A DNA stretch of 43,544 nucleotides from Candidatus Nitrosopumilus sp. (GTDB lineage: Archaea; Thermoproteota; Nitrososphaeria; Nitrososphaerales; Nitrosopumilaceae). The stretch spans positions 1 through 43,544 of the forward strand of contig NZ_JANQTA010000019.1 in the NCBI RefSeq assembly GCF_028278985.1. The letters run 5' to 3'. The notes under the pieces are model-generated. The model was given only the letters and a program-made list of their open reading frames with translations, was not told the origin of the DNA and made no database searches. Position numbers and translations under genes: made by a program. Shown piece after piece: positions 1 through 43,544 of this stretch. Numbering within the stretch: the first letter of the stretch is position 1; each line of letters starts with the position of its first letter.

Positions 1-99
1 GAATTTGGTACAATCGCAGCCATGATTCTAGCAGTTGCAATCATATCAATAATTGCAATCTCTGCAAAATCAAGACTTAGCATTATGCCAAGATACTAA
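1..99 (+). CDS. PEFG-tail secreted protein, C-terminal end only
   Basis: Only the last 32 codons are present; the rest lies outside the window. The frame opens with Glu-Phe-Gly, the end of a PEFG motif, followed by a hydrophobic segment and a short basic tail ending in MPRY. This is the thaumarchaeal PEFG-CTERM layout (sorting motif, membrane helix, basic end). The DNA matches positions 953-1051, the end of the next gene, at all but one silent base (GAA versus GAG). The two genes are therefore recent tandem copies, or have been homogenised by gene conversion. Confidence 0.85.
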   Translation, partial: EFGTIAAMILAVAIISIIAISAKSRLSIMPRY

Positions 100-128
100 G
101 TTCACAACTTTTTTCTCTTTTTAAAATA

Positions 129-136
129 CATAAATA
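129..136 (+). promoter_or_regulatory. TATA box of the PEFG gene at 161
   Basis: The motif cataaata lies in an AT-rich stretch and is centred about 28 bp before the ATG. This is the spacing expected for a leaderless archaeal transcript that starts at or near the start codon. Confidence 0.5.
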
Positions 137-160
137 GAGACGCGTTCAATTCGCTTCAAG

Positions 161-1051
161 ATGAACAGCCGTACGTCGTTCGCGCTACTAGCCGTTTTGA
201 CTGCAGTCGGTACTTTAACCATGTCATCAGCATATGCTGCTGATGATCTTCCACAAGCATGTGTAGGATGCTCAATGGAAGATGCAAGAGAAGCAGCAAA
301 TCAGATGCTTCTAGATGACCTTCCAGTATCTGTTTGGACTGACAAAACAGATTATGGTCACAATGACATGATTATGGTAAAAGGCCAAGTAGCAAATGTA
401 GCCTCTGGATTTCCAGTTACAATTACTGTTGTGAGTCCTCTAAATTCAATCGTCACAATTGACCAAGTCGATGTAGCTGACGATGGAAGTTTTGAGACAA
501 CACTAAACACAGCAGGTGCAATGTGGAAATACGACGGTACTTACACCATTAAAGCAAACTATGGAAGCGCTGAAAAAACTAACAGTGCAAAAGTCGAGCT
601 TACTGGTGGAGTTGCATATACACCAACATACGAAACTCCTGATGTTCCAGACAGACAATGTAAGAACAATGAGTTGAGTGTAGGTGGACAATGTGCACCA
701 TTTACTATTACTGGTGGAATGGTGACAGGTGCAACAGTCAATTCTAATGATAATTCAATTGTCATTAGTATCAACGCTGAAGAAGATGGAATGCTAACAG
801 TATCTCCAACAAAACAAACCTTTGACGGTGCCTTCATGGTACTTGTTGACGGAGAAGAGTGGGATGATTCTGAAATCGCTGGAGAAAAAATTACAGTGAT
901 GTTCCCAGCAGGCGCTGAAGAAATTGAAATAATTGGTACCTTTGTAGTCCCAGAGTTTGGTACAATCGCAGCCATGATTCTAGCAGTTGCAATCATATCA
1001 ATAATTGCAATCTCTGCAAAATCAAGACTTAGCATTATGCCAAGATACTAA
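161..1051 (+). CDS. secreted PEFG-CTERM protein
   Basis: This 296-aa protein begins with a signal peptide (hydrophobic to about residue 26, ending SAYAA). Two pairs of Cys follow: CVGC near residues 34-37, and C167/C176 in a loop. Residues about 57-150 form a beta-rich domain shared with the next gene and with the gene at 8930. A second beta-rich region, about 180-262, leads to VPEFG, a transmembrane helix and a short basic tail. In this family the PEFG tail is taken as a sorting signal handled by an archaeosortase-like enzyme, so the mature protein is probably on the cell surface. The function is unknown; structural or adhesive roles are possible. The last 99 bp repeat the gene end at 1-99. 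Confidence 0.85.
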   Translation: MNSRTSFALLAVLTAVGTLTMSSAYAADDLPQACVGCSMEDAREAANQMLLDDLPVSVWTDKTDYGHNDMIMVKGQVANVASGFPVTITVVSPLNSIVTIDQVDVADDGSFETTLNTAGAMWKYDGTYTIKANYGSAEKTNSAKVELTGGVAYTPTYETPDVPDRQCKNNELSVGGQCAPFTITGGMVTGATVNSNDNSIVISINAEEDGMLTVSPTKQTFDGAFMVLVDGEEWDDSEIAGEKITVMFPAGAEEIEIIGTFVVPEFGTIAAMILAVAIISIIAISAKSRLSIMPRY

Positions 1052-1093
1052 AAATCACATCTTTTTTCATTTTTTCATTTTTGATAGTAAAGG

Positions 1094-1100
1094 AAATATA
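1094..1100 (+). promoter_or_regulatory. TATA box of the PEFG gene at 1122
   Basis: The motif aaatata is centred about 25 bp before the GTG at 1122. It supports that codon, rather than any upstream start, as the beginning of the gene. Confidence 0.5.
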
Positions 1101-1121
1101 CATACACACATAGAAAATTTT

Positions 1122-1925
1122 GTGGGCTTAAGGATTCATTATGTTCTGTTGGCATTTTTAGTAATTTCCACAGGAAGTGTATTTGCTCAAGAATCATTGA
1201 TTTCAGTTCAAACGGATGACAATAACTATGATGAAGGTGATACAATTGTAATTTCAGGACAAGTCACTACAGTGATAGGCGCAACTCCAGTCACACTTCA
1301 GCTGTTCACTGAAGGAAATCTTGTAGATATTGCACAAATAACAGTAGCCCAAGATGGCAGTTATTCGCACACAGTTATTGCGGAAGGCCCATTATGGAAC
1401 AAGTCAGGAGATTATCTTGTAAGAGTATCATATGGTGAAGGAAATATTGCAGAATCAGAATTTGGGTATACACCAGAATCTGAAGCAATTGAAACTACAA
1501 CAATTTTTGAAGTAGATGCAGGAAGTCATGGGACATTTGATGTAGAATATACCATCAAAGGAGGAACTGTTGAAGACATGGTAGTTGATTCAGATATTTT
1601 TGCATTAATTGTTCAAATAGACTCTACTGATGAGGGAACCATTTCGTTAGATCTTCCAAGAGAATTCATTGGAGCAGAAAAACAAGATGGAAAAGATGAT
1701 ACCTTTATCATATTAATTGACGGAATCGAAGTTGCATATCAAGAATCAGTAGTACATTCAGATTCAAGAGTAATAACAATTAATTTTGAACAAGGAGATT
1801 CAGACATTGAAATTATTGGAACATATGTTGTTCCAGAATTTGGTGCAATTGTAATGATAATTCTAGTTACTGGAATTATGATATCAATTTTGGCAACAAG
1901 AAACAAGTTACAAATGCGGATTTAA
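1122..1925 (+). CDS. secreted PEFG-CTERM protein
   Basis: The frame is open from 1005, but that stretch overlaps the previous gene and encodes a poor N-terminus. Starting at GTG 1122 gives a 267-aa protein with a clean signal peptide (cleavage near GSVFA/QE) and a TATA box about 25 bp upstream. Residues about 28-115 carry the same beta domain as the preceding gene (DxxxYdeGDtIvISGqV, DGSyshTV, GPLWnksGDYxVrVsYG). The C-terminus has VVPEFG, a membrane helix and a basic end. It is a diverged tandem paralog lacking the extra Cys pairs of the gene at 161. It probably sits on the cell surface; its role is unknown. It converges on the cysteine desulfurase gene, with adjacent stop codons. Confidence 0.82.
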   Translation: MGLRIHYVLLAFLVISTGSVFAQESLISVQTDDNNYDEGDTIVISGQVTTVIGATPVTLQLFTEGNLVDIAQITVAQDGSYSHTVIAEGPLWNKSGDYLVRVSYGEGNIAESEFGYTPESEAIETTTIFEVDAGSHGTFDVEYTIKGGTVEDMVVDSDIFALIVQIDSTDEGTISLDLPREFIGAEKQDGKDDTFIILIDGIEVAYQESVVHSDSRVITINFEQGDSDIEIIGTYVVPEFGAIVMIILVTGIMISILATRNKLQMRI

Positions 1926-3083
1926 TTAAAAAGAATATTTGTCTTTGAAAGGAGAAACATCTCGTAATTCTTTAACAATTTGTTTTAGTGAAATTACTGT
2001 TCTATCAATATCATCTTGCGAGTTAAAGATGCCAATTGTTAATCTAAGAGAGCCAGTAATTTGTTCATGAGAAAAGCCCATTGCTTGTAATACATGAGAT
2101 GCTTTTTGAGTATTAACAGAACATGCAGAACCAGTGGATGCTGCAATGCCATGTTCATCAAGTTTGATAATCAAATCTTCTCCATTAACTCCTAAAAATG
2201 TAAAATGAGCATTATTTGGTAATCGAGATTTTAGATCTCCATTGACAGTAACTTCAGGGATCTCATCAGTAACTTTTTGGATTAGATCATCACGTAAGGA
2301 AAGCATTTTTGACATATTTGAGTCAAGATTGGTTTTTGCGATTTCGCAGGCTTTTCCAAAACCAACAATGCTAGCGACATTTTCAGTGCCTGAACGTAAA
2401 CCGTGTTCCTGACCACCTCCTAAGATTACAGGGTCAATTTCCAATCCTTTTCGAATATACAAAGCACCTACCCCTTTGGGACCATTTAGTTTGTGAGACG
2501 AGATTGAAAGAAAATCAACATTCATTGCTTTAACATCAATCGGAACCTTCCCTATTGCCTGAACTGCATCAGTATGAAATGGGACTTGATGAGAATGGGA
2601 AATTTTGGCAAATTCAGAAATGGGTTGTATGGTTCCAATCTCATTATTTGCAAACATTATAGATACCAAAGTAGTATCATCAGAAATTTTTTGTTCTAAC
2701 GAAGAGGGTTCAACAATTCCAGAATCGTTTACAGGAAGATATTCCACCACAACTCCATATTTTTCTAATTTCTTACATGGTTCTAAAATTGCATCATGTT
2801 CAATTGAAGAAGTGATGATTTTACCTTTAGATGATTTTGATGTCAGTCCATGTAAAACAGTAGTGTTAGATTCTGTCCCTCCAGAAGTGATTAGAATTTC
2901 AGATGGTTCTGCATTGATTAGTTGAGCAATTTGTTTTCTAGCCTTTTCAATTGCTTTTCGTGATTGGCGTCCATAACGATGGATAGAAGAAGGATTACCA
3001 TATTGTTCTTTGAAAAAGGGAAGCATTGAATTAATTACATCTTCATGAATTTGGGTTGATGCTGCATTATCTAGATAAATCAA
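1926..3083 (-). CDS. cysteine desulfurase (NifS/IscS family)
   Basis: This 385-aa PLP enzyme takes sulfur from L-cysteine as an enzyme-bound persulfide. The NifS/IscS hallmarks are clear: the N-terminal IYLDNAAST, TSGGTESN, HTDAVQAIGK, the PLP-lysine motif SSHKLNGPKGVG, GGGQEHGLRSGTEN, and the persulfide cysteine in STGSACS. The start is a TTG that overlaps the larE stop codon (TTGA). It is therefore the last gene of a larC-larE-desulfurase operon, which suggests it charges LarE with sulfur for the nickel-pincer cofactor. It could also serve Fe-S cluster or tRNA thiolation. Confidence 0.93.
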   Translation of the reverse strand: MIYLDNAASTQIHEDVINSMLPFFKEQYGNPSSIHRYGRQSRKAIEKARKQIAQLINAEPSEILITSGGTESNTTVLHGLTSKSSKGKIITSSIEHDAILEPCKKLEKYGVVVEYLPVNDSGIVEPSSLEQKISDDTTLVSIMFANNEIGTIQPISEFAKISHSHQVPFHTDAVQAIGKVPIDVKAMNVDFLSISSHKLNGPKGVGALYIRKGLEIDPVILGGGQEHGLRSGTENVASIVGFGKACEIAKTNLDSNMSKMLSLRDDLIQKVTDEIPEVTVNGDLKSRLPNNAHFTFLGVNGEDLIIKLDEHGIAASTGSACSVNTQKASHVLQAMGFSHEQITGSLRLTIGIFNSQDDIDRTVISLKQIVKELRDVSPFKDKYSF

Positions 3084-3877
3084 TCTGCAATCACATTAAT
3101 TTTTCCTGGTTTGTATCCTTCTGGATCTACTTCAACTTCAGAGAATCCAATCATCTTTAATTTTTCGGATAATTGTTCTAATAAGGAATTATTAAAAATT
3201 GAAATATAATTTGATTCAACTTCAATTTTGGCATGACCATCCAAATCACGAACTCGAACTTGTTTAAGATGAGTTAGTTGTTTGACAATTGTCTCACCCA
3301 TTTCAATTCGAATTAATTTTTCAGCAGTTACTCTTTGACCCCATGGAATTCTAGAAGCCAAGCAAGAGTTAGAAGGTTTATCATAAATTGACAATCCAAC
3401 AGATTTGGCACATTCTCTAATCTCATTTTTTGAAAAATTTGTCTCAACAAGAGGACTTTTGATTTGGTGTTGTTTTAGAGCCTCAATTCCAGGCCTATAA
3501 TCACCTAAATCATCAATATTTGTTCCATCAACAATAACATCAACATTATGCTCTTTTGCCAAATTGATTAAATGAGTACCTAGTTCTGATCTGCAATGAA
3601 AACATCGGTCTGAGTCATTTTTAACAAAATCTTCATTTTCCAATTCATTATAATCCAAAAAAATGTGTGAAATTCCAATTTCCTTGCAAACATCTTTTGC
3701 AGTATCCGATTCCTCTTTTGACAAAGTCTTGTAATCAGCTGTAACTGCAATTGCGTTTGTTTTTAGTTTTTGAAATGCTGCATAAGCAACTAAACCACTA
3801 TCAACTCCACCTGAAAGTGCAATCATTACTTTTGATTCAGGGTTAAACCAATCGATTAATTCATCAAGATGACTCAT
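3080..3877 (-). CDS. larE: LarE-type pyridinium-3,5-bisthiocarboxylate synthase
   Basis: LarE adenylates the carboxylates of the LarB product and replaces oxygen with sulfur. The 265-aa protein has the PP-loop ATP-binding motif ALSGGVDS at about residues 20-27, then RCFHC (C92, C95) and SNSCLASRIPWG (C172). The last motif holds the family's sulfur-donating cysteine. A set of three cysteines matches the LarE class reported to bind a [4Fe-4S] cluster and work catalytically, rather than sacrificing a cysteine. I chose the ATG at 3877, which has GAGG upstream; a TTG at 3889 is possible and would add four residues. The gene overlaps the larC end and the desulfurase start, so the three are translationally coupled. 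Confidence 0.9.
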   Translation of the reverse strand: MSHLDELIDWFNPESKVMIALSGGVDSGLVAYAAFQKLKTNAIAVTADYKTLSKEESDTAKDVCKEIGISHIFLDYNELENEDFVKNDSDRCFHCRSELGTHLINLAKEHNVDVIVDGTNIDDLGDYRPGIEALKQHQIKSPLVETNFSKNEIRECAKSVGLSIYDKPSNSCLASRIPWGQRVTAEKLIRIEMGETIVKQLTHLKQVRVRDLDGHAKIEVESNYISIFNNSLLEQLSEKLKMIGFSEVEVDPEGYKPGKINVIAD

Positions 3878-5099
3878 TTGTATCCTCAATTTTTTCGATT
3901 TCTTTTCTTAATAATGATTCAGTATCTTTAATCGATTTGGAGATATGATTAGAGATAGTTTTCAAATCGTCAAATTCTATTTTAAAATCATGTTTTCCTT
4001 TAAATGAGGATTTTTTATAATTTACTTCAAATGTTTGGCCAGATATGTTCACTTTAGTAGAATGAATGGTTCTTGGAACAATAAAGCGATTTGATTCAGA
4101 AACGCGTATTCCCAAAGTTCCTGTTTCATGAATCAGTGTATCAACCAAGGATTCAGCTTTCTGTTCATCACAAATTACATTTACAAGATTTGTAGGTCTA
4201 CCCTTTTTTGTAATTCCATGATAAATTGACACATCTTTTGCTCCTTTACTCATTAGTTTTTCAATCAAATTACCTAAAATTTCTCCAGAGACATCATCAA
4301 CATTTGTTTCAAGGATTTTAACAGAATCTACATCTAACTCATTTTGTGTTCCACGGACAATTTTTAGGACATTGGAAAAATTTTCAAAATCCTTTTGGCC
4401 AGCACCATATCCAATTGATTCAATTTTCATTTTTGGGTAATAGTCAATAGGATTTTTTGATAGATTTGATAGAATACAGGCTCCAGTAGGAGTTGTAAGT
4501 TCACTTTCAGAAGAATTACCTTGAATTTTTAATGAAGAATTTTTGAAAATTTCGAGAATTGCGCTTGCAGGATTGGACATTGTGCCATGAGAAAAAGTTA
4601 CAGAACCTCCACCAACAGATACTGGCATGCACAAAACCTTTTCATCAAAAATTCCAAGATCTTCTAAAGCAATAGTAATTCCCAGGATATCTACTAGAGT
4701 GTCAATACTTGAGGCCTCATGGAAGTGTACTGAATCTGTGGGAATTCCATGGATTTTTGATTCTGATAAAATCAAAGTATCAATACAAGATTCTGCAAAA
4801 GATTTTCCTGTGGAGGATAATCCCAATAATTGAGCTGAATCAGAAATAGCATTTCTGATCTCAATGCCTTTACGTTCATGAACATCTTCATCGATTTCTA
4901 ATTTTAGTTGAGTAGCTTCAACACCACGCTTTGTGATTTTTGTAAAATCAATTTCTTTAATGGTAGAATGTGGTAAGAATTTTTGAGATTTCTTTATCCC
5001 ATCTAAGATTTTATTTTTATCAGCACCAAGATCTACTAATGAAGAGAGTAGCATATCTCCAGAAATTCCAGCTATCTGAGGATCAATGACTAACACCAT
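3864..5099 (-). CDS. larC: LarC nickel insertion protein, full length
   Basis: LarC inserts nickel into the bisthiocarboxylate mononucleotide, using CTP, to finish the NPN cofactor. The 411-aa protein is full length for the DUF111/LarC family. It opens with IDPQIAGISGDMLLSSLVDLG and contains HFHEASSIDTLVDI, VGGGSVTFSHGTMSNPA, LTTPTGACIL, YGAGQKDF and LETNVDDVSGE, all in the expected order. In Lactiplantibacillus plantarum larC is split by programmed frameshifting; here it is one uninterrupted frame. It is the first gene of the minus-strand operon, with a TATA box 26 bp upstream. It is divergent from malate dehydrogenase. Confidence 0.92.
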   Translation of the reverse strand: MVLVIDPQIAGISGDMLLSSLVDLGADKNKILDGIKKSQKFLPHSTIKEIDFTKITKRGVEATQLKLEIDEDVHERKGIEIRNAISDSAQLLGLSSTGKSFAESCIDTLILSESKIHGIPTDSVHFHEASSIDTLVDILGITIALEDLGIFDEKVLCMPVSVGGGSVTFSHGTMSNPASAILEIFKNSSLKIQGNSSESELTTPTGACILSNLSKNPIDYYPKMKIESIGYGAGQKDFENFSNVLKIVRGTQNELDVDSVKILETNVDDVSGEILGNLIEKLMSKGAKDVSIYHGITKKGRPTNLVNVICDEQKAESLVDTLIHETGTLGIRVSESNRFIVPRTIHSTKVNISGQTFEVNYKKSSFKGKHDFKIEFDDLKTISNHISKSIKDTESLLRKEIEKIEDTNESS

Positions 5100-5120
5100 A
5101 ATTCAAAAAATGCAAAAATG

Positions 5121-5130
5121 CTTATAAATT
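5121..5130 (-). promoter_or_regulatory. TATA box of the larC-larE-desulfurase operon
   Basis: Read on the minus strand, the sequence aatttataag is centred about 26 bp before the larC ATG. This fits a leaderless transcript. Confidence 0.6.
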
Positions 5131-5157
5131 CGCCTAATCTGATTTTAATTTCATTAG

Positions 5158-5166
5158 ATTTAATTA
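5158..5166 (+). promoter_or_regulatory. TATA box of malate dehydrogenase
   Basis: The motif atttaatta is centred about 27 bp before the ATG at 5189, again a leaderless layout. With the divergent larC box it fills the 89-bp intergenic space. Confidence 0.5.
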
Positions 5167-5188
5167 TTGAGAATTAACAGCGAATTTC

Positions 5189-6103
5189 ATGATTACTATA
5201 ATAGGTTCAGGTAAAGTAGGTGGCGATGCAGCATTATTTTCAGCATTAAAACGATTAGATGATCAAATTTTGTTACTAGATGTTGCAGAAGGACTTCCTC
5301 AGGGGGAGGCCATGGATATCAACCACATGTTATCTGAACAAGGAATCGATGTTGAAGTAAAGGGTTCAAATGACTTTGCAGATATGAAAGGCTCCAATGC
5401 TGTTGTAGTTGTTGCAGGTTCAGGAAGAAAACCAGGAATGACAAGAATGGATTTGTTGAAAATTAACGCATCAATTGTAAAGAGTGTTGTAGAAAATGTC
5501 AAGAAATATGCAGATGATTCTATGATAATTCCTGTCACAAATCCATTAGACCCAATGGCATACATTACCTACAAAGTTTCAGGATTTGAAAGAAGTAGAG
5601 TCTTTGGAATGGGTGGAATGTTAGATTTATCAAGATTTAGACAATTTATTCATGAAGCAACTGGACATTCAAGAGACTCCATTAGGGCACTTGTAATTGG
5701 AGAACATGGAGAAAACATGTTGCCACTTCCAAGATTCTCATCAGTTTCAGGAATTCCATTATCATCATTCTTACCAAAAGAAAAATTGGAGGAATTGGTT
5801 CAAAATACAAAACAAGTAGCTGCAAAAGTTATTGAATTGAAAGGTGCTACAGTTCATGCACCAGGAAATGCAATATCAGCAATTTTAGAATCAGTTGTTA
5901 GAGATAGAAAACAAGTGATTCCAGTTGCAACATATCTTGATGGTGAATATGGTCACTCAGATGTCACAATAGGAGTTCCTGCAGTTATTGGAAAGAACGG
6001 AGTAGAAAAAATCATCGAATTGGATCTTAATGATGAAGAAAAACAAGTCTTTAACAAAGCAGTAGATAGTGTTAAAGGCGCAATTTCTGGAATCGAAATC
6101 TAA
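5189..6103 (+). CDS. mdh: malate dehydrogenase (LDH/MDH family)
   Basis: This NAD-dependent 2-hydroxyacid dehydrogenase, 304 aa, is of usual archaeal MDH length. The Rossmann motif [10 protein letters not shown] is followed by LLLDVAEG, whose Asp favours NAD(H). The substrate loop reads [13 protein letters not shown]; Arg at the specificity position points to malate rather than lactate. Later come [19 protein letters not shown] and the catalytic His in GEHGEN. It would act in the citric acid cycle segment of carbon metabolism. It sits between the two NPN cofactor clusters (larC operon and larB). That may only be co-location, but it is notable since the known Lar system acts on lactate. Confidence 0.92.
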
Positions 6104-6136
6104 GCATTTTTTTATCTAGTTATTTTACAACAAATA

Positions 6137-6910
6137 TTGGATGTTGAAAAAATCCTAGAATCATTAAAAGACAATAAGATTACAGTAAATCAAGCAAAAA
6201 AATTACTTTCATTATACTCAATTGAAGAAATTGAAGGATTTGCTAAGATAGACATTAGTAGGCAGAATAGGAGAGGAATTCCAGAAGTAATTTTTGCTGA
6301 AACAAAAGAATTAGATGAAATTAAAAAAATTGTCAAGAGAGTTTTAGAAAAATCTAATGCAGTAATAGTTTCTAGACTTAAAAAAAATGATTATTCAAAA
6401 ATTAAAGAATATTCTAAAAAATTAAAAGTTAAAATAAAAACTGGTAAAAATTCTTCCTCACTTTTACTCTACAAAAAGACCATCAAACAGAATGGAGGGA
6501 AGGTTGGAATTTTGACTGCAGGAACATCAGATATTGGGGTAGCTGAAGAATCAAGGCTAATGTGTGAGGCCATGAATTGTAAATGCATTATTAGTTATGA
6601 TGTTGGAGTAGCTGGAATTCAACGAATTTTTCCAGAATTAAAGAAAATGGTAGACGAAGAGGTGGATTGTATTATAGTTGCAGCAGGAATGGAAGGAGCG
6701 TTGGCAACACTAGTCTCTACATTGGTAGACATTCCAATAATTGGTATTCCCACTTCGGTAGGTTATGGATATGGCGAAAAAGGAATTGCGGCATTGGCAT
6801 CAATGTTACAAAGTTGCTCATTAGGATTATCAGTAGTCAACATCGACAATGGAATTGCAGCTGGAGGAATTGCTGCAAATATTGCAAATCGTTCAATCAG
6901 GATAAAATAA
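6137..6910 (+). CDS. larB: LarB pyridinium-3,5-biscarboxylate synthase
   Basis: LarB starts NPN cofactor synthesis by carboxylating and hydrolysing nicotinic acid adenine dinucleotide. The 257-aa protein begins with a helical region carrying the family's DISRQNRRGIPEVIFAE segment. A PurE-like domain follows from about residue 120: GKVGILTAGTSDIGVAEE, DVGVAGIQRI, VAAGMEGALATLV, and IGIPTSVGYG. The start is a TTG, 33 bp after malate dehydrogenase; an overlapping ATG is out of frame. The short gap suggests co-transcription with mdh. Confidence 0.92.
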   Translation: MDVEKILESLKDNKITVNQAKKLLSLYSIEEIEGFAKIDISRQNRRGIPEVIFAETKELDEIKKIVKRVLEKSNAVIVSRLKKNDYSKIKEYSKKLKVKIKTGKNSSSLLLYKKTIKQNGGKVGILTAGTSDIGVAEESRLMCEAMNCKCIISYDVGVAGIQRIFPELKKMVDEEVDCIIVAAGMEGALATLVSTLVDIPIIGIPTSVGYGYGEKGIAALASMLQSCSLGLSVVNIDNGIAAGGIAANIANRSIRIK

Positions 6911-6950
6911 GATCTTTTTGAGAAATCGTGGTTGGCCATCCTCGTAAATG

Positions 6951-6957
6951 ATATATA
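6951..6957 (+). promoter_or_regulatory. TATA box of the radical SAM gene
   Basis: The motif atatata is centred about 28 bp before the TTG start at 6982. Confidence 0.55.
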
Positions 6958-6981
6958 CCATACTTTAACGAAGTTGAATAG

Positions 6982-8562
6982 TTGGCTGGCAAACGTATCG
7001 TACTTACTGCTGATCGTAGTTTAATGACAAATTATAGAGGAAATTTTCTTTATGGATTTATTGCATGTGGTCCATATGAAGTTCTTCCAGAATGGGTTTT
7101 TGACAAAGTATTTTGTCCTTCAGTTGAAACAGATCCAATCACTGGAGAAGTAAAAGTTGCTCAAGTTGGACTAAGACGTGTTGAAAGTTCTTTGTTGCAA
7201 GGAGGATACAAAAGAGAAGATGTATTCATGGCACATCCTGAAATGTTGCATAAATCAATTGGTCCAGATACAAAAGTTGTAGGAATTAACGTTATGGATC
7301 CATTAGGAATGGCACCAGTTACTACAACAATGTCACCTGAAAAATTATCTTATGTAGCAATGAAATTCAAAAAAATGTGTGCAAGTATTATTCAATTAAA
7401 GAAAAAGTATGATTTCAAAGTTGTAGTTGGTGGTAACGGCGCATGGGAATTAGCAAAATCAGATAGAATGAAAATTCATGGTCTTGACACAGTTGTAGTA
7501 GGAGAGGCTGATGAGTTGGCTGTAGACCTATTCCAAGACTTGGAGAAGGGAGATGCACCAGAGCTTATGCATTGTTTTGTTAGAAATTTAGAAAATATCC
7601 CAGTTATTGAAGGTCCAACTATCAATTCCCTAATTGAAGCAATGAGAGGATGTGGAAGAGGTTGTGACTTTTGTGATGTAAATAAAAGATCAAAGAAAGA
7701 CCTTCCATTAGAAAGATTACAGCATGAAGCAAAAACTAACTTAGATTATGGATTTGATTCAGTATGGTTACATTCAGATGAAATGTTGCTCTATGGATGT
7801 GACAATAGAGATTTTATTCCAAACAGAGACGCTATAACAGATTTGTGGAAAGGACTGAAAGGACTGGGAGCAAACTTTGTTGGAACAACTCACATGACGT
7901 TTTCAGCAGTTGCTGCAGATCCACAACTGATGCACAACATTGCAGAAATTAATAATCAACATGAATCTGGAAGATGGCTTGCAACTAATTTAGGAATTGA
8001 AACTGTTGCACCAGATATGGTAAAGAAACATCTTGGTGTAAAGACAAAACCATTTGCTCCAGAAGAATGGGGAAGTGTGGTTAGAGAAGGTGCAAAAATT
8101 TTGAATGAGAACCATTGGTTCCCAGCTGCTACTATCATTATTGGATGGCCAGATGAAACACCTGATGATATTCAGTATACTATTGATATGATGAGTGACT
8201 TTAGAGAAATGGATTTCAGAGGATTGGTAGCTCCATTGTTATACCAAGACTTTAGTGAAAAGAATTCAATGCACTTTGGAAACTTAAACGAGGCTCAGTT
8301 TACATTATTCTGGAAATGCTGGGAAAATAATTTGAGAGTAATTAATGATATCATTCCAATTATTTTGAGAAATAAAACCTACGGACCACCAATGAAGGTG
8401 TTCATGTATGGAATTCTCAAAGCAGGAACCTGGGCTATTATGAGATACCTTAGAGGATTATGCAAGGATCTATTCAATGGAAGAACTCCTGACGAAATTA
8501 TTGACAAATATGCTAGAAGCAGATCAGTCTCTGCCCCTAAGATTCAAACAAAGAAATTATAG
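6982..8562 (+). CDS. radical SAM enzyme with B12-binding-like N-domain
   Basis: This 526-aa protein carries the radical SAM cluster motif CGRGCDFC (C224, C228, C231). The N-terminal half has a Rossmann-like pattern (VVGINVMDPLG, FKVVVGGNGAWEL, TVVVGEADELAVDLF) like B12-binding radical SAM proteins, but I see no DxHxxG cobalt-ligand motif. After the cluster come SVWLHSDEMLLYG, GIETVAPDMVKKHLG and TIIIGWPDETPDD, typical of the TIM-barrel. Its size and general layout recall archaeal radical SAM lipid enzymes such as the GDGT ring synthase GrsA, and the organism type makes cyclised lipids. That assignment is only an inference. The start is TTG with a TATA box 28 bp upstream. The end overlaps the convergent gene by 6 bp. 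Confidence 0.82.
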   Translation: MAGKRIVLTADRSLMTNYRGNFLYGFIACGPYEVLPEWVFDKVFCPSVETDPITGEVKVAQVGLRRVESSLLQGGYKREDVFMAHPEMLHKSIGPDTKVVGINVMDPLGMAPVTTTMSPEKLSYVAMKFKKMCASIIQLKKKYDFKVVVGGNGAWELAKSDRMKIHGLDTVVVGEADELAVDLFQDLEKGDAPELMHCFVRNLENIPVIEGPTINSLIEAMRGCGRGCDFCDVNKRSKKDLPLERLQHEAKTNLDYGFDSVWLHSDEMLLYGCDNRDFIPNRDAITDLWKGLKGLGANFVGTTHMTFSAVAADPQLMHNIAEINNQHESGRWLATNLGIETVAPDMVKKHLGVKTKPFAPEEWGSVVREGAKILNENHWFPAATIIIGWPDETPDDIQYTIDMMSDFREMDFRGLVAPLLYQDFSEKNSMHFGNLNEAQFTLFWKCWENNLRVINDIIPIILRNKTYGPPMKVFMYGILKAGTWAIMRYLRGLCKDLFNGRTPDEIIDKYARSRSVSAPKIQTKKL

Positions 8563-8880
8563 ATTTTCAATAGCATAATCAGCTATTGTGTTTCTTTTTG
8601 GAGTTAGAGAGATAAAGTAAACTTTGTCTGCTCTTTCAATTCCATCAACTTTTTTGAAAGATTTTGATGTAACATCAAATTCATAGATTCCTGGTTCAAG
8701 AGAACCCTTTGCATAGATCATCAGATATGTTTCTCCAGTAGTTGGGCTAAGTGGGATGAAGGACATTACATAGCCTTTGTATGAATTTACTGGCATGGTA
8801 TTTTTCATTGGAGGGGCAGCTGATGCCATATACATGAAGATATCTTCAATGGTATCAAATTCTTCATATTCAATTTTCAT
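8557..8880 (-). CDS. hypothetical protein, 107 aa
   Basis: I do not recognise this protein. It is soluble with no signal peptide, an acidic N-terminus (MKIEYEEFDTIEDIF) and alternating hydrophobic residues in the second half, suggesting a small beta-rich fold (YKGYVMSFIPLSPTTGETYLMIYA). It contains no Cys or His motif. The last codons overlap the end of the convergent radical SAM gene by 6 bp. Codon use resembles the neighbours, and the ATG start is supported by lack of any upstream alternative. Confidence 0.65.
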   Translation of the reverse strand: MKIEYEEFDTIEDIFMYMASAAPPMKNTMPVNSYKGYVMSFIPLSPTTGETYLMIYAKGSLEPGIYEFDVTSKSFKKVDGIERADKVYFISLTPKRNTIADYAIENL

Positions 8881-8929
8881 TGAATAGTCTAGATAGTTTC
8901 AGTATAATAAGTTACTATAGAAAATAAAA

Positions 8930-9901
8930 TTATTTTCTAGATTTGAAGTGTTGGTGTACTTTGAATCCAATCAATGCGGGTGCTGCAATATACATTCCAA
9001 GATTCAATGCAATAACAGAGATTCCCAATCCAAGTACTTCAATTTCTGAACCGCTATCAGCAAGAGTCATAATTGAAAGAGTAGAAACCATTGGAGTGAT
9101 AAATGCTCTAACTGATTGTTGGAACATTGGGTTTTCTCTTTCCCAGTCAGCAATAGTTGGTGAGAATGAATAGTACAATTGGTTAAAGCCGGTCATGAAT
9201 GCCATTCCAGATGAAGTGCTCATTACAGTATTGTCTCTAACTTCTCTCAAGAATTGTACTTGAGGTGCTAGTTCAGTTCCATATGCTGCAGTAGCAATAA
9301 GACAACCGCCTCCATTACCTTCTGGTTCTTGTGTTGCAACAACTTGGCAAACTCCATTAACCAATTCTGTTCCTGCTCCACATTGTGGTTCAGGCTCTGG
9401 TTCTGGTTCTGGTTCAGGCTCTGGTTCAGGCTCTGGTTCAGGCTCTGGTTCTGGTTCAGGCTCTGGTTCAGGCTCTGGTTCAGGCTCTGGTTCAGGCTCT
9501 GGTTCTGTAATTACCTGTGAACCACCTACATAATTTATTGTAATTTCAGATGAAGTTGCACCATAGTGAAACTCAATTTTATAATCTCCTGCTAATTTCC
9601 ATAAAGGTCCACCAGCAATTGAGGTCTTTTCAAAAGTACCATCGGAGTTTGGAGTAATTTGGCCAATTGTTACAATATTGTTATCAGGTGATGTAACAAT
9701 GAAAGTTAGTCCTTTTCCAGAATCATAATCTGCAATGGTTCCAGAAATAGAAATTGTTGAACCGTTAGAATAAGTATCTAAATCAGATGAAATTGTTAAT
9801 GCAGGATTAGGATCTGTAGCTGCAAAAGCAGAACCGCTAATACCGTATGATAAAATCGAGACGGATAACAATGCAAATGCTAAGAATCCAGTTAGCCTCA
9901 T
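8930..9901 (-). CDS. secreted protein with Glu-Pro repeat and CFI-box C-terminus
   Basis: This roughly 323-aa protein has, in order: a signal peptide ending SGSAFA; the beta domain shared with the PEFG proteins at 161 and 1122 (residues about 30-125); a hinge of 20 Glu-Pro dipeptides; a pair of Cys ([12 protein letters not shown]); and a C-terminal region beginning [14 protein letters not shown]. This is the CFI-box pattern with Leu for Phe, followed by hydrophobic segments and a basic end. It is probably surface-anchored, with the EP stretch as a stiff spacer. The start at 9901 is chosen because the TATA box at 9928-9935 is too close for the ATG at 9916 in a leaderless transcript. The longer form would add MKKLK. 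Confidence 0.8.
9386..9505 (-). repeat. Glu-Pro codon repeat, 20 dipeptides
   Basis: The 120 bp encode 20 uninterrupted Glu-Pro pairs. On the plus strand the DNA is built from ggttct and ggttcaggctct units, so it is a low-complexity tract prone to length change. It makes a spurious Trp/Phe/Arg-rich open frame on the plus strand. Confidence 0.95.
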
Positions 9902-9927
9902 TTTCAATTTTTTCATGGCTTGAGAGT

Positions 9928-9935
9928 ATTTATAT
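9928..9935 (-). promoter_or_regulatory. TATA box of the Glu-Pro repeat gene
   Basis: Read on the minus strand the box is atataaat. Its centre is about 30 bp before the ATG at 9901 but only about 15 bp before the ATG at 9916, which favours the shorter protein. Confidence 0.5.
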
Positions 9936-9961
9936 TTTGAATGAAAGAAAAATTGACCATA

Positions 9962-12900
9962 TTATATTCGAATTATACCTTTTTTGACTAAGTATTGGAT
10001 TGATTTTAAAAAGTCATCATCCGAAATTTGATCTTCAGACCACCATTTTGCATTATTCTTTACCCAGTATGGAATTTCTTGGGTTACAAAAGGTTCTGAA
10101 GAAGTTGGAGACATCAAGATCAATCCTTCATCAATTAAAAATTCAATTCCATCAATAAAATCAGAATCTGAAATTGATTCAGCAGACCACCATTTTGCAT
10201 TATTCTTTAACCACATAGGTAATTCTGGAGTTTTTACATTCAATGATAAAGTTCCAACATTAGAACTATTGTGAGATAATTCAATTTTGTACAAGCCAAC
10301 AGGGGAATTTTCATTAATTGAAATTACTGATTTGTAATTTCCTCCATTTGATAATATTGATGCAAAGCTTTGTGATTTGCCATCAGGATATACAATTGTC
10401 ACAGATAGTGGAATTCCCCTTCTGTGGTTTTCTAAATTGCCAGATAAAGTAATCTCTTCAACATCTCCAGACAAAGGACGGATAATTTCATAAGAACTTA
10501 GTTGAGGAAATGTGTAAAATGATGTGGCAGATTTTTCTCTTAACAAACTGAAGGTGTTTGCATTTCCTGAACTATCCCTTGAATCAAAATACTTAGCATC
10601 AAGGCTGCCACCTGATGATGAAATTAACTCGGTTCCAAATTTATTACATATTTGAGATGGCATTTTGAAGACACCTTCAAAAATTCCAGTACTTGGGCCA
10701 GTTTCAACTAGAGTGAATCCTGTTGCTCCAAGACCACCATGTTCAACACCATTTACTGTACATCTTTTGTAACGAATATCTTTAATCAAAACTTCTAGCA
10801 AAACACCGTTTGCATTTCCAACCGTGTCTACATCATCAGAATTGGGATCATTGATAACAAAATAGATATCAACAATATCATTTTTCAAATTTAGATCTGG
10901 ATCATTTAGTGTAATTGTAACAGGTTGACCAAAACGATATGTTGTTGAATCAGATGTAATTATTCCAGAACTTGTGTTAATATCGGATTGAGAAGTTGTG
11001 AGAAGAGAGATACCTACCTCATCAAGATCTGAATATGAAATTTTTATTCCTTCATCTTCTATTAATCTGTCAACTACTAGAAACTTTACATCTTCATCAA
11101 TAGTTCGAATTGTTTGGATAAAGTTAGAATCTAATAAATTTAATTGGTTAGCTACAGCATATTCAAAAGTTCCTTCGAAGGTTGAAGAATCATCAGAAGT
11201 TTCTTCTAATTCAAAACGGTAAATAGAATTATTTGTATCCTCCAAGTTTTTTTCTCCAAATGAAAAGAAATCAATTACAATTGGTTGAGAATTACTTTCA
11301 TTTGAAACCATACCATCAGAACCATTATCATTTGAAGAATCAAAATTGATTACAAGGAAAACAGTTCCAGATTTACCATCTATAGCTTGAACATCTGCAT
11401 TATCTAATTGAATAAATCCTTGAGAAGAGTTAAGATCTCCAGAATCAATTATTGTGACTGGAGAAGTTCCAAGTGTTCCAAAAGTCAGTGTAAATGTAGT
11501 ATCTGAGAAATCTGAGATTGCAAGATCATTTTCAAAAGACCTCAAATCATAGTTTATCCAATTTGTACCATCACTATTTTGTTCTGAAGAATCTATCAAA
11601 GTAGATTGAAGTGTAGAGGCTGAAATTCCCAGATTTAGAGAGATTTTCTCAAAGCCACCATTAGTTACAGTTGAAGTATCAATGTGTAAAATAGCTGAAT
11701 TTTCATCAGGAATTGACGAATTTGCAGAATCTCCTAGATTCAAAGCAGTAGTAGATAGTGTAAAGAAGTCAACATCTGATGCGTCCTCAAGAGTAACAGG
11801 GTCACCAATTCTCATTGTAGGTATAATTGCAGTATCTCGGAATAAATCCAAGTCATCTTTTGCACCAGAATTGATATTTTGATCAGAATCAGTCAAAACA
11901 ATCTCAAATTCTGTACCCGGAGTAAGTGATGGTAAATTACTTACAATACTCAAAGATGGTGATTGCAAAGCAACAGAAGCAGTTGAGGAACCAGTCAAAA
12001 TTGACATTGATTCATCATTATAGGTGATTGTTCCAGTTTGTCCCCTTGGTGCATCATCTAAAATTCCCAAATTGGATTCATCATTATCATCTCCACTATC
12101 AAAAATTCCAGAGTTAGGTCCATTCTCAACAAATGTTAAAATTTTTGAAAACGTTTGAGTTCCATCTGAAACATTTGTTGTTGGTTGCTCATCATTTGAT
12201 TGAAGTTCAAGAATATTTCCAACAGATATTGAAAGTTCACCATTGTCTTCAAATCCTAAAGAAGACAGAAAAGATTTTAGATCAACTAATCCAGCACCAC
12301 CATTTGCAGAATCAGAACCATTTTCATCAAATGCTTGATAGAAAACTGATGATGAAGAATTTACGTTAAATGTCCAAGAATCTTCATCGGTAGGATCTTG
12401 ATTTAATTGAAAATCATTAATTGTTAAAAAGACTTCAGAGTTTTCTGGATACAGTTCTCTATCTTTACTTAATGAAACATTTGGGATTTCATCATAGGTT
12501 AATGTAACCTTTTGCGAAGGACCTCCAGGATTATACTCTATTTCAACATCATCAAACGAAAAAAGTTGTATCAAAGGCCATGCATCTTCATCAAGACCAA
12601 TCTGTCCTACAGGAACATCGGAATTAGTATTGATTGATTTGCTTTGTCGGACAACATTATTGTTATCAGTAACTCCATCAGGTGAGCCTGTACAGGATAA
12701 AAAAGAAGATTCACCATTGGTAGAAGAACCAAGTCCACCTGGACCAGGAACAGCAAATCCATCTGTTTCAGTTAATGAAATTCCAAAAACAGAATCAGAT
12801 GTATCTCTTCCACAAAAAACACCAAAATCTAAACCTGTTCCGTCGAGACCAACTGTAGAATCGGCAATTTTTGCTTTGTCAACATGTGCAAAATAGGCAT

Positions 12901-13165
12901 ACCAATTTCCATCAGTGGCTTGAACCATTCTTAATGACTTTCCGTTTAATGTGACATCAGGTTCTCCTTTTCCTTCATCAGTATCTCGAATGTTATTATC
13001 ATTAATTACAACTTCAATAATCATTGAACCTGAAAAATGATTGTCAAATTGAGAATTTTCAGCAGAGACAAACAAATTTGGATTGCTAAATGCTTCTGCA
13101 TCTAAAACTGGTAGTAGAGAAATTATTGAAAAATATGCCATTACATACCAATATTTCTGGTCCAA
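9962..13165 (-). CDS. large secreted surface protein with WxKNNAKWW repeats
   Basis: This 1067-aa protein has an N-terminal hydrophobic signal (to about residue 25, LLPVLDAEAF). A very long acidic, Asp/Ser/Asn-rich beta region follows, with repeated modules such as FVENGPNSGIFDSGD and LVETGPSTGIFEGVF. The C-terminus has two copies of a module, MWLKNNAKWWSAESISDSDF and YWVKNNAKWWSEDQISDDDF, each followed by a hydrophobic helix and GLI/GII. These modules are frequent in thaumarchaeal extracellular proteins and may anchor or bind the envelope. There is no PEFG tail or C-terminal membrane helix. It could be an S-layer or S-layer-associated protein. The TTG start is supported by a possible TATA box (gttattt, minus strand) 27 bp upstream. 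Confidence 0.8.
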   Translation of the reverse strand: MDQKYWYVMAYFSIISLLPVLDAEAFSNPNLFVSAENSQFDNHFSGSMIIEVVINDNNIRDTDEGKGEPDVTLNGKSLRMVQATDGNWYAYFAHVDKAKIADSTVGLDGTGLDFGVFCGRDTSDSVFGISLTETDGFAVPGPGGLGSSTNGESSFLSCTGSPDGVTDNNNVVRQSKSINTNSDVPVGQIGLDEDAWPLIQLFSFDDVEIEYNPGGPSQKVTLTYDEIPNVSLSKDRELYPENSEVFLTINDFQLNQDPTDEDSWTFNVNSSSSVFYQAFDENGSDSANGGAGLVDLKSFLSSLGFEDNGELSISVGNILELQSNDEQPTTNVSDGTQTFSKILTFVENGPNSGIFDSGDDNDESNLGILDDAPRGQTGTITYNDESMSILTGSSTASVALQSPSLSIVSNLPSLTPGTEFEIVLTDSDQNINSGAKDDLDLFRDTAIIPTMRIGDPVTLEDASDVDFFTLSTTALNLGDSANSSIPDENSAILHIDTSTVTNGGFEKISLNLGISASTLQSTLIDSSEQNSDGTNWINYDLRSFENDLAISDFSDTTFTLTFGTLGTSPVTIIDSGDLNSSQGFIQLDNADVQAIDGKSGTVFLVINFDSSNDNGSDGMVSNESNSQPIVIDFFSFGEKNLEDTNNSIYRFELEETSDDSSTFEGTFEYAVANQLNLLDSNFIQTIRTIDEDVKFLVVDRLIEDEGIKISYSDLDEVGISLLTTSQSDINTSSGIITSDSTTYRFGQPVTITLNDPDLNLKNDIVDIYFVINDPNSDDVDTVGNANGVLLEVLIKDIRYKRCTVNGVEHGGLGATGFTLVETGPSTGIFEGVFKMPSQICNKFGTELISSSGGSLDAKYFDSRDSSGNANTFSLLREKSATSFYTFPQLSSYEIIRPLSGDVEEITLSGNLENHRRGIPLSVTIVYPDGKSQSFASILSNGGNYKSVISINENSPVGLYKIELSHNSSNVGTLSLNVKTPELPMWLKNNAKWWSAESISDSDFIDGIEFLIDEGLILMSPTSSEPFVTQEIPYWVKNNAKWWSEDQISDDDFLKSIQYLVKKGIIRI

Positions 13166-13252
13166 CAGCTCAAAAAATCAGTTATCACAAATAACATTGT
13201 CGTAGAAGTTCTTCTTAGAAACCTGTAATACAGCAAAAAATTATCAGATCTT

Positions 13253-14614
13253 ATGGAAATGTTTGTACAGAGAACTAAAGTTTTAAAGATTTCATTATTA
13301 GCTATTTTTTCAGCATTCGTAGTAGAACTTGTTTTTGGCTTAGTTTCAAACAGTCTAGCACTAATTACAGATAGTATTCATGCACTGTTGGATAGTGTTG
13401 TTACAGTTGTTTTACTTTTAGCAGCAAGAATGGCAATTAAACCACCAGATGCAGAGCACACATACGGTCATGGAAAAATTGAATCATTAGGAGGATTAAT
13501 TGGAGGAATCGCAATTTTTCTAATTGCATGCTTTTTCATTTACGAATCAATTAATAGAATTCAAAGTCCACCACCAACTATTCTACCAGGCCTATTTGCA
13601 ATCATAGGCGGATTGTATACAATTGGAGTAGACATTTTCAGAGTAATTCTATTACGAAGATCAATTAAGAAAATTGGAGGTTCTACATTAAAAGCAGATT
13701 TCTATCATGCATTCATGGATTTAGGTTCCACCGTAGTTGCCATTGCAGGAATTGTTCTTGTGTCATATGGATTCTACAATGGAGATTTTATTGCTGCATT
13801 AATTCTTGGAGGATTACTTGCAATACTTAGTATCAAATTGATTTATAGAACAGCATTAGATTTGACTGACATTATTTCTCCAGAACTTGTACAAGATGTT
13901 AGAAAAATTTCTTTAGAGACTCAAGGGGTGCTAGATGCAAATCCAATTCTAATGAGACGTTCAGGTGATACGATTTTTGCAGATATCACAATTTCATTAA
14001 GAGGAAATACAAGTTTTGATCAAGCCCATGAGATAAGCAGTGATGTTGAGAAGAACATTAAAAATAAAATTTCAAACGCATCAATTACAATTCATTTTGA
14101 ACCAAATTGGGATAATGTTCCATTGGATGCAAAAATTCAGGATTTAGCCCAAGGGGTTGAGGGAGTTAAAGGAGTACACAATGTAAGTACTCATAAAACA
14201 AACGGAAAAATTTTCTCAGATTTGCACGTCATGGTAAATAGAGAAATTAATCTTGATTCAGCACATAAAATTTCAGAGATTATAGAAAAAAGAGTTCAAA
14301 AAGAGATTCCTGAAATTGAGCATGCAACAATCCATTTAGAACCATTTATCACAGTTCCTGAGAATTTTAATTTAGAAGACAAGGATGCTGAGAGAGAAAT
14401 TAAATCTATTTTAGAAAATTATAAAGAGATTAAGGCAATAGGAAGAATTGTTTCTTTGAGATTTGAGAATATTCAAAAAATCGACATTGATTGTTCATTT
14501 GATAAAGAATTATCAATTGAAAAAGTTCATGATTTGACTTCAGAAATTGAGCAGTTGATTCGAGCTGAAATTAAAAACTCCGTTATTACCATTCATCCTG
14601 AACCAGACGAATGA
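13253..14614 (+). CDS. cation diffusion facilitator (Zn/Co-type) with three C-terminal domains
   Basis: This 453-aa exporter moves divalent metal out of the cytoplasm by proton antiport. Six hydrophobic segments span about residues 10-205. The metal site is visible as His-x3-Asp in helix 2 (DSIHALLDS) and His-x3-Asp in helix 5 (FYHAFMDLGS), the arrangement of Zn-selective members. The loop HTYGHGKIESLGG is typical of the family. The cytosolic part holds three ferredoxin-like (ZT-dimer) units, each ending in a variant of ITIHFEP, ATIHLEP or VITIHPEP; most relatives have one. It is divergent from the surface protein and convergent with the metal importer, so export and import genes sit together. 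Confidence 0.92.
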   Translation: MEMFVQRTKVLKISLLAIFSAFVVELVFGLVSNSLALITDSIHALLDSVVTVVLLLAARMAIKPPDAEHTYGHGKIESLGGLIGGIAIFLIACFFIYESINRIQSPPPTILPGLFAIIGGLYTIGVDIFRVILLRRSIKKIGGSTLKADFYHAFMDLGSTVVAIAGIVLVSYGFYNGDFIAALILGGLLAILSIKLIYRTALDLTDIISPELVQDVRKISLETQGVLDANPILMRRSGDTIFADITISLRGNTSFDQAHEISSDVEKNIKNKISNASITIHFEPNWDNVPLDAKIQDLAQGVEGVKGVHNVSTHKTNGKIFSDLHVMVNREINLDSAHKISEIIEKRVQKEIPEIEHATIHLEPFITVPENFNLEDKDAEREIKSILENYKEIKAIGRIVSLRFENIQKIDIDCSFDKELSIEKVHDLTSEIEQLIRAEIKNSVITIHPEPDE

Positions 14615-14622
14615 TTTTCAAA

Positions 14623-15723
14623 TCAATTAGAAAAATTTTCTGCCTTTTTTAATCCAAGACCAGTAAGTATTAGATTGCCTTGAGCATCTATTTCAACAAA
14701 TTTTTGCGCTTTAACAAATTCAGCTAGTTTTTTAGAATATTCTTTGGACCAACCTAAGGAATTTGATATTGTAGAAGTAGAAACTTGACGATCTGCATCA
14801 TGTTCATTTTGAATTAGAGTTAGTACAATTCCTAAATCTATTTCAAATCGTTGTTTTGAAATTCGCCTCCATCTACTAATCAGTCCCCGATTGGGAGCAA
14901 AAACCCAAGTTAATCCAAAAATAATTCCAGCTGTAGTAGCCATAGAACCTGATATTGATACATCAGCAATTATAGCAAACAAGTAACCTATTACAGCACT
15001 TACAGTACCTAGGGAAACTGATAGAACTAACATTCTGGATAACCGTTCTGTGAGTAAATATGATGCAGATGCAGGAACAATGAAAAATGCAATTACAAGA
15101 ATTGCACCAACTGATTCAAAAGCAACAACTGCAGTAGTAGCAACCATAATCATCAGTAAATAATGAACCAATAGAGGCATCAATCCAACACCTAAGGCAA
15201 GCGACTTGTCAAAGGTGCTAATTTTTAGTTCTTTGTAAAGAATTCCAATAAAAGATACATTGGCAATTGCCAAAATACCAAGAACCCATAGAGATTTTGA
15301 ACCGATATTAAGTTCGTCCAAATATAGCAAATCAAATGGTGCAAACTCTATTGATCCATACAAAACATGTTGTGCATCAATGTGGACATTACCAGCTTGT
15401 GTTACAAGAATAACTCCTATTGCAAATAGAAACGGAAAAATAATTCCAATTGAGCTATCTTGTTTTAATTTTCCTGAACGATACAATAACTCTACCAAGG
15501 ATACTGTAAGGATTCCAGATAGTACACCACCCACAATTACTGGAATCGGTTCTCGGCCACCCACAGCAAAAATAGCAATAACTATTCCAAGTAATACAGC
15601 ATGGCTGATGGCATCAGACATCATTGCCATTTGCCTTAACACCAAAAAAACACCAATTGAGGCACAATTTGCGGCAACTAAAACGGCAGTACCAATGATA
15701 ATTAAATCACTAGAAATTTCCAT
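14623..15723 (-). CDS. metal ABC transporter permease with winged-helix tail
   Basis: This ABC-3 family permease of the Zn/Mn/Fe uptake type is 366 aa. Several hydrophobic helices fill residues 1-270, with family motifs VLRQMAMMSDAISHAVLLGI, VEFAP-like YGSIEFAPFD and FESVGAILVIAFFIVPASAS. The last 80 residues or so are soluble (IDLGIVLTLI, STSTISNSLGWSKEYSKKLAEFV, LILTGLGLKKAE) and look like a winged-helix domain. The start is ATG 15723, because GGAG sits just upstream on the minus strand; the frame is open to 15759. It is the last gene of the importer operon and overlaps the other permease by 14 bp. Confidence 0.9.
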   Translation of the reverse strand: MEISSDLIIIGTAVLVAANCASIGVFLVLRQMAMMSDAISHAVLLGIVIAIFAVGGREPIPVIVGGVLSGILTVSLVELLYRSGKLKQDSSIGIIFPFLFAIGVILVTQAGNVHIDAQHVLYGSIEFAPFDLLYLDELNIGSKSLWVLGILAIANVSFIGILYKELKISTFDKSLALGVGLMPLLVHYLLMIMVATTAVVAFESVGAILVIAFFIVPASASYLLTERLSRMLVLSVSLGTVSAVIGYLFAIIADVSISGSMATTAGIIFGLTWVFAPNRGLISRWRRISKQRFEIDLGIVLTLIQNEHDADRQVSTSTISNSLGWSKEYSKKLAEFVKAQKFVEIDAQGNLILTGLGLKKAENFSN

Positions 15724-16666
15724 GATTGCTCCTTTCTTTATCTGTGGTTTTGATTTCATCTAGAGGAGATGGTGATTTCCTTTGATTACGAAGATATCTG
15801 AATAGATACCCTTGTTTTGGTGAAAATAATAATGAGATTCCCAATATTGCAGTAATAGTAATTACAATGACAGGTCCAGTAGACATTCCTTCTGTTGTAC
15901 TACTAATCATCGAGCCAATTATTCCACTTAAACCACCAAAGATTGCAGACAGAATTATCATATTTTTGAGATTTGAAGTCCACTGTCTTGCTGCAGCTGC
16001 TGGAGCAATTAACATAGAAACCATCAGAACAACACCAACTGTATGTAATCCTATTACAACTGCTACAACGATTACTGATGTTAATAATGCGTTAATGTAT
16101 TTTATTGGAAATCCTAAACTTTTGCCAAATGAACTATCAAAGGTTGTTATCTTGAATTCTTTATAGAATACAATCAGAACAGCAAAACAAAAAGATGCTA
16201 AAATTCCAAGATTAATGACATCAGATTCTATCAATGCAGCTGCTTGACCAAACAGAAATCTGTCCAATCCTCCCTGGCTTGCACCTCCAATATTTTGCAA
16301 ATAAGTTAGCAAAACAATTCCTAATCCAAAAAAGACTGAGAGTGTTATTCCTAGTGCTGCATCTTGTTTAATTCTAGTAGTACTTGTGATTGCAAGTGTG
16401 ATAATTCCACCAAACCATGCAAAGATTGCAGCCCCTAACATCAAAAGAAGCGAGTCTTTTGTTCCAGCAAATAGATAAGCAAATCCAATTCCTGGCAGGG
16501 CAGCATGAGCCAAGGCATCTCCAAATAGACTCTGTTTTCGTAATACCGTAAAACATCCCAAAGCACCGCTAGTTATTCCTAAAATAGCTGATCCTAGAGC
16601 AACATATCTGAGAGTATAATCAGTAAAAATTCCTAGAAATGCAGAGAAAATTTCTTCAAGAACCAT
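15710..16666 (-). CDS. metal ABC transporter permease
   Basis: This second ABC-3 permease of the importer, 318 aa, has about eight hydrophobic segments. Family motifs include TVLRKQSLFGDALAHAALPG, near-invariant in this group, and VGLHTVGVVLMVSMLIAPAA. The C-terminal tail is short and basic, unlike the winged-helix extension of its partner. The two permeases should form a heterodimer, each contacting the ATPase through its coupling helix. It follows the ATPase gene by 17 bp. Confidence 0.93.
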   Translation of the reverse strand: MVLEEIFSAFLGIFTDYTLRYVALGSAILGITSGALGCFTVLRKQSLFGDALAHAALPGIGFAYLFAGTKDSLLLMLGAAIFAWFGGIITLAITSTTRIKQDAALGITLSVFFGLGIVLLTYLQNIGGASQGGLDRFLFGQAAALIESDVINLGILASFCFAVLIVFYKEFKITTFDSSFGKSLGFPIKYINALLTSVIVVAVVIGLHTVGVVLMVSMLIAPAAAARQWTSNLKNMIILSAIFGGLSGIIGSMISSTTEGMSTGPVIVITITAILGISLLFSPKQGYLFRYLRNQRKSPSPLDEIKTTDKERSNHGNF

Positions 16667-16683
16667 TTTGAAATCACATACAT

Positions 16684-17454
16684 TTACTGAATAGACATGC
16701 GTTGTTTTTCTTGATAGGTTCTATCCAAATTTGTTTTTGTAAACACTTCTTTTATTGGTCCAGTAGCAATGAGATTTCTATTAACCATTACAACCCAATC
16801 AAAATATTTGTCGACAGTCTGAAGGTCATGATGCACCATGACAATCGTTTTTCCTTCTTTTCTAAGATTCTCAAGAATGGATAGAATTGTTTTCTCTGTT
16901 ATTGCATCAACTCCGTTTAATGGTTCATCCATCAAGTAAATCTGAGCATTTTGTGCCAAAGCCCTTGCCACAAATACTCTTTGTTGTTGACCACCAGATA
17001 ACTCTCCAATCTGTCTTTCTGCATAATCAGATAATCCCACTTTATCTAGACATTCTAGAGCTAAATCGCGTGTTTTAGAATTTGGACGATGAAACCATCC
17101 AAGTTTACCATACAATCCCATTTCAACTACATCTAATGCATCTGTTGGGAAATCCCAATCAACAGAACCTCGTTGAGGAACATATGCAACTTTGTTTCTA
17201 TTCTTAGAATAGGATTTTCCAAAAACACTTACTTTACCGGCAGTAATTGGAACCAATCCCATAACAGCTTTAATCAGCGTAGATTTGCCTGCGCCGTTTG
17301 GACCAACAATAGCAATCATTTTTCCATCAGGTAAGTCAAGGTCAATATTCCACAATGCTGGTTCAGTTCTGTATGTGACTGAAAGATTCCTAATTATTAC
17401 AGAAGATTTTTTCTCTGCTCTAGAATTTTTTTCGCTTGATTTTTGTTCCATCAT
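16684..17454 (-). CDS. metal ABC transporter ATP-binding protein
   Basis: This 256-aa ABC ATPase has Walker A GPNGAGKST, a Q-loop at VPQRGSVDWDFP, the signature LSGGQQQR, Walker B IYLMDEPLNGVD and the H-loop VMVHHDL. The VPQR...DWDFP form of the Q-loop is common in Zn/Mn importers. It starts with two consecutive Met codons and its ATG overlaps the stop of the binding-protein gene by 4 bp, so the two are coupled. Confidence 0.95.
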   Translation of the reverse strand: MMEQKSSEKNSRAEKKSSVIIRNLSVTYRTEPALWNIDLDLPDGKMIAIVGPNGAGKSTLIKAVMGLVPITAGKVSVFGKSYSKNRNKVAYVPQRGSVDWDFPTDALDVVEMGLYGKLGWFHRPNSKTRDLALECLDKVGLSDYAERQIGELSGGQQQRVFVARALAQNAQIYLMDEPLNGVDAITEKTILSILENLRKEGKTIVMVHHDLQTVDKYFDWVVMVNRNLIATGPIKEVFTKTNLDRTYQEKQRMSIQ

Positions 17455-18413
17455 TTCAAAGCCTTTACTATGGTATCGATGTTATGCGTAAATGCTCCTA
17501 CATAGGTTCCTTCAGTGGTTCCTTTTTCTCCAATAGCATCAGAAAATAATTCCCCACCTATGACAACATCATGTCCTTTGTCTTGAACAGCTGCCTTTAG
17601 TGCCTCAATTGTTGCTGGAGAAATTGAAGTTTCTACAAACAAGGCCTTGATTTTTCGCTTTGAGATTTCATCAGCCAAATTTTGGATTTCTCTAATACCA
17701 GCTTCACTATCAGTACTCCATCCTTGAATGGCTAGTTCCTCAAAACCATATGAATGTCCAAAGTATTGGAATGCATCATGAGCTGTAACAAGAACTCGTT
17801 GTTCTTGAGAAATGGAATCAATTTTTTTTAAATTTATTGAATTCAATGATTCCAATTGAATCAAATATTCTGAAAGATTTTTTTCATATTTTTCTGAATT
17901 TTCAGGATCATGTTCTTTTAATCCAGTTGCCACAACTTTTGCAGCTTCCATCCAAAGTTCTACATCCCACCAAATATGGGGATCAAAATGACCATCAGTA
18001 TCCAAACTTAACAATGATTCGGGAGGAATATTTTCCGAGACTGCCCAAACAGCAGTTCCTTCTCTTCCAATTTTAACAAAAATATCTCCCATTTTTCCTT
18101 CCAAATCCAATCCGTTGTAAAATACAATGTCAGCACTCTGTAGTTTTTTGACATCACTTGCACTAGGCCTATACAAATGAGGATCCACACCTGATCCCAT
18201 TAATCCAGTAACAGAAACATTATCACCACCAATATTTTCTACTAAATCTGTAATCACATTAGTTGTAGTTGTAATGATAATTTTCTCTGAATCGCTATCT
18301 GAACTTTCAATATTATCAATATGCACATCATCATTGTTTTGAGCAAAAATTGCAGAAACTCCAATAATTATTGCAACAATAATAATAGATCCTGCCAAAA
18401 TGGGTTTTTTCAT
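17451..18413 (-). CDS. metal-binding ABC transporter substrate-binding protein
   Basis: This cluster A-I (ZnuA/TroA/MntC type) metal-binding protein is 320 aa. A single N-terminal hydrophobic anchor (residues 5-24) holds it outside the cell; there is no lipobox Cys. Metal ligands are expected in GSGVDPHLYRPSASD, DGHFDPHIWWD, TAHDAFQYFGHSYG and near ALFVETSIS. The His-rich loop of many ZnuA proteins is absent (only DGHFDPH). Metal identity (Zn, Mn or Fe) cannot be settled from sequence. It is the first gene of the four-gene importer, read from a promoter beside an array of inverted repeats. Confidence 0.94.
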   Translation of the reverse strand: MKKPILAGSIIIVAIIIGVSAIFAQNNDDVHIDNIESSDSDSEKIIITTTTNVITDLVENIGGDNVSVTGLMGSGVDPHLYRPSASDVKKLQSADIVFYNGLDLEGKMGDIFVKIGREGTAVWAVSENIPPESLLSLDTDGHFDPHIWWDVELWMEAAKVVATGLKEHDPENSEKYEKNLSEYLIQLESLNSINLKKIDSISQEQRVLVTAHDAFQYFGHSYGFEELAIQGWSTDSEAGIREIQNLADEISKRKIKALFVETSISPATIEALKAAVQDKGHDVVIGGELFSDAIGEKGTTEGTYVGAFTHNIDTIVKALK

Positions 18414-18441
18414 GTCTGCAAAGACACTCGCAGTCAGGATT

Positions 18442-18449
18442 ATTTAAAT
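18442..18449 (-). promoter_or_regulatory. TATA box of the metal importer operon
   Basis: Read on the minus strand, tttaaata lies about 32 bp before the ATG at 18413. The first inverted repeat of the operator array touches its upstream edge, where TFB would bind. Confidence 0.55.
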
Positions 18450-18521
18450 TTAGCATGAGCTAACTTTTTTAGCCTGATCTAACTTTGTTAATCTTGGCTA
18501 AATGTGATTAGCAAAAATTAA
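18450..18521. promoter_or_regulatory. array of four TTAGC-type inverted repeats (metalloregulator operator)
   Basis: Four 14-bp boxes lie in register. Box 1 (18450-18463) is a perfect palindrome, TTAGC-atga-GCTAA. Box 2 (18469-18482) is TTAG-cctgat-CTAA. Box 3 (18488-18501) is TTAA-tcttgg-CTAA. Box 4 (18508-18521) is TTAG-caaaaa-TTAA. Start-to-start spacings are 19, 19 and 20 bp, close to two helical turns, so bound dimers would line up on one face. The array fits exactly between the TATA boxes of the importer operon and of the divergent gene at 18552. The half-site resembles DtxR/MntR-type operators. The regulator is not identified. Confidence 0.6.
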
Positions 18522-18529
18522 GTTTAAAC
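18521..18529 (+). promoter_or_regulatory. TATA box of the gene at 18552
   Basis: The motif agtttaaac is centred about 27 bp before the GTG at 18552, directly after box 4 of the operator array. Confidence 0.45.
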
Positions 18530-18551
18530 TAAAGAAGATTTTTCGAAAAAT

Positions 18552-19055
18552 GTGCAAAAATCAGGAATAATGTTAGTGGTTTCGGGCATTCTAATCATTA
18601 TTGGATTAATCTTGCTGGTAGTTGGAAACCAAGTAATACTGGAAGGAGTTAGTCAAGGAAATGGAATAATTAGCATTAATCAAGATTTAACAATTTCTGG
18701 AGAATTTTCTTCTGAAGAATTTACCTATGGTGTTTATGCAGTTCAAATAATGGAATTTAAAGAAAATACATTTTCTGCAAAAGTATTTGATTCATCAGAT
18801 ATTGAAATTTCATCAGAAGTAATCGAATCTGAGACAATGGAAAAAGAATTTGAGATAGAACAAACTGGTAACTACAAATTAATTATTCAAAGTAACAGTA
18901 ATGAAGAAACCCAAGTTTTTGGAGCAATTGGTCCATTACCTGATGCAGGTAAGAAATCACTTGGATTTTTATCATCATATATCCTAATTGCGGGAATGAT
19001 TGGAATAGTTGTTTCAGGAATTTACGGAATTAAAAAGAGAAAAAAATCAATTTAG
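18552..19055 (+). CDS. small membrane protein with extracytoplasmic domain
   Basis: I recognise no family. The 167-aa protein has one N-terminal membrane helix (residues about 6-26), an acidic beta-rich central domain (about 35-128: ISGEFSSEEFTYGVYAVQI, NYKLIIQSNSNEETQVFGAIG), a second helix (about 138-158) and a basic end KKRKKS. This topology places the middle domain outside the cell. Translation starts at GTG with a TATA box 27 bp upstream. It shares the operator array with the metal importer, so it may respond to the same metal. It overlaps the convergent winged-helix gene by 9 bp. Confidence 0.75.
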   Translation: MQKSGIMLVVSGILIIIGLILLVVGNQVILEGVSQGNGIISINQDLTISGEFSSEEFTYGVYAVQIMEFKENTFSAKVFDSSDIEISSEVIESETMEKEFEIEQTGNYKLIIQSNSNEETQVFGAIGPLPDAGKKSLGFLSSYILIAGMIGIVVSGIYGIKKRKKSI

Positions 19056-19367
19056 ATAACTATCCATTTTTTCAAGACCACTAATTGTACCATCAAAATT
19101 TTCACTATCTTCAACAATTGAAGTAAGTTTGTTAGTATTTGCTGATATCCTGCATTTACCGTCATCTGTCTTGTGAGTAATGAATTCATGTTCTATCAAG
19201 TATGCTAGTCTATCCAATACTTCAGATTCAGAAATGGCTTCTTGTTCTGCTAAAAATGAGCATTCTTTTTCTCCATCTTCTAAAGCCGCAAGAATCGAGG
19301 CAGTTGTAGGATCAAACATACATTCGACAACTTTCTCGCGATCAAAAGAATCAGACATTTTCTTCAA
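19047..19367 (-). CDS. winged-helix DNA-binding protein (ArsR-like)
   Basis: This 106-aa protein has the outline of a winged-helix domain: a helix (DPTTASILAALEDGEKECSFLAEQ), a recognition helix (SESEVLDRLAYLIEHEFI) and a wing (THKTDDGKCRISA). It lacks an obvious metal site, with Cys at about 17, 57 and 75-80 only. It may regulate genes nearby, including the metal importer, but the TTAGC boxes look more like targets of DtxR-type proteins. The start at ATG 19367 could be replaced by the internal ATG three codons later. Confidence 0.7.
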   Translation of the reverse strand: MKKMSDSFDREKVVECMFDPTTASILAALEDGEKECSFLAEQEAISESEVLDRLAYLIEHEFITHKTDDGKCRISANTNKLTSIVEDSENFDGTISGLEKMDSYLN

Positions 19368-19438
19368 TTAAAAAATATAGAAATTTAAAACTTTTTGAAA
19401 AAAGTTGAGTATAATTAGGAATAGAGGAAAGAAGAATT

Positions 19439-19591
19439 ATGCAAAAACTATGTCCAAATGATCCTTCTGGAAAAGGCGTACATTGTTATTCTATAGATAT
19501 TGACCCACAGAGAGGCATCAAAAAATGCTGCCAATGCAATCAGTGGAATGTTCAGGGAAATGACTGGACAGATGATGAAGACTTTAGATAA
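19439..19591 (+). CDS. 50-aa Cys-rich small protein, zinc-ribbon-like
   Basis: A short frame starts at ATG 19439 and encodes 50 residues. It has Cys at 5, 16, 30, 31 and 33 (CPNDPSGKGVHC and KKCCQCNQW), ending in an acidic tail DWTDDEDFR. The spacing of Cys pairs suggests a single metal-binding knuckle or ribbon. An AT-rich region with possible TATA (gagtataatta, 19406-19416) lies about 28 bp upstream. The family and function are unknown. Between it and uS13 no further gene is seen. Confidence 0.6.
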   Translation: MQKLCPNDPSGKGVHCYSIDIDPQRGIKKCCQCNQWNVQGNDWTDDEDFR

Positions 19592-19670
19592 TTAATGCAA
19601 AATTAGTCATTTTAGGGATTTTTCATGCCTATACAGATATTCATATTGAAAACAATTTGACGCCTAGCAT

Positions 19671-19680
19671 GGTTTTTATC
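19671..19680 (+). promoter_or_regulatory. TATA box of the uS13-uS4 operon
   Basis: The motif ggtttttatc is centred about 30 bp before the TTG at 19706 and about 21 bp before the TTG at 19697. Its spacing favours the downstream start. Confidence 0.4.
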
Positions 19681-19705
19681 GGGGATTCTTAGAATTTTGG
19701 AATAC

Positions 19706-20284
19706 TTGAGTAGCCAAGAATATAGACATATTGTCAGAATTGTGGGAAACGATATCCCCGGAGAGAAGAAGATGCTCTTAGGATTGACCCAAATCAAAGG
19801 GATTGGGTACAATTTTGCCACTGCAATTTTGGATACTTTAAAAATAAATTCAAATTCAAACATCGGAAATTTATCAGATGCAGATGTTCAAGGAATTGAG
19901 AAATTGATCACAGATCCTAAATCATCAAATTTCCCAACATGGTTTCTCAATAGACAAAAAGACATTGAAACAGGAAAAGATTTGCATTTACTTACATCAG
20001 ATATTCCATTTACATTAAGAAACGATATTGAAAGAGAAAGAGTTACCGCCAGTTGGAGAGGTTATCGTCATCTTAGCGGATTAAAAGTTAGAGGACAAAG
20101 AACTAGAACTTCTGGTAGAAAAGGCGGAGCAGTTGGCGTAGCTAAAGGTGGATTGGCAGCTCCAGCTAAGAAGGCAGCTCCAGCAGCACCAACAGCAGCC
20201 GCAGCAGCAGCTCCTTCAGGTGATGCACCTGCAGCAGCTCCAGCAGAAGAGAAGAAAGAAGCTCCAGCGGAGAAAAAAGAATAG
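19706..20284 (+). CDS. rps13p: ribosomal protein uS13 with Ala/Pro/Lys tail
   Basis: uS13 sits in the head of the small subunit. The core is clear: [37 protein letters not shown], and the rRNA-binding end [17 protein letters not shown]. After about residue 145 the protein runs into a tail of some 45 residues made of Ala, Pro, Lys and Glu, absent from typical archaeal uS13 (about 150 aa). Two TTG codons could start it, at 19697 and 19706. I chose 19706 because the TATA box is too close to the first for a leaderless mRNA. uS4 follows 9 bp later. Confidence 0.93.
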
Positions 20285-20293
20285 GTGTTTTGA

Positions 20294-20914
20294 ATGGGAG
20301 ATCCAAAATATCCACGTAGAGTCTGGAGAAAACCAAAGAGACCTCTTAATTATGAATTAAAAATGGAGGAGCTAAAAACACTTGGTACTTTTGGATTAAG
20401 AACAAAAAGAGAATTATGGAAAGCTCACACTGAATTATCACGAGTTAGACATCAAGCAAGATCACTACTTGCATTAAGACAAGAAGTAAGAGCTGAAAAA
20501 GAACCAATTCTAATGAAATCACTTGCAAGAATTGGATTAGTAAGTAGCGATGCAACTTTAGATGATGTATTGAATCTTAACGTTAATGATTTACTTGCAA
20601 GAAGACTGCAAACCATTGTTACAAAGAAATTAGGATTCAAAACACCTTATCAAGCAAGACAAGCAGTCATTCACGGTCACATTATGGTTGGAGAAAGAAA
20701 AGTAGACATTCCATCATATACTGTAACGATTGCTGAGGAAGAGAGTATTCATTTCTCACCAGAATCAAAAATTCCTGCAATGTTAGAGAAAACACAATCA
20801 GAAACTAAAGAAGAGGCTCCTGCTGCTGAAGAAGCAACTGAGGCTGCTGCTGAAGAAGCAACTGAGGCTGCTGCTGAAGAAGCACCAAAAGATGAAAGTT
20901 CTTCAACAGAATAA
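20294..20914 (+). CDS. rps4p: ribosomal protein uS4 with acidic Ala/Glu tail
   Basis: uS4 binds 16S rRNA early in small-subunit assembly. The 206-aa protein begins MGDPKYPRRVWRKPKRPLNYE, as in archaeal uS4, and has the S4 RNA-binding domain LNVNDLLARRLQTIVTKKLG ... ARQAVIHGHIMVGERKVDIPSY. The last 35 residues or so are an acidic Ala/Glu tail containing a tandem repeat. In many archaea uS13-uS4 continues with uS11 and rpoD; here the next gene is glmS. Confidence 0.95.
   Translation: MGDPKYPRRVWRKPKRPLNYELKMEELKTLGTFGLRTKRELWKAHTELSRVRHQARSLLALRQEVRAEKEPILMKSLARIGLVSSDATLDDVLNLNVNDLLARRLQTIVTKKLGFKTPYQARQAVIHGHIMVGERKVDIPSYTVTIAEEESIHFSPESKIPAMLEKTQSETKEEAPAAEEATEAAAEEATEAAAEEAPKDESSSTE
20821..20884 (+). 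repeat. 24-bp tandem repeat in the uS4 tail
   Basis: The unit starting tgctgctgaagaagcaactg is present twice exactly (20821-20844, 20845-20868) and then for 16 more bases. It encodes repeated AAEEATEA and is in frame, so copy-number change would lengthen or shorten the tail without breaking the gene. Confidence 0.9.
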
Positions 20915-20966
20915 TCGAAAAAATAGGCTTATCAGTAAATAACCCCCATTTAGAGATAGAATACTC

Positions 20967-22727
20967 ATGTGCTCAATTATCGGCTATTATGGAAATGAGA
21001 CTGCAGCACCAATTTTGGTCAAAGGTCTCAAGAGAATGGAGTATAGAGGGTATGATAGTGTTGGAGTTGCCACAGAAAATGATAATGAAATCGAAGTCAA
21101 AAAAGGCACAGGTAAAGTAAATGAAGTAAATTCTAAAGTTCAGTTAGATGTGCTTCCAGGAAAAATTGGAATTGGTCATACACGTTGGGCGACTCATGGA
21201 AAAGTAACGGATCTAAATGCACATCCACATCCAAGTAATTCAGGAAAAATCGCAATTGTGCATAATGGAATTATTGAAAATTTTGAAGAATTAAAAAATC
21301 AATTAGAAAGTGAAGGATATTCTTTCAAAAGTGAAACTGATAGTGAAGTAATTGCCAATATTCTACAAAAAAATTATGAAATCACAAAAGATGTTAAAGA
21401 AACAATCCTAAAGACAGTGTCTGAATTACAAGGACATTATGCTTTTGTTGCAATGTTTGAAAACGGACAATTAGCAGCAGCTAGATTTCATGAACCGCTA
21501 ATTATTGGAGTTGGACAAGATGATTTCTTTTTGTCAAGTGATGTTTTAGGATTCATCGAATATACTGATGATGCAATTTACATGGAAAATGGAAATTTTG
21601 TAATTTTAGAGAAAGATAAATTTCAAATTTTGGATTTTAACGGGGAGCATGCAAAATACGGAATTACCAAAGTTTCAAAAGAATTTGGAGATGCTTACAA
21701 AGGTGATTATGCTCATTTTACATTGAAAGAAATCTATGAACAACCTGAAACAATTCTCAAAGCAGGAGAAAAAACTGCTGATGAAATTAAGAGTACAGCT
21801 GATTACATCAGACATGCTAAAAATATCTACATTACAGGAAGTGGTACAAGTTACAATTCAGCACTGATAGCAAAACAAATTCTTTCAAAATATGCAAAAA
21901 TTAAGGCCGAACCCATCATGTCAAGTGAACTCCAATTTTCACCAGACATTATTGAAGATAATTCAATTTTGATTGCCATTTCTCAAAGTGGAGAAAGTGC
22001 AGATGTTCTTGACGCAGTAAAAATTGCAAAAAAAGCAAATTGTAAGATTATTGCAATTGTCAATCTACTAACATCATCACTAGCACGAGAGGCAGATGTA
22101 ACAATAGGAATGAATTGTGGACCTGAAATCGGTGTTGCTGCAACTAAAAGTTTCACATCACAATTAGTGATTCTCTATAAAATTGTCAAATACCTAAATG
22201 AGGAAAATTTGAAAATTGATTTCAATCAAACGTCACAATCAATAGGAAAAATTTTAGAAAATCCTACAAATGTTCAGAAAACTGCAAAGGAACTAAAAGA
22301 TATTTCAGACATTTACGTTCTTGGAAGAGGAATCCATTATCCAATTGCAATTGAAGCTTCATTAAAGCTCAAAGAATTAACATACATTCATGCTGAAGGA
22401 ATTCCAGGCGGAGAATTAAAACATGGACCATTGGCATTGATGGATGACAATGTATTTGTAATAATTATCAATCCAAATGATTCAACATATACAGATACTC
22501 TAACAAGTGCACGAGAAATCAAAGCTAGAGGAGCAAAAATTATTGGTATTTCAGATGTTCAGAGTGATGTCTATGATTATTGGATAGAAATTCCCAAGAT
22601 TTCTGAATCAGAATTTCCAATTTTAGAAATTATTCCAATTCAATTATTATCATATTATGCAGCATTAGAAAAGGACACAGATCCTGATTACCCTAGAAAT
22701 CTAGCAAAATCAGTTACAGTGAAGTAA
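20967..22727 (+). CDS. glmS: glutamine-fructose-6-phosphate aminotransferase
   Basis: GlmS makes glucosamine 6-phosphate from fructose 6-phosphate and glutamine, the first step toward UDP-GlcNAc for glycan and surface-protein glycosylation. The 586-aa protein starts MCSIIGYYG with the nucleophile Cys at position 2 exposed after Met removal. The glutaminase domain shows GIGHTRWATHG and HPHPSNSGKIAIVHNGIIENF. Two SIS domains follow (YITGSGTSYNSALIAKQ, AISQSGESADVLDA, GRGIHYPIAIEASLKLKE) with the C-terminal NLAKSVTV. The gene ends 14 bp inside the convergent cobT-like gene. Confidence 0.96.
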   Translation: MCSIIGYYGNETAAPILVKGLKRMEYRGYDSVGVATENDNEIEVKKGTGKVNEVNSKVQLDVLPGKIGIGHTRWATHGKVTDLNAHPHPSNSGKIAIVHNGIIENFEELKNQLESEGYSFKSETDSEVIANILQKNYEITKDVKETILKTVSELQGHYAFVAMFENGQLAAARFHEPLIIGVGQDDFFLSSDVLGFIEYTDDAIYMENGNFVILEKDKFQILDFNGEHAKYGITKVSKEFGDAYKGDYAHFTLKEIYEQPETILKAGEKTADEIKSTADYIRHAKNIYITGSGTSYNSALIAKQILSKYAKIKAEPIMSSELQFSPDIIEDNSILIAISQSGESADVLDAVKIAKKANCKIIAIVNLLTSSLAREADVTIGMNCGPEIGVAATKSFTSQLVILYKIVKYLNEENLKIDFNQTSQSIGKILENPTNVQKTAKELKDISDIYVLGRGIHYPIAIEASLKLKELTYIHAEGIPGGELKHGPLALMDDNVFVIIINPNDSTYTDTLTSAREIKARGAKIIGISDVQSDVYDYWIEIPKISESEFPILEIIPIQLLSYYAALEKDTDPDYPRNLAKSVTVK

Positions 22728-23778
22728 ACAATCTGTGATATTCTTTTTCTGCATTTTCAAGATATTTTGTTTTGTCAAGCCCCGATTTCATCATTGAAGA
22801 AATGATACAGCCACCTGCACCAACTCCTTCTTTAGCAAATCCTTCAGAAAATGCTTTCAATCCAGAAAATTTTGATTTTTCTAATTCAGGGTCTACTGAA
22901 ATTGCAGGGATATCAGAAATTTCTTGAATCAGTTCACTGAAGTTTGCAGAATCATCATTTGTCACATAGGCTGTTGTCCCTATAGCGGTATTCTCATCTT
23001 GAAAACCAATTTTTTCAGCAAATGCCAAAACTGCTGCCATTTGTGTTCCACCTGCTAACAAAACTTTGGTTACATCAGATGCAGAACTAAGCATTCCAGC
23101 AACAAAAGGAATCATAGGATCACCAATTTCAGCAACAATACTGTATGGATGATCAGAATTAATTCGAGTTAATGCCGAAGAAACAACTTCATTTTTTAGT
23201 TTGACAGGATTGGTTGGAATGCTAGAGCTAACCTTTGCATCAAATCCTAATGCCTTCAAAACTGCCAAAGCAGTAGTTGTTCCACCAGGAATACACTCAC
23301 CAATTACCAAACAATCGGTCATAGAAGCTAAATTTCTTCCAACAATTCTCCCATAATCTACTGCATGAGATACATCTGAATCAGTCATTGATTTTTCAAT
23401 AGAGATGTTTTTTCCAAATGGCAATCCAGTTTCAATGAATGGGAGTTGGGGTGCAATTTTACTTCCTGCGTTAATTGTAATGTGAGGAATACTAGATGAT
23501 TCCAAGGCAACCTTAGTCAATAAACCAGGAGTTGGTTTGCCATCAGGAGTCATTGGTATTTTGTCAATTGTTTTACAATATCCATAATGGAGGTATTCAG
23601 CATCAGCAGGTGGAGTATATTGAATTAGTTCTTTTTCAGCACCTGCAATAGTTATTTCAGGTATTTCACAAGTTTCAGTATAAGAAATAACAAATGAAAA
23701 AAGAAAGTTTTTGGATTTAATGGATTCTAAAAAATTAGTTGCTTTGTCTGAATTTCCGGAAATTTGAAAGCTTTCCAA
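22714..23778 (-). CDS. cobT: archaeal CobT-like nicotinate-nucleotide-DMB phosphoribosyltransferase
   Basis: This 354-aa protein belongs to the archaeal branch of the CobT family (the UPF0284/TIGR00303 type). It would activate the lower-ligand base during cobamide assembly. Diagnostic segments are TPDGKPTPGLLTKVAL, IPHITINAGSKIAPQLPFIE, DYGRIVGRNLASMTDCLVIGECIPGGTTTALAVLKALG, and the C-terminal EGFAKEGVGAGGCIISSMMKSG. Nitrosopumilus-type archaea are known cobalamin producers, which fits. It is followed by the MBL hydrolase gene 4 bp upstream on the same strand. Confidence 0.88.
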   Translation of the reverse strand: MESFQISGNSDKATNFLESIKSKNFLFSFVISYTETCEIPEITIAGAEKELIQYTPPADAEYLHYGYCKTIDKIPMTPDGKPTPGLLTKVALESSSIPHITINAGSKIAPQLPFIETGLPFGKNISIEKSMTDSDVSHAVDYGRIVGRNLASMTDCLVIGECIPGGTTTALAVLKALGFDAKVSSSIPTNPVKLKNEVVSSALTRINSDHPYSIVAEIGDPMIPFVAGMLSSASDVTKVLLAGGTQMAAVLAFAEKIGFQDENTAIGTTAYVTNDDSANFSELIQEISDIPAISVDPELEKSKFSGLKAFSEGFAKEGVGAGGCIISSMMKSGLDKTKYLENAEKEYHRLFTSL

Positions 23779-23782
23779 AATA

Positions 23783-24394
23783 TCACTGACCCATCATTTC
23801 AAGAAATTCTTGTTCAGATCTTCTTTGCATAACTAGGTTTGTTTTTTTCTCTTTACCAATTGTTGAGGTTTCAGATGACCCATAATTGTGACCAGGATAC
23901 ATTATCAATTCATCATCTAAAGAATATAGAATATCAAAAAGACTATGATAGAGTTCTTTTGCACTTCCACCCGGGAGATCAATACGTCCACAATTTCCTA
24001 CAAACAAGGTATCACCAGAAAAAATCTTTCCATCTCCAATCAAGCACACACTATCTTCAGAATGGCCAGGAGTGTGAATGACTTTTAATTTTGAATTTCC
24101 AAATTCAATAAAATCACCATCCTTTACAGTGATGTCGTGTTTTAATTCAGATAATTCATGTTGAATAATTGGGGCATGAGTAGATTCAGCCATGGCCTCA
24201 TTTCCCAAAGTATGATCAAAGTGATGATGAGTGTTTACAATGTATTTTATTTTCAAATCATTTCTCTTAATTATTAATTCTAATTCGACTAATTCCCAAG
24301 ATGGATCAATGATTATTGCCTCACTTGTATCTTCATCTTCTACAATGTATGTGAAATTTTGCATATTGCCAACTTGTAATTGATGTACAATCAT
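23783..24394 (-). CDS. metallo-beta-lactamase fold hydrolase (glyoxalase II-like)
   Basis: This 203-aa protein has the binuclear metal motif THHHFDHTLGN, a later His in HTPGHSEDSV, Asp in FSGDTLFVGNCGRIDLPGG and His in MYPGHNYGSS. The length and motifs match small glyoxalase II/ETHE1-type hydrolases, which act on thioesters or persulfides; the substrate here cannot be told. It overlaps the stop of the preceding epimerase gene by 4 bp, so both are probably translated together with cobT. Confidence 0.88.
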   Translation of the reverse strand: MIVHQLQVGNMQNFTYIVEDEDTSEAIIIDPSWELVELELIIKRNDLKIKYIVNTHHHFDHTLGNEAMAESTHAPIIQHELSELKHDITVKDGDFIEFGNSKLKVIHTPGHSEDSVCLIGDGKIFSGDTLFVGNCGRIDLPGGSAKELYHSLFDILYSLDDELIMYPGHNYGSSETSTIGKEKKTNLVMQRRSEQEFLEMMGQ

Positions 24395-25038
24395 AGAATT
24401 CCCTCTTCAGCTTCACGAGGAATTCCTATTTTTTCAGCAAATAATTCACCTGTCAGATCTTTTCGTTTTGGAATTCCTTGTTTCATTTTATGAAAAGTTA
24501 CTGTCAAGTCACATTTAGTTACAATATTTGCAGTTTCGCCAGTTTGAGGATCTAAGCCAGATGGAACATCAACTGCAAATTTGAAACAATTTGTTTGGTT
24601 GATGTAGTTAATTGCAGATGCATATGGTTCACGAATTTCACCAGAAATTCCAGTTCCTAAGATTCCATCAATGATTATGTCAGGAGCAAAATCAAATACG
24701 ATTTCATCACCAGTTAGCAGAGTTACAGAAGGCATCTTCTCAAGAATACTCCAATTCCAGTTGCTTTCTTCAGTTTTAATTTTCTCAATTGAACCAAGTA
24801 ATTTTACAGTTACATTGGCATCATAGCCAGAAAGGTGTCTAGCCATTACTAATCCATCTCCACCATTATTTCCCATACCAACAAAAATTAGAATTTTTTT
24901 TGATGAGACATCACCATATTTTTCTATTAATCGTCTAACTGCAGCAGCTCCTGCATTTTCCATCATGAATTTTTTTAAAAATCCCATATCATGACCTTTG
25001 TTTTCAATATTGTACATTTGATCTACAGTAATTTCCAT
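24391..25038 (-). CDS. nnrE: NAD(P)H-hydrate epimerase (YjeF N-domain)
   Basis: The epimerase interconverts the R and S forms of damaged, hydrated NAD(P)H for repair. The 215-aa protein has the YjeF N-terminal motifs MMENAGAAAVRRL, ILIFVGMGNNGGDGLVMARHL, FDFAPDIIIDGILGTGISGEIREPY and VDVPSGLDPQTGE. Only the epimerase domain is present; many prokaryotes fuse it to the ADP-dependent dehydratase, which must be encoded elsewhere. It is the first gene of a three-gene minus-strand group with the MBL hydrolase and cobT. Confidence 0.92.
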   Translation of the reverse strand: MEITVDQMYNIENKGHDMGFLKKFMMENAGAAAVRRLIEKYGDVSSKKILIFVGMGNNGGDGLVMARHLSGYDANVTVKLLGSIEKIKTEESNWNWSILEKMPSVTLLTGDEIVFDFAPDIIIDGILGTGISGEIREPYASAINYINQTNCFKFAVDVPSGLDPQTGETANIVTKCDLTVTFHKMKQGIPKRKDLTGELFAEKIGIPREAEEGIL

Positions 25039-25112
25039 AATTAGAAAAAATCCATATCCAAAATAAGAGCTTTGGCAAACGGCTTTATCCTAGTTTTTAA
25101 CCATTAGCAATT

Positions 25113-25727
25113 ATGACATTAAAGAATGTAAAACCATCATTGAATAAGATTGCCAAATCTTTGGGTGAAGTTCAAGATGCTAGAGAATTTTTATTAAAAA
25201 ATACAAGAGAGATAGTTGTTTTATGCAGTAGATCAATTATTGCAGTTCACAAAGGAGATGTCAAAACGGGTAAAACAAATTTGAAACAAGCTGAATCACT
25301 ATTAAAAAAATACAAGAAAAAAGCAACTGGAGATTTACGACGATATCTTACTACTCCAGAACAGGAATTTGTAGAGGCAGCAGCATTAATTGCGGTAGTT
25401 GAGAAAAAAGAAATTCCAACTGACAAAAATTTGGCAGTAATGCCAGACTCTTATGTTCTGGGATTACTTGATTGTGTTGGAGAATTAAAGAGAATGGTTT
25501 TTGATAAAATTAGAATTGGTGAGATTGATGAAGCAACAAGAATTTTTGATGTAATGGAGAATTTGTATCTAAATCTTTACACATTTTCAATGTACGATAA
25601 AGTTGTAAAAGAAGCAAGAAGAAAAATTGATGTAAATAGAATTTTGGTAGATGATGTAAGATCTGCAATTACTGAAGAAAAGAGAAGATCGGATTTAATC
25701 AAAACTTTACAAAATCTAAAGAAATAA
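25113..25727 (+). CDS. translin-family RNA/DNA-binding protein
   Basis: This all-helical 204-aa protein has the translin/TRAX outline: an N-terminal helix with DAREFLLKNTREIVVLCSRS, the central ATGDLRRYLTTPEQEFVEAA segment with the family's EFVEAA, and the C-terminal YNLYTFSM-like region (NLYLNLYTFSMYDKVVKEARRKIDV). Archaeal members are single-gene homologs of eukaryotic translin and are thought to act on RNA or single-stranded nucleic acid. It stands alone, with the tRNA-Leu gene convergent to it. Confidence 0.85.
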   Translation: MTLKNVKPSLNKIAKSLGEVQDAREFLLKNTREIVVLCSRSIIAVHKGDVKTGKTNLKQAESLLKKYKKKATGDLRRYLTTPEQEFVEAAALIAVVEKKEIPTDKNLAVMPDSYVLGLLDCVGELKRMVFDKIRIGEIDEATRIFDVMENLYLNLYTFSMYDKVVKEARRKIDVNRILVDDVRSAITEEKRRSDLIKTLQNLKK

Positions 25728-25743
25728 TTTCAGAAATTGTGTA

Positions 25744-25828
25744 TGCGGGCGATGGGATTTGAACCCACGAACTCCTGAGAGACTAGCCCCTCAAGCTAGC
25801 GCCTTTGGCCAGGCTGGGCGACGCCCGC
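25744..25828 (-). tRNA. tRNA-Leu (anticodon GAG)
   Basis: On the minus strand the 85 nt fold as a class II tRNA. Acceptor GCGGGCG pairs with CGCCCGC, the anticodon stem CTAGC/GCTAG encloses the loop TTGAGGG with anticodon GAG, and there is a long variable arm. The T-arm is GTGGG-TTCAAAT-CCCAT. The discriminator is A and CCA is not encoded. No intron is seen. Confidence 0.95.
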
Positions 25829-25880
25829 AACAAGATTTTCTTGCATGGTTTTTATAATCCTTGATTAGCTTTTCGATTGT

Positions 25881-26117
25881 ATGTTAATTCCTGTTAGATG
25901 CTTTACCTGTGGAAAACTAATTGCAGATAAGTTTGATGATTATCAAAATAAAATCAAAGCTGGGGAAGATCCAGATAAGGTTCTTGATTCATTAGGAATG
26001 GAAATGTATTGTTGCAGAAGGATGATGTTGACAACTGTTGAGACAATTCAACAAGTAATTCCATTCTATGAAGCAATTCAGAGAAGAAAACAAGAAGTTC
26101 AATCTGAGTTAGAGTAA
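25881..26117 (+). CDS. rpoN: RNA polymerase subunit N (Rpb10 homolog)
   Basis: RpoN is a small zinc-binding subunit needed for assembly of archaeal RNA polymerase. The 78-aa protein has the expected motif: LIPVRCFTCGK at the N-terminus and MYCCRRM later, giving four Cys for one zinc. It opens the run of genes rpoN-eno-rps2, a grouping conserved across archaea, and its stop is one base before the enolase start. rpoK, often next to it, is not here. Confidence 0.95.
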   Translation: MLIPVRCFTCGKLIADKFDDYQNKIKAGEDPDKVLDSLGMEMYCCRRMMLTTVETIQQVIPFYEAIQRRKQEVQSELE

Positions 26118-26118
26118 T

Positions 26119-27357
26119 TTGGCCAAAATTACTTCGATTGAAGGACGTATTCTATACAATAGTAGAGGCAGCAAAACAGTTGAAGTTGATGTTACATCAG
26201 ATAACAATTTTCTAGGAAGAGTATGTGCCCCATCAGGAGCTAGTGTTGGAAAATATGAAGCTGTTAGTTTCCTAAATGGAAAACCAGAAGAAAGTCTTAG
26301 AATCTTAAATGAAAATTCTGAAAAATTTATTGGTCTTGAATCATCAGATTTGAAGCAAATACACGATATTCTTAAAAAAATAGACAACACTGATAATTAT
26401 TCTGGGATTGGAGGCGCATTGGCATTTGCAGTAACTATTGCTTCAATGGAATCTGCAGCAAAGGCATCAAATCAACCGTTATTCCAAACATTATCATCTG
26501 AATCATCATTCAAATTTCCATTTCCATTAGGAAATATTTTAGGAGGAGGTGCACATGCAGGTCCTGGAACTCCAGACATACAAGAAATTTTAATTTGTGC
26601 AACAGGTTCAAAAACAATTGAAGATGCAATTAAGACAAATCTTGCAGTACACAAAGAATTACAGAAAATTTTGCTAAAAGAAGATCCTAATTTCACCAAT
26701 GGAAGAGGAGACGAGGGAGGATGGGCTCCAAAATTAAAAAATCAAGAGGCTTTAGAAGTTTCTGCAAAAGCATGTGAGAATTTAGGATATACTTTGGGAA
26801 AAGAAGTTTCCTTAGGTGTTGACTTTGCATCATCAACACAATGGAATGAAGAGAAACAAAAATACATTTACGATAGAGCAGGATTTGAAAACTCTACAGG
26901 AGAACAAATTGATTTTGCTGCAGATATTATTGATAAATTCAAATTAATTTATGCAGAAGATGCAGTTCATGAAGAAGCATTTGACGATATGTCTGAATTA
27001 ACATCAAAGTTTCCAAATACACTAGTTACTGGAGACGATCTTACTGTAACAAACAAGAATATTCTTGCAAAGGCTATTGAGAAAAAATCATGTAATGCAG
27101 CAATTCTAAAAGTTAACCAAGCTGGTAGTCTTTTTGATGCATTAGAGTTTGCAGATCTAGCAAACCAAAATAATATCAGATTAATCACTTCACATAGATC
27201 AGGCGAATCAACAGATTCACAAATTTCACACATAGGTCTTGCAACAAAGTCAAAGATGCTCAAAGTGGGCGTTGTTGGAGGGGAAAGAGTGGCAAAACTC
27301 AATGAATTATTACGCCTATCAGAGCATGATTTAATACGCGGTATGGCAGAGATTTAA
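26119..27357 (+). CDS. eno: enolase
   Basis: Enolase interconverts 2-phosphoglycerate and phosphoenolpyruvate in gluconeogenesis and lower glycolysis. The 412-aa protein starts at TTG, directly after rpoN (MAKITSIEGRILYNSRGSKT). It shows the substrate loop APSGASVGKYEA, GGGAHAG, DEGGWAPKL and the active-site lysine region AAILKVNQAGSLFDALEF, followed by ITSHRSGESTDSQISHIGLA, an enolase signature. The gene lies 7 bp before rps2. Confidence 0.96.
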   Translation: MAKITSIEGRILYNSRGSKTVEVDVTSDNNFLGRVCAPSGASVGKYEAVSFLNGKPEESLRILNENSEKFIGLESSDLKQIHDILKKIDNTDNYSGIGGALAFAVTIASMESAAKASNQPLFQTLSSESSFKFPFPLGNILGGGAHAGPGTPDIQEILICATGSKTIEDAIKTNLAVHKELQKILLKEDPNFTNGRGDEGGWAPKLKNQEALEVSAKACENLGYTLGKEVSLGVDFASSTQWNEEKQKYIYDRAGFENSTGEQIDFAADIIDKFKLIYAEDAVHEEAFDDMSELTSKFPNTLVTGDDLTVTNKNILAKAIEKKSCNAAILKVNQAGSLFDALEFADLANQNNIRLITSHRSGESTDSQISHIGLATKSKMLKVGVVGGERVAKLNELLRLSEHDLIRGMAEI

Positions 27358-27364
27358 AATCGCA

Positions 27365-27988
27365 ATGAGCCAACAAGCAGAAACAACTGACATCAAAAAG
27401 AAGATCCTCTCTACAGGAATTAGAGTAGGAACACAAGTAAAAACTAAATTCATGAAACCATTCATCACTAAAGCAAGTCCAGAAGGACTGTACATGCTTG
27501 ATTTGGATATTACATTAGAAAAAATTCAAACTGCTGCAAAATTCATCAATAGATTAGGTTCTGACAAACTTATCGTTTGTTCAGGAAGACAATACGCAGA
27601 GACTCCAATTGAGAAATTCTGTGAAGCTTTAGGTTCCAAGAAATTACTTGGAAGATTTATGCCAGGAACATTAACCAATCCATCATTACCATACTACATT
27701 GAACCAAAATTAGTTTTAATTTCAGACCCTCAAGTAGATGAACAAGCTGTCACTGAAGCAACAAATGCAGGAATTCCTGTTATTGGAATTGCAAATACAG
27801 ACAACATTACATCCAAACTTGATGTCATTATTCCAGCAAATAACAGAGGTAGAAAAGCTCTTGCAACAGTTTACTGGTTATTGGTACGTCAAATTCTCAT
27901 TGAAAGAGGAGAATTGAAGGAAGATGAACCAATGAAATATGAAATTGATGATTTTGAAACAAAGATTGCCGAAGAGGAAATCGAATAA
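27365..27988 (+). CDS. rps2p: ribosomal protein uS2
   Basis: This 207-aa small-subunit protein has the uS2 motifs TGIRVGTQVKTKFMKPFI, FINRLGSDKLIVCSGRQYAE, GRFMPGTLTNPSLPYYIEPKLVLISDPQVDEQAVTEA, IPVIGIANTDN and NNRGRKALATVYWLLVRQIL. The C-terminus is a short acidic tail. It sits in the archaeal order eno-rps2-mvk. Confidence 0.96.
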   Translation: MSQQAETTDIKKKILSTGIRVGTQVKTKFMKPFITKASPEGLYMLDLDITLEKIQTAAKFINRLGSDKLIVCSGRQYAETPIEKFCEALGSKKLLGRFMPGTLTNPSLPYYIEPKLVLISDPQVDEQAVTEATNAGIPVIGIANTDNITSKLDVIIPANNRGRKALATVYWLLVRQILIERGELKEDEPMKYEIDDFETKIAEEEIE

Positions 27989-28012
27989 TCAATTTTTCAT
28001 TCTAGAATTTAC

Positions 28013-28957
28013 TTGAAATCTAAATCATCAGCTCCAGGCAAAGTAATTCTTTTTGGAGAACATTTTGTCGTACATGGAATCAAAGCTGTTCTTTGTGCAA
28101 TAAATAAGCGAGTATTTGTTACAGCTGAAGCAATTGATGAAGAGAAAATCAGCATTAAATCAAACATTGGAGATTTAGAATTAGATAAAAACAAAAACAT
28201 TGATGAGATTAATTCACCTCTCAAACCATTCTATTTTCTTGCAGATAAATTACTCAAAGAACAATCAGAGATTGAAGGAATAAAAATATCAATCAAATCA
28301 GAAATACCACTTGGAGTAGGATTAGGATCATCATCAGCTTGTTGTGTAGCAGGAGCAGGGGCAATTTCAGGATTATTTTCAGAGAAAACAAAAGATGAAA
28401 TTTTAGAACTTGCAATAGATGCTGAAAAAACTATTTTTAAAAACACATCTGGTGCAGATTGTACGGTTTCCACTCATGGAGGAATAATGGTTTATGATAA
28501 AACAGGCTTTACAAAGATAGAATCTGAGCCTAATTTTCAACTTGTAATATCAAATTCAAACATTGAACATTCCACAGAAAAAGTTGTTGCAGAAGTACAA
28601 AAATTCAAAGACAAAAATGAAACTGAATTTGCAGAATTATGTTCTAAAGAATCAGAGTTAATTGAAAGCGTTCTAAGGATATTCAAAAAAAATGAAATTA
28701 AAGAGTTAGGTGAAAAAGTCATTGAAAATCAAAAATTTTTGGAAATAATAGGAATTTCAAATGACACATTAAGAGAAATGGTGAAGGTTGGTAACAAAAC
28801 ATCATTTGGATCCAAGATTACTGGCGCAGGTGGAGGTGGATGTATTTTTTCATTAGCAAACGAGGAAAATGCAGAAGAAACTTTGAAAGAATTTAAGAAT
28901 AAAAATTACGAATGTTTTTCAGTAAAAATTGATTTTAAGGGACTAGATACTTTTTAA
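28013..28957 (+). CDS. mvk: mevalonate kinase
   Basis: This GHMP kinase phosphorylates mevalonate, feeding isoprenoid synthesis for archaeal ether lipids. The 314-aa protein starts at TTG with APGKVILFGEHFVVHG, followed by the ATP loop PLGVGLGSSSACCVAGAGA and the C-terminal KITGAGGGGCIFSL. Together with the adjoining isopentenyl phosphate kinase it supports the archaeal (not the classical eukaryotic) mevalonate route. The gap after rps2 is 24 bp. Confidence 0.94.
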   Translation: MKSKSSAPGKVILFGEHFVVHGIKAVLCAINKRVFVTAEAIDEEKISIKSNIGDLELDKNKNIDEINSPLKPFYFLADKLLKEQSEIEGIKISIKSEIPLGVGLGSSSACCVAGAGAISGLFSEKTKDEILELAIDAEKTIFKNTSGADCTVSTHGGIMVYDKTGFTKIESEPNFQLVISNSNIEHSTEKVVAEVQKFKDKNETEFAELCSKESELIESVLRIFKKNEIKELGEKVIENQKFLEIIGISNDTLREMVKVGNKTSFGSKITGAGGGGCIFSLANEENAEETLKEFKNKNYECFSVKIDFKGLDTF

Positions 28958-28980
28958 TGAACTAAATAATTTGAAACATC

Positions 28981-29724
28981 ATGATTCTCATTAAATTAGG
29001 AGGTTCAATTATAACCAATAAAGAAAAAGCTCTATCTCCTAGAAGAAAAACCATTGAAAAAATAGTTAAAAATCTCAAAAAAATTGATGAACCAATAATT
29101 ATCGTTCACGGAGGAGGATCATATGGCCATTATTGGTCAGTAAAATATGATATGCATACAAAAGAAAGAAAATATGATCTTAGAGGAGTATCAATTGTAA
29201 AAAATTCAATGATAGAATTAAACAAAATAATTTTGGATTCTATGATTAAGAACAAATTGTCACCTTATTGTTTACCACCAACTGATTTTATGTCAGGAAA
29301 CAAGCCAATTTCAAAAAAAGTCACAGAAATAGAAAAAATAGCAAAATCAGGCATGATTCCAGTCACTTTTGGTGATGCATTATGGTATGGTCAGAATAAA
29401 ACATACATTTTATCAGGAGATAAAATTATGACACATTTTGCAAAAATTCTAAAACCAAAATTAACAATATTTGCATTAAATGAAGATGGACTATATTCCG
29501 ATCTTAAATCAAAAAAACTAATTAGAGAATTGAAAGGAGAAAGACCTCTCATTTCTGAAAATAAAATGGATGTTACAGGTGGAATGACAAGGAAGGTAGA
29601 AGAGGCAACAAAAATTGCAAAAATGGGATTGAAAGTATTTTTTGTAAATGGAAACAAACCTGAACGAATTGTGAAAGCGGTTAAAAATAAGAGATTTGAA
29701 GGAACACTGTTTAGAGGAAAATAA
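28981..29724 (+). CDS. ipk: isopentenyl phosphate kinase
   Basis: IPK converts isopentenyl phosphate to IPP, the last kinase step of the archaeal mevalonate pathway. The 247-aa amino acid kinase-fold protein opens ILIKLGGSIITNK and has HGGGSYGHYWS, where His50 is the IPK-defining catalytic residue. It also has VTFGDALWYG, ILSGDKIMTHFA and DVTGGMTRKVEEA. The IPP isomerase start follows its stop codon by one base. Confidence 0.95.
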   Translation: MILIKLGGSIITNKEKALSPRRKTIEKIVKNLKKIDEPIIIVHGGGSYGHYWSVKYDMHTKERKYDLRGVSIVKNSMIELNKIILDSMIKNKLSPYCLPPTDFMSGNKPISKKVTEIEKIAKSGMIPVTFGDALWYGQNKTYILSGDKIMTHFAKILKPKLTIFALNEDGLYSDLKSKKLIRELKGERPLISENKMDVTGGMTRKVEEATKIAKMGLKVFFVNGNKPERIVKAVKNKRFEGTLFRGK

Positions 29725-29725
29725 T

Positions 29726-30376
29726 ATGGCTGAAGAATTTGTAATTTTAGTAGATGGAAATGATAATCCAATAGGAAAAGAAGAAAAAGTAAAATGTCAT
29801 TTGCCTAATGGAAAACTTCATCGAGCATTTACAGCATTGTTATTTGACAAAGATGGAAGATTGGTTTTAACTAGAAGAGCAAAAGAAAAAATGCTATGGC
29901 CAGGTGATTGGGATGGGACTTTTGCAAGTCATCCAAGAGAAGGAGAAACATATGTTTCATCTGGAGAAAGAAGAATGCCTGAAGAATTAGGAATTAGTGG
30001 AAAACTAGATTATTTGCACAAGTTTGAATATCATGTTCCTTACAAAGATGTAGGTTCTGAAAATGAAGTTTGTGGAACACTAATTGGGATTACTGAAGAA
30101 TCTGGAAAATTACAAAAAATTGAAGGGGAGATTGATGAAATTAAATTAATTTCTGCAAAAGACTTACTTTCAGAAATTAATGAGCATCCAGAGATTTACT
30201 GTCCATGGATGTTAATTGCCCTTGAATTTTTAGAAAAATCAGACCAATTCACGCTCAAAAAATACGAAAATACCTTATCTGCGTGGATGAGTAATGAAAT
30301 GCATGAAGGATTGCTAAAAGCAATTAATGTGCATTTACCTGAAGATAAATGGAGATTCATAAATGAAAAAAACTAA
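29726..30376 (+). CDS. idi: type I isopentenyl-diphosphate isomerase-like Nudix protein, Cys67 replaced
   Basis: This 216-aa Nudix-fold protein aligns with type I IPP isomerase: LHRAFTALLFDKDGRLVLTRRA, WPGDWDGTFASHPREGE, ENEVCGTL and WMLIALEF. The glutamate in ENEVC is kept, but the catalytic cysteine (Cys67 of the Escherichia coli enzyme, in NSVCGHP) is Ala67 here (GTFASHP). Either this branch uses a different acid/base or it has another activity. Its place between ipk and idsA argues for isomerase work. The ATG at 29726 is chosen, as the longer frame (29696) runs into ipk. It overlaps idsA by 14 bp. Confidence 0.85.
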   Translation: MAEEFVILVDGNDNPIGKEEKVKCHLPNGKLHRAFTALLFDKDGRLVLTRRAKEKMLWPGDWDGTFASHPREGETYVSSGERRMPEELGISGKLDYLHKFEYHVPYKDVGSENEVCGTLIGITEESGKLQKIEGEIDEIKLISAKDLLSEINEHPEIYCPWMLIALEFLEKSDQFTLKKYENTLSAWMSNEMHEGLLKAINVHLPEDKWRFINEKN

Positions 30377-31343
30377 ACAAATTGAAAAAAATGCAAAAAC
30401 AGTAAACAAGTATCTATTTTCAAAATTAAAGGGGAATCCAAAAAAACTCTATGATGCTGCAGGACATCTAATTGTACATGGAGGAAAAAGACTACGACCA
30501 TTTATGGTAATCAGAAGTTGTCAAATCCTTAATGGAAAAATATCCAATGCAATGCCTGCTGCAAGTGCAGTAGAAATGGTTCATAACTTTACATTAGTTC
30601 ATGACGACATAATGGACAATGATGAAATGAGACATGGAGTTCCTACAGTTCATAAAAAATTTGGTATGCCAATTGCAATTTTAGCAGGAGATGTTTTATT
30701 TTCCAAGGCATATCAAGTCATTACTGATTCAAAATTATCTCCAAGTGCTACAGCCCATCTAGTTTCAAGATTAGCTAAAGCATGTGTAGACGTTTGTGAA
30801 GGTCAATTACTAGATGTAAAAATGGCTGAAGAGAAAAAAATTCCATCTCAAGCTGATTACATCACAATGATCGGTAAGAAAACCGCAGCATTATTTGATG
30901 TATCATGTGCAATGGGTGCAATTTGTGCAACAAACAAAACAAAAGATATTTCAAACTTGTCATCATTTGGAAGAAATCTTGGAATTGCTTTTCAAATCAC
31001 AGATGATTTGATAGGTGTAATGGGGGATCCAAAAATTACTAAAAAACCTGTAGGTAATGATCTTAGAGAAGGAAAAAAATCATTACCAATTTTGATGGCA
31101 ATTAAAGCAGCTAAAGGAAATGATAAAAAAATTATTCTGAAGGCTTTTGGAAATTCAAAGATTTCAAGAAAAGATTTGGATAAAGCAGTAGAGGTCATTC
31201 GCTCCTTAGGCATTGAAGAAAGTGTTAGAAAACAGGCTCTAAAATACGCATCAAAGGCAGAAAAATCATTATCAAAATACTCTGGTTCAGCAAAAAACGA
31301 CTTGATTGCATTATTAGATTTTGTAGTTAAGAGAAGTGTGTAA
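30363..31343 (+). CDS. idsA: polyprenyl (geranylgeranyl) diphosphate synthase
   Basis: This trans-prenyltransferase condenses IPP with allylic diphosphates to make the C20 chains of archaeal lipids. The 326-aa protein has GGKRLRPFM, the first Asp-rich motif LVHDDIMDNDEMRHG, KTAALF and the second Asp-rich region FQITDDLIGVMGD. The residues before the first motif (NF) are not bulky enough to say how long a chain is made. The ATG lies inside the end of idi. Confidence 0.93.
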   Translation: MKKTKQIEKNAKTVNKYLFSKLKGNPKKLYDAAGHLIVHGGKRLRPFMVIRSCQILNGKISNAMPAASAVEMVHNFTLVHDDIMDNDEMRHGVPTVHKKFGMPIAILAGDVLFSKAYQVITDSKLSPSATAHLVSRLAKACVDVCEGQLLDVKMAEEKKIPSQADYITMIGKKTAALFDVSCAMGAICATNKTKDISNLSSFGRNLGIAFQITDDLIGVMGDPKITKKPVGNDLREGKKSLPILMAIKAAKGNDKKIILKAFGNSKISRKDLDKAVEVIRSLGIEESVRKQALKYASKAEKSLSKYSGSAKNDLIALLDFVVKRSV

Positions 31344-31409
31344 GAAAATAGTAAATTACAGTTACTATAAAAAAGCCTGATTCATTATCGACTACAGGAG
31401 ATTAGAATA

Positions 31410-33119
31410 TTGGATGACGATATAAAAAAAGAAATTCGAAAAATGGCACTTCAAAATGCATTTGAACATGACGGACAAACTCAAGATAAAATAATTTTAG
31501 GAAAAATTTTAGGTACAAAACCAGAATTTAGAACAAAAGTGAAAGAAATTTCTGAAGTGATTTCAGAGATTGTTGCTTTAGTTAATCAATTATCATCTGA
31601 AGAACAACAAAGTGAAATTGAAAAAGAATTTCCAGAATTATTAAAACCAAAAGAAAAAGTGGAAGAGAAAGAGGGATTGCCTGATCTTCCTGGAGCTGAA
31701 CAAGGTAAAGTTGTTACAAGATTTCCACCAGAACCAAATGGTTATCCACATATTGGACATGCAAAAGCCGCTATCATAAATTCTGAATATGCAAAAATGT
31801 ATGGAGGAAAATTTATCCTAAGAATGGATGACACCAACCCAGAAGCAGAAAGAATGGAATATCATGCTGCTATTAAAGTTGGATTAGAATGGCTTGGAAT
31901 ACAATTTGATCAAGTAAAGAGTACATCTGATGATATGGAAGTGTTCTATGAAAAAGGAAAAGAGTTGATAAATTCAGGAAAAGCATATGTTTGCACTTGT
32001 AAGAGAGATGAGATAAGCAAAAATCGAAGAGAAAGAAAAGATTGTAAATGTAGTTTTGACGATATTGAAAAAAATAATAAAAATTGGGATAAGATGAATG
32101 AAAAATTCAAACCAGGAGAAGCTATTGTTAGATTCAGAGGAGACATGAAAGCAGATAATGCTGTAATGAGAGACCCAGTTTTATTCAGAATTATAGATGA
32201 AAAACACTATACAGTTGGGGACAAGTACAGAATTTGGCCTAGTTACGACATGGCAGTAGCCATAGAGGATAGTATTGATGGAGTTACGCATGCATTTCGT
32301 TCAAAAGAATTTGAATTGAGAAAAGAGCTAATTGATGCAATTTTAGATGCCTTAGATATGAGAAAACCATACCAAGGCTTCTTTTCAAGATTAGAATTCA
32401 AAGGAATGCCTATTTCAAAGAGAATTATCAAACCACTAATTGAAGAGGGAAAAGTTTCTTGGTATGATGATCCTAGACTCCCAACTTTAGAGGCCTTACG
32501 TAGAAGAGGAGTAAAACCTGAAGCTATTAGAAAATTTATCATGTCATTGGGATTGACTAAAGCAAATACACTTGCTCCATTTGATGCTTTAGAAGCTTTC
32601 AATAGAAAATTTGTGGATGCAACAAGTAAGAGATTATTCATGGTAAGTCATGCAAAAAAACTAACTGTAAATAATTTATCGCTTACTGCAGTTGAGATTC
32701 CAAATCATCCTGTAAATGATATGGGTAAAAGAAAAATCGAAATAGATTCAGGATTTTACATTTCAGGAGAAGATGCTGAGACAATTAAAGAAGGCATGCA
32801 AATCAGACTCTTAGGATTAGGAAATGTTTCAATAACAAAAGTTGGTTCTGAATTTGAGGGAGATTTTGTAGGTGATGGAGATACAACAAATATTCCAAAA
32901 ATTCAATGGGTATCTGAAAAGAATGCTCATGAGATTAAGATGATTATTCCAAAAACATTGTTCAACGGAGAAGAATTCAATGAAGACAGTTTAGAAGAAT
33001 TAGATGTTTATACTGAACCACATTATCTACAATTAAAAGAAGGAGAAGAAATTCAATTTGTTAGATTTGGATATTGTAGAAAAGATTCACAAAATCAAGC
33101 CATTTTTACACATAAGTGA
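31410..33119 (+). CDS. gltX: glutamyl-tRNA synthetase, archaeal type
   Basis: GluRS charges tRNA-Glu and, in most archaea, also tRNA-Gln for later amidation. The 569-aa class I enzyme has an N-terminal helical extension (1-95), then TRFPPEPNGYPHIGHAKAA with the HIGH motif, CTCKRDEIS, and the KMSKS equivalent FKGMPISKRIIKP. The all-beta anticodon-binding domain at the C-terminus is of the GlnRS/archaeal GluRS kind (VNDMGKRKI, HYLQLKEGEEIQFVRFGYC). TTG is the start, with AGGAG 9 bp upstream at 31396-31400 and a TATA box near 31365-31373. Confidence 0.95.
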   Translation: MDDDIKKEIRKMALQNAFEHDGQTQDKIILGKILGTKPEFRTKVKEISEVISEIVALVNQLSSEEQQSEIEKEFPELLKPKEKVEEKEGLPDLPGAEQGKVVTRFPPEPNGYPHIGHAKAAIINSEYAKMYGGKFILRMDDTNPEAERMEYHAAIKVGLEWLGIQFDQVKSTSDDMEVFYEKGKELINSGKAYVCTCKRDEISKNRRERKDCKCSFDDIEKNNKNWDKMNEKFKPGEAIVRFRGDMKADNAVMRDPVLFRIIDEKHYTVGDKYRIWPSYDMAVAIEDSIDGVTHAFRSKEFELRKELIDAILDALDMRKPYQGFFSRLEFKGMPISKRIIKPLIEEGKVSWYDDPRLPTLEALRRRGVKPEAIRKFIMSLGLTKANTLAPFDALEAFNRKFVDATSKRLFMVSHAKKLTVNNLSLTAVEIPNHPVNDMGKRKIEIDSGFYISGEDAETIKEGMQIRLLGLGNVSITKVGSEFEGDFVGDGDTTNIPKIQWVSEKNAHEIKMIIPKTLFNGEEFNEDSLEELDVYTEPHYLQLKEGEEIQFVRFGYCRKDSQNQAIFTHK

Positions 33120-33125
33120 TTAATT

Positions 33126-33995
33126 ATGAAAATTGCACGATTGTTATACGAAAATAGTGAGACATATGGATTTGTGAAAGGAGACAAAGTGGCAACGAAA
33201 GATGAAATTACATATCTTACAGGCGTGCCAATTCCTCACAATGTGAAAGATTTTTTGTTTGATGGCTGGTATGACGAGATTAAAGACAAGCTTGATGAGT
33301 TGCCATATGAAGCAGATCTTTCAAAATTCAAAATTCTACCACCAATTCCTAATCCAAATAAGATTATTTGTTTAGCATTCAATTATGTCGACCATGCCGA
33401 AGAGCAGGGATTAAAGGCTCCCGAAGACCCAGCATTGGTAATAAAACCAAGAACTGCATTAAACAGTACTAATTCAGATATTGTTTGTCCAGATTTTGTA
33501 ACACAATTAGATTACGAGGTAGAACTTGCTCTAATTGTAGGAAAAAATTGTAAGAATATTTCAGTGGAAGAAGCACAAGATAAGATTTTTGGGTATATGG
33601 TATTCAATGATGTTTCAGCAAGAGACATTCAATTCAAAGACAAACAATTCACGAGAGGGAAAAGTTTTGATTCATTTGCACCATGTGGACCATGGATAAC
33701 AACAGTTGATGAAATCAAAGATGCACAAAATCTAAAATTAACAACAAAAATCAATGGTGAAATTAGACAAAATTCATCAACAAGCAACATGTTTATTAAA
33801 ATTCCAGAAATTATTTCAAAAATTTCCAAAGTAATGACACTTGAGAAAGGAGATATCATTTCTACAGGAACGCCAGCTGGAGTAATGTTGAACAAACCTA
33901 ATGCAGTTTTCCTAAAAGATGGAGACAAAGTAGAAATGGAAATTGAAAATTTAGGTAAGCTTCACAACACCATCAAATTTACAAAATCAAATTAA
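33126..33995 (+). CDS. fumarylacetoacetate hydrolase family protein
   Basis: This 289-aa protein of the FAH superfamily cleaves or hydrates beta-keto acids; the substrate is unknown. It carries a small N-terminal domain and the catalytic domain motifs IICLAFNYVDHAEEQG, KPRTALNS, QLDYEVELALIVG (metal-binding Glu), GYMVFNDVSARDIQ, GKSFDSFAPCGPW and ISTGTPAGVM. It begins 7 bp after gltX, probably in the same transcript. The end overlaps the convergent acetyltransferase gene by 4 bp. Confidence 0.92.
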   Translation: MKIARLLYENSETYGFVKGDKVATKDEITYLTGVPIPHNVKDFLFDGWYDEIKDKLDELPYEADLSKFKILPPIPNPNKIICLAFNYVDHAEEQGLKAPEDPALVIKPRTALNSTNSDIVCPDFVTQLDYEVELALIVGKNCKNISVEEAQDKIFGYMVFNDVSARDIQFKDKQFTRGKSFDSFAPCGPWITTVDEIKDAQNLKLTTKINGEIRQNSSTSNMFIKIPEIISKISKVMTLEKGDIISTGTPAGVMLNKPNAVFLKDGDKVEMEIENLGKLHNTIKFTKSN

Positions 33996-34768
33996 ACAAG
34001 AGATTTTTTTAACAAATGAAAAGTTAATTTGTGCTCTAATCCTTCATGATTTGGTAATTCCTCTTTAGTTAAGATTTGAATTCTTTCAAATTTTCTATCC
34101 ATACCAAGATTTTGTAAATATGATAAAATGTTAGAGGTAGATTCATGATTCTTCGAAAATAATGTTGCAATAAGCGTATTATCAAAATGTTCAGATTCTG
34201 TTAGAATTGACAAAGAAAAATTATTAGATATAGGAGAAGAAATAATTCTATTTTCAGTAGATAATTTTTCTATTGAAGAATTGTCTAGTGGAAACCATCT
34301 CCAAGAATCAATATACATCGGATATAATTTTGAATCAATAGTATTTTCAAATTGTATTGGAATATTTGAGATGGTTTTTGGCAACAATGAATAAAACTTC
34401 CATGTTTCAACTATTGTATAGCCTAAAGATATTGCCAAGTTTAATGAAGCAGTGTTAGATGTATCAATTAACATGAATGATGTTGTAATTTTGTTTTCTA
34501 AACCAATTTTTTCAGAATAACTGATCAATTCAGATGCAATTTTTTTGCGTCTGTGATTTGGTGAAACCCTAATCCCTTCTATCCAAAGTTGATTTCTGGA
34601 CGTTAAAGCATGACAAATACCGACAGGGCTGGGATTTTCAAAAACTAGAAGATTATCTTCCTTTAGCCAATAATCCCAAACATACTCAATATAATCTCCC
34701 CATGAAAATGTATTTTGACAGAATTTTAGTATGGTTTCCTTGTCAGAGTCTATTGCTTTTCTAATCAT
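33992..34768 (-). CDS. GNAT-family N-acetyltransferase
   Basis: This 258-aa protein has the GNAT fold: MIRKAIDSDKETILKFCQNTF, then the acetyl-CoA-binding stretch WIEGIRVSPNHRRKKIASELISYS and NTASLNLAISLGY. The C-terminal 110 residues or so form a second, unrecognised part. The acceptor substrate cannot be inferred. It is a lone minus-strand gene. Confidence 0.85.
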   Translation of the reverse strand: MIRKAIDSDKETILKFCQNTFSWGDYIEYVWDYWLKEDNLLVFENPSPVGICHALTSRNQLWIEGIRVSPNHRRKKIASELISYSEKIGLENKITTSFMLIDTSNTASLNLAISLGYTIVETWKFYSLLPKTISNIPIQFENTIDSKLYPMYIDSWRWFPLDNSSIEKLSTENRIISSPISNNFSLSILTESEHFDNTLIATLFSKNHESTSNILSYLQNLGMDRKFERIQILTKEELPNHEGLEHKLTFHLLKKSLV

Positions 34769-34819
34769 TTGAATTCACTATACGAAAAAATATTAAGAAA
34801 TACAAAATAAAAACCTCAA

Positions 34820-35128
34820 ATGGGAAAAATTATCGCTGGTAAAACATCAGATATTCCTCCAGGTAAAATGATCAAAGTATCAATTGATGGAAGAGACATT
34901 TTGGTGGCAAATATTGATGGAGAATTTTGTGCTACAGACGACTCATGCACACATTCAGGTGCAAGTCTCTCGGAAGGGCAATTAGATGGTTGTACTATCA
35001 CATGCGGCTGGCATAAAGCAGAATTTGATTGTAAAACAGGCAAATTGATAAAATTCCCAGCTAAAATTAGAGATTTAACCTCATACAATGTTTCTGTAGA
35101 ATCAGATAGTGTATTTGTAGAGATGTAA
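34820..35128 (+). CDS. Rieske-type [2Fe-2S] protein
   Basis: This 102-aa soluble protein has both Rieske cluster boxes, CTHSGASLSEG and CGWHKAEFD, giving Cys-His and Cys-His ligands. It lacks a signal peptide or membrane anchor, so it resembles cytosolic Rieske ferredoxins (NirD or dioxygenase-ferredoxin type), not the bc1 subunit. It would transfer electrons to an unknown partner. It starts at ATG, 51 bp from the divergent acetyltransferase. Confidence 0.93.
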   Translation: MGKIIAGKTSDIPPGKMIKVSIDGRDILVANIDGEFCATDDSCTHSGASLSEGQLDGCTITCGWHKAEFDCKTGKLIKFPAKIRDLTSYNVSVESDSVFVEM

Positions 35129-35164
35129 CTATATACTTCTAATTTTTAACAAAAGGTGTAAAAA

Positions 35165-35434
35165 ATGGCAGACGAGGCTCAAAATAAAGAATCAATGAAA
35201 GAAGCAATTGAGACATTAAATCAAATTGCTGCAAACAATTCTACTCCAAAAACTATCAAAAAATCAATTACAGATTTAATTGCAGATTTAAACAATGATG
35301 AATATTCATTGTCAGTAAGAGCTGCAAATACAATTAGTTTGTTAGATGACGTAACACAGGATCCAAATATGCCATCTTATGTAAGAACTCAATTGTGGCA
35401 GGCAGTTTCAAAACTAGAAAGTATAAGAGAATAA
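35165..35434 (+). CDS. UPF0147 family protein
   Basis: This 89-aa helical protein (LNQIAANNSTPKTIKKSI, YSLSVRAANTISLLDDV, DPNMPSYVRTQLWQAVSKLE) matches the archaeal UPF0147 family. Its function is unknown. It is a small acidic soluble protein with no Cys. It lies 36 bp after the Rieske gene and 25 bp before the methyltransferase-like gene. Confidence 0.88.
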   Translation: MADEAQNKESMKEAIETLNQIAANNSTPKTIKKSITDLIADLNNDEYSLSVRAANTISLLDDVTQDPNMPSYVRTQLWQAVSKLESIRE

Positions 35435-35459
35435 ATTCTCTATTGTTTTAGAGTTAATA

Positions 35460-36221
35460 TTGAAAATAGAAGAATATCTTGAAACATTACCTGAAAATGT
35501 ACTAAGTGGAGAAGATGTACAGCTACCAAAAAAATCATTTCAAGAAATTTTCAAATTTGTTGAATTAGGGGAAAATGATATTTTTTATCATCTTGGATGT
35601 AGTGATGAAACTGGAGTTCAAATTGCCAAACAAGAATTTAATGTGAAAAAAGCAATAGGGATTGATAATAATCAAGGAAAAATACAAAATGCAAAAAACC
35701 ACATTAAAGAAAAAAATGTTAATGCTGAATTTAGATGTGAAGATATTGAAAATGCAGATTTGAGTGATGCAACGGTAATTCTATTTTGGTTTACAGATGA
35801 TAAAATCATTAACAAAATGTTTGAAAAATTTGAAAACCTAAATGATGAAACTAAAATAATTACCATATGGGGTCCGCTTCCTGATTGTTTACCAGATAAA
35901 GTAAATTTCCCATATATCCTAAACAAAACACCATTTTCCAAAGCAAAAACCATGCAGGAACAACTTTTGGCTATTTTTGGAGTTAAATGTGTAGATTTTG
36001 TAACTGCTTGGGAATTTGCAGAAAGATACACAAAATCTATAGGAAGTCCAGAAATCAAGAATGATCGATTTTTAACAATTATTCAAACATTAGTAATTTG
36101 GATTAATGCAAAAAAATTAGGTGTAGCATGTGGTGATGAAATACCAGAATCAATTCAAACATACATCAATATCATGAAAATGCATTTTGATATTGATTTT
36201 GAATATCTATTAAAAGAATAA
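35460..36221 (+). CDS. class I SAM-dependent methyltransferase-like protein
   Basis: This 253-aa protein has a Rossmann methyltransferase outline. VELGENDIFYHLGCSDETGVQIA takes the place of motif I (Leu-Gly-Cys-Ser instead of Gly-x-Gly). KAIGIDNNQGKIQNAKNHI forms the acidic ribose-binding motif, and FRCEDIENADLSDATVILFWF motif III/IV. Thaumarchaeal DOT1-like/class I methyltransferases look like this. The target is unknown. The start is TTG. A second helical domain follows from about residue 170. Confidence 0.75.
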   Translation: MKIEEYLETLPENVLSGEDVQLPKKSFQEIFKFVELGENDIFYHLGCSDETGVQIAKQEFNVKKAIGIDNNQGKIQNAKNHIKEKNVNAEFRCEDIENADLSDATVILFWFTDDKIINKMFEKFENLNDETKIITIWGPLPDCLPDKVNFPYILNKTPFSKAKTMQEQLLAIFGVKCVDFVTAWEFAERYTKSIGSPEIKNDRFLTIIQTLVIWINAKKLGVACGDEIPESIQTYINIMKMHFDIDFEYLLKE

Positions 36222-36261
36222 TTTGTGTAATCCTTTTATTTTGTTTTAATGATATACAATT

Positions 36262-36609
36262 ATGGATGGAAGATTAAACATCAATGTATCAGCTGTAGAT
36301 TATGATAAAACAAGTAAGGCATTAACCCATCAATTGACATTATTAGAAGAAATGGTCCACAGTCAAGAAGATTTTGTGATGACAGATTCAGAATTTGCTT
36401 TTGGATGGCATTTTTTTGTCCTTAGTGTAAACAAATCACTTGTTTTGAAGTTAGTTGAAATGATGGGACCAGATTTTGAAAAATTAAAGGGAAAAGGGAC
36501 TGAGAAGAAATTCCTCACTTGGTTAACAAAAAATGTTGAAAGTAAATCTCCAAGATTCAAACTAGCAATCAAAGAAGAGATGGAATCAAGCAAATACGGT
36601 ATTTTTTAA
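36262..36609 (+). CDS. hypothetical protein, 115 aa
   Basis: I do not recognise this protein. It begins MDGRLNINVSAVDYDKTSKAL, has a helical middle (HQLTLLEEMVHSQEDF), an aromatic stretch SEFAFGWHFFVLSVNKSLVL and a basic end (KFLTWLTKNVESKSPRFKL). No signal peptide or membrane helix is evident. It lies upstream of the convergent tRNA-His gene. Confidence 0.6.
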   Translation: MDGRLNINVSAVDYDKTSKALTHQLTLLEEMVHSQEDFVMTDSEFAFGWHFFVLSVNKSLVLKLVEMMGPDFEKLKGKGTEKKFLTWLTKNVESKSPRFKLAIKEEMESSKYGIF

Positions 36610-36619
36610 AATATTAGAG

Positions 36620-36692
36620 GGCCCTCGAGGGGAATCGAACTCCTGTCCGAGGATCCACAATCCTCTATACTAACCACTGTACTACGAAGGCC
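36620..36692 (-). tRNA. tRNA-His (anticodon GTG)
   Basis: On the minus strand the sequence folds as tRNA-His: anticodon stem GAGGA/TCCTC with loop TTGTGGA, T-loop TTCGATT, and acceptor GCCTTCG pairing with CGAGGGC. The extra 5' G at position -1 is encoded and faces C73, the tRNA-His identity pair. The T-stem has one A-C mismatch. CCA is not encoded and there is no intron. Confidence 0.94.
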
Positions 36693-36756
36693 ACAATAAA
36701 GAAAAATTCTGTATCCAGTAATAATCTTTAAGTTCAAACGGGAAATTAGGCTGTAG

Positions 36757-36764
36757 ATTTATTA
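36757..36764 (+). promoter_or_regulatory. TATA box of the 26-aa membrane peptide gene
   Basis: The motif atttatta is centred about 26 bp before the ATG at 36787. This is the same leaderless geometry as the larger genes in this window. Confidence 0.45.
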
Positions 36765-36786
36765 TTGACTAGTATTGATTTGAATT

Positions 36787-36867
36787 ATGCGTATGTGGTG
36801 GGTTGCAATGGCAATCGCAATGGGACTTACATGGGTTGGAATGAACTATTTACTACCATTCAAGTAG
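36787..36867 (+). CDS. 26-aa single-helix membrane peptide
   Basis: The short frame encodes MRMWWVAMAIAMGLTWVGMN followed by YLLPFK and a stop. It has a basic first residue pair, one hydrophobic helix rich in Trp, Met and Gly, and a Lys end. A TATA box sits 26 bp before the ATG, and an in-frame stop lies two codons upstream. Such peptides are often overlooked subunits of membrane complexes; no partner is suggested by the neighbours (tRNA-His, CorA). Coding status is an inference from promoter geometry and composition. Confidence 0.5.
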   Translation: MRMWWVAMAIAMGLTWVGMNYLLPFK

Positions 36868-36960
36868 GCTCAAAAAATTATCATGAATTTTTAGATATGC
36901 AGGATTTTCAAAAATTATAAGCGATCGCTTTAAATTTGTTGAATCAGGGTACCTTTCGAC

Positions 36961-37983
36961 TTGAGAAAAGGATTTAACATCAATAGATTACGTTCTGGGA
37001 AGAAATCAATAGACAATTCTATTGAGAGTAGAACACGTCCAATTGAAGGGCAGAAGTTTACTTGGATAGACCTTCAGAATCCTGATCGAAATGAAGTTGA
37101 AAAATTAGCTGAAAAATACAATTTCAACTCATTAAACATTGAAGATTGCATGACTAAATTCGAATTACCAAAACTTGATAGTTACGATGACCACTTCTTT
37201 GTAATTTTGCATTTTCCACCACTTTCACAAAAGGTAGGAATTTCAAAGAATAGTCAACTGTCAATTTTCCTTGGAAAAGACTTTCTTGTTACAGTACATC
37301 AAGGTGATTTAAAACCATTAGTAGATTTGGTTGATATTTGTGAAACAGGTTCGGATGAGCAACGCAAAGAAAGATTGCTAGGAAAATCATCTGGGCACTT
37401 ACTTCACGAGATTATCGATGTTCTAGTTGATGATTTACTTCATACTTCAAGAAAAATTATTGCTAATCTAGATGAGATGGAAGACAGAGTATTTGACGAA
37501 ACAAAACCAGTTGCAAGAAGTATTGCTTTACTTAGACGAGAGATTAACAGATTAAGAAGAATCGCAAATCCACTAAAGAGATTTGTTTTAGAAATTGCAA
37601 AGAATATCAAAAGATTTTCAGAACGTGAAGAAGAGGAACTTACTTTGTATTTTGATGACGTAATTGACCACATTGACAAAGTAATTGAGACATTAGAAGA
37701 GTCCAGAGAAACGATGGAGATCTATAAAGATACTGATTTCGTGCTAAGTACAGAGAAAACAAACAAAGTGTTGGCAGTTTTAACAATTATCTTCACATTA
37801 GCAATACCCTCAACTGTGATCGGTACTTTTTATGGAATGAATGTTGATTTGCCAGGTGGAATTGGAGACAGTTCTACTGTTTTAGGACCATTTACCACAT
37901 TCATCATTGTAATTCTTGCATCTGCAATTCCAGCAATTCTCATGTTTGCTTATTTCAAGAAATTAGGTTGGATCAATAGCTAA
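36961..37983 (+). CDS. corA: CorA-family magnesium/cobalt channel
   Basis: This 340-aa divalent cation channel has a large cytosolic N-domain (WIDLQNPDRNEVEKLAEKYN, HFPPL, FLVTVHQGDL), a long helix (VARSIALLRREINRLRRIANP) and two C-terminal membrane helices. The pore motif YGMN follows the first helix. It would form a homopentamer for Mg2+ (or Co2+/Ni2+) entry. The start is TTG; a TATA-like ctttaaat lies about 29 bp upstream (36928-36935). The N-terminus is short and basic. Confidence 0.93.
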   Translation: MRKGFNINRLRSGKKSIDNSIESRTRPIEGQKFTWIDLQNPDRNEVEKLAEKYNFNSLNIEDCMTKFELPKLDSYDDHFFVILHFPPLSQKVGISKNSQLSIFLGKDFLVTVHQGDLKPLVDLVDICETGSDEQRKERLLGKSSGHLLHEIIDVLVDDLLHTSRKIIANLDEMEDRVFDETKPVARSIALLRREINRLRRIANPLKRFVLEIAKNIKRFSEREEEELTLYFDDVIDHIDKVIETLEESRETMEIYKDTDFVLSTEKTNKVLAVLTIIFTLAIPSTVIGTFYGMNVDLPGGIGDSSTVLGPFTTFIIVILASAIPAILMFAYFKKLGWINS

Positions 37984-38059
37984 ATTCAAAAAAATAGCAA
38001 GATCTATCAAACTAGGAAATAATGAGCTTAGATAAATACCAGATATCTGTAGAAAAATC

Positions 38060-38311
38060 ATGGGGAAAATCAAAATCAGAACTGGTAGAGGCACAGGAAC
38101 TATGGAAGTAGATAGTGATCCTTCAAAATGGTCTGGTGACGAATTTAAAAAAATTCAAGCAGCAAGAAAAGCAGCTTCTGCTGGTAGAACAGTATCTTCA
38201 GGAAGAGGCACTGGTAGAAGAAAATTAAGCGACATACCAGAACCAAAGGAAAGACCAGAATACAAAGGAACAATTAGTTCTGGACGTGGTACCGGTTCTA
38301 GAAAAAAATAG
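38060..38311 (+). CDS. basic protein with three GRGTG repeats
   Basis: This 83-aa, strongly basic protein contains the motif GRGTG three times: RTGRGTGTMEV near the start, SSGRGTGRRKL in the middle and SSGRGTGSRKK at the end. A Lys/Ala helix (DEFKKIQAARKAASAGR) lies between. The rest is likely disordered. Gly-Arg-rich repeats suggest RNA or DNA binding, but no family is recognised. It starts at ATG with CorA 76 bp upstream. Confidence 0.72.
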   Translation: MGKIKIRTGRGTGTMEVDSDPSKWSGDEFKKIQAARKAASAGRTVSSGRGTGRRKLSDIPEPKERPEYKGTISSGRGTGSRKK

Positions 38312-38374
38312 AAGAATAAAATCTTAATTTTTCATTTTTATAATTATTCATCTAGAGTATTCTCTCAAAGGAAT

Positions 38375-39046
38375 CTAGATTTTGACATCAGGATTTTCGG
38401 CTTTTACTTTTTCCCAGTCTTTAAGGAAGTTTTCCAATCCAATTGTAGTAAGAGGATGGCCTAACATTTTGTCTAAAACTGCAGGTGGAAGAGTGACTAC
38501 ATCAGCTCCAATCTTTGCTGCTTCAACTACATGCATTGGGTGTCTAACACTTGCAACAAGAATTTCTGTTTTAAAATTATAGTTTTCATGGGAGAAAATT
38601 TTTTTGATTTCTTCAATTAACTGCATTCCATTTTGTCCAATGTCATCTAATCTTCCAATAAATGGACTAACATACTTAGCACCGGATTTTGCAGCCAAGA
38701 GTGCTTGATTTGGTGAAAATATCAAAGTAACATTAACAGGAATTCCTTCTGAAGATAATGTTTTACAGGCTTTTAGACCATCAGGTGTCATAGGAACTTT
38801 AACGACAACATTTTCTCCGTATTGACGTAAACGTTTTCCTTCTTCAATCATTCCTGAATATTCAGTACTAACAACTTCAAGACTTACATCACCTTTGATA
38901 ATTGATGTAATCTCTGCCATTGCATCTTTTGGATTGCCTTTTTCTTTTGACATTAAAGATGGATTTGTTGTGATTCCATCAAGTAGTCCCATGTCATTGA
39001 ATTTTTTTATTGATTCAAGATTAGCGGTATCAAGAAAAATTTTCAT
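38375..39046 (-). CDS. tal: transaldolase (small, FSA/TalC-like)
   Basis: Transaldolase moves dihydroxyacetone units between sugar phosphates. The 223-aa protein is of the short TAL/fructose-6-phosphate aldolase class: MKIFLDTANLESIKKF, GITTNPSLMSKE, NVVVKVPMTPDGLKA (Schiff-base Lys), VNVTLIFSPNQALLAAKSGAKYVSPFIGRLDDIG and EILVASVRHPMHV. It overlaps the transketolase C-subunit gene by 4 bp, as the last gene of a non-oxidative pentose phosphate operon. Confidence 0.94.
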   Translation of the reverse strand: MKIFLDTANLESIKKFNDMGLLDGITTNPSLMSKEKGNPKDAMAEITSIIKGDVSLEVVSTEYSGMIEEGKRLRQYGENVVVKVPMTPDGLKACKTLSSEGIPVNVTLIFSPNQALLAAKSGAKYVSPFIGRLDDIGQNGMQLIEEIKKIFSHENYNFKTEILVASVRHPMHVVEAAKIGADVVTLPPAVLDKMLGHPLTTIGLENFLKDWEKVKAENPDVKI

Positions 39047-40017
39047 AATTTTTTGCTCCTCAATTCTTTTACTTGTTTTGCTATATTAATTGATGTTATA
39101 CCGTGTTTTTCTAAGAGTAATGGAATTTCATTATCCCTAGCAGATTCACCAAACATATCTTGAGCACCAATACGCTTGATTGGAACGGGATAAGATTCAG
39201 AAACAGATTCTGCAACTGCAGAACCTAATCCACCAAATATGTTATGTTCTTCAGTAGTGACAATACAACCAGTTTCCCTTGCAGCTTTTTCTAAAATTTC
39301 ATTATCAATTGGTTTGATAGAATACATGTCTAATACTCTACATGAAATTCCATCTTGTTGCAAAGATTCTGCAGCCTCTAAAGCCATGCGAACTGTAATT
39401 CCACATGCTGCAATAGTACAATCAGTTCCATCTCTAACTGTGATGCCTTTTCCAATATTGAATTCTTGAGATTCAGAATGGACCAATGGAGTTTTTGAAC
39501 GAGCCATTCTCATGTAGAAAGGACCATATTCATTTGCCATCAATCGAGTTAATTTTGAAACAGCAATTGTATCAGCAGGAATAAAGACTCTAAAATTTGG
39601 AATAACACGCATTATTGCAATATCTTCAATCTGTTGATGTGATCCTCCATCAGGTCCAACAGACAACCCTCCATGAGAAACTACCAGTTTTACATTAAGG
39701 CCTTTCTTTCCAGAAGGGGAAGGATATGCAATATTATTTCTAATTTGATCTACTGCACGTCCAGGAAGAAAAATTGCATAAGTACTAGCAAAAGACGTTT
39801 TTCCAGAAACAGCAAGACCAGCAGAGACAGTAACAAGATTTGCTTCAGCGATTCCTACATTGAAGAATCTATTTGGAAATTCCTTTCCAAAACCTGATGT
39901 TTTTAATGAATCAGTGGTATCAGCTCCTAAGACTACAACGTTTGGGTTATCTTTTCCTAATTGGATTAGAGATTTTGAATATTCAGAACGCATGTCAGTC
40001 ATGATTGGATCATTCAT
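39043..40017 (-). CDS. transketolase, C-terminal subunit
   Basis: This 324-aa protein covers the pyrimidine-binding and C-terminal domains of transketolase: MRSEYSKSLIQLG, FFNVGIAEANLVTVSAGLA (catalytic Glu), FASTYAIFLPGRAVDQIRN, SHGGLSVGPDGGSHQQIEDIA and TTEEHNIFGGLGSAVAE. In archaea transketolase is commonly split in two genes; the other half is immediately upstream with a 4-bp overlap. The complex makes pentose and erythrose phosphates for nucleotides and aromatic amino acids. Confidence 0.94.
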   Translation of the reverse strand: MNDPIMTDMRSEYSKSLIQLGKDNPNVVVLGADTTDSLKTSGFGKEFPNRFFNVGIAEANLVTVSAGLAVSGKTSFASTYAIFLPGRAVDQIRNNIAYPSPSGKKGLNVKLVVSHGGLSVGPDGGSHQQIEDIAIMRVIPNFRVFIPADTIAVSKLTRLMANEYGPFYMRMARSKTPLVHSESQEFNIGKGITVRDGTDCTIAACGITVRMALEAAESLQQDGISCRVLDMYSIKPIDNEILEKAARETGCIVTTEEHNIFGGLGSAVAESVSESYPVPIKRIGAQDMFGESARDNEIPLLLEKHGITSINIAKQVKELRSKKL

Positions 40018-41681
40018 ACAAAACCTGCCTCCTGTGCAATTTTTCTAATTTGTTCTTGTTTTTCTCCAATTACGTGTAGATTAATCCATTTGTTTACTAA
40101 TTCAGAACCTCCAAGTTGATTTGCTTTTTCAAGTAGTTGTTTTCTTCTAGATTTCAATACTTCAATTCTAAAGTCTTTGATTGCAACTCTGACATCTTGT
40201 TGTCCAATAATTGCGCCTCCACCAACAAAAGCTCGGGCACCATCAGCAAAGACCGAGCCTATATTTTCTAGATTTACACCACCATCGGCCTCAATGTAGC
40301 CTGAGAAATTATGTTCAGAAAGAAGAGATTTCAGTCGGGCCATCTTCTCATGAGTAGCTTCAATGTATTTTTGACCAGATTTTCCAGGAACAACAGACAT
40401 TACAATAATTTGATCTAATGAAGGAATGAATTTGTTAGCCCATTCAGGGAAATCAGTATCAGGATTTATTGCAAAACCTACACCAACTTGATTTTGTTTC
40501 AATAAATCATGAATCTCACCAAAACTTGATTCATCTGTTACTTCTGCATGAACTGTTACAACATCACTTCCTGCATCAATGTAATCTCGAATATGTTTTA
40601 CAGGTTCATTAATCATTAAATGGGTATCAAAAGGAATTACTGTTAATGACCTTAATTCTTTAATTTTTGTATGATCAAAAGTTTTGTTTGGAACAAACTG
40701 ACCATCCATTACATCAAGATGAATATAATCGGCTCTTCCATGTACACATCGCTTTACTTCATTTTCTAGATTTGTCATATCACCTGCAATTATTGAAGGT
40801 GCAATCATGAATTGTGAATCCAATTCTTGATTAATGATAGGAACTACATCTGAATCAGGAGCTTTTCCATGCCATTGAGGATTATCCTCCATATGTTCAA
40901 CTGATTTTCCTTTAATGGTTCTAGAAATAATTATTGTTGGAATACCTTTTGTTGCATTTGCTTTTTTAATTGCTGCATCAACTTGTTCTACACGATGACC
41001 ATCAACTTCAATGACATTCCAACCAAATGATCTCCATTTGTCACCAGTTTTCCATCTTGAAGCATCCTTCCACATTTCTGATAAGTTATCACCTTCTAAT
41101 TTTTCATCTAATGGCATGACTCGTTCAGTGTAAGAGTCTTGTTGGATGAAATTCCTATCTAAAAATACTGTAAGATTATCAACTTTGTATTTGGATGCAG
41201 TCATGGCTGCCTCCCAAACTTGACCTTCGTCAGATTCACCATCACCAATTATTGTATATACATGATAGTTTTTTGAATCTAATTTCCCAGCAAGTGCAAT
41301 TCCAATGGAATAAGACAAGCCAGTACCAAGTGAACCGCCACAAAATTCAACTCCAGGACATTTAAGATCTGGATGCCCCTGTAATTTACTTCCAAATTTT
41401 CTTAGAGTTTCAAGTTCTGATTCAGGAAAATATCCAGCTACTGCCATGTTAGAAAAGAGACCAGGTGCTGCATGGCCTTTAGATAAAACTAAACGATCAC
41501 GGTCTTCCCATTGAGGATTATTAGGATCAAATTTCAGGTGTTTGTAAAATAAACATCCAAGAATCTCAGCCATTGAAAATGAACCGCCTGGATGTCCTGA
41601 ACCAGCAGTGTTTGTACCCTTAATGACTAATTTTCGGGCTTTGAGAATATTCTTTTTGATTTGATAATAATTAAGCCCCAT
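40014..41681 (-). CDS. transketolase N-subunit fused to ribulose-phosphate 3-epimerase
   Basis: Two enzymes share one 555-aa chain. Residues 1 to about 288 are the thiamine-diphosphate half of transketolase: GSGHPGGSFSMAEI, SKGHAAPGL, GGSLGTGLSYSIGIALAG, IIGDGESDEGQVWEA. Residues 292 to about 505 are an epimerase: MIAPSIIAGDMTNLENEV, YIHLDVMDGQFVPN, DTHLMINEP, SVVPGKSGQKYIE and EADGGVNLENI. The expected metal ligands H321, D323, H354 and D466 are present. A 50-residue helical tail follows. Both activities belong to the non-oxidative pentose phosphate pathway. M292 could be an internal start for free epimerase. The downstream genes supply the other transketolase half and transaldolase. Confidence 0.95.
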   Translation of the reverse strand: MGLNYYQIKKNILKARKLVIKGTNTAGSGHPGGSFSMAEILGCLFYKHLKFDPNNPQWEDRDRLVLSKGHAAPGLFSNMAVAGYFPESELETLRKFGSKLQGHPDLKCPGVEFCGGSLGTGLSYSIGIALAGKLDSKNYHVYTIIGDGESDEGQVWEAAMTASKYKVDNLTVFLDRNFIQQDSYTERVMPLDEKLEGDNLSEMWKDASRWKTGDKWRSFGWNVIEVDGHRVEQVDAAIKKANATKGIPTIIISRTIKGKSVEHMEDNPQWHGKAPDSDVVPIINQELDSQFMIAPSIIAGDMTNLENEVKRCVHGRADYIHLDVMDGQFVPNKTFDHTKIKELRSLTVIPFDTHLMINEPVKHIRDYIDAGSDVVTVHAEVTDESSFGEIHDLLKQNQVGVGFAINPDTDFPEWANKFIPSLDQIIVMSVVPGKSGQKYIEATHEKMARLKSLLSEHNFSGYIEADGGVNLENIGSVFADGARAFVGGGAIIGQQDVRVAIKDFRIEVLKSRRKQLLEKANQLGGSELVNKWINLHVIGEKQEQIRKIAQEAGFV

Positions 41682-41798
41682 CTCGATCGTTATCTTGTCA
41701 AATTTAATAAAAATCTACTTCTAATCAAAACCGATCAATCGTAATTTGATTTGGGAATTTATTAAATCTAAATAGCATGACAAATGTGATTTATCATA

Positions 41799-43271
41799 AT
41801 GAAAATCAAGTTAGAGTCATCAGCCAAAAAGAAAACCCAATTACTTTGTGGATTTATTCTAGAAGAAACTGACAAAGTATTAGGATTACCAAAATATGAT
41901 ACTAAAACCACATCATCAATTAATCAATCAATTAAGGATAATGGTGGAAAATTAGGGAATTTAACAGTAATTCCAATTTCTGGCAAAAAACCTGCTCAAA
42001 GAATCCTACTTGCAGGAATTGGAAAAAAAGACAAAATCACTAATGATACAATAAGATATGTTTCAGGTAAAATTGCATTAAAAGCCCGTGAATTAAAATT
42101 AAAAGAATTCACAATTGTTGCACCTCCTAGTTTTGTTAAAGAAGTAACTGCAAGTGTTTCACAAATTGTGGAAGGAGTAAAAATGTCACTTTACAAATTT
42201 GATAAATTCAAAGCAGAGAAAGAGGTTGTTCTTCCAAATCTTACAATTGTTAGTTCAAAATCAACCAAAGTCTCAAAAGCTCTAAAATCTTCAGAGATTA
42301 TTGCAGATGGTGCAATTTTCACGAAAAGCATAGCAAACTTACCACCAAATCAATGCACTCCTTCAACTTTGGCAAGTTTTGCAAAAACAATTTCAAACAA
42401 AAATAAAATGAAATGTAAAATTATTTCAAAATCTGAACTGAAAAAGAATGGATTTGGGGGAATTACAGCAGTAGGTCAAGGAAGTAAGAATGAACCAAAA
42501 TTAATCATCATGGAGCACAATCATGGTCCTAAAAATAAAAAGCCAATAGTTCTTGTTGGAAAAGCTGTAACATTTGACACTGGTGGAATTTCACTCAAAC
42601 CAGGAGCAAATATGGATGAGATGAAATTTGACAAATGTGGAGGATGTACAGTTTTAGGAATAATGAAAGCTGTTTCAGAACTGAAATTACCAATTAACGT
42701 TATAGGAATTGTTCCATCGGTTGAAAATATGCCTGATGGAGAATCATATAGACCAGGAGATATTATCAAATTATACAATGGAAAGACGGCTGAAATTTTG
42801 AATACAGATGCTGAAGGAAGATTAATTCTTGCAGATGCATTAGCATATGGAGAAAAATATTACTCTCCACAAGCAATTATTGATTTTGCAACTTTAACTG
42901 GTGCTTGTATTATTGCATTAGGAACTAATGTTGCAGGAATGGTTTCTAGTGACGAAAAACTTGCAGGAAAGATTTTTGATTCATCAAAAAGAACAACTGA
43001 AGAAATTTGGCAATTACCATTAAACCAAGACTACATGGACATGATAAAATCAGATGTTGCTGATATGAAAAATATGGGAATTGGTAGAGCAGCAGGAACC
43101 ATTACTGCTGCAGCATTTCTAAGAAATGCAATAGAAAAAACTCCATGGGTACATCTTGACATTGCTGGAGTTGCATGGACCCAAACTGCAACAAAAGAAA
43201 AATCATACAATCCAAAAGGAGCAACAGGTTTTGGTGTTAGATTAATTTTAGATTATTTACAAAAGTTATGA
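41799..43271 (+). CDS. pepA: leucyl aminopeptidase (M17, PepA)
   Basis: This 490-aa cytosolic metallopeptidase removes N-terminal residues and is hexameric in relatives. The catalytic domain shows NLPPNQCTPSTLA, VLVGKAVTFDTGGISLKPGANMDEMKFDKCGG with the catalytic Lys and metal-binding Asp, and the family signature ILNTDAEGRLILADAL. It ends in GATGFGVRLILDYL. The N-terminal regulatory-like domain (1-160) is present. The ATG at 41799 starts the gene; a TATA-like tttattaaat lies some 40 bp upstream. Confidence 0.95.
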   Translation: MKIKLESSAKKKTQLLCGFILEETDKVLGLPKYDTKTTSSINQSIKDNGGKLGNLTVIPISGKKPAQRILLAGIGKKDKITNDTIRYVSGKIALKARELKLKEFTIVAPPSFVKEVTASVSQIVEGVKMSLYKFDKFKAEKEVVLPNLTIVSSKSTKVSKALKSSEIIADGAIFTKSIANLPPNQCTPSTLASFAKTISNKNKMKCKIISKSELKKNGFGGITAVGQGSKNEPKLIIMEHNHGPKNKKPIVLVGKAVTFDTGGISLKPGANMDEMKFDKCGGCTVLGIMKAVSELKLPINVIGIVPSVENMPDGESYRPGDIIKLYNGKTAEILNTDAEGRLILADALAYGEKYYSPQAIIDFATLTGACIIALGTNVAGMVSSDEKLAGKIFDSSKRTTEEIWQLPLNQDYMDMIKSDVADMKNMGIGRAAGTITAAAFLRNAIEKTPWVHLDIAGVAWTQTATKEKSYNPKGATGFGVRLILDYLQKL

Positions 43272-43273
43272 AT

Positions 43274-43402
43274 CTAATATCCACGACTGTTTCTATCAGG
43301 TTTTCCAACATTTGGATTTCTCCATCCATGTTTTTCCATCATGTGATTCATTAATCTAATATCATTATCACATAGTTCTCCACATACAGAACAATAAACC
43401 AT
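43274..43402 (-). CDS. 42-aa C2H2 zinc-finger protein
   Basis: A short minus-strand frame encodes MVYCSVCGELCDNDIRLMNH, then MMEKHGWRNPNVGKPDRNSR and GY. Cys4, Cys7, His20 and His25 form a C2H2 finger (C-x2-C-x12-H-x4-H). The Arg/Lys/Asn-rich tail could touch nucleic acid. The stop is 2 bp from the end of pepA. The frame is too short for usual cut-offs, but the finger pattern supports it. Confidence 0.6.
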   Translation of the reverse strand: MVYCSVCGELCDNDIRLMNHMMEKHGWRNPNVGKPDRNSRGY

Positions 43403-43449
43403 AGAAAATATACAGAAAACCGATAATAAAACTGATTGAATTAGAAAAT

Positions 43450-43544
43450 GCCAGCACTGTTGCTTCCCAAGGGCTCTCGCATCTTAGTAGCACAACAGCG
43501 ACGTCAGGTTTGACTTCCAAGTTCGGAAAGGGATTGGGTCGCAC
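43450..43544 (-). rRNA. 5S ribosomal RNA, partial
   Basis: On the minus strand the sequence contains the 5S core: CCCTTTCCGAACTTGGAAGT, the CCGAAC and GGAAGTCAA loop, followed by GCGAGAGCCC and a 3' end CAACAGTGCTGGC. The 5' part, including the pairing strand of helix I, is cut by the window edge. The T-rich stretch just after the 3' end may serve as a terminator. The 3' boundary is estimated. Confidence 0.88.

Follow-up and report, generated by a model that had tools for sequence, protein, structure and literature searches.

The question raised by this locus is whether a gene that joins the N-terminal half of a transketolase to a ribulose-phosphate 3-epimerase (RPE) is genuine and, if so, what the encoded chain does for the cell. 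The gene lies in the window, i.e. the whole 43,544-nucleotide stretch of Candidatus Nitrosopumilus sp. contig NZ_JANQTA010000019.1 that was analyzed (Table 1). A sequence-only reading had proposed the domain pair; its coordinates and domain calls agree with the Pfam matches, and the strand, which it had not given, is the minus strand. There the gene forms a single open frame of 555 aa, while the plus strand of the same interval is interrupted by many stops. The epimerase is nearly entire, with the Ribul_P_3_epim match covering profile positions 2-198 of 198.

Table 1. Features of the fused gene and of the downstream genes (window coordinates; residues numbered in the fused protein)
Feature	Coordinates	Strand	Details
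Fused gene	40014..41681	-	555 aa: transketolase N-half, RPE and C-terminal extension
Transketolase_N (ThDP/pyrophosphate) domain	40821..41648	-	aa 12-287; Pfam E-value 7.8e-48
18-aa insert in transketolase domain	41052..41105	-	aa 193-210 (EKLEGDNLSEMWKDASRW); alignments
Junction DSQFM with M292	40806..40820	-	aa 288-292; no free linker
Ribul_P_3_epim domain	40206..40805	-	aa 293-492; Pfam E-value 3.5e-51, motif positions, alignment to solved RPEs
Epimerase active-site loop PGKSGQ	40371..40388	-	aa 432-437; PGF.GQ in nearly all other RPEs
C-terminal helical extension	40017..40169	-	aa 505-555; accompanies the fusion
tktC, transketolase C-half	39043..40017	-	324 aa; Pfam Transket_pyr and Transketolase_C
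TalC-type transaldolase	38375..39046	-	223 aa; Phe129 in YVSPF motif

The fusion itself is already known. A genome survey (PMC11237513, mSystems 2024) describes, for 73 of 98 Thaumarchaeota assemblies (cluster 341.1), a fusion of the Tkt N-terminus to Rpe and suggests that the non-oxidative pentose phosphate pathway is complete in those organisms. The window protein has the same domain order (transketolase N-half, then Rpe, in one chain) and belongs to the same lineage; it comes from an amoA-positive genome, groups in trees with Nitrosopumilaceae and Nitrososphaeraceae loci, and is by description a member of this cluster. Origin, junction, active-site and C-terminal details and biochemistry of the fusion are not given in the survey's passage on it. 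The statement in the sequence-only reading that no enzyme of this design has been characterized holds insofar as we found no biochemical work on a transketolase-half/epimerase fusion in the open-licence literature (subscription papers may be missed), but as a claim of a new architecture it is superseded by the 2024 report. What is new here is the single origin of the fusion, the persistence of the unfused operon in relatives, the constant length of the junction, a C-terminal extension linked to the fusion and an epimerase loop specific to the window's family.

An assembly frameshift as the source of the fusion, which the earlier reading had named as one objection, is ruled out. The window's family (f1) was identified as Nitrosopumilaceae by its match to a named locus, as was family f3 as Nitrososphaeraceae by named loci. 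All 44 of the f1 genomes in a phylum-wide sample, the window included, have one continuous frame, with one full-length match over both domains per genome (62-100% identical), and many of these genomes are closed, single-contig assemblies. The dN/dS ratios against four relatives are 0.03-0.05 for the transketolase domain and 0.04-0.11 for the epimerase domain, and the value for the C-terminal tail is also far below 1. The fusion is genuine and looks functional.

We propose with considerable confidence that the fused chain is the bifunctional alpha (ThDP-binding) subunit of a two-chain transketolase, carries a working epimerase at its C-terminus, feeds ribose synthesis, and descends from a single fusion event. 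The transketolase half exhibits the ThDP-site motifs SGHPGG (28), KGHAAP (68), QGHPD (101), GDGESDEG (146), LDRNFIQQD (174) and QWHGK (269), of which the GHP, GDG and WHG cores are invariant in the alignment of fused relatives. The C-half encoded by tktC has the motifs IAEANL and SHGGLSVGPDG, so that ThDP/Mg and substrate motifs are found in both halves. The enzyme belongs to the split type, in which the N-half (ThDP pyrophosphate) is separate from the C-half (pyrimidine and C-terminal domains). The closest solved relative of both halves is the split transketolase of Carboxydothermus hydrogenoformans (PDB 6yaj/6yak; for the Transketolase_N domain, 6yak chain AAA), whose halves are likewise separate chains and whose N-chain, unlike the fused protein, carries no epimerase. 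Its PDB title calls it an active alpha2beta2 heterotetramer; because the nearest solved relatives of both halves are chains of this enzyme, the fused chain would be expected to pair with the adjacent tktC product into an alpha2beta2-type transketolase. Our search of open-licence papers did not find the study of this split transketolase. The 18-aa insert was seen only in Nitrosopumilaceae, with a slightly different length in locus L043, and has low confidence in the AlphaFold2 model. One f1 genome contains, beside its fused gene, a second transketolase N-half match (G086:C32:11290-12000; 43% identical, aa 12-265).

The operon also holds the transketolase C-half and a transaldolase, as the sequence-only reading had stated (Pfam, NCBIfam), and the borders between fused gene and tktC and between tktC and the transaldolase gene are both ATGA stop/start overlaps. 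Fructose-6-phosphate aldolases have Tyr at the YVxP[FY] position where TalC transaldolases have Phe; the window's transaldolase has Phe, not Tyr, and its Phe129 is shared with Thermotoga 1vpx and the 3s0c family in the alignment. Convergent with the transaldolase gene, on the plus strand (38060-38311), lies a gene whose basic 83-aa product contains three GRGTG motifs; a relative of this protein (60-69% identical) is likewise encoded next to the operon in five other f1 loci (L039, L040, L041, L054 and L055). On the other side, a leucyl aminopeptidase-like (M17) gene (41799-43271, plus strand) is divergent from the operon; many f1 and f3 loci retain this adjacency.

The epimerase domain carries the motifs HLDVMDG (321), HLMI (354), MSVVPGKSGQ (428) and EADGGV (464), and shows the features that define RPEs: a TIM barrel, His/Asp metal ligands and two catalytic Asp residues (HxDxMDG, HLM, DGG). 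Its fold matches 2fli (TMt 0.92) and its best family matches are ribulose-phosphate 3-epimerases; it passes the RPE subfamily model NF004076 (189.3, cut-off 165) and falls short of the equivalog cut-off of NCBIfam TIGR01163 (rpe; 185 bits vs 212.6). The stand-alone RPEs 1rpx, 2fli and 1tqj are homologous over the full length and have the same catalytic and metal motifs, but they are free enzymes without the C-terminal extension and with the loop PGFGGQ instead of PGKSGQ. With the catalytic motifs intact in both domains, the two active sites appear complete in one chain, as had been suggested; intact motifs and low dN/dS together rule out a degenerate epimerase.

In family searches of the 99%-complete genome, PF00834, PF00456 and PF02779 have one match each, all at the window operon. 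The second objection named by the earlier reading, a separate rpe gene combined with an inactive epimerase domain here, does not apply: the sole PF00834 match is the fused gene. RpiA and the gluconeogenic FBP aldolase/phosphatase were found; 6-phosphogluconate dehydrogenase (6PGDH) was absent by family search. No hexulose-phosphate synthase (HPS) scored above the cut-off, the sole weak match being the fused RPE itself (a very diverged HPS could escape), and a ribose route based on HPS was therefore dropped. The archaeal Hps-Phi fusion, described as experimentally validated in PMC11237513, also joins consecutive pentose phosphate enzymes, but these are other enzymes, and HPS is below cut-off in the genome studied here.

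Transketolase and transaldolase together convert 2 F6P + GAP into 2 Xu5P + R5P. Since 6PGDH is missing and HPS is not above the cut-off, ribose should come from F6P and GAP, and the Xu5P formed then needs epimerizing. With transaldolase and the separate RpiA, the fused protein and its partner would make up a non-oxidative pentose phosphate pathway in which F6P and GAP from gluconeogenesis are converted to ribose 5-phosphate and erythrose 4-phosphate. From the gene content (no 6PGDH, FBP aldolase/phosphatase present), the likely flux is from transketolase through Xu5P to epimerase, i.e. the transketolase would make Xu5P and the attached epimerase would convert it to Ru5P. Transketolase expression in soil ammonia oxidizers fits gluconeogenesis (PMC11131427). 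The organism studied here is itself an ammonia oxidizer, since amoA is present in its genome.

The order tktN-rpe-tktC-tal is common to several families, with tktN and rpe fused in f1 (13/13 loci) and f3 (7/7) and adjacent but unfused in f2 (5/5; perhaps Nitrosocaldaceae), f4 (10/10), f5 and f12; amoA is present in f2 and f5 despite the lack of fusion and absent from f4 and f12. The fused set forms one clade in the maximum-likelihood trees of each domain (RPE 99/96, TK-N 99/98), which indicates a single fusion event, in the ancestor shared by Nitrosopumilaceae and Nitrososphaeraceae. Only three of the 80 split-transketolase loci listed from the genome collection are fused, all in Nitrososphaeria, and outside this class no fusion occurs in the 77 other loci among the matches listed. 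The event would have been the loss of the stop/start between neighboring tktN and rpe: in the unfused locus L064 the end of tktN (KILKEELGL-stop) and the start of rpe (MSIKIAPSIL) overlap in ATGA, and a small indel at such a border would be enough to yield the fusion.

Such an origin is also what would be expected of a near-neutral merger of operon neighbors, kept by descent and bringing no gain beyond equal expression, for which one event between bordering or overlapping genes, as seen in the relatives, suffices. We regard this as a real possibility but lean away from it, since no reversal was found in 44/44 f1 and 3/3 f3 genomes of the phylum-wide sample or among the 23 fused loci examined, and since the C-terminal extension and the invariant junction suggest later adaptation. 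For the bifunctional subunit that we favor, the benefit would probably be fixed stoichiometry, co-translation and proximity of the two enzymes.

WHG and the start of the RPE lie 23 residues apart in 21/21 fused proteins. AlphaFold2 predicts both folds confidently for the window protein and for a Nitrososphaera orthologue (pTM 0.92 each), with the last transketolase helix (280-288) running near-straight into strand beta-1 of the RPE (292-297) and with a helical C-terminus (497-534 and 541-551). The residues after DGG number 79-90 in all fused relatives vs 42-69 in stand-alone RPEs; this extension may clamp the domains or serve in assembly. The sequence-only reading had suggested that the assembly may channel its substrate, and a defined particle could indeed hand on Xu5P from the transketolase active site to that of the epimerase: consecutive enzymes share one chain, the junction is of constant length, the extension is tied to the fusion, and the inter-domain placement is confidently predicted in two distant orthologues. 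In TIM barrels, however, beta-1 begins on the non-catalytic side, away from the active site. The epimerase being attached at beta-1, the sites of one chain should point apart and a tunnel within it is unlikely; moreover, the ammonia oxidizers of f2 and f5 cope with separate genes. We thus consider channeling improbable. The open-licence literature yielded no papers on transketolase-epimerase channeling (subscription papers may be missed). Equally doubtful, in our estimate, is a more elaborate form of the channeling model, in which the linker-free junction and the helical extension would lock a transketolase-epimerase particle, perhaps with TktC and transaldolase, and either Xu5P would be handed over or the PGKSGQ loop would be tuned to the partner; if true, this particle would be a mini-metabolon of mesophilic ammonia-oxidizing archaea.

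M292 does sit at the domain junction, as had been pointed out, but the suggestion that internal initiation there could produce free epimerase as well fares poorly. An ATG stands at this border in 15/24 fused genes, and two f3 relatives (L049 and L051) have AAGGAG just upstream of it; against this, the codon is TTC (Phe) or CTN (Leu) in 7/24 and TTG in 2, so that it is not conserved as a start, no Shine-Dalgarno-like stretch precedes M292 in the window, and Met may be just one tolerated hydrophobic residue of beta-1. We consider internal initiation very unlikely.

The canonical loop PGFGGQ, which is not known to be essential, is replaced in f1 epimerases, with K or Q in place of F throughout (PGQSGQ once), and these proteins also have VGG[GS]A in place of the common VAGSA-type motif; PGKTGQ occurs as well in the stand-alone epimerase L065 of family f7. 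The kinetics or the substrate of the epimerase could therefore differ, but that the domain uses a different ketose phosphate as substrate or serves as a structural module is highly improbable, given the intact metal and catalytic motifs, the purifying selection on the domain, its best matches to ribulose-phosphate 3-epimerases and its position as the genome's sole epimerase.

As the sole visible epimerase and, with tktC, the sole visible transketolase of its genome, the fused protein should supply ribose and erythrose 4-phosphate to a member of the ammonia-oxidizing archaea, which are among the most abundant cells of oceans and soils. Nitrosopumilaceae and Nitrososphaeraceae share the fusion as a derived character, and because the unfused operon persists in sister families, the fusion offers a clean natural case for studying what gene fusion gives an enzyme pair.
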